Part shown: in pieces, positions 1 through 47,179 of the stretch
Layout of the letters: each line of letters opens with the position of its first letter
How positions within the stretch are numbered: position 1 is the stretch's first letter
Origin: Oscillospiraceae bacterium
GTDB lineage: Bacteria > Bacillota > Clostridia > Oscillospirales > Acutalibacteraceae
NCBI GenBank assembly: GCA_015066525.1
Contig: SVOG01000028.1
Location: 1 to 47,179 of the forward strand
Direction of reading: 5' to 3'
Length of the DNA stretch: 47,179 nucleotides
Made by a program: the position numbers and the translations under genes
Notes under the pieces: generated by a model
Told to the model about the DNA's origin: nothing
Database searches by the model: none
The model's input: the letters and a program-made list of their open reading frames with translations, nothing else

Positions 1-1571
1 CAATACGCCATACAGCCGGACATATCCTTATCCTCAAACATCGACAGCCACTTCACCAGTCCGCCGGGCGAGCCGATGTCATAATGCCGCGCGTACTCAT
101 TGACCATCAGCTGCGGCTGGAAGTCGCCCGTGTAGTACTGCGTCTGCATTTGCTTCACCGCGTCATAGTGGTCATAGTAGTCCGTCATCGAAATATCACC
201 GAGCTCGTGCCAGGAGATTATCTCAGGCAGGCAATCATTATCGCGGCAATAGCGCAGGAAGGAATCGTACTGCTCGGCGTTAAATCCCGAAAAATTCGGT
301 CCGACGCACCGTGCCTTCGGGTCAATGGCGTGAACGGCGCAATAGATTTTCTTCCACGCTGCCTTGAGTCCGTCGAGGTTGCCGCCGTACCAAATCTGGT
401 CGGGCTCGTTAAAGAGCACATAGCTGTAATGCGCTGCGTTCTCATTAAGGACATAATACTTTCCGTCGCTGCCGCGAAAGGCACCCGCAGTCTCGGCGCT
501 CACCTCGTCGCAAATCATTCCGTAAAGGATGGATTCAACAACTTTTTGGTAATCATCAAGGTCAATCGTGCCGTCTTTCATCGGCGCGTCATAGGGCCAT
601 TCAAGGTAATGGTCCTGCAGATAAATCTGCATATCGCGCACACCCGCCGCAAGGAGTGCCGAGCTCGTTCTGACGGCGTCGCCCGTCGGGTGCTGCTTGC
701 CGCCAAACGCCTTTTGCACCATCGTGTCGGGCTGCAGTCCGTAGAGTAAATCGACGGACGGGACATTGATTTCCGCTTCGCCGTAGAGGAAGCCCGTGGA
801 GCCTTTATACAGCGTTTCACGCTGCGACATATCGAAGCGGATTGCCGCCTCGTTATCCGTTTTCATCATCAGTTTGCCGTCGACCGCCTCGAGGTAATAA
901 CCCTCGTTCGTCAGCGTAATACCTGCAATATCCGCGCCGCTTTCAACGGTGCCGATACATTTAGCCACGGGTGTATCGTAGGTCAGCTTCAGACTGCCCG
1001 TAAAATCGGCGGCAATATGGAGTTTCACATAATTCGAAAGCGCGCGCACGGTGCCGATTTCGGTATTACCACCCACTGTCAGATGCGCACCGTCGGTCAG
1101 ATAAATATCATTCTGCTCATTCTGGGTAACAGTGGTATTGTCGAGCACAAGACCCGCTTCGCCCGCAACGGCAATTGCCGCGAGTCTGCCGTCCGAGATA
1201 CGAAAGCTCTTTACCGTACTGTTTTCAAGACGCATCGTTCCCGCGGATATCCAGATACCGACATCGCGCTTCGTGCTGCCTCTGAGCGTAATATTGCGAA
1301 AGACAGAGGTTACACCGACGAGCTGATAAAGCGTACTGTCGGTGCTGTACTCCGTATTCTTCAGCGCAAAATCCGCGCCGTCGATGGTAATATCGCGCTT
1401 CACCTCGGTGCTCTTCAGTTTCAAATCATTGCCGAGGGAATAGCTGCCGCCCGTTTCAAACGCGTCGGCAAGCGCGTATTCATCATAAATAGTGACGGCA
1501 TCGGCGCCCGATACGACGAGCGGCGTGACCATCATCAATATGGCAAGCGATAATGCCAAAAATTTCTTCAT
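1..1571 (-). CDS. Secreted beta-helix plus clan GH-A-like glycoside hydrolase (C-terminus cut by window)
   Basis: 523 residues are visible; the 3' part lies beyond base 1. The first ~25 residues are a signal peptide (MKKFLALSLA start, then a hydrophobic run). Residues ~30-260 have short repeating beta-strand units like a parallel beta-helix. From ~300 the protein resembles a TIM-barrel glycosidase: FNEPD at ~387-391 has the Asn-Glu of a clan GH-A acid/base, and VNEY at ~490-493 fits the nucleophile Glu, as in GH39-like enzymes. It probably acts on a polysaccharide outside the cell; the substrate cannot be read. Start chosen at the ATG preceded by an AAGGGG-type RBS. It has its own promoter (1602-1631). 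Alternative: a non-catalytic carbohydrate-binding protein. The secretion call is firm, the family call moderate. Confidence 0.75.
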   Translation of the reverse strand, partial: MKKFLALSLAILMMVTPLVVSGADAVTIYDEYALADAFETGGSYSLGNDLKLKSTEVKRDITIDGADFALKNTEYSTDSTLYQLVGVTSVFRNITLRGSTKRDVGIWISAGTMRLENSTVKSFRISDGRLAAIAVAGEAGLVLDNTTVTQNEQNDIYLTDGAHLTVGGNTEIGTVRALSNYVKLHIAADFTGSLKLTYDTPVAKCIGTVESGADIAGITLTNEGYYLEAVDGKLMMKTDNEAAIRFDMSQRETLYKGSTGFLYGEAEINVPSVDLLYGLQPDTMVQKAFGGKQHPTGDAVRTSSALLAAGVRDMQIYLQDHYLEWPYDAPMKDGTIDLDDYQKVVESILYGMICDEVSAETAGAFRGSDGKYYVLNENAAHYSYVLFNEPDQIWYGGNLDGLKAAWKKIYCAVHAIDPKARCVGPNFSGFNAEQYDSFLRYCRDNDCLPEIISWHELGDISMTDYYDHYDAVKQMQTQYYTGDFQPQLMVNEYARHYDIGSPGGLVKWLSMFEDKDMSGCMAY

Positions 1572-1601
1572 AGGCTCAACCCCTTAAATTACTATAAGAT
1601 T

Positions 1602-1631
1602 ATTATAGCATACTGAGTATATAGTTTTCAA
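1602..1631 (-). promoter_or_regulatory. Sigma-A promoter of the secreted beta-helix/glycosidase gene
   Basis: On the minus strand, TTGAAA (1626-1631) and TATAAT (1602-1607) are separated by 18 bp, about 30 bp before the ATG at 1571. It lies back to back with the plus-strand promoter at 1632-1660. Confidence 0.6.
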
Positions 1632-1660
1632 TGGACATTTTAGCGCGCGTATGGTATACT
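1632..1660 (+). promoter_or_regulatory. Sigma-A promoter of the PNPOx-like gene
   Basis: TGGACA (1632-1637), 17-bp spacer, TATACT (1655-1660), followed by an AAAGGAGG ribosome binding site (~1671-1678) before the ATG at 1686. Its -35 element directly abuts the -35 of the divergent promoter. Confidence 0.65.
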
Positions 1661-1685
1661 GAATGAGATAAAAGGAGGCGTTCCT

Positions 1686-2162
1686 ATGTTTCGTAAAATG
1701 AGAAGATTCGCGCAGCAAATGACCGACGCAGAATGTATTGATGTACTGAAAAATGAGACGCGTGGTGTACTGTCCGTCATCGGCGACGACGGTTATCCCT
1801 ACGGAATACCGCTGAATCACTACTACTGCGAAGCGGACGGCAAACTCTACTTCCACGGCGCAAAAGAGGGGCACAAACTCGACGCCATCGCGCGCTGCGA
1901 CAAGGTTTGCTACACCGTGTATGACAAAGGCTGGCGCAAAGACGGCGAATGGGCGCTGAATGTCAGAAGCGTCGTTATTTTCGGCAGGATGAAGAAGGTA
2001 GAAAGCGAAGAAAAGACCATCGAAATCTGCACCGCCCTCTGCCGTAAATTCACCGACGACGAGGCTTACCTTGCCCACGAACTTAAAACGGCGCTGCCGC
2101 GTGTCCTCTGTCTCGAACTCACGCCCGAGCATATGACGGGAAAGCGCGTCAACGAATCATAA
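1686..2162 (+). CDS. Pyridoxamine 5'-phosphate oxidase-fold / NimA-like flavoprotein
   Basis: 158 aa, the usual size for the small flavin-binding split-barrel proteins annotated as PNPOx-related or nitroimidazole-resistance-like. The N-terminus carries the family pattern: MRRFAQQMT, a Cys-containing helix, RGVLSV and GYPYGIPLNHYY, then FHGAKEGHKLDAI around residues 58-70. Members bind FMN or F420 and are presumed redox enzymes; the physiological substrate is generally unknown. The gene has its own promoter and an AAAGGAGG RBS, and ends in a strong hairpin shared with the convergent feo operon. Cytoplasmic, monocistronic. Confident in the fold, not in any specific activity. Confidence 0.85.
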   Translation: MFRKMRRFAQQMTDAECIDVLKNETRGVLSVIGDDGYPYGIPLNHYYCEADGKLYFHGAKEGHKLDAIARCDKVCYTVYDKGWRKDGEWALNVRSVVIFGRMKKVESEEKTIEICTALCRKFTDDEAYLAHELKTALPRVLCLELTPEHMTGKRVNES

Positions 2163-2171
2163 AGGCACAAA

Positions 2172-2199
2172 AAACCGCTTCGGAATTCCGAAGCGGTTT
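2172..2199. terminator. Bidirectional terminator between PNPOx-like gene and feo operon
   Basis: Perfect inverted repeat AACCGCTTCGG / CCGAAGCGGTT around AATT, with A-runs on one side and T-runs on the other in both directions. It lies 10 bp after the plus-strand stop and 4 bp after the minus-strand stop at 2203. Confidence 0.85.
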
Positions 2200-2202
2200 T
2201 TC

Positions 2203-2373
2203 TTATCGATGGTGGCAGTTTCCGGCGTTGGGGCAGTGAGAGCATTTCTGTCCGCAGGGACCAATGCCAGCCTTTCTGTCCTTCACCATTCGGCGGACAG
2301 CCAGGAACACAAGCAGCGCAACGACAAGCAGTGCCACGATTGTGCCCCAGTTCATCTGTAAAAAATGCAACAT
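2203..2373 (-). CDS. FeoB-associated Cys-rich membrane protein (56 aa)
   Basis: Small gene of 56 codons directly downstream of feoB. One N-terminal membrane segment (TIVALLVVALLVFLAV, ~11-26) is followed by a basic stretch and a Cys-rich tail with CGQKCSHC (~40-47), then a final Cys and two His. This is the pattern of the small proteins found at the 3' end of feo operons in Firmicutes, sometimes annotated as virus-attachment p12 family. The Cys/His tail probably faces the cytoplasm and may bind iron or help FeoB; that role is inference. The start ATG at 2373 is preceded by an AAAGGGGGG ribosome binding site, and a bidirectional terminator follows the stop. Confidence 0.85.
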   Translation of the reverse strand: MLHFLQMNWGTIVALLVVALLVFLAVRRMVKDRKAGIGPCGQKCSHCPNAGNCHHR

Positions 2374-2424
2374 TCTTATGCCCCCCTTTGTGATTATTTT
2401 ACGCTAAATGGAAGATAAAATCAA

Positions 2425-4854
2425 TTATTTCTTTGACTTTTTCGTAGAAACAGTGAGATGATTTTCGTCATACTTATTCTTTCTGAACAGCATATAGAAG
2501 AAGCAAGCGATGACGGCAACGGCAAAGATGATGCCGATGACATTCGCATTTCCGGTGAAGATGGAGCCAATCTGGAATACGACGAGCGATACCGCATACG
2601 CGAGTAAGCACTGATAGCCGATAGCAAACCAGGTCCACTTTGCGGAATTCATTTCTCTCTTAATGGCACCGATTGCGGCAAAGCAGGGTGCGCACAGGAG
2701 GTTGAAGATGAGGAAGGAGAATGCCGCAAGCTTTGTCATACCCTCAAAGTCGAGGACACCGAATACGCCGACAACTTCTTCCTTGGCAACGAGACCCATA
2801 ATAGTCGCGATGGTTGCCTTGATATTCGCAAAGCCGAGCGGAGCGAATACCCACTTAATCGCATTACCTACGATACCGAGCACGCTCGTTTCGAGTTCTC
2901 TGTCGGGGTCAAATCCGCCCGCACCGAATACGGAGCCGAGCCAGATAATGATGGATGAGAGAAGGATGATGGTGCCCGCCTTCTTAATGAACGACCAGCC
3001 GCGCTCCCACATCGAGCGAAGAACGGTACCGACCGTCGGGAGGTGGTAGGAAGGAAGCTCCATAACAAACGGAGCGGGGTCGCCTGCAAAGGGCTTTGTC
3101 TTCTTCAGCATAATACCCGAGCAGATAATGGCTGCGATACCGATGAAATAGGAGGCGGTCGCCACCAGCGAGGAGCCGTGGAAGAGCGCCGTCGCAATCA
3201 TCGTGATAATCGGCAGTTTTGCACCGCAGGGAATGAAGGTTGTTGTCATAATCGTCATACGGCGGTCGCGCTCATTTTCAATCGTACGCGATGCCATAAC
3301 ACCGGGAACGCCGCAGCCTGTACCGACAAGTACGGGGATAAAGGATTTACCCGAAAGACCGAACTTGCGGAAAATTCTGTCCATAATAAACGCAACACGC
3401 GCCATATAGCCGCAGCTCTCGAGAAATGCGAGGCAGAGGAAGAGCACGAGCATCTGCGGTACGAAACCGAGTACCGCGCCGACACCGGCTACAATACCGT
3501 CAACGATAAGTCCGGTTACAAAATCGTTTGCGCCGATTTTTTCGAGAAGGTTGCCGACAAGCACAGGAACACCGGGTACCCAGATGCCGAAATTCTCAGC
3601 CTCGGGAACTTCTCCTGCCGGCTCGATACCCTCTTCTTCGTTGCCCATCGCGGCATCGACGAAACCGGTAATGTCATATCCTTCTTCTGCAAGGGAATCC
3701 GCATAGAAGTCGTACGGTTCTTCAAAGTCTGCCCAGCTGCCGTCCTCAACAGCACCCCGGATATCCTCCGCACCGGGAACGTCCGCTTTTACTGCAGCGT
3801 CAACTGTGCTGACAAATTCCGCATTGGAGAAGAGATTTTCCTGTGCATAAGCGTCCATCGCTTCGGAATAAGCGCTGCCGCCCGTGAGGTTCCAGCCATC
3901 GCCGAACAGTCCGTCGTTTGCCCAGTCCGTCAGTCCGGTACCGAGTGCAGCACCCGACATTGAGATGGAGTAAACAATGTACATAATCAATACAAAAATC
4001 GGCAGACCGAGGAAGCGGTTGGTCACAATCTTGTCGATTTTATCCGAGGTCGACAGTTTGCCCTTATTAGCTTTCTTATAGCAGGATTTGATAATCGTGC
4101 CTATGTAAACATATCTCTCATTGGTGATAATGGACTCGGCATCGTCGTCGAGTTCGTCCTCAGCCGCCTTAATATCCTCGGCAATATGGTCGAGGTCGGC
4201 TTTGCTGACATTCAGTTTTTCAATCACCTTTTCGTCACTCTCAAAGAGCTTAATCGCATACCATCTCTGCTGCTCACTCGGCATATCGTGGAGGAGTCTC
4301 TCCTCGATATGAGCGAGCGCGTGCTCAACCACGCCGCTAAAGGAATGCTGCGGCACGGTAGCCTCGCCCGCGGCAGCTTTAACGGCTGCATTGGCAGCCT
4401 CTTCGACACCCGTGCCCTTGAGCGCCGAAATCTCGACTACGGGGCAGGCAAGCTGACGGGAGAGTTCCGCGGTATCAATCTTGTCGCCGTTCTTCTTCAC
4501 AACATCCATCATATTGATGGCAACGACGACGGGAATACCGAGCTCAACAATCTGTGTGGTGAGATAGAGGTTTCTCTCAAGGTTGGTACCGTCTACGATA
4601 TTGATAATCGCGTCGGGTTTCTCGTCGATGAGGTAATCACGCGCGACGACCTCTTCGATGGTGTACGGGGAAAGCGAGTAAATACCCGGAAGGTCAGTAA
4701 TTACGACGTCGCTGTTCTTCTTGAGTTTACCCTCTTTTTTCTCTACCGTTACGCCGGGCCAGTTGCCGACATACTGGTTGGCACCCGTCAGCGCGTTAAA
4801 CAGAGTCGTTTTACCGCTGTTCGGGTTACCGGCAAGTGCAATTCTGATACTCAT
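2425..4854 (-). CDS. feoB: Ferrous iron transport protein B
   Basis: 809-aa inner-membrane Fe(II) transporter with an N-terminal GTPase domain: G1 GNPNSGKT (9-16), G3 DLPG (54-57), G4 NMMD (114-117), G5-like SALKG (~143). A helical linker follows to ~280, then the membrane part with conserved Gate motifs (PVLVGTGCGVPGVMASR and TTFIPCGAKLPI, with their Cys). Odd feature: between the first membrane segment (~281-303) and the next lies a ~120-residue acidic insert (~311-428) that would face outwards and is much longer than in E. coli-type FeoB. It follows two feoA genes and is probably repressed under high iron by the adjacent DtxR-type protein through operators at 4872-4887 and 5401-5445. Confidence 0.97.
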   Translation of the reverse strand: MSIRIALAGNPNSGKTTLFNALTGANQYVGNWPGVTVEKKEGKLKKNSDVVITDLPGIYSLSPYTIEEVVARDYLIDEKPDAIINIVDGTNLERNLYLTTQIVELGIPVVVAINMMDVVKKNGDKIDTAELSRQLACPVVEISALKGTGVEEAANAAVKAAAGEATVPQHSFSGVVEHALAHIEERLLHDMPSEQQRWYAIKLFESDEKVIEKLNVSKADLDHIAEDIKAAEDELDDDAESIITNERYVYIGTIIKSCYKKANKGKLSTSDKIDKIVTNRFLGLPIFVLIMYIVYSISMSGAALGTGLTDWANDGLFGDGWNLTGGSAYSEAMDAYAQENLFSNAEFVSTVDAAVKADVPGAEDIRGAVEDGSWADFEEPYDFYADSLAEEGYDITGFVDAAMGNEEEGIEPAGEVPEAENFGIWVPGVPVLVGNLLEKIGANDFVTGLIVDGIVAGVGAVLGFVPQMLVLFLCLAFLESCGYMARVAFIMDRIFRKFGLSGKSFIPVLVGTGCGVPGVMASRTIENERDRRMTIMTTTFIPCGAKLPIITMIATALFHGSSLVATASYFIGIAAIICSGIMLKKTKPFAGDPAPFVMELPSYHLPTVGTVLRSMWERGWSFIKKAGTIILLSSIIIWLGSVFGAGGFDPDRELETSVLGIVGNAIKWVFAPLGFANIKATIATIMGLVAKEEVVGVFGVLDFEGMTKLAAFSFLIFNLLCAPCFAAIGAIKREMNSAKWTWFAIGYQCLLAYAVSLVVFQIGSIFTGNANVIGIIFAVAVIACFFYMLFRKNKYDENHLTVSTKKSKK

Positions 4855-4871
4855 ATATGGTTCCTTTCTGA

Positions 4872-4887
4872 GTTAGGTATCGCTAAC
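4872..4887. promoter_or_regulatory. Putative metal-repressor operator between feoA and feoB
   Basis: GTTAG-N6-CTAAC palindrome (also flanked by A/T to give AGTTAG...CTAACT), the same architecture as the two copies on the feo promoter. It lies between the second feoA stop (4903) and the feoB start (4854). Confidence 0.65.
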
Positions 4888-4902
4888 TCTCACGATAAAA
4901 AA

Positions 4903-5124
4903 TTACTCAATTTCGATAAGCTCTGCGTCTCCCTTACGGATGGAAAGCTCATAATCTCTGACGGTTACCTCAACCGGGTCGCCGAGCGGCGCCACCTTGC
5001 GCACGTAAATCTCAACACCCTTGGTAATACCCATATCCATAATTCTGCGCTTCAGTGCGCCTTCGCCATGGATGCGCTTTACCTTACAGGTGGAGCCGAT
5101 TTTGACATCTCTCAAAGTCTTCAT
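4903..5124 (-). CDS. feoA: FeoA family protein (second copy, adjacent to feoB)
   Basis: 73-aa SH3-like protein. Family features are the LRDVKIGSTCKVKRI opening, the central RRIMDMGITKGVEIYVRKVAPLGDPVEV segment with the invariant 'MDMGI..G' turn, and a C-terminal beta strand 'YELSIRKGDAELI'. FeoA proteins act in the cytoplasm and are thought to interact with FeoB and tune Fe(II) uptake. It is transcribed with the upstream feoA paralogue and with feoB, which follows after 48 bp containing an operator-like palindrome. The two FeoA copies are clearly diverged from each other. Confidence 0.95.
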   Translation of the reverse strand: MKTLRDVKIGSTCKVKRIHGEGALKRRIMDMGITKGVEIYVRKVAPLGDPVEVTVRDYELSIRKGDAELIEIE

Positions 5125-5153
5125 ATTGTCCTCCTTATATATGTAAATAATAA

Positions 5154-5366
5154 TTAAACAAAGATTTTCATCGCCATTTCCTTGCTGATAGCGACGCGGG
5201 TCTCCTTAATCTTGACAATAATGTTGCCGTTTTGCTCGGTAATGACATTCACACGGTCACCGACAATGAAGCCGAGATTTTCGAGGTGTTTCTTCACCTC
5301 AGGCTTGCCCCCGATTTTTCGGATGACATGCTCCTTATCCGTATCTGCAAAACACAGCGGCATCAT
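5154..5366 (-). CDS. feoA: FeoA family protein (first gene of feo operon)
   Basis: 70-aa SH3-like FeoA domain: HVIRKIGGKPEVKKHLENLGFIVGDRVNV, then IIVKIKETRVAISKEMAMKI at the C-terminus. Typical length for a stand-alone FeoA. It is the promoter-proximal gene, with an AAAGGAGTTG ribosome binding site and a consensus sigma-A promoter ~60 bp upstream that is covered by two palindromic operators. Probably an accessory or regulatory subunit for FeoB; having two different FeoA proteins in one operon is common in Clostridia. Confidence 0.95.
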   Translation of the reverse strand: MMPLCFADTDKEHVIRKIGGKPEVKKHLENLGFIVGDRVNVITEQNGNIIVKIKETRVAISKEMAMKIFV

Positions 5367-5400
5367 AGAATCAACTCCTTTCCAGAGTCAGGGGTATAAA

Positions 5401-5416
5401 GTTAGCCCTCGCTAAC
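5401..5416. promoter_or_regulatory. Putative metal-repressor operator 1 (feo transcription start region)
   Basis: Perfect palindrome GTTAGC-CCTC-GCTAAC. Given the -10 at 5424-5429, the expected transcription start is ~5417, so a repressor here would sit on the first ~16 transcribed bases. Confidence 0.75.
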
Positions 5417-5423
5417 CATCTAT

Positions 5424-5452
5424 ATTATAGTTAGCGTCCACTAACTTGTCAA
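5424..5452 (-). promoter_or_regulatory. Consensus promoter of the feo operon
   Basis: Minus strand TTGACA (5447-5452), exactly 17-bp spacer, TATAAT (5424-5429): a full-consensus sigma-A promoter. The spacer is almost entirely occupied by operator 2, which fits tight repression of an otherwise very strong promoter. Confidence 0.9.
5430..5445. promoter_or_regulatory. Putative metal-repressor operator 2 (inside feo promoter spacer)
   Basis: GTTAGC-GTCC-ACTAAC, one mismatch from perfect symmetry, filling the space between the -35 and -10 of the feo promoter. Centre-to-centre distance to operator 1 is 29 bp. Confidence 0.75.
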
Positions 5453-5479
5453 GCATTTTCGATTATTTTTTTACAATTA

Positions 5480-5508
5480 TTGCAATATTTACAAAATTGT
5501 GATAAGAT
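5480..5508 (+). promoter_or_regulatory. Probable promoter of the DtxR-type regulator
   Basis: TTGCAA (5480-5485), 17-bp spacer, TAAGAT (5503-5508), 25 bp before the ATG at 5534. It carries no GTTAG-N6-CTAAC box of its own. Confidence 0.45.
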
Positions 5509-5533
5509 AGGATTTACCAAGTGAGGTGATACG

Positions 5534-5902
5534 ATGGAAGCACATGAATCCGCTGAGATGTATCTCGAAACAATCTATGTCCTGTCTCAGAAGTCGGACT
5601 CCGTCAGGAAAATTGATATCAGTAAACATATGGGCTATGCAAAGCCCTCTGTGACAAGGGGTATCGGACTTCTTGAAGAACGCGGACTGGTTACTGTCGA
5701 TGAAAACGGCAATCTCCTGCTCACGAAAACAGGCAAAGCAAAGGCAGCGCAGATTTATGAGCGTCACACTGTACTGACAAATATGCTTATCAGTATCGGT
5801 GTCGATGAGGAAACTGCCGACGAAGACGCTTGTCGCATCGAGCACTACATCAGCGAGACCACCTTTAATGCAATTAAAAGCCACATGAATAAGTACAGAT
5901 AA
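5534..5902 (+). CDS. DtxR/MntR family metal-dependent transcriptional repressor
   Basis: 122 aa with an N-terminal winged helix (residues ~5-65: SAEMYLETIYVLSQKSDSVRK..DISKHMGYAKPSVTRGIGLLEERGLV) and a dimerisation/metal domain with His and Glu/Cys residues (ERHTVLTNML, DEEDA-C-RIEHYISE). It lacks the C-terminal SH3-like domain of full DtxR/IdeR, so it is MntR-sized. It is divergent from the feo operon, whose promoter carries matching palindromes, so it most likely represses Fe(II) uptake when bound to Fe(II) or Mn(II). RBS GAGGTGAT before the ATG. Whether iron or manganese is the natural ligand cannot be decided from sequence. Confidence 0.93.
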   Translation: MEAHESAEMYLETIYVLSQKSDSVRKIDISKHMGYAKPSVTRGIGLLEERGLVTVDENGNLLLTKTGKAKAAQIYERHTVLTNMLISIGVDEETADEDACRIEHYISETTFNAIKSHMNKYR

Positions 5903-5907
5903 ACAAG

Positions 5908-5937
5908 AAACGGCTACGGATAAACCGAAGCCGTTTT
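5908..5937. terminator. Terminator between dtxR-type gene and the convergent 656-aa gene
   Basis: Stem AACGGCT(A)CGG / CCG(A)AGCCGTT with a small loop and T/A runs on both sides, 6 bp after the regulator stop and 9 bp from the opposite-strand stop at 5946. It probably works in both directions. Confidence 0.8.
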
Positions 5938-5945
5938 ATTATTGA

Positions 5946-7916
5946 TTAGCTCACCACTTTGCCGAGAAAATACTGCGACGCGTAGTCGGACGACAGCAAA
6001 AAATCCTGGTGATTCAGCGCCGTATAGTAGAAATTCTTAAACTCGGGGGTATTGAAATACCGCAGGTCCTCGTCCGTAAACTGCACATTCTTCTTCGGCA
6101 CCAGCAGGATGGTAGAAGGATTCGGAATGCACCCCTTCGGTTTCCTGCCGACCTTAAGTACCGTACTGTGCACCGCTGCGACAAAAACATCGTCGCGCTC
6201 GGCAAACGCCGCAATATCGTATCGGCTGATGTCGTGCGAATACACACGGTTGCACCTGTCGCTCAGGTGAACAAAGCCGGTGCTGTCAATGCAAGCCGAT
6301 GAAATCACGCATAAATCACCGCCTTCGTGGTAATCGCGCTGCTTGAGCTGGCTGGAGCACTGCACGTCAAAAAGTCCGAACTGCAGTTTATCGTAAACGC
6401 TGTCAAAGCGCGCGTCGCGGTACAGCACCCAACAAGGGAGTGCAGCGTCCGCAAAGTATTTCTGCTCCTGCACGAGTCTGCTGTCATTGTCGAGAGAATA
6501 GATTTGTGTCGTGGACGGAAGCGCCGAGCGTTTCACTGCAATCGCTGCAAACTGTTCGGCGGCACCGCAGAAACCGTACGCGCCAAAGTCAAACACTTCG
6601 GCGATGCGGCAATCCTGCACAGTCTTTCTCTCCTCGCTTGAAAAGAATGCCTTGCGCACAAGCAGAATATCCGTCTGCGCGCTGAAGGGCGCAGACGCAG
6701 ACAATGAGAGCGAAATATCATAGTTCCCCTCCTCTGCCGCCTCGGGCGCGAGAAGTTCGCACGGAGAATGGGCGTCAAGAAGGCGAATGGTCTGCGTTGT
6801 CCGCTCATCAATATCGCTAAAATAGAATTTTGCGCTGCAGTGTTCTTTTATCACAAAGAGGAGCACAAGCGGACAGTAGCCGCTCACCAGCACGCGCGGC
6901 TGATGTGCCTCAAAGACAGCGCTCTCGCGTACAAACTTTTCGGCATAATCGGGGTTCATATAATAATTACCCAGCTTCAGCCGACGCGTAGTTGCCTTCT
7001 CCGCGAGCGCACAGAGCTGCGCAAAGTTGAGATGATCGGGATTTGCCTTTAGATACGCCGTGAGCTTTGAAAAATCAGTGAGTTCTTTTTGATTCAGTAA
7101 TGCGCTGATGCGACGGTTTTGGCTGACATAATCCCAGGGCACTTTCGGTCGGTTCTTCTCCCTTACCGAGGGTGCGGGCTGAACTGCCGTCGGGATTTCA
7201 GCACCAAGGCAAATGTCGTAAAGATTCACCGTAATGCTCTCCCACTGAACGGTAAGGTCAAGCAGATTTTTCAGCACAAAAAGTATCATTCCGTAATCCC
7301 GGCACGGCGCGTCCACGCGCTGATCGGCGCGGTGCTGCATCCCGCTTTTGTCCGTCATTTCCACAGAAAACATCCGCGCACCCGCATTGTCCACCGCGAG
7401 CTTAAAAGTAAGCACTTCGGCGAGGTATTCGAGCGAAAAGCGCTCCGCGTCGATACGGGCGCTGTACGGATTCAGATGATTATCCGTGCTCTCGCAGGGT
7501 ATCACGCTCGCCGCGATACCGAGCTCTTCCTCGACGGCGCTGCGTACTTCGGAAGTAAACACTGCGATATCCGCCTCGGTGATACCATCCGTTTCAAGCA
7601 GGCATTCGTCAAAGGAACTCAATCGCGCGAATCCGAAGCGCGAACAAATCCCAAGGAACGCGGACGCTCCGCGGCGCATAATGTCAAACCGTGGCGCCTC
7701 CGCATATAAATCGGCACACTGAAGCAGAGCCTCGCTGAGGGGCTCTCCTGCATACATATGATATTTATCGCAGGCATCATTGACGCCTAATATATAGCCG
7801 TTTTCAGCGACACAGCAGGGGCGTTTGCCGTACACACGGCTCAGCCCCGTCCTGCCCGAAAGCAGCTGGTACTGATACGCGGCATTATGTAATGCAATTC
7901 TGAAATACTGTGCCAT
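5946..7916 (-). CDS. Y-family polymerase-like / degenerate N6-methyltransferase / target-recognition fusion protein
   Basis: 656 aa, no known name. Residues ~1-240 follow the course of UmuC/DinB: YFRIALHNAAY at the start, YGKRPCCV, GEPLSEAL, SSFDECLLETDG (~100-111, matching SIDEAF-DLTG), EELGIAASV, and a little-finger-like end (VQWESITVNLYDI). The first catalytic Asp (as in CDVNAFY) is replaced, while Asp103-Glu104 remain. Residues ~335-465 resemble an N6-adenine methyltransferase: Gly345 and acidic FSDID (366-370), SAPF (~408) where NPPF is expected, then VFDFGAYGFCGAAEQFAAIAVKR as in HsdM-type proteins. Residues ~510-650 look like a type I/Eco57I-type target-recognition domain ending LRYFNTPEFKNFYYTAL. 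Both enzyme centres look inactive, suggesting a DNA-binding or scaffold role (inference). It lies 12 bp after a hairpin that follows the 41-aa peptide gene; RBS weak. Confidence 0.6.
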   Translation of the reverse strand: MAQYFRIALHNAAYQYQLLSGRTGLSRVYGKRPCCVAENGYILGVNDACDKYHMYAGEPLSEALLQCADLYAEAPRFDIMRRGASAFLGICSRFGFARLSSFDECLLETDGITEADIAVFTSEVRSAVEEELGIAASVIPCESTDNHLNPYSARIDAERFSLEYLAEVLTFKLAVDNAGARMFSVEMTDKSGMQHRADQRVDAPCRDYGMILFVLKNLLDLTVQWESITVNLYDICLGAEIPTAVQPAPSVREKNRPKVPWDYVSQNRRISALLNQKELTDFSKLTAYLKANPDHLNFAQLCALAEKATTRRLKLGNYYMNPDYAEKFVRESAVFEAHQPRVLVSGYCPLVLLFVIKEHCSAKFYFSDIDERTTQTIRLLDAHSPCELLAPEAAEEGNYDISLSLSASAPFSAQTDILLVRKAFFSSEERKTVQDCRIAEVFDFGAYGFCGAAEQFAAIAVKRSALPSTTQIYSLDNDSRLVQEQKYFADAALPCWVLYRDARFDSVYDKLQFGLFDVQCSSQLKQRDYHEGGDLCVISSACIDSTGFVHLSDRCNRVYSHDISRYDIAAFAERDDVFVAAVHSTVLKVGRKPKGCIPNPSTILLVPKKNVQFTDEDLRYFNTPEFKNFYYTALNHQDFLLSSDYASQYFLGKVVS

Positions 7917-7928
7917 ATTTTCCCAAAA

Positions 7929-7952
7929 CAGGGGCTACTGACGTAGCCCCTG
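7929..7952 (-). terminator. Hairpin between 41-aa peptide gene and 656-aa gene (terminator/attenuator)
   Basis: Perfect 10-bp stem CAGGGGCTAC / GTAGCCCCTG with a 4-base loop, followed on the minus strand by TTTT only 12 bp before the next ATG. The short T-run suggests partial termination, lowering expression of the 656-aa gene relative to the peptide. Confidence 0.65.
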
Positions 7953-7963
7953 AATTTTTGTGT

Positions 7964-8089
7964 TTACCACTCACCCGTTACTTCTTCTTCCGTGTCACCG
8001 GGAATCAAACCCGATATTGTAAGAATCAAGTTATCCGCAACGGTGAACTTTTCAATTTCCGCCTCGGGAGCCATATATTCTCTTTTCAT
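7964..8089 (-). CDS. 41-aa acidic peptide, unknown function
   Basis: Encodes 41 residues starting MKREYMAPEAEIEKF, with a hydrophobic middle (LILTISGLIP, ~21-30) and an acidic tail EEEVTGEW. It has the best ribosome binding site of the region (AAAGGAGG, 10 bp before ATG) and starts 21 bp after the stop of the 2018-aa secreted protein, so it is surely co-transcribed with it. No signal peptide and no Cys. It resembles the short 'M-K-Y-x-x-P-E' peptides often seen in Clostridia whose function is unknown; a RiPP-type precursor is conceivable, but no maturation enzyme is nearby. A hairpin follows the stop. Confidence 0.75.
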   Translation of the reverse strand: MKREYMAPEAEIEKFTVADNLILTISGLIPGDTEEEVTGEW

Positions 8090-8109
8090 ACGATATAACC
8101 TCCTTTAGC

Positions 8110-11100
8110 TTAAACTGTCGCGCGTGCGCCATTTGAATATTCAATCGCGTTAACCGTAGTTGACTTATACGTGATGTCGTAGTTCACGAATCCTCTGAAG
8201 CCAACCGCATTATTGAAGCCCTTAGCGTTCGAGAGTGTGTAAGTAAACTGACCGGTCGGCAGGATGTTTGTAACAGTTCTCTTCATCGTAGCATTCTCTG
8301 CGGTAAAGGTCTTTTCGAAACCTTCTGCACAGTTGCTCTTGATGATGACACCGTAGCCGCCAAGATTCTTAGCGCCGTTTGTAACTCTTACAAATACGCG
8401 TACCTTCGTATACTTCTGTGTACCGGCTACATCCTCGCGATTTGCCATATCAGCACGCTGTACTGCAACAAACGGAAGCTGATTATCAAGCTTGTTCTTC
8501 AGCACTGCATCCGAGTTGATGTCAGCATATCCCGGAATGGACGCGTCAATCATAGCTGCTGTCAACTCGCCGCTGAGCGTACCGTTGTTATCAAGGACTG
8601 CCTTGTAGGTATTGGCGCTGCTGCTGTCGACATCCATAATCGGAACATAGTTCTCATTTGCGCAAGCGTAGAAGAAATAATCCTGATTATACGATGCAAT
8701 CTGATACTTGCCTTCCGCGGTCTTCACTGCCCATGCGACGAATCTTACGTTGCTCAGTGAATACTTTGTTTCTACTGCATCTTCAATGGATGCGTTGTAA
8801 GTAAGATTAATTCTTGTATCGTAATCAGCCTCAGTCTGAGATACGGTACCGCCGATAGCGCTGAATGCGTATTGTCCCACTACCGAATAATGCGGTCTGA
8901 AGATATACGCGCCGCCCGACTCACTCATCGTCCAGTTTTCGAATCCGTAGAACGGCACCTTGTCAGCTGTTACCTGGTATGTACCGATGGTAATAGTTGC
9001 TGCTTTAAGCGCGTCGCCGCTCGGAAGCGTTGTGCCGCTCGGAACATAGTAAACCGCCTTAATCTGATTATAAATATCGTTAATGACGACCTTCATATCC
9101 GATGCTGTTTCTGACTCACTGTCTGAAACGAGTGCCAGAACGGCAAGGTTATTCGTTACGGTCTTGGTGAAGCTGCTGTTTGCGCCGGAAAGCTTCGAAG
9201 AACTAATTGCATCTTCTCCTTCGTGGTTATCCGTGAACGAATAGTTCGTGATACTCCATCTGTCGACGCTCTTCTTTGCAATCGCGTTCTTTAAGTTACT
9301 GTTCGTAATCTTATCAAGGCTGATTTCAGCAGGCTCGCCGTACTTAATGCTCGAATAAATCTTCTCGGTGCCAATCGGTTCCTCTTCATTCTCATTCTGT
9401 ACAGTCAGAGTTACCCAAAGTCTCTTGATGTTGGCATCCTGGTTCAGATTGGTGATTGCTGCGAGCATATCATTCGTCTGGACGCTGACATTATTGCTGT
9501 TCTTAATCGGCGTGCCAACGGCAAATGAACTATTGGTCGATTCGTTATACGCGTCATAGTCTTCTGTCGTCAGTTTATGATACGCGGCGTTATACGCGGT
9601 CTGCTTCGCAGTATTAAATGCTGATACCGCGCTGTTGATATACTTATCTGTATCCACATTCTCCGCTACGGTATTTGCATAACCAAACGGCTCATAGTTT
9701 TCATCACTATCGACAGAAAGCAGCCCATCGTAAGCAGCATTCGTTAAATCGGACTTAGATACGATTGTTTCCTGCTCGATAGTGGTATCGTTCTTATCAA
9801 CAACACCGCTCGAAAGAACCTCGTACTTACCGACGTTTGACTTATCGGGCGTATCGTCGTAGTACTTTTTACCGTCATCGTACTTAGTCGCAAACAACAT
9901 CCATGTGTCGTAGGTGTACTGCTGTACGTTCTCGACATAGTTATAACTCTCACGCGTAGTCTGCTTAGTGAGAAGTTTCTCATACTCAGCAAGCGGGTTA
10001 AGATAAGTATCCGCAATCAGTTTCTTGGTATTAATGCTATTCTTAGCATTTGTGATATAGGTATCTGATTTGGACTCATCGTTTCTGTCGATAACAAGAG
10101 ACGCGATATTTTCGTCATAGTAATCGTTATAATTACTGATTGACGAAGTCGTGTATCTATTGTCTTCAAAACTGTTTGTCTTCTTATCTTCGATTTCCTC
10201 AATCAAAGCATCGTATGCCGTCCAGTTTTGAGCGTCCCACACTTTCTCGCTACCGGCACATTCCATACAGTAACTGGTCGAATAGCCGTTATCATCGGTT
10301 GTTGCGCCATCGTGGTGCGTCCAGCCGTCATTATAATCAACTTCATCGGAATATGCGCAGTGAGCGGTGTTCTCTGTAGTGGTCTCCACATATGTCTCGT
10401 TTGAATGAGGAACATGCGTACCGCTCGGGGCAATCGTTCCGTCCCAAACACCCGTGCTGGAGGTCCACGAATTCAGACGGTGTGTATTGGTTCCGGCAAT
10501 ATGAATCGGGGCTGAATTATCCGGAATGGCATCACCGCTTGTTTTATTGTTGATATTGTTGCCCGCATGAACAACGGCATCATAAGTGGTGCCGTCATAC
10601 ATTTTGTATGTTATAGTAAAGTCCTTTTTAACAAGGTTGATGTTACCCCATTTTGTAACAGCATCGTTTATTGCAGTTGCACAAGCGGATACCTGTGTTG
10701 CAACAGAACCTGCAGGAGTTGAACTTGTTAAGAAGTTGTGTGGATTGGCATCTGCAATTGCTTTGAGTGCAATAAGAGCATTGATTCTTGACTTTGTGGT
10801 ATACATCCACTGAGCCTCGCCGTCTTCGTCCATAAGGTAATCATAAAGCTGAAGTGCTGTTTTATTACCTGCATTAGTGCTCTTTGTTTCTGTTGTGCCT
10901 GACTTTACAATATCATAAATCGGTTTGTAGTTTATAACATAGTTATTTGATAACGAGGTAAATGATCCATATTTATGTTGACGTCCGCTCTGCTTATAAC
11001 TTGTATGGGCATCAAACGAAATGTTAGTGTCAACGACTGAATAAACATTGTGAGTATTAAAATAGTTCGTATTAAACACAAGCTTATTCCACCAAAAACG

Positions 11101-14100
11101 CGAAGAGCCATCTCTTTGAGAGTCAGGCGACTCAGAAGTATCATCTATATATGAAAAACTCTCAGTAGCAGCAATATTATTCGCTGCCCATTGTTGCCAA
11201 TCTCTACCATAGCCCGCCCAATTCTGTGTCAAGCTAAAGCACTCGCTTGTTTTAATCTTAGCATAATGGATAATGTGGGAAGAGCCATTAGTATCATTAC
11301 ATACTGTTTCAACCATAATCGGTGCAATTGGGTCGTGTCCCGAAGCACCATCATAAACAAGGACCGTGTTCAATGGCATTGCGACTTTCCAGTTGACACG
11401 ACCAACACCAACAGCTGTGTCTCCCACACCGTTGCCCGACCAACTTGTTGTGTTTTGAGGTGAATACAGCACGTTTTTGTATGCAGCACTTGGAATTGCA
11501 TCGTTTTTATGATATGGCTGAACAGTAAACTCCGGAACTGTTGCTAAATCTGCTCTGTTAGGTCTGATTGTAGCAAGCAGTGATTCCTCAGCGGTTTTGC
11601 CGATGTCGGTTGCGGTTGGTGAAATTGTTACCTTACCATATTCACCGGAACTTCTGGTATCAATATTATTTCCGCCAACTGTGCCTCTGCCGAAGCCAAA
11701 GGTAAGCCATAGACTATCCGGCTTATCAACGGTATCTATCGCACCGCCTACATAGGTGTTATCTACCAAAAGACAGGTTGCATAGCCGTTAAATGTGATT
11801 CTGTATCTGTGAGAATTTGATGTATCGGTTGCTGCAGTTGACAATGCAGATGCATTTGTATATGTGGCCTCAGTACCGTTTACATAGAATTTACCGTTTG
11901 CAGTAATTACAATATAGGTGTGATCATTAGCAGAACCGTTGCCGCCTTTTGTAATTGCGGCAATAACGTGTGAGCCGTCCTGATTTGTGCCTGCACTCTT
12001 ATAGGTAAAATCAACTGTATATTCGTCACCGTTAAGGATTTCGCACACTTGTGAATCTGCTGAATAAAAAGCACCTGCATTAAGTGTGATTTTGCCGCCG
12101 CCGGTAGAACCGCCTGAACGATACCATGCAACCTCGTAATTATGACCTGCGGTATCTTTCATCGTGAAGCCTTCATTTGCATTGCCGAAGTTTGCATCGT
12201 TAGCCCAGTAGTATTCAACCGTATTAGGTGTGAGTGTTCCAAAACGAGAAACGATTGCGTTGTACTCTGCAGGAGTAATCCTGATAACCGAGCCATGGCG
12301 AGGTGACAGATAGTTAACATTTGTTGTTGCGGTCGACGAGGAATTGAAGCTATACGGATTTGCCGCCTGATAAATATTATATTCGCCGGAGCCATAAAGG
12401 TCGGTCATAAGCGCATAGCTACCGTCTGTCAATTCATAGACCTGCGGACCTTCCATGCCTGTATCCGAAAACTTTGTGAATGCAGAGTACTTTGTAGCAT
12501 CGTACGAATTACCCTGCTGTCCAGAAGTAATGGTTGTATACTGTCCGTTCGCATGAGGAGACGCAGCCATATAAACCTTGTTTTCACCACTGTCCTCATC
12601 CTTAAAATACATATAATACATACCATTGTAATATGTGATATCAGCGTCTATAAAATTGTTGCAATTCGGGAATATAAGCTGTTTCGGTGTACCCTCAAAT
12701 TCTTTGAAGTCAGATGTGTATATATAATACAGTTTTGTTTTGCCATCAATAAAACCAACTGACCAATAAAGCATATACTTACCTTTTGCGGCATCCCATA
12801 TAGCCTGAGGCGCCCACGCGCGGGAAACAGTGCCGCCTGTGAGTGAAGTGCACATATCAGTAGTATCAATTACCCAAGGAGTAACGCTGCCTATTGCAGA
12901 CAAATCATTAACATCGTAAACAAGCAGTTTTGAGTTGTTGCCCCAGTTTGTGCCGTTTTGCGTGTCAAGGTCCGTTGCAAGAATATAATAGCCCGAGCTT
13001 ACCGCGCCTGTGGAAGTGTTGCGCTTGTTGAGAATATACGGGTCGCGCACATGCTTTGAAGTTGGAACGCCGCTTGTGCTGTTTGTCGGATACTGCGGAA
13101 TGGACCAGCTTGCAGTGGAATCCCACACCGGCAGACCGTTATTCACCGGCTTAAAATTAATACCGTCGTCAGATACAGCATAGTGAAGCGATTCACCGTT
13201 AGTGCTGTTGCCGGTAAAGTATGTGTACAGATACTTTGTTTTAGATGCCTGCGAAGTATCTGAGTTAACACCAGAGTAAATTTTAATATCTTTCCAGCCG
13301 ATATTTGTAAGGTAGTGACCTTTTGTGTTACCAAGATAAAGTCCGGTAATATCATCAGGATTCAAACCGGAAGTTTTCGTTGCGCCGTAGTTGATAACTA
13401 TTGCACCTGTTGTAACATCTTCAACATATGAGCCAATATAATCATCCGCATAATACATTACGTATTTGTACTGCTTATTTAGCGAAAGATTGGCGTTTTG
13501 GGAACCAATTGTATATACTCCGCCATCGCCGCCGTTTGAGTTTTGCTGGTAAGCGTTATGGTTTCGTCCCCATGCTTCTTGTCCAAAAAACTGCCTGTCA
13601 TAAATACGCGCTGTTTGATACCAAAACTTTGCATTACTTCTTGTGTCAGTACTTAATTTAATGAAAGTTGCATCGTCAGATGTAATACCATATGATCTAC
13701 CTTTAAGTGTTTCAGTACCCGCCTTCGTTGTACCTGTCAGGTAAAAGTCAACCTCGACCTTAAAATTGTCAAGCCCTGTAAACGGAGTATCAGTTGTGTC
13801 TCCATTATAACTTGTCATATAAAGAAACGACTGATGATCATCACTTGTACAGAAACCTTTAGTTGGGTCTGTATCCGGTTCAGTATTATTCTCCCAAATG
13901 TAGGCATTCCAACCTATTTTGTTACCTCCAAGATCTGGAGAAACAGATGTATAAAATCTGTTGCCGACATTATTATCGTTTATGTTTTCGTTATACCATT
14001 CCGCTCTTGTAAAGTCGGTTGATGCAACCATTTGCCAATAGTCCGTGCTCGGTACATCGGCAGCCTCGGCTGTGTCAGGACTGGACAGTACGAATGTCGG

Positions 14101-14166
14101 CAGCATTGTCACTACCATCAGCAGGGACAATACGAGCGACAACATTCTTTTCGTAATTTTTTTCAT
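8110..14166 (-). CDS. Giant secreted GH43-type / LamG-like carbohydrate-active protein (2018 aa)
   Basis: Signal peptide MKKITKRMLSLVLSLLMVVT followed by a cleavage-like region ending in EAA. Residues ~40-300: LamG/concanavalin-like domain. ~310-635: five-bladed propeller of GH43 type, with RDPYI (~374, catalytic Asp), WAPQAIWD (~451), IDADITYYNG (~507) and MEGPQVYEL (~571, general acid Glu), as in arabinanases/xylosidases. ~650-860: second LamG-like domain. The rest has long helical FIVAR-like stretches (~1250-1500), a Cys/His cluster (~1210) and beta-rich domains to the C-terminus; no sortase motif or membrane anchor. Probably binds and trims arabinan/xylan-type glycans. Start set 30 bases inside the longest frame because AGGAGG lies 9 bp before it. 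A promoter for it is not seen in the flanking leader; it may be supplied by inversion of 14368-15689. Confidence 0.85.
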   Translation of the reverse strand: MKKITKRMLSLVLSLLMVVTMLPTFVLSSPDTAEAADVPSTDYWQMVASTDFTRAEWYNENINDNNVGNRFYTSVSPDLGGNKIGWNAYIWENNTEPDTDPTKGFCTSDDHQSFLYMTSYNGDTTDTPFTGLDNFKVEVDFYLTGTTKAGTETLKGRSYGITSDDATFIKLSTDTRSNAKFWYQTARIYDRQFFGQEAWGRNHNAYQQNSNGGDGGVYTIGSQNANLSLNKQYKYVMYYADDYIGSYVEDVTTGAIVINYGATKTSGLNPDDITGLYLGNTKGHYLTNIGWKDIKIYSGVNSDTSQASKTKYLYTYFTGNSTNGESLHYAVSDDGINFKPVNNGLPVWDSTASWSIPQYPTNSTSGVPTSKHVRDPYILNKRNTSTGAVSSGYYILATDLDTQNGTNWGNNSKLLVYDVNDLSAIGSVTPWVIDTTDMCTSLTGGTVSRAWAPQAIWDAAKGKYMLYWSVGFIDGKTKLYYIYTSDFKEFEGTPKQLIFPNCNNFIDADITYYNGMYYMYFKDEDSGENKVYMAASPHANGQYTTITSGQQGNSYDATKYSAFTKFSDTGMEGPQVYELTDGSYALMTDLYGSGEYNIYQAANPYSFNSSSTATTNVNYLSPRHGSVIRITPAEYNAIVSRFGTLTPNTVEYYWANDANFGNANEGFTMKDTAGHNYEVAWYRSGGSTGGGKITLNAGAFYSADSQVCEILNGDEYTVDFTYKSAGTNQDGSHVIAAITKGGNGSANDHTYIVITANGKFYVNGTEATYTNASALSTAATDTSNSHRYRITFNGYATCLLVDNTYVGGAIDTVDKPDSLWLTFGFGRGTVGGNNIDTRSSGEYGKVTISPTATDIGKTAEESLLATIRPNRADLATVPEFTVQPYHKNDAIPSAAYKNVLYSPQNTTSWSGNGVGDTAVGVGRVNWKVAMPLNTVLVYDGASGHDPIAPIMVETVCNDTNGSSHIIHYAKIKTSECFSLTQNWAGYGRDWQQWAANNIAATESFSYIDDTSESPDSQRDGSSRFWWNKLVFNTNYFNTHNVYSVVDTNISFDAHTSYKQSGRQHKYGSFTSLSNNYVINYKPIYDIVKSGTTETKSTNAGNKTALQLYDYLMDEDGEAQWMYTTKSRINALIALKAIADANPHNFLTSSTPAGSVATQVSACATAINDAVTKWGNINLVKKDFTITYKMYDGTTYDAVVHAGNNINNKTSGDAIPDNSAPIHIAGTNTHRLNSWTSSTGVWDGTIAPSGTHVPHSNETYVETTTENTAHCAYSDEVDYNDGWTHHDGATTDDNGYSTSYCMECAGSEKVWDAQNWTAYDALIEEIEDKKTNSFEDNRYTTSSISNYNDYYDENIASLVIDRNDESKSDTYITNAKNSINTKKLIADTYLNPLAEYEKLLTKQTTRESYNYVENVQQYTYDTWMLFATKYDDGKKYYDDTPDKSNVGKYEVLSSGVVDKNDTTIEQETIVSKSDLTNAAYDGLLSVDSDENYEPFGYANTVAENVDTDKYINSAVSAFNTAKQTAYNAAYHKLTTEDYDAYNESTNSSFAVGTPIKNSNNVSVQTNDMLAAITNLNQDANIKRLWVTLTVQNENEEEPIGTEKIYSSIKYGEPAEISLDKITNSNLKNAIAKKSVDRWSITNYSFTDNHEGEDAISSSKLSGANSSFTKTVTNNLAVLALVSDSESETASDMKVVINDIYNQIKAVYYVPSGTTLPSGDALKAATITIGTYQVTADKVPFYGFENWTMSESGGAYIFRPHYSVVGQYAFSAIGGTVSQTEADYDTRINLTYNASIEDAVETKYSLSNVRFVAWAVKTAEGKYQIASYNQDYFFYACANENYVPIMDVDSSSANTYKAVLDNNGTLSGELTAAMIDASIPGYADINSDAVLKNKLDNQLPFVAVQRADMANREDVAGTQKYTKVRVFVRVTNGAKNLGGYGVIIKSNCAEGFEKTFTAENATMKRTVTNILPTGQFTYTLSNAKGFNNAVGFRGFVNYDITYKSTTVNAIEYSNGARATV

Positions 14167-14367
14167 AAAAATTGCCTCCTTTTCGTCAAAACACATATTG
14201 TGTTCGTCGCAGTGCTCGGGCGCAGTGCTGAGAACACGGGATGTGTTTTTCCTCTCAAATCAAAATTTCGCAAAGCTGCTTTTTGATTTGTAGAACTTGG
14301 GCAAAATCTACGCCTATCGCTGCGGCTTACTGACTACGCACACAGCGATTGCATAAATTTGCTCTCA
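14167..14367 (-). promoter_or_regulatory. Structured leader of the 2018-aa gene, no promoter seen
   Basis: No convincing -10/-35 pair on the minus strand. It holds a palindrome AACACA-TAT-TGTGTT (14190-14204) just before the RBS, and a perfect 10-bp inverted repeat CAAATCAAAA / TTTTGATTTG (14256-14265 and 14281-14290). It may form the 5' untranslated region of transcripts starting inside the invertible segment. Confidence 0.4.
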
Positions 14368-14394
14368 TTTCATTTATTTGTTTCATATATGAAA
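14368..14394 (+). repeat. Left inverted repeat of the recombinase segment
   Basis: 27 bp containing ATTTATTTG followed by the palindrome TTTCATATATGAAA. The reverse complement of 15663-15689 matches it at 26 of 27 positions. The surrounding 14364-14398 is also self-complementary (10-bp arms CTCATTTCAT / ATGAAATGAG). Confidence 0.8.
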
Positions 14395-14453
14395 TGAGCT
14401 GCATTTTCATGAAAAACGCGGGCTTACATCAATGCCCTATTAAATATAATTGT

Positions 14454-15458
14454 CTACGCGAGAAGGGTCTGCATCTTCTCGATGGAGGTCTGCTTTAACT
14501 CAAATGATGAGTGGACATAACGATTCAGTGTGATTTTTGTATCCGAGTGTCCGAGAAGCTCCGACACGGTTTTCGCGTCCACACCCGCTTCAATACACCG
14601 CGTCGCAAAAGTGTGGCGCAGGGTGTGAAAGGTGACGCCTGTCAATCCGCACTCCTTGACATAACGGGAAAAAATCATCTGTAAATACCGCGGTTCGGTA
14701 TATTTCAGCGTAGCGGTTGAGAGCAAATACCCTGCGCCCTTCAGACTGTTATAATATTTCAGTAATTCGGGGGGAAAGGGTATCACCCTGACCGAGTTTT
14801 CGCTCTTTGGCGGCTGGATTATCACCTCACTCTTGCCGTTTTGGCTGACACGCGCCATCGTTTTGTTGACCGTAATGGTCTCGGGGGTGATATCCTCCCA
14901 CCGAAGCGCACATAGTTCGCCGATTCTGATGCCCGTATACAGCGCAATCAGAACGCCGAACTTATGCACGTCCGAGTTAATAGACAGATACTCGATTAAC
15001 TGCTTTTGCTCGGCGATACTGAGACACCGCGGCTCTTTCTTATCCTCCCTTAAGTACTTAATTTTGGGGATGCTGATGCCGTACTCTTCAGCAGCAAAAC
15101 GGAGAAGCATATTTAATACAATTAATATATCATTAATCGTCTTGTTGCTCAGTCCCTTGTCGCGCAGGTCGGCGGTGAATAATGTCACTAAGTTTCTGTC
15201 GATATCATCAACGGGAATATTGCTCAGACTGCCGATATGATTTTTATAGACACTTTTATACTTTATCATTGTATTTGGCTTGGCAATCAGCCTTGTTTCG
15301 GCTATCCACATCGTGTAAATATCGTCAAGTCGGGGAGATTGCTGTTTATCTGCACCCTGTGACGGCTCGGCGCCGCCGGGTTCGATTTTCTTTTTGATGC
15401 CGGGGAATAAATGCCATGGGTTCATTCGTAATTGCTTTGTCTTTTCAATAAGCTGCAT
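14454..15458 (-). CDS. Tyrosine recombinase / site-specific integrase (XerC/D-like)
   Basis: 334 aa from the preferred start; AAAGG lies 9 bp upstream of this ATG, whereas an ATG 9 bases earlier (15467) would have the RBS touching it. The N-terminal ~45 residues are variable, ~45-130 is a SAM-like core-binding domain (YKSVYKNHIGSLSNIPVDDI), and ~145-325 the catalytic domain: Arg178 in TGIRIGEL, Lys218 in PPKSENS, His278/Arg281 in HTLRHTFATR, His304 in LLGHSDTKIT and Tyr314 nucleophile in NRYVH. All catalytic residues are present. No excisionase, phage or conjugation genes are adjacent, and the gene is enclosed by inverted rather than direct repeats, so an inversion role is more likely than integration. 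Transcription from it would run left towards the 2018-aa gene. Confidence 0.93.
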   Translation of the reverse strand: MQLIEKTKQLRMNPWHLFPGIKKKIEPGGAEPSQGADKQQSPRLDDIYTMWIAETRLIAKPNTMIKYKSVYKNHIGSLSNIPVDDIDRNLVTLFTADLRDKGLSNKTINDILIVLNMLLRFAAEEYGISIPKIKYLREDKKEPRCLSIAEQKQLIEYLSINSDVHKFGVLIALYTGIRIGELCALRWEDITPETITVNKTMARVSQNGKSEVIIQPPKSENSVRVIPFPPELLKYYNSLKGAGYLLSTATLKYTEPRYLQMIFSRYVKECGLTGVTFHTLRHTFATRCIEAGVDAKTVSELLGHSDTKITLNRYVHSSFELKQTSIEKMQTLLA

Positions 15459-15494
15459 ATTTACCATCCTTTCCGTTTTTCTTATTACAGCTCA

Positions 15495-15524
15495 TGTAAA
15501 ACAATGGTTGTTTACACTTAGTGT
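15495..15524. promoter_or_regulatory. Palindromic operator-like sites upstream of the recombinase gene
   Basis: TGTAAAACAA / TTGTTTACA-type palindrome (15495-15516) overlapping ACACTTAGTGT (15514-15524), 37-66 bp before the recombinase ATG. A TTGACA on the minus strand (15522-15527) overlaps them but has no good -10. They may be binding sites for the recombinase or a repressor. Confidence 0.4.
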
Positions 15525-15589
15525 CAATTTATAACACCCTCCGCGCAGAAAAATATGAACTTTTTGTTAATTTTTTTCACTAAAAACTA

Positions 15590-15618
15590 TTGCATAAACA
15601 AAATTCCTATGATATAAT
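15590..15618 (+). promoter_or_regulatory. Outward-facing promoter inside the invertible segment
   Basis: TTGCAT (15590-15595), 17-bp spacer, TATAAT (15613-15618). In this orientation there is no gene for it: transcription would cross the right repeat and stop at 15690-15713. This supports a switchable promoter. Confidence 0.75.
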
Positions 15619-15662
15619 GTAAAAAAATATATGATGTATTAGTGGGACTTTGCGTCCTGATA

Positions 15663-15689
15663 TTTCATATATGAAACAAATAAGTGAAA
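15663..15689 (-). repeat. Right inverted repeat of the recombinase segment
   Basis: 27 bp beginning TTTCATATATGAAA and continuing CAAATAAGTGAAA. It differs by one base from the reverse complement of 14368-14394. Confidence 0.8.
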
Positions 15690-15713
15690 CCCCCGTTGCC
15701 GAAGCAACGGGGG
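15690..15713. terminator. Strong terminator abutting the right inverted repeat
   Basis: Stem CCCCCGTTGC / GCAACGGGGG with CGAA loop, preceded by AAA and followed by TTTT, so it can act both ways. It ends the phosphatase operon (stop at 15731) and blocks the outward promoter of the switch. Confidence 0.85.
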
Positions 15714-15730
15714 TTTTGTGTTGTTGGGTA

Positions 15731-17839
15731 TTAATCGTAGTTTTTGCGGATGGTTAAGATGTTCTTGCCGTCGTTGTAGGTATAATCCATAGTATCCATT
15801 GTGTTTTTCACAATGAAGATACCATAGCCGCCGATGTCGCGCTCATCCGCCGAGAGCGTGGTGTCGGGGTCCTCTTTTTCCAGCGGATTATAGGGAACGC
15901 CGCTGTCGGTAATGGTAATGGTGACGCCGGTATCGTCGTGGTCGGCGCGCACGCTCACCTTGCCCGTATCGTCGCCGTACGCATAGCGTGCGACATTGCT
16001 GACAAGCTCGTCCATTGCAATCTTTAGCTGCTTTTTGCTCTTTTCCGAAAAAGGAAGGCTGTCCGCGATATTGCCGACAAAATCAGCCGCAAGCGTCACA
16101 TTTTCGAGCGTCGCATCCACAATCAGTTCATTATCGTCGCCCTTGAGTTCGAAGCAGAGCATCGTCAAGTCATCAAACTGCGGCGCGTCACCGACAAATG
16201 CGTCGACGGACTCTTTAACTGCTGTAAGTATAGCGCTTGGCTCGCTGTCTTTGGAACGATTGAGCGCGTCAATCGTTCTTTCGATACCGAACAGTTCCTT
16301 TGCGGCATTCGTCGCTTCGGGTACGCCGTCCGTATACAGGAAGAGCTTGGAGCCCTTATGCAGCTGAATCTCATAATTGCGATATTTCAAACCTTCCATA
16401 CCGCCGATAACAAAGCCGTGTTTATCCTCAAAGAGTTCAAAATCACCGTCGGGCGATTTCACAATCGGTTTTTCGTGGCCGGCATTCGCTGCGGTCAGCA
16501 GTCCGCTCTTCAAATCAACGATTCCCAGCCATACGGTAACGAACATTTCCTCGCGGTTATTGGCACAAATCTGACGATTGACAATCGTCAGCGCATCCGC
16601 CGGGGTATTGCCGTTCATAACAGCATTCTTAATCAGAATCTTGCTCATCATCATAAAGAGCGCGGCAGGGATTCCCTTGCCGGACACGTCCGCCATAACC
16701 ATCGCCAGATGCGAATCGTCGACGAGAAAGAAATCGTAAAAGTCGCCGCCGACTTCCTTGGCGGGTGTCATACTTGCGTAAACATCCAAATCCTCTCTTT
16801 CGGGGAAAGCAGGATAGATATTCGGCAGCATATCCGCCTGAATGCGGGTGGCGAGTTCAAGCTCGGCACCGATTCTCTCTTTTTCGGCGGTGACCGCAGT
16901 CAGGTGAGCAATATAGTCATTAATATCATTTTCCATTTGTTTAATGGAATCACTCAGCGTTTCAATCTCATCGCCTGTATGAATGCTGAGTTTGGATATC
17001 AAGGAGCGATTATTGGCGTCCTTGCCCTTGTCCTCGACAAACGACCTTGCTGCTTTGGATAGCAGGTTAATGGGATTCACAAGGGTTTTATTGACGCCTT
17101 TTTGAATCAGCAGAATCAAAATGCCGGCAACAATCAAAACGATGGCAATGAGCGTAATGAGATAGATAAAACCTTCCGTAACCACTTTCGTCATCGAAAT
17201 ATCGACACCGACAAGCGCGACGGGATTGCCGTTCGCATCGCGGACGGGACGCATACAGGAGCAGAGCCATCCGTCGTCAGGATTATTCGAAACAAATGCC
17301 GGAATGCCGTTTTCAAGCCCGTCCCTATCAACAATTTCTGCCGAGACGGGACGCACTGTTCCGAGCTGATATGCCTCATCCGTATGGTCTGCATCAAAGA
17401 TATAGGTAACCGAATCGCCGTCAATTACCTGCAAATAAATATACTCGATATCGTTGCGTCCCTTTGACTGGTCTGCAAAGGAAAAGAGGGTATCCAGCAT
17501 CTGCTGATAGTTTTCATCTTTCAGCGCGTTCGCCTTTTCATCGTATGCTGCACGGTAAGCGTCGTCGTTATTATACTTCTCGTCGTCGTAAGGTCCGATA
17601 GCCTTGACCTCGTTATAATAGCGCACGATATCCTCAGCGCTCATCATGGAAGCGGCTGTATCTGCCAGCTGCTCGGACAGTTTCTTATAGTGATTATACA
17701 TATTATAACTATAAAAAATGCCGCTGAGCGTAGAGGAAATCATCGAGAGTATGAACGCAGCAACCAGAACAACGGTTACCGACTTTTTACGCAGGGAGCC
17801 AACTCGTTTCTTTTTATTATCTTTCATTACAGACACCAT
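15731..17839 (-). CDS. Membrane SpoIIE-type PP2C phosphatase with HAMP and anti-sigma-type HATPase domain
   Basis: 702 aa. Residues ~20-43 and ~224-247 are membrane segments enclosing an extracellular Cache-like sensor (~44-223). A HAMP/coiled linker (~248-330) follows, then a SpoIIE/RsbU phosphatase domain (~331-565) with the metal-binding motifs GGDFYD (364-369), DVSGKG (384-389), YTDG (502-505) and FDD (555-557). The C-terminus (~570-702) is a GHKL/RsbW-like domain with an N-box DELVSNVARYAYG (610-622) and a glycine lid GGYGI (670-674). It should dephosphorylate an anti-sigma-antagonist-type protein on an external signal, but no STAS partner or sigma factor is nearby. Last gene of a four-gene operon, starting 3 bp after the GNAT stop; internal starts a few codons later (ATG at 17827) are equally possible. 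Confidence 0.93.
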   Translation of the reverse strand: MVSVMKDNKKKRVGSLRKKSVTVVLVAAFILSMISSTLSGIFYSYNMYNHYKKLSEQLADTAASMMSAEDIVRYYNEVKAIGPYDDEKYNNDDAYRAAYDEKANALKDENYQQMLDTLFSFADQSKGRNDIEYIYLQVIDGDSVTYIFDADHTDEAYQLGTVRPVSAEIVDRDGLENGIPAFVSNNPDDGWLCSCMRPVRDANGNPVALVGVDISMTKVVTEGFIYLITLIAIVLIVAGILILLIQKGVNKTLVNPINLLSKAARSFVEDKGKDANNRSLISKLSIHTGDEIETLSDSIKQMENDINDYIAHLTAVTAEKERIGAELELATRIQADMLPNIYPAFPEREDLDVYASMTPAKEVGGDFYDFFLVDDSHLAMVMADVSGKGIPAALFMMMSKILIKNAVMNGNTPADALTIVNRQICANNREEMFVTVWLGIVDLKSGLLTAANAGHEKPIVKSPDGDFELFEDKHGFVIGGMEGLKYRNYEIQLHKGSKLFLYTDGVPEATNAAKELFGIERTIDALNRSKDSEPSAILTAVKESVDAFVGDAPQFDDLTMLCFELKGDDNELIVDATLENVTLAADFVGNIADSLPFSEKSKKQLKIAMDELVSNVARYAYGDDTGKVSVRADHDDTGVTITITDSGVPYNPLEKEDPDTTLSADERDIGGYGIFIVKNTMDTMDYTYNDGKNILTIRKNYD

Positions 17840-17842
17840 TCC

Positions 17843-18670
17843 TTAAATAAGAATCAGATTAACATAAGCACTCGCAGAGGGTGCATTATAGAACACCGAG
17901 GAAAGCACGCATTCCCCTTCCCGACAGTAGAACGAGGGCATATACGCCTTGATTCGTTTTGTGCCGAACATCTTGCAGAGCGCAGTGCTTAACAGCTTCA
18001 TCCGGCTGAGCGGTAAATCGGTTTCATTAATAATGAGGGTATCCTTCTCGGGATAGCCCATCATAAAATATTCACTACCGTCAATGATGATTTTGAGCGT
18101 TTTGCCGGAAAAATATCGGTTTTCGTCAATGCACCACTGAATATGCGCATCATCCCATCTGACATAAGGCACGCCGGAAAAAGCGGCGTCGCGCATACGG
18201 TTATACTCTACGGCGGAAATCTCCTCCGCCTCAAGCGGTTGGGTTGCAGTCGCATCCAGGCTCACCAAACGAAAGGAAGAGCCTTTTTCAAACCCGAACC
18301 GTGCATAGAATTCTGTCATCGTCGGCGAAGAGGGTTTCAAAAACAGCGCATTTCCTTGCTGCTTCGCATCGGCAGTTATGGTGCTAATCAGTTTACTCAT
18401 ATAGCCGTTGCTACGGTGCTCGGGTAGTGTGCCGACTGCATAGATGAATTTTGCCCTTTGGGAAATGCTCGCACCTTCAAGACACGCGGGGAGCATATGT
18501 ACGACACTGACGGGCACCTCGTCCACCGCAATCAAAAGCGTTTCTATGCGCTCAAAATTTTCCAGATAAAAATATTCAATATAATCCCGACTGTCCGAAA
18601 AGCAGGCTTCCCAAATACGGCACAGCGCGGGGATATCCGCTTTCACCGCGGGACGCAATATTGGTTTCAT
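17843..18670 (-). CDS. GNAT family N-acetyltransferase
   Basis: About 275 aa. The N-terminal domain has GNAT hallmarks: RPAVKADIPALCRIWEACF at the start, then KFIYAVGTLPEHRSNGYMSKLI (~70-95), the acetyl-CoA loop with an R-x-x-G-like sequence, and 'LKPSSPTMTEFYARFGFEKGSS' (~118-140). The C-terminal ~110 residues form a second, sterol-carrier-like half, as in Eis-type enzymes. Substrate unknown (amine of an antibiotic, peptide or metabolite). A GTG 3 bases upstream (18673) directly abutting the previous stop is an alternative start. Translationally coupled to the MATE-HATPase gene before it and the phosphatase gene after it. Confidence 0.88.
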   Translation of the reverse strand: MKPILRPAVKADIPALCRIWEACFSDSRDYIEYFYLENFERIETLLIAVDEVPVSVVHMLPACLEGASISQRAKFIYAVGTLPEHRSNGYMSKLISTITADAKQQGNALFLKPSSPTMTEFYARFGFEKGSSFRLVSLDATATQPLEAEEISAVEYNRMRDAAFSGVPYVRWDDAHIQWCIDENRYFSGKTLKIIIDGSEYFMMGYPEKDTLIINETDLPLSRMKLLSTALCKMFGTKRIKAYMPSFYCREGECVLSSVFYNAPSASAYVNLILI

Positions 18671-18673
18671 CAC

Positions 18674-20410
18674 TTATTCCACCTCCACAGTAAGGGTGTT
18701 GAAGCCGGAATAGCGACGGTAGAAGAACTGCTTAGACTTTGACTTCACCATCTGAATACCGAGTGACGCGAGCTGCTCGTCGTCATCGTAGTCCTTACCG
18801 GTTTTCATATCGAAGGGGTTGAAGCTGACCGCATTATCACGGAGATGAATCACGACGGTACCGTTTTTTTCAAAGCAGAGCGTCAGTTGGATATATTCAT
18901 CGCCCTTTTGGTTAAAAGCATTTTCGATAATCGCCTGGCAAATTTCCTCGACGCAGAGAGAAACACAGTAACTCTGTTTCATATTCGCGTTATTTGCCTC
19001 GCAAAACGCCTCTGCTTTTGCCAGCAAATCGGAAATATCGGCAGAATTGGTGTCCAGCAGATAGGTAAAGACGCGGGAGGTGTCAGTTTGTCGCTTCGCA
19101 TAGGCAAACGGCGCCCAGATAATCAGCGTCATCACTTCCGCGCACAGGAAGGTGAGCCAGAACCAACGGAAGCCGTAAACCGAAAACAGGAGTGCAAAAA
19201 GCAGAAAACAGACAAAGGTACGCAGTTGATTAATCAAAAATACGATGCGCTCTTTCTTAATAGCCTGGAAACAGGAGCTCCAGATGATATTCAGTCCGGC
19301 AGGTATCACCGAAAGGCAGAACAGTCTCACGGCGAAAGTACCCGTGGAAGTGGCGGCGCCGCTCAGACCAAACAGTTCACAGATGGACGGAGCAAAGAGT
19401 GCAAACAATAATGCAATCACGCCGCCGCTTACAACACCGATGACCATACCGAGCTGCATAATACGCTTAATAGCGGCACGATTATGCTCCGCATAAAAGG
19501 TGGCACTCAATGGCTGCACGGTATCACCCAGCGCCGTATAAATGGCGAGTGAAACATAGGACACATCCTGCACGACGTTAAACACGGCGAGTGTGCCGGA
19601 ACCGCCAATACGCAGCAGAAGATTATTGACCACAATCAGCGTAATAAACTGACCGATATAACCAAATGAGGATGACATACCCGTTCTGAGGGCTGCCAAT
19701 ATTTTTTTGAACTCGGGTTTGACAAAACGGAAACGCAAAATCGTCCATTTTCTGGTAAAGTGGAATAAGAAGATAATGACGCCGACCATCTTACCGAGAA
19801 CGGTCGCATATATCACGCCGCGCACATCAAGCTTAAATCCCATAATGAATACGGCGCTCGCTACAACATCCGACAGGAAACCGATGGTATACCCTGCGCT
19901 CGCCAGTTTTTCATTATCGTCGCAACGTATACAGTAATAAAGAAGAAAGTACAAAAAGGTAAACGGCGCGCCGATGAACATAATCTGCAAATACTGCCTG
20001 GTATAACTCCACAGTGCGCCGCGCGGCGAGCCTGCGCCGAGAAAGCGCAGAATATACGGCATCGTAAGCAGACCGACGAGACCGATAACAATACTCGTTA
20101 CCACGCAGACTACCGTCATCTGCGAAAAAATGTTGATACCCTCTTTGGCATCGCCCTTACCAAGCGCGTGGGCATATTTCACGGAGGCGCCCACGGCGAT
20201 ACCGACATCGAGCACATTATAAATCATATAAACCGGAGCAACGAGCGACATCGTGGCAAGTCCGACCTTACCAAGGCGGATACCGACGAATAATGCGTCG
20301 GCAATATCGCCGAGCGCCCAGCCGATTGCCGACATCAGAGTAGGCCAAAAAAGCCGACGAAACATACGGTCGGTGAAAGCATGGCTATTTAATACTGTCG
20401 TATTGCTCAT
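18674..20410 (-). CDS. MATE-family transporter fused to a C-terminal HATPase (RsbW-like) domain
   Basis: 578 aa. Residues ~1-445 form a 12-helix MATE transporter (opening RRLFWPTLMSAIGWALGDIADALFVGIRLG; repeated 'G-x-x-x-A' helices and two-fold internal similarity). Residues ~455-578 are cytoplasmic and not part of normal MATE proteins: VEEICQAIIENAF resembles the N-box of GHKL ATPases, LRDNAVSFNPF the D-x-x-x-x-F-N-P motif of RsbW/SpoIIAB-like domains, and LGIQMVKS the lid. The fusion hints that transport, or a flippase-like function, is coupled to a phosphorylation or partner-switch signal. It overlaps the upstream DUF2156 gene by 4 bp (ATGA) and is followed immediately by the GNAT gene. 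Substrate unknown. Confidence 0.88.
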   Translation of the reverse strand: MSNTTVLNSHAFTDRMFRRLFWPTLMSAIGWALGDIADALFVGIRLGKVGLATMSLVAPVYMIYNVLDVGIAVGASVKYAHALGKGDAKEGINIFSQMTVVCVVTSIVIGLVGLLTMPYILRFLGAGSPRGALWSYTRQYLQIMFIGAPFTFLYFLLYYCIRCDDNEKLASAGYTIGFLSDVVASAVFIMGFKLDVRGVIYATVLGKMVGVIIFLFHFTRKWTILRFRFVKPEFKKILAALRTGMSSSFGYIGQFITLIVVNNLLLRIGGSGTLAVFNVVQDVSYVSLAIYTALGDTVQPLSATFYAEHNRAAIKRIMQLGMVIGVVSGGVIALLFALFAPSICELFGLSGAATSTGTFAVRLFCLSVIPAGLNIIWSSCFQAIKKERIVFLINQLRTFVCFLLFALLFSVYGFRWFWLTFLCAEVMTLIIWAPFAYAKRQTDTSRVFTYLLDTNSADISDLLAKAEAFCEANNANMKQSYCVSLCVEEICQAIIENAFNQKGDEYIQLTLCFEKNGTVVIHLRDNAVSFNPFDMKTGKDYDDDEQLASLGIQMVKSKSKQFFYRRYSGFNTLTVEVE

Positions 20411-21291
20411 CGTTTCAAACTGCCTTTCCAGATGCGTATCAGTTGTGAAGGATGGCGCGCGAGCTTATTAATGCGCAGACCTTCATTGCCCATATCTTCT
20501 TCCGAATCAATCGTTTTGACCTCCTGCGGCAAAGAGGAAAAGTATTTCCAGCGCACGAAAAAGTCGCGACGCTCACCCAATACCTTACAGAAACTCAAGT
20601 CAATGATATGCGGCGTTATATAGGAGCTGATGACATATGCCGTGTCCTCGCCGTCAGCCTGAAACAGCAAACCTTGTAGGGAAAGCTCATCAAAATGCCG
20701 AAGCGCACATTCCGCGGCATCCAAATCAGCGAGGGTATAGGCACCCTTCGTCTCAGCCCATTTGCGGTTAATCGCCATCGCGCGGTCAATATTTGACGCC
20801 GTCAGCGGCTCCGTCGTCCAATTCTCAGCTGAGGATTCGCCGATGTGAATCTGATGGCGCTGCTTTTTATATTCCTTGCCCTTCAGCTCAATCTGGGCGT
20901 CCTTATCGAATAAATAAATGAAATCATTGCGTCTCTCGACAAATTCAAATCTGTCTGGATAAGCGGATTCAAGAAATGCTTTATCCTCATCGGTCACGGA
21001 ATAGAAAACAGGGGTTTCCTGCTGCAAAAGTGCATCAATCAGTGCCTTCTTCCCGGCATCGCTGCCGCAGGGAAACAAATAGGCGTGCTCCCCTTCCGCA
21101 CCGTTTTTGATAAGAAAAGCATCATTGCCAAAACAGATGGCATACTGCTCATCCTTCTGCCAGACAATGAGAGAGGCAAAAGTATAGAGATAAAGCGTAT
21201 TTCCGTACTGTTTGCGGATGGACTCCGCGCGCTGCCGGTCCTTTAGTTGAATGGGATAAAAATTAAGTGGTTTTTGCATATCCGTCATCAT
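20407..21291 (-). CDS. DUF2156 protein (phosphatidylglycerol lysyltransferase C-terminal-like)
   Basis: 294 aa, soluble, dual GNAT-fold protein of the DUF2156 type. Diagnostic stretches are NDFIYLFDKDAQIELKGKEYKKQRHQI (~143-169), the DELSLQGLLFQ core strand region, and near the C-terminus INKLARHPSQLIRIW preceded by 'DSEEDMGNEGLR'. Full-length MprF proteins use this domain to transfer amino acids onto phosphatidylglycerol from aminoacyl-tRNA; the stand-alone version lacks the flippase half. It is the first gene of the operon, and the next gene encodes a multi-helix MATE transporter, so a lipid-modification-plus-transport pair is possible (inference). A TATAAT lies upstream at 21334-21339 on the minus strand, with a weak -35. 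Confidence 0.85.
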   Translation of the reverse strand: MMTDMQKPLNFYPIQLKDRQRAESIRKQYGNTLYLYTFASLIVWQKDEQYAICFGNDAFLIKNGAEGEHAYLFPCGSDAGKKALIDALLQQETPVFYSVTDEDKAFLESAYPDRFEFVERRNDFIYLFDKDAQIELKGKEYKKQRHQIHIGESSAENWTTEPLTASNIDRAMAINRKWAETKGAYTLADLDAAECALRHFDELSLQGLLFQADGEDTAYVISSYITPHIIDLSFCKVLGERRDFFVRWKYFSSLPQEVKTIDSEEDMGNEGLRINKLARHPSQLIRIWKGSLKR

Positions 21292-21333
21292 GTGAATACA
21301 GAATACTCCGTGTGTGAATTGATTAACATTTTC

Positions 21334-21339
21334 ATTATA
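21334..21339 (-). promoter_or_regulatory. Probable -10 element of the DUF2156-MATE-GNAT-phosphatase operon
   Basis: TATAAT on the minus strand, ~42 bp before the first ATG. The spacing-appropriate -35 is only a T-rich stretch, so the promoter may need an activator or be weak. Confidence 0.4.
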
Positions 21340-21390
21340 CTACAAAACAAAAGAAAAATAAATAATTAATTTAGACAGGATTTTTCATAC

Positions 21391-21498
21391 ATCAAGTTTG
21401 TACCGGATACCGTTAAGGTAGCAAAAGAAAAAGAGAAGGTCACCGTGAAGCGAGGCATAAACAGTCAAGGCAAAACAGACTGTATCACCCACCGTTGA
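21391..21498 (+). pseudogene. Possible C-terminal remnant of a lost gene
   Basis: An open stretch of 36 codons without a start, reading IKFVPDTVKVAKEKEKVTVK then ending THR-stop. The basic, charged, coding-like composition differs from the flanking AT-rich DNA. It sits just left of a repeat copy and of a tRNA T-loop-like sequence (GACTTGAACCC, ~21497-21507), so it may be debris from a mobile element. Low confidence. Confidence 0.25.
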
Positions 21499-21523
21499 CT
21501 TGAACCCGGAACTAATTTGTAGA

Positions 21524-21677
21524 AGGAGATAGGACTTTCTTCTCGCGGACAGAAGCCCCACCGGGGCTTCTTCCTGTTTTTACCCAGCATCAAGCTGCAC
21601 GGCAAAAACAGAAACTCGTTTCAAGTCCCATCTAAAGAGAAACCCCAAACTACCGGATGGTAGTTTGGGGTTTCTGG
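21524..21677 (+). repeat. 154-bp direct repeat, copy A
   Basis: Matches 23021-23174 with 4 substitutions and no gaps (~97%). It contains several hairpins: GAAGCCCC/GGGGCTTC, CTGTTTTT.../...AAAACAG, and a perfect 17-bp arm hairpin at 21638-21675 (AGAAACCCCAAACTACC / its complement). AGGACTT at the left and AAGTCCCAT near the right would also pair. In copy B the last hairpin is the tRNA-Leu terminator; here no tRNA is present. Confidence 0.9.
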
Positions 21678-21747
21678 CAAAGGTATAATGAAATAATACC
21701 ATGCAACCTTTTTCATGGGGTTGCAGTGCAAGTGATTTTTATTTGTG

Positions 21748-21776
21748 TTGACGAATGTATGATGAAATGATATAAT
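21748..21776 (+). promoter_or_regulatory. Promoter of the zinc-ribbon/TPR gene
   Basis: TTGACG (21748-21753), 17-bp spacer, TATAAT (21771-21776). The transcript would carry a ~180-nt leader before the coding start at 21965. Confidence 0.75.
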
Positions 21777-21923
21777 AAAAACACCAAATATTAAATGAAT
21801 AATTATTTTTGTATTGCAGGTGTGCCTTTTTATTTTTTGATAAATTCGCATGCTTAATATTAGCATACTTCCATGCGGTTTAATCAGTTAATGTTTGGCG
21901 ACAGTTAGAGTTATGCGTTTTAG

Positions 21924-21950
21924 TGCGTGGCTTCGGCTGCGCATTTTTTA
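21924..21950 (+). terminator. Leader terminator/attenuator just before the zinc-ribbon gene
   Basis: 8-bp stem TGCGTGGC / GCTGCGCA (two G-U pairs) with a TTCG loop, followed by six T, ending only a few bases before the GGAGGGG RBS. Together with an upstream CGCATG/CATGCG hairpin (~21847-21882), it looks like a cis-regulatory leader rather than an end-of-gene terminator. Confidence 0.55.
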
Positions 21951-21964
21951 TTGGAGGGGTTTAA

Positions 21965-22807
21965 TTGGGATTTGTAAAGTTGAATTGTCCAAATTGTGGC
22001 GCAAATATTGAATTGAGTGAAGATAGAGAATATGGCTTTTGTTCTTTTTGTGGAACTAAAGTAGTGCAAGAAAAGATAGTAGTTGAACACAGAGGACACA
22101 TCTCCGTTGATGGTATTGCAAATGAAGATTCACTTTTAGATAGGGCTTTTATTTTTATAGAGGACGGAGATTTTTCTAAAGCAGTCGTCTATCTTGAAAA
22201 GGTTTTGGATATTAATCCACGATGTGCTAGGGCATATATGGGAAAATTATTGTGTCAATTAGGGTATCGTAGAATCGAATATTTGAATCATAGTCAAAAA
22301 CCATTAGAATGCTTTGATTTATATAATAAAGCTATTAGATTCGCTACCCCTAATGAATTAAAAGAGTTTCAAGATTACAATGAAAAAACTAAGCAAAATT
22401 ATAATGGCGAGTTAAATAAGAAACAGGTTCAAATTAAAAATATTGAAAGTAGTATCTCTAGTCTTAATCAATATCTTGAAAATAATAAAAAAGAGTTTAT
22501 CAAAATACACGCAAAACGTATATTACGCATAGTGCTTTTAATAATAGGAGCATTAGGTACTCTTTTTTGGCTAGTGGGTCTTCTAGTTGACGATAAAAGC
22601 GATATGGGATTCTATATATTTATGGTAGTTGCTTTTTTACTGTTTTTGTCATTACTTATCTTTATGATTATTAGAGTAATAAAAGCAAATAAGCTTATAA
22701 AGAAATATAATGAAAGTAAAATAGAATTAGAAAAATTAAATCAAGAATTAAGACAAAGCCAAACTAGTTTTGCTTCTTGGAAAACATCAATGCTACAAAA
22801 ACAATGA
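21965..22807 (+). CDS. Zinc-ribbon, TPR and two-helix membrane protein, unknown function
   Basis: 280 aa. It starts at TTG, with GGAGGGG 5 bp upstream; no better start exists because the zinc ribbon begins immediately: CPNCGAN...CSFCGTK (Cys at ~9, 12, 27, 30). Residues ~55-125 contain TPR-like helices (AVVYLEKVLDINPRCARAYMGKLL). ~140-175 is a coiled coil, two membrane segments lie at ~188-212 and ~217-240, and a final coiled coil ends the protein. Such zinc-ribbon membrane proteins are common but uncharacterised in Firmicutes. Codon use is markedly AT-rich compared with neighbours, and the gene lies between two 154-bp direct repeats, which suggests acquisition by transfer. Confidence 0.8.
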   Translation: MGFVKLNCPNCGANIELSEDREYGFCSFCGTKVVQEKIVVEHRGHISVDGIANEDSLLDRAFIFIEDGDFSKAVVYLEKVLDINPRCARAYMGKLLCQLGYRRIEYLNHSQKPLECFDLYNKAIRFATPNELKEFQDYNEKTKQNYNGELNKKQVQIKNIESSISSLNQYLENNKKEFIKIHAKRILRIVLLIIGALGTLFWLVGLLVDDKSDMGFYIFMVVAFLLFLSLLIFMIIRVIKANKLIKKYNESKIELEKLNQELRQSQTSFASWKTSMLQKQ

Positions 22808-22861
22808 CTAAGCTAATGAAAATGAAATAACAGCCCGTAGGCAGTTATAAAATATTACGAT

Positions 22862-23012
22862 TCGCCGAAATATGAAATATAATTCATTCCATCATATGCG
22901 TAGTATATTACATACGAACAGCGTATTTCATAATTCGAAGAAATATTTCACTCATTCCGAAGGAATGAATTTCATTGAAAGAACCTCACTTGTGATACAA
23001 GTGAGGTTCTTT
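22862..23012 (+). repeat. MITE-like palindromic element ending in a perfect terminator hairpin
   Basis: Non-coding DNA built from alternating short palindromes based on ATTTCAT/ATGAAAT (for example TCATTCC-GAA-GGAATGA at 22952-22968), ending in a 16-bp perfect stem AAAGAACCTCACTTGT-GAT-complement (22978-23012). This style of repeat is familiar from Clostridia intergenic regions. It lies after the zinc-ribbon gene and may serve as its terminator. Confidence 0.6.
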
Positions 23013-23018
23013 CCTTGT

Positions 23019-23035
23019 GCAGGAGATGGGACTTT
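23019..23035 (-). repeat. Duplicated 3' end of tRNA-Leu (attachment-site-like)
   Basis: 17 bases starting TGCAGGAGATGGGAC are identical to the 3' acceptor/T-arm end of the intact tRNA gene at 23175-23191. A duplicated tRNA 3' end is the classical trace of integration at a tRNA gene. Confidence 0.7.
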
Positions 23036-23174
23036 CTTCTCGCGGACAGAAGCCCCACCGGGGCTTCTTCCTGTTTTTACCCAGCAGCAAGCTGCACGGA
23101 AAAAACAGAAGCTCGTTTCAAGTCCCATCTAAAGAGAAACCCCAAACTACCGGATGGTAGTTTGGGGTTTCTGG
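23021..23174 (+). repeat. 154-bp direct repeat, copy B (next to tRNA-Leu)
   Basis: Same unit as 21524-21677, offset exactly 1497 bp. Its right end runs into the CCA end of tRNA-Leu and includes the terminator hairpin 23135-23172. Confidence 0.9.
23135..23172 (-). terminator. Terminator of tRNA-Leu
   Basis: Perfect 17-bp arms with a 4-base loop directly after the CCA end, followed on the minus strand by TTTCTCTTT. The same hairpin is present in repeat copy A. Confidence 0.75.
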
Positions 23175-23256
23175 TGCAGGAGATGGGACTTGAACCCACA
23201 CTGCGTGAACAACAGGTACCTGAAACCTGCGCGTCTGCCTATTCCGCCACTCCTGC
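23172..23256 (-). tRNA. tRNA-Leu (anticodon CAG)
   Basis: 85 nt including an encoded CCA end. Acceptor stem GCAGGAG/CTCCTGC, D-arm GGCGGAATAGGCAGACGC, anticodon arm CAGGT-TTCAGGT-ACCTG giving anticodon CAG, long variable arm typical of Leu, T-arm GTGGGTTCAAGTCCCAT. It decodes CUG. Promoter TTGACA-17-TACTAT lies just upstream on the minus strand. Confidence 0.95.
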
Positions 23257-23282
23257 ATATTCAATTTATAATCCGCCTTGAT

Positions 23283-23311
23283 ATAGTATCATATCAAAGC
23301 GGATTTGTCAA
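23283..23311 (-). promoter_or_regulatory. Promoter of tRNA-Leu
   Basis: Minus strand TTGACA (23306-23311), 17-bp spacer, TACTAT (23283-23288). The same DNA forms an inverted repeat (ATCCGC...GCGGAT, 23271-23304) that may also end transcription of the AI-2E gene, whose stop is at 23315. Confidence 0.75.
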
Positions 23312-23314
23312 AGG

Positions 23315-24490
23315 TTATTTTTTGCGATTTTTTGGTGTGGTCTCAATTCTGATGTGTTCGGCGGGTGTCCAGAGGTTAATTCTGCCCGTATCGTTAAACG
23401 CCTTAAGCGTCATCACGGTAAGCGGAACGATGAACATACCGAGGAATCCGAAGAGTTTCAGACCGAAATAAAGTCCCATCAATGTGATAATCGGATGGAC
23501 ACCGAGCGAGTCGCCGACAATCTTAGGCTCGATATACTGACGGATAACGGTAATGAGCGCATACATCACGACGATACCGATTGCCTGCTTATAATTACCC
23601 ATCACAAGGGAGACAAGCGCCCACGGTACGAGAATACCGCCCGAGCCCGCAATCGGCATAATATCGAATATCGCAATCAGAATCGCGATGAAGATATAAT
23701 AATTATTCTTCATAATGCCGAGCAGCGATAAAACCGAGAAACCGAGAAAAAGTTCGAAGAAGGTAATCAGCATAATCAGTCCGTAGGCACGCACCATCTT
23801 TAGAATGGTTTTGCTAAATACCTGCTTGATTTCAACCAGCAGATTCTTCTTGTTATCCGGCAACTGCATCTGAATAAAGCGCACGATGCGGTCGTAGTCC
23901 TTCGTAAAGAAAATCCATGCGATAATACCGATAACCACGCCGATGGCAATCGACGGCACATTCTTCACCACGTTTACCATACCGCTGAGACCCGCGCCCA
24001 CGCCCGTCTTGACAGAGCTCAGATCAATCGCGCTGACGTCAAAATCCTCAATCAGCGGTGTAAAGAAGTTCTGCACCGATGTCGTTACACTCGTATAGAG
24101 CGAATCAGGAAGAAATTTCAGAAAATCGAGAATTTCCTTCTCAAGCATCGTGAGAAACGAAGGGATGTCATTTAGCTGGTCGACAAAATACTTCACAAAT
24201 TCCGCAATCTTCGACACCGCAGAGCCAATCAATAGACCGAGCGGAAGCAGAATGATTATGATACTGAGTACTACGAGCAAAATACTCCAGAACGCGTGGT
24301 GCTGATGCTTCGTTTTTCGTTCAATATAGCGCAGCGGCGTCTGCAGCAGTACCGCAAAGAAAAACGTCAGAAGAAACGGCGCCGTGACCCAGAACAGGTA
24401 CTTAAAGAACACATAGATAATCGCAAGCACTGCCGCTATAAACAGCAGTTCAATCAGGAATTCTCTCTTCTTTTCAACTTTTGCAGTCAT
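23315..24490 (-). CDS. AI-2E family transporter
   Basis: 391-aa membrane protein. Eight hydrophobic segments in the AI-2E arrangement: two close to the N-terminus (~12-50), one ~65-90, a long amphipathic region ~95-165 (LNDIPSFLTML..), then segments at ~180-200, ~235-290 and ~300-385. Family-typical motifs near the C-terminus include IFDIMPIAGSGGILVPW (~278-294) and IEPKIVGDSLGVHPIITLMGLYFG (~330-353). Members include TqsA and sporulation-linked YtvI; many export small molecules or ions, and the substrate here is unknown. The N-terminus is lysine-rich, cytoplasmic. Single gene, AAGGAAG RBS before the ATG at 24490; TATAAT on the minus strand ~40 bp upstream with no clear -35. Confidence 0.93.
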   Translation of the reverse strand: MTAKVEKKREFLIELLFIAAVLAIIYVFFKYLFWVTAPFLLTFFFAVLLQTPLRYIERKTKHQHHAFWSILLVVLSIIIILLPLGLLIGSAVSKIAEFVKYFVDQLNDIPSFLTMLEKEILDFLKFLPDSLYTSVTTSVQNFFTPLIEDFDVSAIDLSSVKTGVGAGLSGMVNVVKNVPSIAIGVVIGIIAWIFFTKDYDRIVRFIQMQLPDNKKNLLVEIKQVFSKTILKMVRAYGLIMLITFFELFLGFSVLSLLGIMKNNYYIFIAILIAIFDIMPIAGSGGILVPWALVSLVMGNYKQAIGIVVMYALITVIRQYIEPKIVGDSLGVHPIITLMGLYFGLKLFGFLGMFIVPLTVMTLKAFNDTGRINLWTPAEHIRIETTPKNRKK

Positions 24491-24601
24491 AATGAACTTC
24501 CTTCTTAATAGAATACATTATTATATTAATGCAATAATTCACAATATTCAAGAAGAATATAATAAATTTTTGGTAAATTTTCGAAAAAATAAAATTAGGG
24601 G

Positions 24602-24630
24602 TTGTATAATGTTTATATTAATGGTAATAT
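24602..24630 (+). promoter_or_regulatory. Probable promoter of the ACT-hom-lysC operon
   Basis: TTGTAT (24602-24607), 17-bp spacer, TAATAT (24625-24630), ~50 bp before the first ATG. No lysine riboswitch or T-box is apparent in this short leader. Confidence 0.5.
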
Positions 24631-24681
24631 AGGTGAAGTGTATTTCACAGTAAAACAATTGTCCGCGGGTGGTGAACATTT

Positions 24682-25119
24682 ATGGATGATGCAAAATACC
24701 TGCTGATTGACGCGTCCATCCTTCCGGAGGTGTACAGCAAGGTTGTAACAGCGAAGAATCTGCTACTCTCCGGCGAGGCGCAGTCCGTATCGCAGGCATC
24801 GAAAATGGCAGGAATATCCCGCTCTGCATATTATAAATACAAGGATAAAATTATCGAGTACAAAAACGATTTGCAGGGCACGGCAACCTTCAACGCAAGG
24901 CTGCAGGACAACGCAGGCGTGCTGAGTTCGGTGATGAACGAAATCTATCTCGCGGGGGCAAACGTACTGAGTATCAACCAGAGCTCCCCCGTCAACGATA
25001 TTGCAAACGTATCCATCACGGTAAGTCTCAGCGACTCCGCCCTCACCACCGAAGAAATGGTAAACAAAATCAAGGAAATCAGCGGCGTGAAATCCGCCGA
25101 ACTCATACAGGAGGCATAA
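24682..25119 (+). CDS. ACT domain-containing protein (PheB/UPF0735 type)
   Basis: 145 aa. N-terminal helix-turn-helix-like part (~1-60: SILPEVYSKVVTAKNLLLSGEAQSVSQASKMAGISRSAYYKYKD) followed by an ACT domain (~72-143: NARLQDNAGVLSSVMNEIYLAGANVLSINQS..ANVSITVSLS). ACT domains bind amino acids, so this is probably an allosteric or transcriptional regulator of the downstream threonine/aspartate pathway genes. In other Firmicutes the homologue also precedes hom or phe genes. The stop is 2 bp before the hom ATG, so the genes are translationally coupled; the hom RBS (GGAGG) lies in its last codons. Confidence 0.92.
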   Translation: MDDAKYLLIDASILPEVYSKVVTAKNLLLSGEAQSVSQASKMAGISRSAYYKYKDKIIEYKNDLQGTATFNARLQDNAGVLSSVMNEIYLAGANVLSINQSSPVNDIANVSITVSLSDSALTTEEMVNKIKEISGVKSAELIQEA

Positions 25120-25121
25120 CA

Positions 25122-26339
25122 ATGAAAGTAGCAGTTATGGGCTACGGAACAGTCGGTTCCGGTGTTGTGGAGGTCATCGAATCCCACGACAATGTGATTA
25201 CAAAACGCACGGGCGGCGAGCCGCTCGAGGTAGCGCATATTCTCGACTTGCGCGACTTTCCCGGCGACCCACACGAAAAGCTCTTTACCAAAGATTTCAA
25301 CGATATATTAAGCGACGACGAGGTACGCGTTGTTGCCGAGACAATGGGCGGGGTGGAACCCGCATTCAGTTTCACAATGAAACTCCTCAAGGCGGGCAAG
25401 AGCGTTGTCACCTCCAACAAGGAACTCGTGGCGCAGAAGGGTCTCGAATTGCTCGAGGCGGCTGAGGAGAGCGGTGCGAACTATCTCTTTGAAGCGTCCG
25501 TCGGCGGCGGAATTCCGATTATCCGCCCGATGTCGCAATGTCTTGCTGCCAACAATATCGAGGGCGTTGCAGGTATTCTCAACGGCACAACGAACTTCAT
25601 CCTCACCAAGATGATTGAGGAGGATATGGATTTTTCCGACGCGCTCAAACTCGCGCAGGATAACGGCTATGCCGAAAAAGACCCGACGGCGGACATTGAA
25701 GGCTTCGACGCCTGCCGCAAGGTATGTATTCTCGCTTCCCTTGCCTTTGGCAAGCACGTTTATCCGAACCAGGTTGCCACCGAGGGCATCACCAAAATCA
25801 CGCTCGAGGATGTGGCGTATATCCACTCCATCAAGGGCGTCATTAAACTCCTCGGTCAGATTAAATATATCAGCGATGATAAAATTGCGGCGTTTGTCAG
25901 CCCCGCAGTCGTACAGCACGGCTCGCAGCTCGCATCCGTCAACGATGTATTCAACGCGATTCTCGTACGCGGCGACGCCGTCGGCGACGTATGCTTCTAC
26001 GGTCCCGGCGCGGGCAAACTGCCCACCGCCTCGGCAGTGGTTGCCGATATGGTGGACGCAGCAAAACACATCGAGCGTAAAAAGATTTTTGGCTGGGGTG
26101 CCGGCAGCGAGGATTACGTGGTGGATTACAAGTCGACCATCGAGATGCCTTTCTATGTTAGAGCCAAGGCAAATAAGGTGAAGATTCAGGCAATCTTCGG
26201 CGAGGTCAAATTCCTCTCGAGAATCGGCCAGCCGTCCGATGAGGTGGCATTCATCACCGACAGAATGACGGAGAACGCACTCGATAACAAACTCGCAGGC
26301 GTCGACGTCATCAACATCATCAAAGTAACAAACTATTAA
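25122..26339 (+). CDS. hom: Homoserine dehydrogenase
   Basis: 405 aa. Converts aspartate-4-semialdehyde to homoserine with NAD(P)H, the branch point to threonine and methionine. N-terminal Rossmann motif GYGTVGSGVV (~7-16); TSNKELVAQKG (~97-107) and the substrate-binding region ASVGGGIPIIRPM, LNGTTNFILTKM, GYAEKDPTADIEGFDACRK (~180-200) are all conserved. The C-terminal ~80 residues (FYVRAKANKVKIQAIFGEV...) form an ACT regulatory domain, so feedback control by threonine is expected. Second gene of the operon; lysC follows after 17 bp. Confidence 0.97.
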   Translation: MKVAVMGYGTVGSGVVEVIESHDNVITKRTGGEPLEVAHILDLRDFPGDPHEKLFTKDFNDILSDDEVRVVAETMGGVEPAFSFTMKLLKAGKSVVTSNKELVAQKGLELLEAAEESGANYLFEASVGGGIPIIRPMSQCLAANNIEGVAGILNGTTNFILTKMIEEDMDFSDALKLAQDNGYAEKDPTADIEGFDACRKVCILASLAFGKHVYPNQVATEGITKITLEDVAYIHSIKGVIKLLGQIKYISDDKIAAFVSPAVVQHGSQLASVNDVFNAILVRGDAVGDVCFYGPGAGKLPTASAVVADMVDAAKHIERKKIFGWGAGSEDYVVDYKSTIEMPFYVRAKANKVKIQAIFGEVKFLSRIGQPSDEVAFITDRMTENALDNKLAGVDVINIIKVTNY

Positions 26340-26356
26340 TAGGAGGAACTACCTAT

Positions 26357-27565
26357 ATGGCATTAATCGTTCAGAAGTTCGGCGGCTCATCCGTAGCAAA
26401 TGCCGAACGTGTCATGAATGTGGCGCGCATCGTCACTGACACCTATAAAAAAGGTAACGATGTCGTCGTAGTCGTATCCGCACAGGGCGACACCACGGAC
26501 GACTTAATCGCAAAGGCTGCGGAGATTAATCCGAACGCCGCCAAGCGCGAAATGGACCAGCTCCTCGCAGCGGGCGAGGAAATCTCCATAGCCCTGCTCG
26601 CGATGGCAATCGAGACACTCGGCTGTCCGTCCATCAGCCTTCTTGGCTGGCAGGCAGGATTCAACACAAATTCCGTCTACGGTGCGGCAAGAATCAAGAA
26701 CATCAGACCCAACAGACTCCAGGCGGAACTCGCAAAGCACAACATCGTTGTCGTCGCAGGTTTCCAGGGTATCAACCGATATGACGACCTCACGACACTC
26801 GGTCGTGGCGGCTCGGACACCTCGGCAGTGGCAATCGCAGCGGCGCTGCATGCGGACAAGTGCCAGATTTTCACCGACGTAGAAGGCGTTTACACAGCGG
26901 ACCCGCGCAAGGTTGAGGGCGCTAAGAAGCTCAAGGAAATCACCTATGATGAGATGCTCGAGCTCGCAACGCTCGGCGCGCAGGTGCTCAACAACCGCTC
27001 AGTAGAAATGGCTAAGAAATATTCAGTAGAGCTCGAAGTGCTCTCATCACTGAACCCGATTCCGGGTACCATCGTTAAGGAGGCAGCAAAAATGGAAAAA
27101 ATGTTAATTCGTGGCGTAACAAAAGATAAGGACGTAGCGCTGGTATCCGTACTCGGCGTTCAGGACAATCCGGGGGTAGCATTCAAACTCTTCTCCAAAC
27201 TCTCGCAAAAGAACATCAACGTGGACATCATTCTCCAGTCCTTCGGCAGAAATAATACGAAGGACATCGTCTTCACCGTCAGCAAGGACAACGGCCCCGT
27301 AGCCGTAGAGCTCCTCAACGACCTCTCCGTACTCGGCGACGCAAAAATCGTATGCAACACCGATGTGGCAAAGGTTTCCATCGTCGGCGCAGGTATGGAG
27401 TCCCACCCGGGCACGGCGTCCAAGATGTTCGAGGCACTGTATGAGAGAGGCATCAACATCAAGATGATTTCCACAAGTGAAATCAAGATTTCGGTAATCA
27501 TCGACGCTGACGACGCGGACAGAGCAGTATCCGCCGTTCACGCAGCATTCATCCCGAACGACTAA
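26357..27565 (+). CDS. lysC: Aspartate kinase
   Basis: 402 aa. Phosphorylates L-aspartate, the first step to lysine, threonine, methionine and diaminopimelate. Catalytic domain starts with VQKFGGSS (~4-11), then VVSAQGDTTDDL, the Asp-binding TTLGRGGSDTSAVAIA (~150-165) and FTDVEGVYTADPRKV (~176-190). Two C-terminal ACT domains (~265-402; VSVLGVQDNPGVAFKLF and VSIVGAGMESHPGTASKMF) bind the feedback inhibitor. Length matches the ~400-aa monofunctional class found in Bacillus. RBS AGGAGG 10 bp upstream of ATG; a strong bidirectional terminator follows. Confidence 0.98.
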   Translation: MALIVQKFGGSSVANAERVMNVARIVTDTYKKGNDVVVVVSAQGDTTDDLIAKAAEINPNAAKREMDQLLAAGEEISIALLAMAIETLGCPSISLLGWQAGFNTNSVYGAARIKNIRPNRLQAELAKHNIVVVAGFQGINRYDDLTTLGRGGSDTSAVAIAAALHADKCQIFTDVEGVYTADPRKVEGAKKLKEITYDEMLELATLGAQVLNNRSVEMAKKYSVELEVLSSLNPIPGTIVKEAAKMEKMLIRGVTKDKDVALVSVLGVQDNPGVAFKLFSKLSQKNINVDIILQSFGRNNTKDIVFTVSKDNGPVAVELLNDLSVLGDAKIVCNTDVAKVSIVGAGMESHPGTASKMFEALYERGINIKMISTSEIKISVIIDADDADRAVSAVHAAFIPND

Positions 27566-27581
27566 AATAATACGCAAAAAT

Positions 27582-27603
27582 CCCCTCCGTTTACACGGAG
27601 GGG
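27582..27603. terminator. Bidirectional terminator between lysC and the repeat-protein gene
   Basis: Stem CCCCTCCGT / ACGGAGGGG with TTAC loop; A5 on the left and T-rich DNA on the right serve both convergent genes. Confidence 0.88.
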
Positions 27604-27626
27604 TTATTCTTTGTAAAAGCAAGAGA

Positions 27627-30600
27627 TTATTTGGTTTTTACCGTAATTGTCTTGCTCCAGGAGCTGTAATACTTCGTCTTACCGACCGTCTTGTAGGTGC
27701 GGATGCGAACGTAGTACTTTTTCTTTGCTTTAAGGCTCTTGACTGTTGCCTTTGTGGTGGCGTTCTTCTTGACTGTATATGTCTTTGCGCCGCTGAAATT
27801 CGACTTTAAGCTGTACTGAATTTCGTAGCCCGTGGTCTGGGTTGCCTGCTTGTTCCAGGTAGCGGTAAATGCTTTTTTGCCCGCTGCAACCTTCTTGAGG
27901 CTTGTAGCCTTGGGATTAATTTTGAAGGTGAGGCTCTTGGTACCGCTGTAATTGCCCTTAAAGGTAATTTTGGTTGTTGCCGTGCCTACGGCTTTATTTG
28001 CCGAATAGGTTACGGTGTAATTGGAAGCCGAAATCTTTTTGCCCTTGGAATCGGTTACGATAACTGTGGGCTTTTTGGCTTTGCCGTCATGAACGTATTT
28101 GTCGGCGGAAAGCGTAAACTTTGAAGGTTTGTAAATCGTGGTTTTGCTCTGCACCTTGCCGCAAGCGGCACATTTCTTTTCAATGGTGCCGTCTTTTTTA
28201 AGGGTTGCCTTGGTGATGACAGTTCTGTAATCGTGATTTACTGTTACGGGGAATGTGGTGGTTGCGCCGCGGAATTTGACAACGCACTCGTTATTGCCAT
28301 CCGGCGTCCACGGAGTATCCCACTGGTTATCCAGGATTTGAACATCCTCCTGTGACAGTCTTTCGCCGTCCTCGCTTTCCAGATAAGCGCCGATGCCGTC
28401 GTATTCAAACTTAACGGTATAGTCCTTTTCGGTGCCGTCTTTGTACTTAACGTGGAGCACGTCGCCTACCCAGCCGAGTTGTGCATGATAGCAGAAGAAA
28501 CTTTCGCCGCGGTCGTTGACGCACCATTCGCCGTTCTGACCTTCTGTAAGGATAATCGGCGTATTCTTGGTAAAGGTAATGTACTCAATGTCCGTATCAA
28601 CAATCGTTACGGGGATTTGTGTGCTGATGCCGCGCAGGGTTGCGGTAAAGCTGTGCGCGCCGAGTCCCCACTCCCCTTCGTACTGTGTGTCGTCAATCAG
28701 AACATTGTACTGATGGATTTTCTCATCGCCGTTTACAAAGTAACGCTCGCCGTCGCTCTCGTCGAAGGTAAGAACGTAATCCTTGCTGTTGTCATCGGTA
28801 TCGGTGATGGTAAGGATATCGCCGTCGTTAAAGCCCGGGAAGTTATAGTGCTTAAACGTGCCGCCGTTATCGTCGGGTATTTCCTCATAATCGGTGGCGA
28901 AAATATCAACCGGGTTTTTGAGCGTAAAGCTGATGCTCTTGATACTATTCGCCTTTACGATAACGGGAACGGTGGTTTCGCAGCCGTAATAGGTAACGTA
29001 ATAGAAATTGCTGTTGCCGACCTGCCACGGCACGCCTGCCTGGTCGGAATACGTACCGAGTCTGTCGTTGTCCCTTGTGGGAATTTCGTCACCGTCAGCC
29101 GCTTTGAAAATAACACTGTCTGTAGCGTCATCGTACTCCGCGGTATAATCCACGTCGCCCCTGCCGTCGTTGTAACTAACTGTGAGCACGTCGCCCGCTT
29201 CAAAATTCGGAAGACGGAACAAGGATACCTGCCAGCCGCCCCAGTTTTCGACCTCCTGCTCACCGTCATAATATACGGCGGTGTTTGCGGGAGTGAAGCG
29301 GATACCCGTAACGGGATTAACTTCAATAGTTACTTTAACGTTGGAGGTTGCGCCGCAATAGGATACGGTGTAATAGTTATTGCCGCCCGCCGTCCAGTGA
29401 TTATGATTCTGGTCGCTGTTATAGGTCAGCTCGCGTGCGGAGATCCTTTCGCTACCGTCTGCGCTGACGAATACGGTTTCGTAGTTTTGGGCGTCGTATT
29501 CAGCGGTATAGGTAACTGTGCCCCTGCCGTCGTTATAGGTAACGGTGAGCACGTCGCCCGTTTCGGTATTCGGCGTCCAGTAGTAGAAATACTCTTGGTC
29601 ATCATCGTCGGTTTCATAGTAACCGCTCTGGTTTTCAAGAAGGGTTGAATTCGTTGCGCTGTAAGTAATGGATACAACGGGATTTGCAATAATCGTTACG
29701 TAAAACGACGAAGTTCTGCCCATATATGTAACGTTACACTCATTTGCGCTGCCGAGCGCCCAGGGATTAGTGCGCTGGTCGCTGGATACGCTGACGTCCT
29801 CGTTAGAGATAATTTCTCCGTCCGATGCGGCAAATACGCTCTCGTGCAGCTCGCTGTTATAGCCGTAGGTATATGCTTTGGCGGAGCCTTTATTATCGGT
29901 TACGGTGAGGGTGTCGCCCTCTTCAAACCACGGGTCGTCGTAATAGTACATATCGTCCCACTGGTCATAACGGGTATCGCCCTCATAAAGCACGGGCATT
30001 TTTGCCTTTTCAAAAGTGATTTTGGCAACGGGATTCTGCACGATATTAACGGTAAAGGTTGCCTCAAATCCCGCGTACTCAACGGAGCAGTTGTTTTCGC
30101 CGAGCGTCCAGGGGGTTACGTTCTGATGGGTGTCAAGTCTGATGTCATCAGTGCTGATTTCGTCGCCGTCACCTGCAACGAATCTGCCCTCCCAGGAGCC
30201 CTCGGTTTCCTCATCATAATAGAAGGTGTATTCCTTCGGGTTGTTATCCTTATCATATACGGTGAGCTTGTCGCCGCGTTCAAATACAGGGGCGTTATAA
30301 TAATCGGCGTCGTCCCAGTTATCGTGATACATATGCGTACCCTCGATATATTCCACGGGAGAGCTTTTTTCAAATGCTATGCCGCTTACGGGATTTTCAA
30401 TCACATTGACATAAACATTCGGAGATCGAACTTCCCTGTACTTGACATAGTAATAGTTGTTGTCGGAACCGACAGCCCAGACATTATCGCCCTCGTGAAC
30501 GGTGAAGAGCTCCGTGTTGGAATCGGGCAGCGCCTCCCCTTCGCCATTTACAAACTCGTTTTCTTCATCCGAATAGGTGTAGTCCACGGTTTCGCCGCTG

Positions 30601-31196
30601 TCGGTAAAGGTGACGCTGAGCACATCACCCTGCTTAAAGGACGGCGTGCTGTAATTGAAATACGGCGTGCCTTCACCGTCGGTTTGCCATTCACCGTGGG
30701 TGTTTTCCACTACCGTGTAGGTGTTTGCGGGAGTGAACACAATGGCAGAAACGGGATTGTTGACAACCGTTACCTGCACCTGCACCGAAAAGCTGAGGTA
30801 TTGGAAATAATAATAGTTGTCATCGCCCAGCGTCCAATGCGTTTCCTGCTGCCTATCAACGGTATGATAGCCCTCGCTGATGACATCGCCTTCTTCGCTT
30901 TCGTAGACAATCTTGTTATCTTCCTCACTCCACTTAGCGGTGTAATCCACCGTTTGAGTATCGTCATAAGTAACGCTGAGTACATCACCCGTGCTGATAC
31001 CGACAACGCCGAAATAATAGAAATAATCCGTTTCGCCGTCGTTGTCCTTGCGCATTTCGCCATTGGTTTCATAGTACGCGAGCATCGGCTCCTTTGGCGT
31101 ATAGGCAATGGCAGTTACTTCCCTGGCAAATGCCGTGAGCGGAAGCATTGTGAGCACCATCACAAGTGATAACACAAATGCTAATGATTTTTTCAT
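27627..31196 (-). CDS. Secreted protein with eight long repeats, Ig-like and FN3 C-terminus
   Basis: 1189 aa. Signal peptide MKKSLAFVLSLVMVLTMLPL ending in AFA. About eight tandem repeats of ~115-125 residues fill residues ~27-985. Each begins with a strand like NPVSAIVF or NPVTGIRF, then an aromatic/acidic stretch, a 'GDVLTVTYNDG' hairpin, a 'DQ...W..G.N.Y' motif and a closing strand before the next NPV. A small four-Cys-like knuckle (CAACGK, ~1010) follows, then a bacterial Ig-like/YDG domain (~1025-1095, 'KISASNYTVTYSANKAVGTAT') and an FN3 domain (~1100-1189). No anchor motif. A surface or extracellular binding protein of unknown ligand, acidic overall except the Lys-rich C-terminus. RBS AAAGGAG before ATG. 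Confidence 0.88.
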   Translation of the reverse strand: MKKSLAFVLSLVMVLTMLPLTAFAREVTAIAYTPKEPMLAYYETNGEMRKDNDGETDYFYYFGVVGISTGDVLSVTYDDTQTVDYTAKWSEEDNKIVYESEEGDVISEGYHTVDRQQETHWTLGDDNYYYFQYLSFSVQVQVTVVNNPVSAIVFTPANTYTVVENTHGEWQTDGEGTPYFNYSTPSFKQGDVLSVTFTDSGETVDYTYSDEENEFVNGEGEALPDSNTELFTVHEGDNVWAVGSDNNYYYVKYREVRSPNVYVNVIENPVSGIAFEKSSPVEYIEGTHMYHDNWDDADYYNAPVFERGDKLTVYDKDNNPKEYTFYYDEETEGSWEGRFVAGDGDEISTDDIRLDTHQNVTPWTLGENNCSVEYAGFEATFTVNIVQNPVAKITFEKAKMPVLYEGDTRYDQWDDMYYYDDPWFEEGDTLTVTDNKGSAKAYTYGYNSELHESVFAASDGEIISNEDVSVSSDQRTNPWALGSANECNVTYMGRTSSFYVTIIANPVVSITYSATNSTLLENQSGYYETDDDDQEYFYYWTPNTETGDVLTVTYNDGRGTVTYTAEYDAQNYETVFVSADGSERISARELTYNSDQNHNHWTAGGNNYYTVSYCGATSNVKVTIEVNPVTGIRFTPANTAVYYDGEQEVENWGGWQVSLFRLPNFEAGDVLTVSYNDGRGDVDYTAEYDDATDSVIFKAADGDEIPTRDNDRLGTYSDQAGVPWQVGNSNFYYVTYYGCETTVPVIVKANSIKSISFTLKNPVDIFATDYEEIPDDNGGTFKHYNFPGFNDGDILTITDTDDNSKDYVLTFDESDGERYFVNGDEKIHQYNVLIDDTQYEGEWGLGAHSFTATLRGISTQIPVTIVDTDIEYITFTKNTPIILTEGQNGEWCVNDRGESFFCYHAQLGWVGDVLHVKYKDGTEKDYTVKFEYDGIGAYLESEDGERLSQEDVQILDNQWDTPWTPDGNNECVVKFRGATTTFPVTVNHDYRTVITKATLKKDGTIEKKCAACGKVQSKTTIYKPSKFTLSADKYVHDGKAKKPTVIVTDSKGKKISASNYTVTYSANKAVGTATTKITFKGNYSGTKSLTFKINPKATSLKKVAAGKKAFTATWNKQATQTTGYEIQYSLKSNFSGAKTYTVKKNATTKATVKSLKAKKKYYVRIRTYKTVGKTKYYSSWSKTITVKTK

Positions 31197-31303
31197 AGAA
31201 TTGCTCCTTTGCTTATTTTTGATACTTATATATTACCATATTATAAGACTAAAGTATATTAGCACTTTTTTACAAAAAAAGGCGCTTTTATTTGTCATAA
31301 CAA

Positions 31304-31327
31304 AAATGCAGGGTCACCCCTGCATTT
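31304..31327 (-). terminator. Terminator of the flavin reductase-flavodiiron operon
   Basis: 10-bp stem AAATGCAGGG / CCCTGCATTT with a 4-base loop, followed on the minus strand by TTTTTG, directly after the stop at 31329. Confidence 0.85.
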
Positions 31328-31328
31328 G

Positions 31329-31829
31329 TTAATCCTTGATATAGGTGGGCGCCGTTTTGGGCGCTTTGCCCTTGATGACATTATGATAATAGGCATAGGT
31401 CATCGGGGTGTCGTCAGAGAGCACCTCAGCTCCCGTTACCTCGCCGAGGAATACGGTATGCGTTTCGCTCTCCATCGTATCAATCACCTTACAGGTGATA
31501 TGCGCGATGCTGCCGTCTACAACGGGAAGGAAATTCTTAACCTCGGGTGCTTCGGAAAACTTATCGAAATCCCTGCCGCTGCGAAAGCCAAAGGTACCGA
31601 TGATGAGCGGCGCGCTATGCTCGCCGAGCACATTCAGGGCGAACATACCCGATTTTTTAATGCACTCATTGGTGAAATTGCTGTGATTCACGCTGACCGC
31701 GATGGTGGCGGGCTCCGCCGTCACCTGCATCGCCGAATTAGCGGTGCATCCGGTCGGCTTGCCGCCGTCAGCCCAGCTTGTCACAACATAGACGCCATAG
31801 GACAATTTAGTAAAAGCCATATAATCCAT
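31329..31829 (-). CDS. Flavin reductase-like FMN-binding protein
   Basis: 166 aa, split-barrel flavin reductase family. Typical signature YGVYVVTSWADGGKPTGCTANSAMQVTAEPATIAVSVNHSNFTNECIKKSG (~11-60), where the T-x-N-S segment contacts FMN and the final H-x-N-T-N-x-x-I loop is conserved, and ALNVLGEHSAPLIIGTFGFRSGRDFDKF (~63-92). Probably reduces flavin or binds FMN as an electron carrier for the flavodiiron protein encoded just upstream (13 bp away), together reducing O2 or NO in this anaerobe. GGAGTG RBS 6 bp before the first ATG. Confidence 0.9.
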   Translation of the reverse strand: MDYMAFTKLSYGVYVVTSWADGGKPTGCTANSAMQVTAEPATIAVSVNHSNFTNECIKKSGMFALNVLGEHSAPLIIGTFGFRSGRDFDKFSEAPEVKNFLPVVDGSIAHITCKVIDTMESETHTVFLGEVTGAEVLSDDTPMTYAYYHNVIKGKAPKTAPTYIKD

Positions 31830-31842
31830 ACAATCACTCCGC

Positions 31843-33015
31843 TTAAATATTCTTAATTATCTCGTCCGCAAGTTCTTCGAGCTCTTTGATATTCTGCTCG
31901 GTAACGCGGGTTTTAATGGATACGGTTTTATCGAGGATATGGATATTCTGCATACCCTCAAATTCTGCACGCATTGTCTTGAGCGCAGACGGCGCCCAGG
32001 AGGTATTCTCCACGAGGGCTACGGTGCGGTTTCTGAAGGTCTTTATCTTCAGGTGGTGCAGGTAGTCCGCCATCGGCGCAAACACGCCTGCGTCATAGCT
32101 CGACGCCATACAGAGGAGCACGCTGTGACGGAAGCCGTCCTCCACGCACTCCGCAATATCGTCACGCGAGAGGTCCGCCATCGCAACTCTCGGGCAGCCC
32201 TTTGCCTCGAGGATTTCCTTCATCTTCTCAGCAGCGCCGAGTGTATTGCCGTGGATGGAAGCAACGGCGATGAATACGCCCCTGTCCTCAGGCTCATATT
32301 TTGACCAGGTATCATAAAGTCTGACGACCTCGGGAATCGTATCGGTCAAAACGGGTCCGTGGAGCGGACAGATAACCGCGATGTCGAGTGCAGATGCTTT
32401 TTTAAGAAGCGCCTGTACCTGCGCGCCGTATTTACCGACAATATTGAAGTAATATCTTCTTGCCTCGCAGCTCCATCCCTCGTCGGCGTCTACGGTGCCG
32501 AATTTGCCGAACGCGTCAGCCGAGAAGAGCACCTTGTCCTTGCTGTCATAGGACACCATAACCTCCGGCCAGTGTACCATCGGCGCCATCATAAAGGTCA
32601 GGGTGTGTGCGCCGAGGGAGAGCGTGTCATTCTCCTTCACGGCGGTGACGCGCGACGCGTCGAGGTCGCAGAACTGCGGCAGCATTCTCAGTGCCGAAGC
32701 GGATACAACTACCTGCATTGCGGGATATTTATCGCACGCCGCCTGAATGCCGAAGGAATGGTCGGGCTCGAGGTGGTGCACAATCAAATAATCGGGCATT
32801 CTGCCGCCAAGTTCACTCTCGAGATTCCCGAGCCAGCGGTCAACCGCAATCTTGTCCACACTGTCGCAAATCGCTACCTTCTCATCCAGGATGAGATAGG
32901 AGTTATAAGCCATACCGTTTTCGAGCATATACTGCGACTCGAAAAGGTCGATATCGTAATCATTTACGCCAATGTATTGAATTGAATCAGTAATTTTAAC
33001 GTCTTTAATGTCCAT
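31843..33015 (-). CDS. fprA: Flavodiiron protein (FprA, A-type flavoprotein)
   Basis: 390 aa from the preferred ATG (GGAG 9 bp upstream; an ATG 9 bases earlier at 33024 would touch the RBS). Residues ~1-245 form the beta-lactamase-like diiron domain with HHLEPDHS (~79-86; the H-x-E-x-D metal-ligand motif) and further His ligands in MVHWPEVMVSYD and CPLHGPVL. ~250-390 is a flavodoxin-like FMN domain (AVASIHGNTLGAAEKMKEIL). The enzyme reduces O2 to water and/or NO to N2O in the cytoplasm. It is first in a two-gene operon with the flavin reductase, driven by a divergent promoter at 33045-33073. Confidence 0.95.
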   Translation of the reverse strand: MDIKDVKITDSIQYIGVNDYDIDLFESQYMLENGMAYNSYLILDEKVAICDSVDKIAVDRWLGNLESELGGRMPDYLIVHHLEPDHSFGIQAACDKYPAMQVVVSASALRMLPQFCDLDASRVTAVKENDTLSLGAHTLTFMMAPMVHWPEVMVSYDSKDKVLFSADAFGKFGTVDADEGWSCEARRYYFNIVGKYGAQVQALLKKASALDIAVICPLHGPVLTDTIPEVVRLYDTWSKYEPEDRGVFIAVASIHGNTLGAAEKMKEILEAKGCPRVAMADLSRDDIAECVEDGFRHSVLLCMASSYDAGVFAPMADYLHHLKIKTFRNRTVALVENTSWAPSALKTMRAEFEGMQNIHILDKTVSIKTRVTEQNIKELEELADEIIKNI

Positions 33016-33044
33016 GGGTATCATCTCCTTTTTTTATTGCTTTC

Positions 33045-33073
33045 ATTTTACAATAAAACGCGGAGTATTGCAA
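33045..33073 (-). promoter_or_regulatory. Promoter of the fprA-flavin reductase operon
   Basis: Minus strand TTGCAA (33068-33073), 17-bp spacer, TAAAAT (33045-33050), 30 bp before the fprA ATG. Confidence 0.65.
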
Positions 33074-33079
33074 TAATAA

Positions 33080-33108
33080 TTGATTATTTTTCCGCAATAT
33101 GGTATGAT
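33080..33108 (+). promoter_or_regulatory. Promoter of the NahK-like kinase gene
   Basis: TTGATT (33080-33085), 17-bp spacer, TATGAT (33103-33108). The expected start is ~33115, only ~9 nt before the ATG at 33124; this rules out an earlier in-frame ATG at 33037. Confidence 0.65.
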
Positions 33109-33123
33109 AGAAACGGTGATGAA

Positions 33124-34218
33124 ATGGAAAGCTTAAACAGTATACTGAATCAATTTAAGTTTGACGGCGAACTCGTCTCCTGCAAGGAGTTCGGTTCGGG
33201 TCATATCAATAAGACTTATATTGCAAAATATCAGAATAACGGCGCTGAGCAGCGCTACGTTGTGCAGCGCGTAAACGGCGCAGTATTTAAGAATATCGAC
33301 GAGCTGATGGAGAATGTATTTGCCGTCACCTCCTACCTGCGTCAGATTATCAGGGAAAACGGCGGCGACCCCGACCGCGAGACCCTGCATTATATCAGGA
33401 CGAAGGACGGCTCGAAGTACTACACCTGCTCCGACGGCTCATTCTACCGCGCCTATATCTTCGTCAGAAACAGCATTAGTTATGATTCTGCCGACACGCC
33501 CGAACTCTTCGGCAGAAGCGGCGTGGCATTCGGCAGATTCCAGAAAATGCTCAGCGGATTCGACTCGGACAAGCTGTATGTCACGATTCCGAATTTTCAC
33601 AACACCATCTGGCGCTACGAAAATGAATTCTCCCCCGCTCTCAAACTCGATGTGAAGAACAGAGCGGACTCCTGCCGCGAAGAAATCGACTTTATCAACG
33701 CGCGCAAAGAGGAGATGGGTCGGATTGAAGAATTTGTACAGTCGGGCGCAATTCCGCTCAGAGTAACGCATAACGACACGAAGCTCAATAACGTGATGTT
33801 TGACAAAGACACGAACGAATGCGTCTGCGTCATTGACCTCGACACGGTGATGCCCGGCGTGGCACTCTTTGACTTCGCGGATGCGATACGCTTCGGCGCG
33901 AGCACGGCGGCGGAAGATGAGGCGGACCTCAGTAAGGTATCGCTCGACCTCGACTATTTCAAGTCGTACACGGAAGGTTTTCTCGGCGAATGCGGTGACA
34001 CCCTCAACGAATGCGAAAAAGCGAATCTCCCCTTTGCCGCCAAGCTGATTACGCTGGAGCTGGGTATGCGCTTTTTAACGGACTACCTCAACGGCGATAT
34101 TTATTTCAAGACGGACTACCCCGAGCACAATCTCGTGCGCGCACGAAACCAGCTTGCTCTCGCGCGCGATATGGAAAACAAGCTCGATGAGATGAATCGG
34201 ATTATCGGAGCGATATAA
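33124..34218 (+). CDS. N-acetylhexosamine 1-kinase-like phosphotransferase (NahK-like)
   Basis: 364 aa. It matches the known layout of bifidobacterial NahK: GSGHINKTYIAKY near the N-terminus, RVTHNDTKLNNVMFD (catalytic Asp ~217-222), IDLDTVMPGVALFDFADAIRFGASTAAEDEADLSKV (metal-binding DLD and the following loop), and ELGMRFLTDYLNGDIYFKTDYPEHNLVRARNQL near the C-terminus. NahK uses ATP to make GlcNAc-1-P or GalNAc-1-P from sugars released from mucin or milk oligosaccharides. No lacto-N-biose phosphorylase or sugar transporter is nearby, so the source of the hexosamine here is open. Start chosen because the promoter is downstream of the earlier ATG and GGTGA precedes this one. Confidence 0.88.
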   Translation: MESLNSILNQFKFDGELVSCKEFGSGHINKTYIAKYQNNGAEQRYVVQRVNGAVFKNIDELMENVFAVTSYLRQIIRENGGDPDRETLHYIRTKDGSKYYTCSDGSFYRAYIFVRNSISYDSADTPELFGRSGVAFGRFQKMLSGFDSDKLYVTIPNFHNTIWRYENEFSPALKLDVKNRADSCREEIDFINARKEEMGRIEEFVQSGAIPLRVTHNDTKLNNVMFDKDTNECVCVIDLDTVMPGVALFDFADAIRFGASTAAEDEADLSKVSLDLDYFKSYTEGFLGECGDTLNECEKANLPFAAKLITLELGMRFLTDYLNGDIYFKTDYPEHNLVRARNQLALARDMENKLDEMNRIIGAI

Positions 34219-34228
34219 TCGCTCCGAT
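34204..34228 (+). terminator. Terminator of the NahK-like gene
   Basis: 11-bp arms ATCGGAGCGAT / ATCGCTCCGAT followed by GTTTTTTT; the stop codon lies in the loop. Confidence 0.9.
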
Positions 34229-34263
34229 GTTTTTTTACTTACACCGGTTTTCATAAATAAAAA

Positions 34264-34287
34264 ATGCTCCCTTGACAAGGGGAGCAT
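34264..34287 (-). terminator. Terminator of the MacA/MacB-like operon
   Basis: ATGCTCCC(C)TT / AAGGGAGCAT hairpin followed on the minus strand by a T-run, ~18 bp after the permease stop. Confidence 0.85.
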
Positions 34288-34304
34288 TATTTGGTTGATT
34301 AGTT

Positions 34305-35555
34305 TTATTCACTTCTGAGGGCGTCAATCGGGCTGAGCATCGCTGCCTTGCGGGCGGGATAGATGCCGAAGAAAAGACCCGTTCCACTCGAGAACAACAG
34401 GGCGAGTAATACCAGCCAGATGCTGATTTTGGGCGTGATGTCAATAATCGCGCAAGCACCGAATGCGCCCGCGACGCCGAGCAGGACGCCGATTAGTCCA
34501 CCAATGAGACAGAGGATAACCGACTCCGTCAAAAACTGCATCGTAATAACGCGTGTCTTAGCGCCGAGGGATTTACGGATACCGATTTCCCTCGTTCGCT
34601 CGGTAACGGACACGAGCATAATATTCATCACGCCGATACCGCCGACCAAAAGCGAGATGGCGCCGACACCTGCGATGAAGATGGTAAGCACCTTCATAAC
34701 GATGTCCACGATTTCAATATAAGTTGCCATATTTTGAGCGGTATACATACCGTTCTCGTAATTCGAGTGCGCCGCCTTGAGATAGTTCACCGTCGCGTTT
34801 CCGACCGCGTCGTAATCCGCGCCCTCCTTGGCAATAACGAACACACTGCTCAGTTTCGAGCCGCTGCCCGTAATCTGCGTCAGCGTCGTACAAGGCATAA
34901 AGAGTGCGATAATCGGCTTGTCAGAATTCGACTTAAACATATTCGCCATACCGCCGGAGCCGCCGAGCGAACTCGCCATCGAATCAACATTCGCAACACC
35001 GCAGACCTTTATCTTCATTGACCTGCCGCTCGAAGTAACCGTAACGGACTCTCCCGTTACATCCTCGTAGCCGTAAACCGACTTCGCGGACTCAATACCC
35101 ATAACGGCAATGGGAGCATTCGCGTCGTACTCCTCGTCGTTAAAGAAACGTCCGTGGTCGCAGGTATTCGTCAGGGCAAACTGCACGTCGCTGTTGACGC
35201 CAATCATCATCACCGTCGCTTCGGTCGCCGACTTATCAATCGTCGCTCTGCCGAAACCCATCAGCATCGGGGAGCAGCGCTCGACGTCCTTCACCTTCGT
35301 CTTGATATTCGCGACGTCATCAAGGGTGATATAGTCGCCGTCGGACGCCTGCGTCTCATCGACGCTGACGAGTACTGCGTTGGAGCCCATATCCTGGATT
35401 AATCCAACAATATAGTCACGCACGCCCGTACCAGCGCCGACAATCATAATAACCGAGGTGATACCGATAATGATACCGAGCATCGTTAAAAGCGAACGCA
35501 TCCAGTTAGCCTTGATACACTTTATGGCAATTTTAAGGCTTTCCGAAATATTCAA
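34305..35555 (-). CDS. MacB/FtsX-like ABC transporter permease (no ATPase domain)
   Basis: 416 aa. MacB-type permease: N-terminal membrane segment with LLTMLGIIIGITSVIMIVGAG (~20-42), a large extracellular MacB-PCD domain (~45-280, 'GSNAVLVSVD', 'VMGIESAKSVYGYE'), and three C-terminal FtsX helices including GGIGVMNIMLVSVTERTREIGIRKSLGAK (~305-335) and ISLLVGG. It lacks the Walker A/B nucleotide-binding domain carried by Gram-negative MacB. It follows the MacA-like adaptor by 12 bp. A partner ATPase would normally be encoded between or beside these two genes, and none is seen in this window. Exports peptides, lipids or drugs in known systems; substrate unknown. Confidence 0.92.
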   Translation of the reverse strand: MNISESLKIAIKCIKANWMRSLLTMLGIIIGITSVIMIVGAGTGVRDYIVGLIQDMGSNAVLVSVDETQASDGDYITLDDVANIKTKVKDVERCSPMLMGFGRATIDKSATEATVMMIGVNSDVQFALTNTCDHGRFFNDEEYDANAPIAVMGIESAKSVYGYEDVTGESVTVTSSGRSMKIKVCGVANVDSMASSLGGSGGMANMFKSNSDKPIIALFMPCTTLTQITGSGSKLSSVFVIAKEGADYDAVGNATVNYLKAAHSNYENGMYTAQNMATYIEIVDIVMKVLTIFIAGVGAISLLVGGIGVMNIMLVSVTERTREIGIRKSLGAKTRVITMQFLTESVILCLIGGLIGVLLGVAGAFGACAIIDITPKISIWLVLLALLFSSGTGLFFGIYPARKAAMLSPIDALRSE

Positions 35556-35567
35556 AATACTTACCTC

Positions 35568-37253
35568 TTATTTCACCTTAACTTTGAAGGTTTCTTCTGT
35601 ATAATCCTGTCCGGGAGTGGAGACAATCTTGTCGCCCACGCTAAGTCCGCTCTTGATTTCATACGCAAAGTCAGAGTGCGCACCGACTTCAATCTTCGTC
35701 TTGGTGACGGTGCCCTCTTCCTCGTCGTACTTATAGACGTAGGAGCCTTCCTTCTCGAGCACGATGGACTCAATCGGAACAGTCGGAATGGCATTATAAG
35801 AGCCGGTCTGAATCTGGACATTCGCCTCAAATCCGGCAATAATATTCGCGTCGGGCTGGTCAACGCTGACGACGCATTCCACGCCTGCGCCCTTCTCCGT
35901 CAGAGAGGATAGACCGCTGACACCCGCCATCGAGCCGACATTGTCGAGGAGCGAGCTACTTGAGCCGCCCGTTGCGGTGGGGGCAATGCTGAGAATTTCA
36001 CCGGTATACTTGCCGTAAGCGGTGGTAATCTCCGCCTTCATACCCGTCGATACCTTATGGACATCGTATTCGCCGAGTGAAATTGTCACAACGAGGTCGC
36101 CGAGGTTCTCAACCTTGATACCCGTCTGAAGAGCCGATGTCTGCATACCGGGCTCAAGCGATACCTCGGTAACGACACCATCAATCGTCGATACCCAGCC
36201 TGCGCTGAGTTCGGACTGTGTTCTTCTGAGTGTGTCAAGCGCCGTCTTCGTCGCATTCATTGCCTGCTTCTGCGCATTGAGCGCCGTCTTGCTTGCGCCG
36301 ACGGAGAACAGTTCACGCTGTGCATAGAGGGATGCGAGCTGAAGCTGGGTGCTGGTATAAGTCACGTTGTCACTGTTTGCGATGGATTTGCCGATGCCTT
36401 CCCAGTCAACGGATTTCACTGCGGTTTCTACGGCAGTTACGGCAACGCCACTGTCGATAATCAGCTTCGTTTCGTCGATAAGACCCTTCTTAATCGCCTC
36501 GCTCATCGCGTCACCCGCCGCCTTAGCAATAGCCTCGGGGGAATAAGTGCCCTTCTTGAGTTCTTCGGAAATGGTCTCCATAACTTCGCGCGTAATCGCG
36601 TTTGTCGTGGTGATGTCATCGCTCAATGAGTTGATGGTTTCCGTCAGTTTCTCGAGCGTTTCCACAACGCCGGCAAGGTCATCCGCAATATCCGTAACGG
36701 CTGTGCTGCCGGAACCGGGAAGAATCGGGTCACTCTTGACACTCGAGCCGCCGCTCGCCTTCACCTCGTTATTCGGCTGCGTGGCACCATTCGCTTTCTC
36801 GAGCTGCTTGAGTTTTTTCTCAAGCGGGGCAATCTGCTTATTCACCGATTTCAGTTTCGCTGCATTTTCCTTCTGATTCTTCAGCGAGGTGTAATACGCT
36901 GATTTTGAATCATTGTAGCTTGCCTGCATGGAAGCAATCTGTCCGTCGAGTTCCTCGGTGCTGAAGGTAGCGAGTTTGTCGCCCTTCTTCACCCTGTCGC
37001 CGACCTTGACGTAGACATCCTTGCAGTTTGCAACGGTTGCGGCAGAATAGGTCTTCACCGCGCCTGCGCTGACGGTACCCGTGGCGTTAATATCCTCCAC
37101 GATGTCGCCCGTACCGATTTCGGCAAGGGTCACGCTTGGCACCTTGCTCTGTGCTGCGACAACGCTGATGGCAGCAATCGCTGCGACAACCGCGAGCACA
37201 ATGCAGACGATGAAAATAATCTTACCTTTTTTGCTCTTTTTTACAGTAGCCAT
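35568..37253 (-). CDS. MacA/HlyD-like efflux adaptor protein
   Basis: 561 aa. N-terminal membrane anchor (KIIFIVCIVLAVVAAIAAISVVA, ~10-32), then a biotinyl-lipoyl-like half (TVSAGAVKTYSAATVANCKDVYVKVGDRVKKGDKLATF, ~57-94), an alpha-helical hairpin (~105-350), the second lipoyl half (SAGWVSTIDGVVTEVSLEPGMQTSALQTG, ~352-380) and beta-barrel/membrane-proximal domains. The hairpin is interrupted by a Gly/Ser/Pro-rich and low-complexity insert (~150-290) that makes it about 150 residues longer than usual MacA. It is the promoter-proximal gene (TTGACT-17-TATACT) and forms an extracytoplasmic link for the permease encoded next. Confidence 0.92.
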   Translation of the reverse strand: MATVKKSKKGKIIFIVCIVLAVVAAIAAISVVAAQSKVPSVTLAEIGTGDIVEDINATGTVSAGAVKTYSAATVANCKDVYVKVGDRVKKGDKLATFSTEELDGQIASMQASYNDSKSAYYTSLKNQKENAAKLKSVNKQIAPLEKKLKQLEKANGATQPNNEVKASGGSSVKSDPILPGSGSTAVTDIADDLAGVVETLEKLTETINSLSDDITTTNAITREVMETISEELKKGTYSPEAIAKAAGDAMSEAIKKGLIDETKLIIDSGVAVTAVETAVKSVDWEGIGKSIANSDNVTYTSTQLQLASLYAQRELFSVGASKTALNAQKQAMNATKTALDTLRRTQSELSAGWVSTIDGVVTEVSLEPGMQTSALQTGIKVENLGDLVVTISLGEYDVHKVSTGMKAEITTAYGKYTGEILSIAPTATGGSSSSLLDNVGSMAGVSGLSSLTEKGAGVECVVSVDQPDANIIAGFEANVQIQTGSYNAIPTVPIESIVLEKEGSYVYKYDEEEGTVTKTKIEVGAHSDFAYEIKSGLSVGDKIVSTPGQDYTEETFKVKVK

Positions 37254-37298
37254 AAATCCATCCTCTTTCGTAAAGAGTAATATTTAATATACAACTTA

Positions 37299-37327
37299 AG
37301 TATAATTTCAGTCAGTATAAAAGTCAA
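37299..37327 (-). promoter_or_regulatory. Promoter of the MacA/MacB-like operon
   Basis: Minus strand TTGACT (37322-37327), 17-bp spacer, TATACT (37299-37304), ~46 bp before the ATG; the -35 is only 13 bp beyond the purD stop. Confidence 0.7.
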
Positions 37328-37339
37328 TAACTTTTTGTA

Positions 37340-38617
37340 TTATTTCAGCGCGTCAAGTGCCCGCTTGCCGATATCGTGGCGGAAATGTGCACCTTCAAAC
37401 TGAATCCGGGACACCGCGTCGTACGATTTCTGCAGGGCATCACGGATGTCACTGCCCAGCGCAGTCACGCCGAGCACACGACCGCCCGCGGTCACGAGTT
37501 TGCCATCCTTAATGGCGGTGCCCGCGTGGTAAACGGTCACGCCGTCAAGCTGACCGTCGGTAAGACCCGTAATCTCGATTCCCTTCGGATACGATTTCGG
37601 ATAGCCGCCCGACGCCATAATGACGCAGGTACAGGCATCCTCGCTCCACTCGATGTCGAGGTCGGAAAGCGTTTCGTTGTTGATTGCTTCAAAAATATCG
37701 ACGATGTCCGTTTTAAGACGGGGCAGGACGACCTGCGTTTCGGGATCGCCGAAACGGCAGTTATACTCAATCACCTTCGGTCCCTTCGGGGTAATCATCA
37801 ATCCGAAATAGAGGCATCCTTTGAAGGTTCTTCCCTCCTGATTCATCGCCTCCATCGTGGGGATGAAGATTTTATCCATACATTCTTTTGCCACCTCGTC
37901 GGTGTAATACGGATTCGGGGAAACGGTACCCATACCGCCCGTATTCAAACCCTTGTCGCCGTCGAGGGCGCGCTTATGGTCCATGGAGGATACCATCGGT
38001 TTCACGCACTTGCCGTCGGTGAAGGCGAGCACGGAGACCTCGGGACCCGTAAGAAATTCCTCGATAACGATGTGGTTACCACTGTCGCCGAACACCTTGT
38101 CCTCCATAATCTCGCGAACGCCTGCCACGGCATCTTCGAGATTTTCGGGAATAATCACGCCCTTGCCGAGCGCTAAACCGTCGGCTTTGATAACCGTCGG
38201 GAATTCGTTTTTCTCGGTGATGTAGCGAATCGCATCATCGGCGTTATCAAACACCTGATACTCCGCGGTCGGAATACCGTAGTTCAGCATAAGATTCTTC
38301 GAGAACACCTTGGAGCCCTCAATAATCGCCGCATTGGCACGCGGTCCGAAGGTGGCAATGCCGGCTGCATTCAGCGCATCGACCATACCGAGCACAAGCG
38401 GGTCATCGGGCGCTACGACCACGAGGTCTGCCTTAATCTCTTTTGCGAGATTCGCCACGCCGTCAATATCGCACGCGCCGACGTCGAAGCATTCCGCATC
38501 ATATGAAATGCCGCCGTTTCCCGGCGTACAGGCGATGTAATCCACCTTGTCAGACTCTTTAATTTTTTTGATTAGAGCGTGCTCTCTGCCGCCCGAACCG
38601 ATTACTAAAACTCTCAT
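37340..38617 (-). CDS. purD: Phosphoribosylamine-glycine ligase
   Basis: 425 aa, ATP-grasp enzyme making glycinamide ribonucleotide in purine synthesis. Signature parts: VLVIGSGGREHAL (2-14), CTPGNGG, DLVVVAPDDPLVLGMVD, EFPTVIKADGLALGKGV (ATP-grasp, ~137-153), VIEEFLTGPEVSVLAFTDG, HKRALDGDKGLNTGGMG, and the C-terminal EYNCRFGDPETQVVLPRL. Full length. Last gene of the purE-purM-purN-purO-purD operon; starts 14 bp after purO. Confidence 0.98.
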   Translation of the reverse strand: MRVLVIGSGGREHALIKKIKESDKVDYIACTPGNGGISYDAECFDVGACDIDGVANLAKEIKADLVVVAPDDPLVLGMVDALNAAGIATFGPRANAAIIEGSKVFSKNLMLNYGIPTAEYQVFDNADDAIRYITEKNEFPTVIKADGLALGKGVIIPENLEDAVAGVREIMEDKVFGDSGNHIVIEEFLTGPEVSVLAFTDGKCVKPMVSSMDHKRALDGDKGLNTGGMGTVSPNPYYTDEVAKECMDKIFIPTMEAMNQEGRTFKGCLYFGLMITPKGPKVIEYNCRFGDPETQVVLPRLKTDIVDIFEAINNETLSDLDIEWSEDACTCVIMASGGYPKSYPKGIEITGLTDGQLDGVTVYHAGTAIKDGKLVTAGGRVLGVTALGSDIRDALQKSYDAVSRIQFEGAHFRHDIGKRALDALK

Positions 38618-38631
38618 ACCGTTCTCCGCAA

Positions 38632-39333
38632 TTACTTGTTTTTATTTATAATTCTGGTCTCCTCCGTGCCGTCCTCAAGGTTGATAAAACGGGTAGAGAG
38701 AGAGACTTTATTGTCCTCGTTGAGATTATCCCATACCATCGCGGTGAAGGTGTCGATATCGCCGTCAATTTCGACCGGCGTCGGCTCGCCTTCAAAGGAC
38801 GGAATCGGATTGCCGTCGCACTGATAGGTATGCAGGAAATGTCCGATACCTGCGTGGGACGGGTACTCCCAGAAATATCTCACACACTCAGGCATTCCCA
38901 TATTCGACTTCAGAATGGACATATTATAGTCGCCGTTCGGCTTCACAACCGCCGAAATTCTCGGGGTATAATTCGGGTAATCATCCTCATACTCACGGGT
39001 GAGGAGCGCGTGACGGTAGCAGTGACCGTCCTTCATATAATCGTAAATCGTGTCCGTCTGGTCACCGTTGGTGACGATGGTCTTGCCATCGAGTTTCAGC
39101 ACGGGATTATAGATGATAAGGTGCGGGTCCTCCATCTTGCTCTCGTCAAAAGCCTTGGTGCGGATGCCGCCCCTGTCGTTCTCTTCAAAAATTCTGTTGC
39201 GCGAATTCACGCTTCTGCCCATAATGAAATAAGCAATAACGGCGTATTTACCGTCCTTACTTCTGCCGGTCACGATACCGCGCCCGGGGTATGAGTTAGT
39301 ATTTAACTCGGTTGCAAGTGATTTGATTTCCAT
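38632..39333 (-). CDS. purO: IMP cyclohydrolase (PurO/PurH-N-like stand-alone family)
   Basis: 233 aa. It matches the stand-alone IMP cyclohydrolase family (archaeal PurO fold) that many Clostridia use in place of the cyclohydrolase half of PurH: YPGRGIVTGRSKDGKYAVIAYFIMGRSVNSRNR near the N-terminus (~15-47), then 'NPVLKLDGKTIVTNGDQTDTIYDYM' and 'YTPRISAV'. It closes FAICAR to IMP, the last step of purine synthesis. Position inside the pur operon between purN and purD fits. The gene symbol follows the archaeal name by analogy. Confidence 0.9.
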   Translation of the reverse strand: MEIKSLATELNTNSYPGRGIVTGRSKDGKYAVIAYFIMGRSVNSRNRIFEENDRGGIRTKAFDESKMEDPHLIIYNPVLKLDGKTIVTNGDQTDTIYDYMKDGHCYRHALLTREYEDDYPNYTPRISAVVKPNGDYNMSILKSNMGMPECVRYFWEYPSHAGIGHFLHTYQCDGNPIPSFEGEPTPVEIDGDIDTFTAMVWDNLNEDNKVSLSTRFINLEDGTEETRIINKNK

Positions 39334-39344
39334 ATTGCCCTCCG

Positions 39345-39968
39345 TTATATAATTTCAGTTTTGTTACCAATAATTTTAATTCTTCCTTCGCAGAAAAGTG
39401 ATACTGCTTTCGGCAGGATTTCCCACTCTGCCTGGCGCATCACGCGGTACTGCAGGATATCCTCGTTGTCGCCCTGCTCCACCGGTACCGCCTTTTGCAG
39501 AATAATCGCGCCGCCGTCCGTAATTTCGTTGACGAAATGTGCGGTGGCGCCCGTCACCTTCACGCCGCTTTCCAGCACGGCTGTGTGTACCCTCTTGCCG
39601 TAAAAACCGTCGCCGCAAAACAGCGGAATCAGGCTCGGGTGAATATTGATAATTCTGTTTCTGTACTGACTCACAAGCTCCTCGCCAAGAATGGAAAGAA
39701 AGCCTGCAAGCACGATTAAATCAATATCTCTGCCGTTAAGAACATCGAGAATTGCTCTGTCATATTCCTCTTTCGAAGAATAACTCTTGCGGTTTACAAC
39801 AGTGCTCTCGATGCCTGCATTTTTTGCTCTTTCGAGCGCATATGCGCCCTCGTTAGATGCGAGCACAAAAGTGATTTTGCCGTTTTTAATCTCTCCCCTG
39901 TTCTGCGCGTCAATCAGCGCCTGCAGGTTCGTGCCGCCGCCCGATACGAATACTGCGATATTCATCAT
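39345..39968 (-). CDS. purN: Phosphoribosylglycinamide formyltransferase
   Basis: 207 aa. Transfers a formyl group from 10-formyl-THF to GAR. Conserved parts: VFVSGGGTNLQALIDA (~7-22), LAGFLSILGEELVSQYRNRIINIHPSLIP (~92-120, containing the catalytic N-x-HPSL), and TGATAHFVNEITDGGAIILQ (~139-158) with catalytic His and Asp. The N-terminus overlaps the end of purM by 4 bp (ATGA), indicating translational coupling. Confidence 0.96.
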   Translation of the reverse strand: MMNIAVFVSGGGTNLQALIDAQNRGEIKNGKITFVLASNEGAYALERAKNAGIESTVVNRKSYSSKEEYDRAILDVLNGRDIDLIVLAGFLSILGEELVSQYRNRIINIHPSLIPLFCGDGFYGKRVHTAVLESGVKVTGATAHFVNEITDGGAIILQKAVPVEQGDNEDILQYRVMRQAEWEILPKAVSLFCEGRIKIIGNKTEII

Positions 39969-41002
39969 ACGAGGTCAACTCCCTTTTCGCCGTTCTTGAT
40001 TTCGCCGATGATGGCAGCCTGCTCGCCGCAGTCCGTCAGAATACGGACCGCCTCGTCCGCTCTGTCGCTGTCGACTGCGATAACGAGTCCCGTACCCATA
40101 TTGAAAGTATTATACATATCGTGCTCGCTGATGCCGCCGGTCTTTTGAATTAAATCAAAAATCGGCTTGTGGTGGCACTTCGCTTTTTCAATAACCGCAA
40201 GGGTATTGTCATTTAACATACGCGGTACATTCTCATAGAAACCGCCGCCCGTGATATGCGAAATCGCATTGACGCGCACGCTCTCCATCAGAGTCAGAAG
40301 CGGTTTTACATAAATTCTCGTCGGGGTGATGAGTTCCTCGCCGAGCGTTTTACCGAGTTCGTCATAGTAAACGCCGATGGTATCCTCGCCGATATCGAAT
40401 ACCTTGCGGACAAGAGAAAAGCCGTTGGAATGCACGCCCGAGGACGCTACGCCGATTAGCGCGTCGCCGCTCTTCAGGTGCTCGCCCGAGACGAGTTTAT
40501 CCTTCTCGCCGATACCTACGGTGAAACCTGCGAGGTCGTATTCCTCATTCGGCATCAGTCCGGGATGCTCCGCGGTTTCGCCGCCGACAAGCGCACAGCC
40601 CGACTGCACGCAGCCCTCGGCAACACCCTTGACAATCTGTTCAATTTTCTCAGGGTAGTTCTTGCCGCAGGCAATATAGTCGAGGAAGAACAGCGGTTTC
40701 GCGCCGCTGCACGCCACGTCATTCACGCACATCGCCACGCAGTCGATACCGATAGTATCGTGCTTGTCCATCAAAAAAGCCAATTTCAGTTTGGTACCGA
40801 CGCCGTCCGTACCCGAAACAAGTACGGGATTCTGATATTCTCCCCACGGGAGTTCAAACATACCGCCGAAGCCGCCGATACCGCCGATGACGCCGGGGAT
40901 GGTGGTACGCTTCACATGGGATTTAATCAGTTCGACCGACTCGTAGCCCGCCGTAACATCAACACCTGCTGCCGCATAGCTATCGCTGTAACTCTTTTCC
41001 AT
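39965..41002 (-). CDS. purM: Phosphoribosylformylglycinamidine cyclo-ligase
   Basis: 345 aa. Makes AIR from FGAM using ATP. Family motifs: SYAAAGVDVTAGYESVELIKSH at the start, GGFGGMFELP (~43-52), LVSGTDGVGTKLKLAF (~61-76), CVNDVACSGAKPLFFLDYIACG (~92-113), HPGLMPNEEYDLAGFTVG, and GGGFYENVPRML near ~260. Length typical. Cotranscribed with purN; separated from purE by a ~150-bp repeat-rich spacer. Confidence 0.98.
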   Translation of the reverse strand: MEKSYSDSYAAAGVDVTAGYESVELIKSHVKRTTIPGVIGGIGGFGGMFELPWGEYQNPVLVSGTDGVGTKLKLAFLMDKHDTIGIDCVAMCVNDVACSGAKPLFFLDYIACGKNYPEKIEQIVKGVAEGCVQSGCALVGGETAEHPGLMPNEEYDLAGFTVGIGEKDKLVSGEHLKSGDALIGVASSGVHSNGFSLVRKVFDIGEDTIGVYYDELGKTLGEELITPTRIYVKPLLTLMESVRVNAISHITGGGFYENVPRMLNDNTLAVIEKAKCHHKPIFDLIQKTGGISEHDMYNTFNMGTGLVIAVDSDRADEAVRILTDCGEQAAIIGEIKNGEKGVDLV

Positions 41003-41150
41003 ATATTTTCTCCTTCGTCGAAAATAGCTTAAAGCCTCAGGCTACAGGCTTCAAGCTTTATGGTGGACTTCGTCCACACCTATTTTATTATTATTCGAGC
41101 GCAGCGAGCATCCGCAAGCCAGTAGCTTGTAGCTCGTAGCTCATAGCTAA
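41003..41150. repeat. Repeat-rich spacer between purE and purM
   Basis: 148 bp with no gene. It contains nested inverted repeats: AAAATAG.../...CTATTTT around AAGCCT/AGGCTT and GTGGAC-TTC-GTCCAC. Next to the purE stop are four tandem copies of a 7-bp unit, GTAGCTY (41122-41149). It may attenuate or stabilise the pur transcript. Confidence 0.6.
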
Positions 41151-41648
41151 TTAAAGCTCCTTGAGCTTTAATTGCAGCGCCTTATCCTTCTCCTCGACCT
41201 GCTTTGCCATATCGGCACGCATATCCATGAGTTTCTGCATCAGCGCGTCGTCGCCGACTGCGAGTATCTCCGCCGCAAGGAGAGCCGCATTCTTTGCTGC
41301 ATTGACGCCGACTGTTGCAACGGGAATACCGGGCGGCATCATGACCGTCGCGAGCATCGCATCCATACCGTCGAGCACCTTAGCCGAGCAAGGAATACCG
41401 ATAACGGGGAGTGTGGTCGATGCCGCAAGCACGCCGCCGAGATGCGCTGCCATACCTGCCGCAGCGATAATCACGCCGAAGCCGTTTTCAATCGCATTTT
41501 TCGAAAAATCGTGTGCCGCCTCGGGTGTGCGGTGCGCCGACATAACTCTGACCTCTGTTTCGATGCCGAGATTACCGAGCGTCTTAATCGCAGGGGTAAC
41601 AATGGGTAAATCACTGTCGGAGCCCATAATGATAGCAACCTTTTTCAT
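41151..41648 (-). CDS. purE: 5-(carboxyamino)imidazole ribonucleotide mutase
   Basis: 165 aa from the ATG at 41648, which has GGAGG 8 bp upstream; an upstream in-frame extension of 18 residues is not expected for the family. Motifs: KKVAIIMGSDSDLPIVTPA (2-20), RVMSAHRTPEAAHDF (~39-53), IAAAGMAAHLGGVLAA (~60-75), and a long C-terminal helix. It carries out the CAIR/N5-CAIR step of purine synthesis; no purK is nearby, so it may be the class II type that uses AIR and CO2 directly (inference). First gene of the pur operon. Confidence 0.97.
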   Translation of the reverse strand: MKKVAIIMGSDSDLPIVTPAIKTLGNLGIETEVRVMSAHRTPEAAHDFSKNAIENGFGVIIAAAGMAAHLGGVLAASTTLPVIGIPCSAKVLDGMDAMLATVMMPPGIPVATVGVNAAKNAALLAAEILAVGDDALMQKLMDMRADMAKQVEEKDKALQLKLKEL

Positions 41649-41667
41649 ATTCTGCCTCCGTTGTATC

Positions 41668-41688
41668 GTTTTGAGTTTTGAGCTTTGA
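41668..41688 (+). repeat. Three 7-bp tandem repeats in the purE leader
   Basis: GTTTTGA, GTTTTGA, GCTTTGA in direct tandem, between the promoter (41724-41752) and the purE RBS. Confidence 0.6.
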
Positions 41689-41723
41689 GCAGTTGCCGTC
41701 AAGAGCGCAAAACTATTGCGAAT

Positions 41724-41752
41724 ATTATACTTTATTTATAAATGTAATTCAA
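41724..41752 (-). promoter_or_regulatory. Promoter of the pur operon
   Basis: Minus strand TTGAAT (41747-41752), 17-bp spacer, TATAAT (41724-41729), ~75 bp before purE. The leader is too short for a purine riboswitch and shows no such fold. Confidence 0.7.
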
Positions 41753-41768
41753 TAAATATACACGAAAT

Positions 41769-43652
41769 TTACATAAAGTTAACAGCATAGCGGAAGTACT
41801 GTTTGCCGTAAGTTTTTTCATAATGGATTTTGAAATACGCCATATCGCGCCCGTTGATATAACCGTCGCGGTTAAAGTCGTAGGCGGGCAAGCCGATGGC
41901 GCCGAAATTGATGTCCTTATAGTTAAACGTAATCGGGTATACGCGCCCGTCGCAGTAAGGATTCGAAATCGTCACAGTGCCGCTCTCCAGCGTTCTGAAG
42001 CTGAAGCGACCGTCTTCGTCGACAGCAACTTCCCTGCCGTTAAACGTCACGGTGGAACCGGCAAGCGGAATCCGATAATCCACGCTGCCGTCGGGGTCGG
42101 TCATCAGCACGCATCTGCCACTGACGGTAATAGCTGGCGTCTCGATAATATCACCGATATAACTGTCGCCGCAGAGAAGGCAGGTGTACAGCGTGTAGCC
42201 GTCCTCGTCAACCGTATACGGCACCGCCTCGCCCGTGTAGGTATGATTGACAAAGACGGGAAAGCTGCCGACGGTGTCACCGATTCTGATTTTCTCCCTG
42301 TTTTCACCGCAGGTAAACGGCTCCGTGCTCTGCGTATCACAGAGGCTGATTTGCCGATTGTCAAAATAACCCGGGGCGTAATAGATTTTATCGCTGTATC
42401 CGCCGTCAAAATGGATGTCGAGCACAAAATTTGTGAGCAATCTGTCCGCAATCGGAAAGAGCGGCTCCGCCGTACCGCGAAATCCGTCGGACGCATTAAA
42501 GGTCAGTGACCCGTAAACATCAAAGGAGTTTATCCTGTCGGGATAGATAACAACCGTCGCGCTCCCCTGCTCCTTCATACTCTGCACGGTGAAGGTATAC
42601 ACGGTCCCTTCCGTCAATTCATAGGTGACGCAGAAATTTCTGTCACTATCGGAAATATCATCGTTCTGCACAAGAAGGCTGGCACCGCTGTAAAGCGATG
42701 CTTTTACATCCATATCTCCTCTGGAATAGAAATGATAGACGCCCGAAAATGACGGCGTGAATGTAAAGGTGTACTCCTTGTCAGTCGTGTTCTCATCAAA
42801 CGCAATATGATTCGGCACACCGAGTCTCAGCGCATACGCATCGTCAAGAACTTCGTAGGAGACGCTGTTCGTCATCGCATAGATATGGGCGGAAGAGGCG
42901 TCATAAACGCGCATCGCTGCACCATTGATTTTGCCGTTTCTGCCATAGGCATAGGATTTCGTAGCGAGCGTCGCGCCGCTTGGATACGCCACATTGCTTA
43001 GTGATAAACAGTCATAAAAGGCGTAGGAGCCGAGCGTAAGAGACGCTGTCATATCCTCAAAAATCACGCTCACAAGCGCAATACAGCGGTCGAAGGCATA
43101 GCTGCCGATACTTGTCACACTATACGGAATCATAACGGACTCAAGTGCACTGCACAGACGAAAAGCGTAGCTGCCAATCGTTTTCAGCGTGTCGGGCAGT
43201 TGCAGATTCGCAAGCGCGTCACACGCGTCAAATGCGTAACTCTCAATCGCCGTCAAGCCGAATGGGAGCACGGCATCCGTGATACTGCTCGAGCAAAAAG
43301 CGTAGCGTCCGACGGATTGAATCGTATTCGGAATCGTAAAGTCGTTTGCCTTTACAGAATAGAAACAATAATTACCGATACGCGTAATGCCCTCGGCGAT
43401 GATAACATGCTCAATACTGCCGTCGGAACGCCAGTCATACCACGGCTGGGAGGACGCGTTATTCTTCATATCGGGCATAGCGCCCTCGCCCGAGATGGTC
43501 AGCGTCTTACTTTCAGCGTCATATTCGTAATAGGTTGTACTGTCGCCGAGCTGCGTTTTCATAATATCCGGCTGCGTTTGGGCATAGGTAATAAGAGAAA
43601 AAGACGCGACGCAGAAAACAAACGCCAGCAGTATTCCCAGCATTCGTTTCAT
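41769..43652 (-). CDS. Secreted BspA-like leucine-rich-repeat protein with dockerin-like C-terminus
   Basis: 627 aa. Signal peptide MKRMLGILLAFVFCVASFSL ending near TYAQ. Residues ~85-250 are BspA/TpLRR-type repeats of ~23 aa with the pattern I..YAF..C..L..V.IP..V (five to six copies). ~280-370 is a beta-sandwich (PPC-like, FTFTPSFSGVYHFYSRGD). A Cys pair (CLLCG) lies at ~490. ~505-585 is a carboxypeptidase-regulatory-like domain. The end (~590-620) reads YDFNRDGYINGRDMAYFKIHY, one good calcium-loop half of a dockerin. Likely extracellular adhesin, possibly docked to a cohesin scaffold; the single loop makes cohesin binding uncertain. Own gene, downstream of rplQ. Confidence 0.88.
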   Translation of the reverse strand: MKRMLGILLAFVFCVASFSLITYAQTQPDIMKTQLGDSTTYYEYDAESKTLTISGEGAMPDMKNNASSQPWYDWRSDGSIEHVIIAEGITRIGNYCFYSVKANDFTIPNTIQSVGRYAFCSSSITDAVLPFGLTAIESYAFDACDALANLQLPDTLKTIGSYAFRLCSALESVMIPYSVTSIGSYAFDRCIALVSVIFEDMTASLTLGSYAFYDCLSLSNVAYPSGATLATKSYAYGRNGKINGAAMRVYDASSAHIYAMTNSVSYEVLDDAYALRLGVPNHIAFDENTTDKEYTFTFTPSFSGVYHFYSRGDMDVKASLYSGASLLVQNDDISDSDRNFCVTYELTEGTVYTFTVQSMKEQGSATVVIYPDRINSFDVYGSLTFNASDGFRGTAEPLFPIADRLLTNFVLDIHFDGGYSDKIYYAPGYFDNRQISLCDTQSTEPFTCGENREKIRIGDTVGSFPVFVNHTYTGEAVPYTVDEDGYTLYTCLLCGDSYIGDIIETPAITVSGRCVLMTDPDGSVDYRIPLAGSTVTFNGREVAVDEDGRFSFRTLESGTVTISNPYCDGRVYPITFNYKDINFGAIGLPAYDFNRDGYINGRDMAYFKIHYEKTYGKQYFRYAVNFM

Positions 43653-43719
43653 ATCATCACATCCTCTCGCAATATCCTGCTTATTATTATAACATATTTC
43701 TGTATAAAATACAATAAAA

Positions 43720-43741
43720 GCGACCTTCCTCAGAAGGTCGC
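43720..43741 (-). terminator. Terminator of the ribosomal protein/rpoA operon
   Basis: 9-bp stem GCGACCTTC / GAAGGTCGC with CTCA loop, followed on the minus strand by TTTTATT, 10 bp after the rplQ stop. Confidence 0.88.
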
Positions 43742-43751
43742 CTTATTAGCA

Positions 43752-44093
43752 TTAAACAAGCTCAATAATGCACATCTCGGCTGCGTCGCCGCGACGGGGG
43801 CCTGTTTTGATTATACGAGTGTAACCACCGTTTCTGTCCTCATATTTGGGAGCGATTTCATCAAAAAGCTTCTTAACAGTGTCTTCCTTAGTAACATAAG
43901 CGAGCACCTGTCTTCTTGAATGAAGGGTATCGTTCTTGCCGAGAGTAATCATTCTCTCGGTGAGTGCACGAACTTCCTTTGCTCTTGTAACGGTTGTTTC
44001 AATCTTGCCGTTCTCTAAAAGATAAGTAACTAATCCTCTGAGCATAGCCTTTCTCTGATCAGTAGGTCTGCCCAGTTTTCTGCTACCTGGCAT
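43752..44093 (-). CDS. rplQ: 50S ribosomal protein L17
   Basis: 113 aa. Typical N-terminus [42 protein letters not shown] and C-terminal [21 protein letters not shown]. Assembles into the large subunit near the exit tunnel. Last gene of the alpha operon, followed by a strong terminator. Confidence 0.99.
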
Positions 44094-44135
44094 AGAAATT
44101 CCCTCCTTTAAGTCCTGACTTCAAGTAAATACTTG

Positions 44136-45092
44136 TTAGTCTTCTTCCTTGCTAAGTTTGAAACCGAGTGAAGCGAGCTTGCCGACAACTTCGTCAAGCG
44201 ATTTTCTGCCAAGGTTTCTTACTTTCATCATATCTTCTTCGGATTTGCCGATTAAGTCTTCGACCGTGTTAATACCTGCTCTCTTCAGGCAGTTGAACGA
44301 ACGAACGGAGAGGTCGAGCTCTTCAATCGTCATCTCGAGAGCCTTCTCCTTAGCGTCGTCGTCCTTCTCAACCATAATCTCGGCATTGCCCATTTCCTCA
44401 GAAAGGTCAACGAAGAGGTTGAGATGCTCGTTGAGAATCTTAGCAGCGAGTGATGCTGCCTCGTCCGCAGGGATTGTACCGTCGGTTTCTACATCGAGAA
44501 TCAGTTTATCTAAATCGGTCTGCTGTCCTACACGGGTATTTTCAACAGTGTAGTTAACCTTGAGTACCGGAGTGTAAATGCTGTCGATTGCGATTGTGCC
44601 AATCGGAAGGTCCATCAGCTGCTTATTTCTGTCGCAGGGTACATAACCTCTGCCGTTGTCAGCAGTGAGTTCCATCACGACATTTGCGCCGTCGTCAAGG
44701 TACGCAATATGAAGGTCAGGATTGAGGATTTCCACATCTGCGTCGTGCTTGATGTCGCCCGCAGTGATTTCGCCCTCGCCCTTTGCTTCGATATAAAGTG
44801 TCTTGGCTTCCTCGTCGTGAATCTTGAGGATGACATTCTTGAGATTGAGCACAATCTCGGTCACATCCTCTTTCACATGAGGAATGGTTGAAAATTCGTG
44901 TAAAACACCGTCAATCTTCACGGAAGTGATAGCGTAGCCCGGAAGGGATGAGAGAAGAACTCTTCTCATCGAGTTACCGAGTGTGGTGCCGAAACCTCTC
45001 TCGAGCGGCTCTACCACAAACTTGCCGACGCTTCTGCTTCCCTGAGTAGATAAATCTACTATTTCGATATTAGGCTTATCAATTTCTATCAT
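44136..45092 (-). CDS. rpoA: DNA-directed RNA polymerase subunit alpha
   Basis: 318 aa. N-terminal dimerisation domain ([61 protein letters not shown], ~26-87) and a C-terminal domain that contacts activators and UP elements ([44 protein letters not shown], ~260-305). Length normal for Firmicutes. Between rpsD and rplQ, standard order. Confidence 0.99.
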
Positions 45093-45148
45093 GTAAAAGC
45101 CTCCTAAAAATTTGTTTTGTTATACTTTCAATGAATGCCTGGGGGCTA

Positions 45149-45748
45149 TTATTTAGAGTAGAACTCAACAATCAGATTGTATTGTAATTCAAAATCGAGG
45201 TCTTCGCTGGTCGGAAGTGCCAGAACCTTACCGGAAAGTGCTTCCTGATTCAGCTCTACCCACTTCGGTACGAGCTGGCTCGGACCCTCTTCTCTTACTG
45301 ACTTAAAGATGTCAATATCCTTGCTCTTTTCACGAACAGAAATTACATCGCCAACCTTAACTCTGTATGAAGGGATATTTACCTTCTTACCGTTTACAAG
45401 GAAGTGTGCGTGAGAAACAAGCTGACGCGCCTGCTTTCTGGTCTTGCACATACCAAGACGGTATACAACGTTGTCAAGACGGGTTTCAAGAAGCATTACC
45501 ATATTCTCGCCTGTTACGCCCGGAAGACGCTCAGCCTCTTCATAAACGCGGCGGGACTGCTTCTCGAGAATGCCGTAGATGAACTTCATCTTCTGCTTCT
45601 CATTTAACTGAAGGCTGTACTCAGAAGCCTTCTTTCTACGGTTGCCCTGTGAATTTCTCCAGGTTTCCTTCTTTGAATAACCTAAAACAGAAGGAGAAAT
45701 ATCATATTTCTTACATCTTCTTGCAACCGGCTGTCTGTTAATTGCCAT
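45149..45748 (-). CDS. rpsD: 30S ribosomal protein S4
   Basis: 199 aa. N-terminal ARRCKKYDISP start, then S4 RNA-binding domain (~88-150: ETRLDNVVYRLGMCKTRKQARQLVSHAHFLVNGKKVNIPSYRVKVGDVI). Primary 16S rRNA binder. The N-terminal zinc-knuckle Cys set is absent apart from one Cys, as in Zn-independent S4 proteins. In the alpha operon between rpsK and rpoA. Confidence 0.98.
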   Translation of the reverse strand: MAINRQPVARRCKKYDISPSVLGYSKKETWRNSQGNRRKKASEYSLQLNEKQKMKFIYGILEKQSRRVYEEAERLPGVTGENMVMLLETRLDNVVYRLGMCKTRKQARQLVSHAHFLVNGKKVNIPSYRVKVGDVISVREKSKDIDIFKSVREEGPSQLVPKWVELNQEALSGKVLALPTSEDLDFELQYNLIVEFYSK

Positions 45749-45770
45749 AATACTTTCCTCCTATAATAAA

Positions 45771-46166
45771 TTATACACGGCGTCTCTTTGGCGGACGACA
45801 ACCGTTATGCGGGATAGGAGTAACATCCTTGATAAGGGTTACCTCGAGACCTGCGGTGGAAAGCGCTCTGATAGCTGCCTCACGACCTGCGCCGGGGCCC
45901 TTAACGTAAACCTCAACAGTCTTCATACCGTGGTCTGTTGCAATCTTTGCAGCAGTTTCTGCAGCAGTCTGAGCTGCGTAAGGAGTGGACTTCTTTGAAC
46001 CGCGGAAGCCCATCTCGCCGGCAGATGCCCAGGATACTGCGTTACCCTGTGTGTCGGTAATGGTTACGATAGTATTGTTGAAGGTTGACTGAATATGAGC
46101 GGCACCGCGCTCGATATTCTTCTTCTCTCTTCTTTTACGAGTAGAAGTTTGCTTCTTTGCTGCCAT
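45771..46166 (-). CDS. rpsK: 30S ribosomal protein S11
   Basis: 131 aa. Conserved [50 protein letters not shown] (~21-70) and the C-terminal [10 protein letters not shown]. Binds the platform of the small subunit. Between rpsM and rpsD. Confidence 0.99.
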
Positions 46167-46183
46167 GAATATGTCCTCCTACC

Positions 46184-46552
46184 TTACTTCTTCTTGTTAG
46201 CAACGGTTCTCTTCGGACCCTTGCGTGTTCTTGCGTTGTTCTTGGAAGTCTGTCCTCTTACGGGAAGTCCCTTTCTGTGACGGATGCCTCTGTAACAACC
46301 AATTTCAATCAGTCTCTTGATGTCAAAAGCAGTGTTACGGCGAAGGTCACCTTCAACGGTGAGGTTGTGGGTGATGTAGTCGCTGAGCTTCTTAACATCT
46401 TCTTCAGATAAATCTCTGCAACGGGTATCGGGATTGATGCCTGTTTCTTCGATAATCTTAGTAGCAGTTGTGCGGCCGATACCGTAGATGTAGGTAAGAC
46501 CGATTTCAACTCTCTTGTCATTAGGTAAATCAACACCTGAAATACGTGCCAT
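46184..46552 (-). CDS. rpsM: 30S ribosomal protein S13
   Basis: 122 aa. Starts [31 protein letters not shown]-terminal part has [25 protein letters not shown]. Located at the head of the small subunit. Follows rpmJ by ~30 bp. Confidence 0.99.
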
Positions 46553-46581
46553 TCTACTATTAACTCCGTTAAAAATTCAGG

Positions 46582-46695
46582 TTAGCCCTGACGCTGTTTG
46601 TGCTTCGGATTTTCACAGATAACCATTACTTTTCCGTTGCGCTTAATTACTTTGCACTTTTCGCAAATTTTCTTTACAGAAGGTCTGACTTTCAT
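46582..46695 (-). CDS. rpmJ: 50S ribosomal protein L36
   Basis: 37 aa, starting [17 protein letters not shown] and ending [11 protein letters not shown]. The C-x-x-C and later Cys/His residues form the zinc ribbon of the zinc-containing L36 type. Sits between infA and rpsM as usual in Firmicutes; preceded by AGGAGG. Confidence 0.98.
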
Positions 46696-46714
46696 TATTT
46701 AGTCCTCCTTTGAT

Positions 46715-46933
46715 TTACTTGGAACGCCATATAATGCGACCCTTGGTAAGGTCATACGGCGACATTTCCATTGTTACCTTATCACCCGGTAAGATGCGAA
46801 TATTATTCATTCTAAGCTTACCGCTGATGTGAGCTGTAATAATGTGACCGTTTTGAAGTTCTACCTTAAAAGTCGTGTTAGGTAATACTTCAGCCACAGT
46901 ACCTTCAACTTCTATCATATCTGACTTAGACAT
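46715..46933 (-). CDS. infA: Translation initiation factor IF-1
   Basis: 72 aa, single OB fold: [61 protein letters not shown]. Binds the A site of the 30S subunit. The usual neighbours map (upstream) and rpmJ (downstream) are present. Confidence 0.99.
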
Positions 46934-47023
46934 ATATTACCTCTTAATTTAATTATGAGTCTGTCATTCTATTAACTGGAATCACATTAAGGCTTGGGGT
47001 TACCAACCGAATGCAATTGCAAT

Positions 47024-47179
47024 TTACGCTCTCGTGAGAATGACGGGACCGCCTTCCGTGATGGCAATGGTGTGCTCGAAATGAGCGGACGCCTTGCCGT
47101 CTGCGGTTTTAACCGTCCAGCCGTCGGAGAGCTGCTTAACCTTATAGGTTCCCAGATTAATTATCGGTTCAATTGCCAA
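47024..47179 (-). CDS. map: Methionine aminopeptidase, C-terminal part (cut by window edge)
   Basis: 51 C-terminal residues are visible, beginning [10 protein letters not shown] (substrate-side Glu of the metal site in 'IEP') and containing [23 protein letters not shown], the typical type I MetAP ending. Removes the initiator Met. The gene continues beyond base 47179. The 90 bp between its stop and infA holds no further gene that I can support. Confidence 0.95.

Follow-up and report, generated by a model that had tools for sequence, protein, structure and literature searches.

The cassette and its surroundings in the window

The window, a 47,179-nt stretch of contig SVOG01000028.1 from an Oscillospiraceae bacterium, carries a tyrosine recombinase gene that lies between two inverted repeats, with the gene for a giant secreted protein to its left and a SpoIIE-like phosphatase gene to its right (Table 1). 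The recombinase is complete, as an earlier note on this DNA had described: its 337-aa frame is open, it matches Phage_integrase (PF00589, E 4e-25), and R181, H281, R284, H307, and Y317, presumably the catalytic residues of a tyrosine recombinase (R...HxxR...H...Y), fall in invariant columns of an alignment of 15 sequences. The best solved relatives are the Int proteins 6en0, 6emy, and 6emz, which we take to be Tn1549 Int.

Table 1. Features of the cassette and of the adjoining genes, in window coordinates.
Feature	Position	Strand	Remarks
Predicted target, 2018-aa secreted protein, GH43-like at residues 310-642	8110-14166	-	Starts at 14166
Leader between left repeat and target	14167-14367	-	Structured RNA; contains dispersed ~50-bp palindromic repeat, 14241-14292
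Left inverted repeat, putative recombination site	14368-14395		Arms TTCATTTAT / ATATATGAA around 7-bp spacer TTGTTTC
Tyrosine recombinase, 337 aa, SAM-like and catalytic domains	14454-15467	-	Without GENIYKRKDGRWE-type N-terminal domain
Outward promoter-like site TTGCAT-17-TATAAT	TTGCAT 15590-15595, TATAAT 15613-15618	+	-10 ends 43 bp from right repeat
Right inverted repeat	15662-15689		Same 7-bp spacer, inverted orientation
Hairpin outside promoter-side repeat	15687-15716		14 bp from stop codon of SpoIIE-like gene
SpoIIE/HATPase_c_2 phosphatase-like gene, non-target side	15731-17839	-	Ends at hairpin

The repeats that enclose the recombinase gene had been given as 27 bp long with 26 of 27 positions matching; the enclosure is confirmed and the length is revised to 28 nt at 96% complementarity, with arms 1266 nt apart that delimit a segment of 1.32 kb (14368-15689). 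The pair scores 25, and a score of at least 18 was reached in 0.9% of 1000 draws in which family flanks were swapped at random. No further copy of the repeat was found in the genome of origin (66 contigs, 74% complete) at E ≤ 0.001. Inverted arms around a short spacer are the form expected of a tyrosine recombinase core site, and each repeat copy is an imperfect palindrome of this kind, in which the arm TTCATTTAT reads TTCACTTAT in one copy and the other arm is ATATATGAA; the arms match at 15 of 18 positions over both sites and the spacer is the same in both. Among the related loci described below, a single clear best spacer length (4 to 9) could be assigned in 36, the two spacers being identical in 33 of these, and the arms match at a mean of 13.8 of 18 positions vs 10.5 of 18 in shuffled sequences.

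The promoter that the earlier note placed inside the repeats, pointing right, is present in the sequence and reaches z 2.2 against shuffles under our own weight-matrix scoring, although its -35 element is weak: it matches TTGACA at three of six positions and is therefore omitted by the standard scan, which asks for at least four. It aligns with TTGAAA-17-TATAAT in the cassettes of the two nearest relatives (L036 and L224). Directly 3′ of the -10, a AAAATATATGA block (15619-15640) is conserved in the window, L036, and L224 and resembles half a recombination site; it may be an additional site at which the recombinase binds, overlying the start of the promoter. Another promoter-like site, at 14423-14450 on the plus strand, was discarded, as shuffles of the region yield a mean of 4.3 such sites.

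Outside the promoter-side repeat a strong terminator had been proposed. The hairpin is there. In the standard scan it counts as terminator-like on the minus strand only, which is the direction of the phosphatase gene, and a looser scan accepts it in the outward direction as well (-21.3 kcal/mol). Because it lies 14 bp past the phosphatase stop codon and is listed in that direction only, it may be the phosphatase operon's own terminator, serving both directions, which qualifies the suggestion that it guards this operon from the promoter.

On the opposite side, the standard scan of the 200-bp leader gave no promoter-like site toward the 2018-aa gene, in agreement with the earlier note. The leader RNA (14140-14367) shows strong predicted structure (z -4.56), which may contribute to regulation or to transcript stability; all seven Rfam matches near the cassette are under their gathering scores. 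The ~50-bp palindrome within the leader has many further copies across genomes of the genus, mostly at ~77–98% identity among the matches listed, and would appear to be a dispersed REP- or MITE-like element. The stretch beside the repeat (14300-14395), including GTGTGCGTAGTCAGTAAGCCGCA, is shared with positions 4814-4919 of L224, the only long match among those listed from 80 genomes.

The protein beyond the leader begins with a signal-peptide-like N-terminus (judged by eye), as the description of it as secreted had implied. Its residues 310-642 match the alpha-arabinofuranosidase model NF052546 over positions 3-339 of 341 (E 2.5e-18; 66.6 bits vs a cut-off of 500), and Pfam gives no match for the protein, including no GH43 match for this segment. 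Three hand-picked homologous ORFs do match GH43 (PF04616, E 5e-12 to 2e-11), and one of them also matches GH43-type solved structures (E 2e-5). The predicted target looks GH43-like and sugar-degrading. Parts of the protein have homologs in 60 of 80 genomes of the genus, its own genome counted. In L224, from another species, the same type of cassette adjoins a large protein (at least 1594 aa) with a like signal peptide: the first 29 residues are common to the two proteins (22 identical), the gene starts align over 74 bp and the repeat plus leader over 108 bp. Pairwise comparison of the two proteins gave a weak further stretch at residues 933-1088 (E 8e-5) and no GH43-like part in the L224 neighbor.

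Two other genes of the window were noted for their domains. One (18674-20410), two genes from a SpoIIE-type phosphatase gene, encodes an odd 578-aa fusion of a MATE transporter domain with a C-terminal HATPase_c_2 domain. The product of the other (5946-7916), 656 aa long, matches a Y-family polymerase (IMS) over residues 31-138, its second match being weak.

A family of recombinase-enclosing cassettes

The family considered here consists of 79 loci, namely the best-scoring matches (18 plus 60) and the window; two matches that score within this range (G189:C20 and G128:C8) and all weaker ones were left out. The recombinase gene lies between inverted repeats in 69 of the 79 loci vs none of 13 other integrases of the genus that served as controls. 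Four of these controls have less than 600 bp on one side; among loci flanked by 600 bp or more in either direction, the counts are 61 of 65 for the family and 0 of 9 for the controls. The threshold for enclosure was reached in 3.7% of 1000 draws with randomly swapped flanks. Family cassettes measure 1158–1623 bp (median 1427) and their repeats 14–36 bp. Ten loci failed the repeat test (L036, where the contig ends, and L048, L053, L244, L247, L248, L255, L257, L270, and L279), L255 having a 26-bp repeat outside the set geometry. A quick tree (92 rows) contains one branch, with a support of 100, that separates the enclosed recombinases from all 13 controls.

A scan of genome contigs with the window recombinase returned two distant loci, and a scan of viral contigs returned 80 loci, nine of which have a repeat pair scoring at least 15 (among them L219, with an odd geometry). 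The nearness of cassettes to contig ends might have pointed to mixed populations, but this idea was abandoned, as control integrases also lie near contig ends. A cultured strain, Ruminococcus albus 7, has a cassette on its plasmid pRUMAL02 (L291): 24-bp repeats (score 15) enclose the site-specific integrase RUMAL_RS19405, and TTGACT-17-TATAAT points outward. Two genomes, G358 and G424, have five family matches each (L231, L265, L267, L270-L272, L277, L279, and L280); some of these loci adjoin homologous 310-aa integrase-like genes, and opposite orientations occur within G358. An erm(B) gene adjoins the cassette in L249 and L251, and cassette-bearing stretches that are 99–100% identical are found in L249, L251, and MT836186.1, which represent genomes from two families and a scaffold from human feces. 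L037 has, ~5 kb away from its complete cassette and beyond duplicated zinc-ribbon genes, a short reversed stretch (12539-12718) that matches the recombinase over its final 60 residues.

Family members adjoin unrelated genes in different species. Eleven of 13 putative target proteins chosen for scanning have Pfam matches, comprising BspA-type LRR proteins (L223, L241, and L278), S26 signal peptidases (L233 and L229), an FtsK/FHA protein (L050), a protein kinase (L051), a cohesin protein (L042), a SpoVT-like protein (L253), a LytTR response regulator (L260), and a concanavalin-like protein (L224), and no Pfam match was obtained for those of L044 and L231. The target lengths for L044, L223, and L224 are minima, because the ORFs run past the sequence stretch that was used.

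Promoters were scored in 63 loci (L255, L268, and L270 being left out), of which 56 leave 100 bp or more from repeat to gene, with a hand-entered weight matrix and shuffles that preserve base composition only. On these terms, an outward sigma-70-like site has a mean z of 3.44 and exceeds 1.6 in 95% of the 56 cassettes; it often reads TTGACA-17-TATAAT, at a median of 32 bp inside the repeat. In the direction of the recombinase the mean z is 0.26, with values above 1.6 in 14% of the 56, and no promoter toward the recombinase was recognized in the window. That most cassettes show no consensus promoter from which the recombinase would be expressed speaks against a switch.

The direction of the recombinase gene bears on the state of the target. 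If the cassette inverts, the 2018-aa gene might nevertheless be transcribed in the orientation sequenced, by read-through from the recombinase gene, inversion altering only the level or timing of expression. The two genes are codirectional, the recombinase stop codon lies 58 bp from the repeat, and the looser scan detected no terminator between them. The missing promoter toward the recombinase and the length and structure of the leader argue against this course of events, as does the presence of a terminator (≤ -10 kcal/mol) after the recombinase gene in 20 of the 63 cassettes scanned. Read-through of this kind is possible but doubtful.

Cassettes were classed as ON or OFF by the first gene of at least 100 aa within 350 bp that reads away from the cassette, which for 69 cassettes gave 31 OFF, 17 ON, and 21 without a class. 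Of the 48 classed cassettes, 20 have a hairpin of ≤ -10 kcal/mol with a T-rich tail outside the non-target repeat, and one has such a hairpin outside the target-side repeat (Fisher p 2e-6), a bias to be read with the caveat that genes often end on the non-target side, so that their own terminators are expected there. The bias holds for either orientation of the cassette.

The window recombinase differs from most of the family at its N-terminus. A domain of the form GENIYKRKDGRWE, matched by no Pfam model, opens most relatives' recombinases and is likely to be an arm-type DNA-binding domain. The same relatives' cassettes hold direct repeats of the form (A/C/T)(C/G)GTCA, at least one being present in 56 of 64 motif-armed cassettes, at a mean of 2.42 per armed cassette vs 0.22 in shuffled sequences and 0.22 on the other strand. 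The window recombinase lacks the domain, and its cassette holds no GTCA-type repeat. L043 likewise lacks both, while L037 has no repeats and a degenerate domain. The link between domain and repeats is strong and not absolute, since eight armed cassettes are also without GTCA repeats; the domain was called by a regular expression, which overlooked L223 and L268, where it is present by eye.

The missing domain in the window could be a sign of decay, and a switch that has become locked, in which the family inverts and the window copy no longer flips, has to be weighed. The two nearest relatives of the window recombinase, L036 and L224, both possess the domain, which together with the lack of GTCA-type repeats would fit such a loss of function. 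The recombinase frame, however, has stayed open, its presumed catalytic residues fall in invariant columns, and both repeats have kept the same spacer; moreover, domain and repeats are absent together, in L043 too, as would fit a simplification to an Xer- or Fim-like enzyme. We regard a locked cassette in the window as improbable.

Orientation among relatives and a model of the proposed switch

Alignments show opposite cassette orientations between related genomes or loci. For L221 and L222, loci that belong to two species of the genus, the flanks align in the same direction (91% and 73–79% identity) and the 1.4-kb cassette between them (92%) is reversed, the alignment breaks falling at the repeats. 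Forty locus pairs have at least 300 bp of matching flank; some loci enter several pairs, so the pairs are not independent. Inversion is seen in 21 of them and the same orientation in the other 19. Of the 21 inverted pairs, 19 show the switch of flank side expected from an inversion, the two that are at odds with simple inversion being L154 with L254 and L154 with L263; one inverted pair (L267/L272) consists of two loci of a single genome. Orientation carries no signal on the recombinase tree, where the 48 classed cassettes require 14 changes vs 14.1–14.2 for shuffled labels. L224, the locus nearest to the window by tree path, shares the window orientation, and a single orientation is also found in the near-identical L249, L251, and MT836186.1, as well as within the pairs L250/L253 and L233/L234. 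No near-identical pair in opposite orientations was seen among the nine viral-contig loci with repeat pairs.

These comparisons also bear on whether the cassette is a small mobile element related to ICE integrases, its repeats being the element ends and the recombinase moving the segment rather than inverting it. The match to the solved Int proteins and the occurrence of family members beside unrelated genes would suit an element of this type, while the sites in the window are inverted and not direct, the reversal in L221/L222 breaks at the repeats between matching flanks, and terminators favor the non-target side. Movement without inversion is very unlikely, and a reading of the cassette as a transposon was set aside for the same inverted sites and preserved flanks. 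Spread of the cassette and its inversion are compatible with each other.

Segment 14368-15689 is, in our view, very probably a self-contained promoter flip cassette built on a tyrosine recombinase and predicted to be OFF in the orientation sequenced. The enclosed recombinase would act on the two inverted core sites and invert the segment together with its own gene, and the outward promoter, located between the right repeat and the start of the recombinase gene, would ride along. As sequenced, this promoter would fire to the right into the hairpin terminator; in the inverted form it would fire to the left, over the left repeat and the structured leader, into the GH43-like gene, which is predicted to be ON in that state, the -10 then ending 272 nt 5′ of the target ATG. 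What the sequences show directly is the repeats, the open recombinase frame, the promoter-like sequence, the hairpin, the recurrence of this layout in the family, and opposite orientations between related genomes; we infer catalysis in cis by the window enzyme, the occurrence of both orientations in the population, activity of promoter and terminator, and the ON and OFF states of expression.

The central proposal of the earlier note, an invertible promoter switch with its recombinase inside, is supported by most relatives, through the enclosure of the gene, the outward promoters, and the opposite orientations of related loci. Its prediction that the target is OFF here stands in so far as the promoter faces the hairpin and points away from the 2018-aa gene; the OFF state itself is a deduction, as the target might be transcribed in this orientation given that the recombinase gene reads toward it with no terminator detected behind.

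For the family as a whole, we lean toward a broader reading, in which a large and hitherto undescribed clade of integrase-derived tyrosine recombinases would constitute a portable, self-contained bistable switch, ~1.4 kb of promoter, recombinase, and sites, placed beside varied surface, secretion, and signaling genes across a bacterial order, with the window member as a minimal inverter that has shed the arm-binding domain and the arm sites.

Relation to known inversion systems and integrases

In the fim switch the recombinase genes lie outside the invertible element, and in the Salmonella Hin/fljBA system an outward promoter in the segment drives the neighboring operon. The likeness to fim-type switches that the earlier note drew therefore holds in part: like E. 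coli fim and the promoter invertons of gut bacteria, the window combines a tyrosine recombinase, short inverted repeats, and a promoter that either faces a surface or secreted gene or is turned from it, but its recombinase gene lies inside the repeats, which brings it closer to Hin. The hin gene is located within the Salmonella invertible segment (excerpts of PMC5903667). The two systems share this placement of the recombinase gene and an outward promoter, which in the window is predicted to serve a neighbor. They differ in their enzymes, Hin being a serine recombinase with a Fis-bound enhancer (excerpts of PMC3798978), whereas the window enzyme is a tyrosine recombinase and most of its relatives add GTCA-type repeats.

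An enclosed tyrosine recombinase is also found in the pneumococcal PsrA/hsdS inverton, where the gene lies within the inverting locus (excerpts of PMC12324116); unlike the window cassette, that locus swaps parts of hsdS coding sequence and flips no promoter. Inverton group 139 of Clostridia has been linked to nearby tyrosine recombinases, and the two members with printed coordinates are ~255 bp, too short for a recombinase gene (excerpts of PMC11892184). In the portions of the open PMC literature on inversion, recombinases, and R. albus that were covered, no tyrosine recombinase promoter cassette family with the gene inside is described, and papers beyond PMC could describe one. Because the recombinase lies inside, the segments exceed 1.1 kb, and surveys for short intergenic repeat pairs may miss segments of such length.

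The Tn916/Tn1549 ICE integrases provide the closest solved structures by sequence. The window cassette is unlike these elements in that its ends are inverted, its gene sits in a ~1.4-kb cassette, and the tree places its recombinase apart from the genus's control integrases. The N-terminal arm-type domain of the ICE integrases is absent in the window protein and has a motif candidate in most relatives. As domain and GTCA repeats tend to be missing together, the family offers a natural series on the role of arm sites in inversion. If the proposed reading is true, the family would be a tyrosine recombinase counterpart of Hin in many families of one order, and giant secreted proteins, signal peptidases, an EssC-like ATPase, or a protein kinase may have gained heritable on/off control from it.
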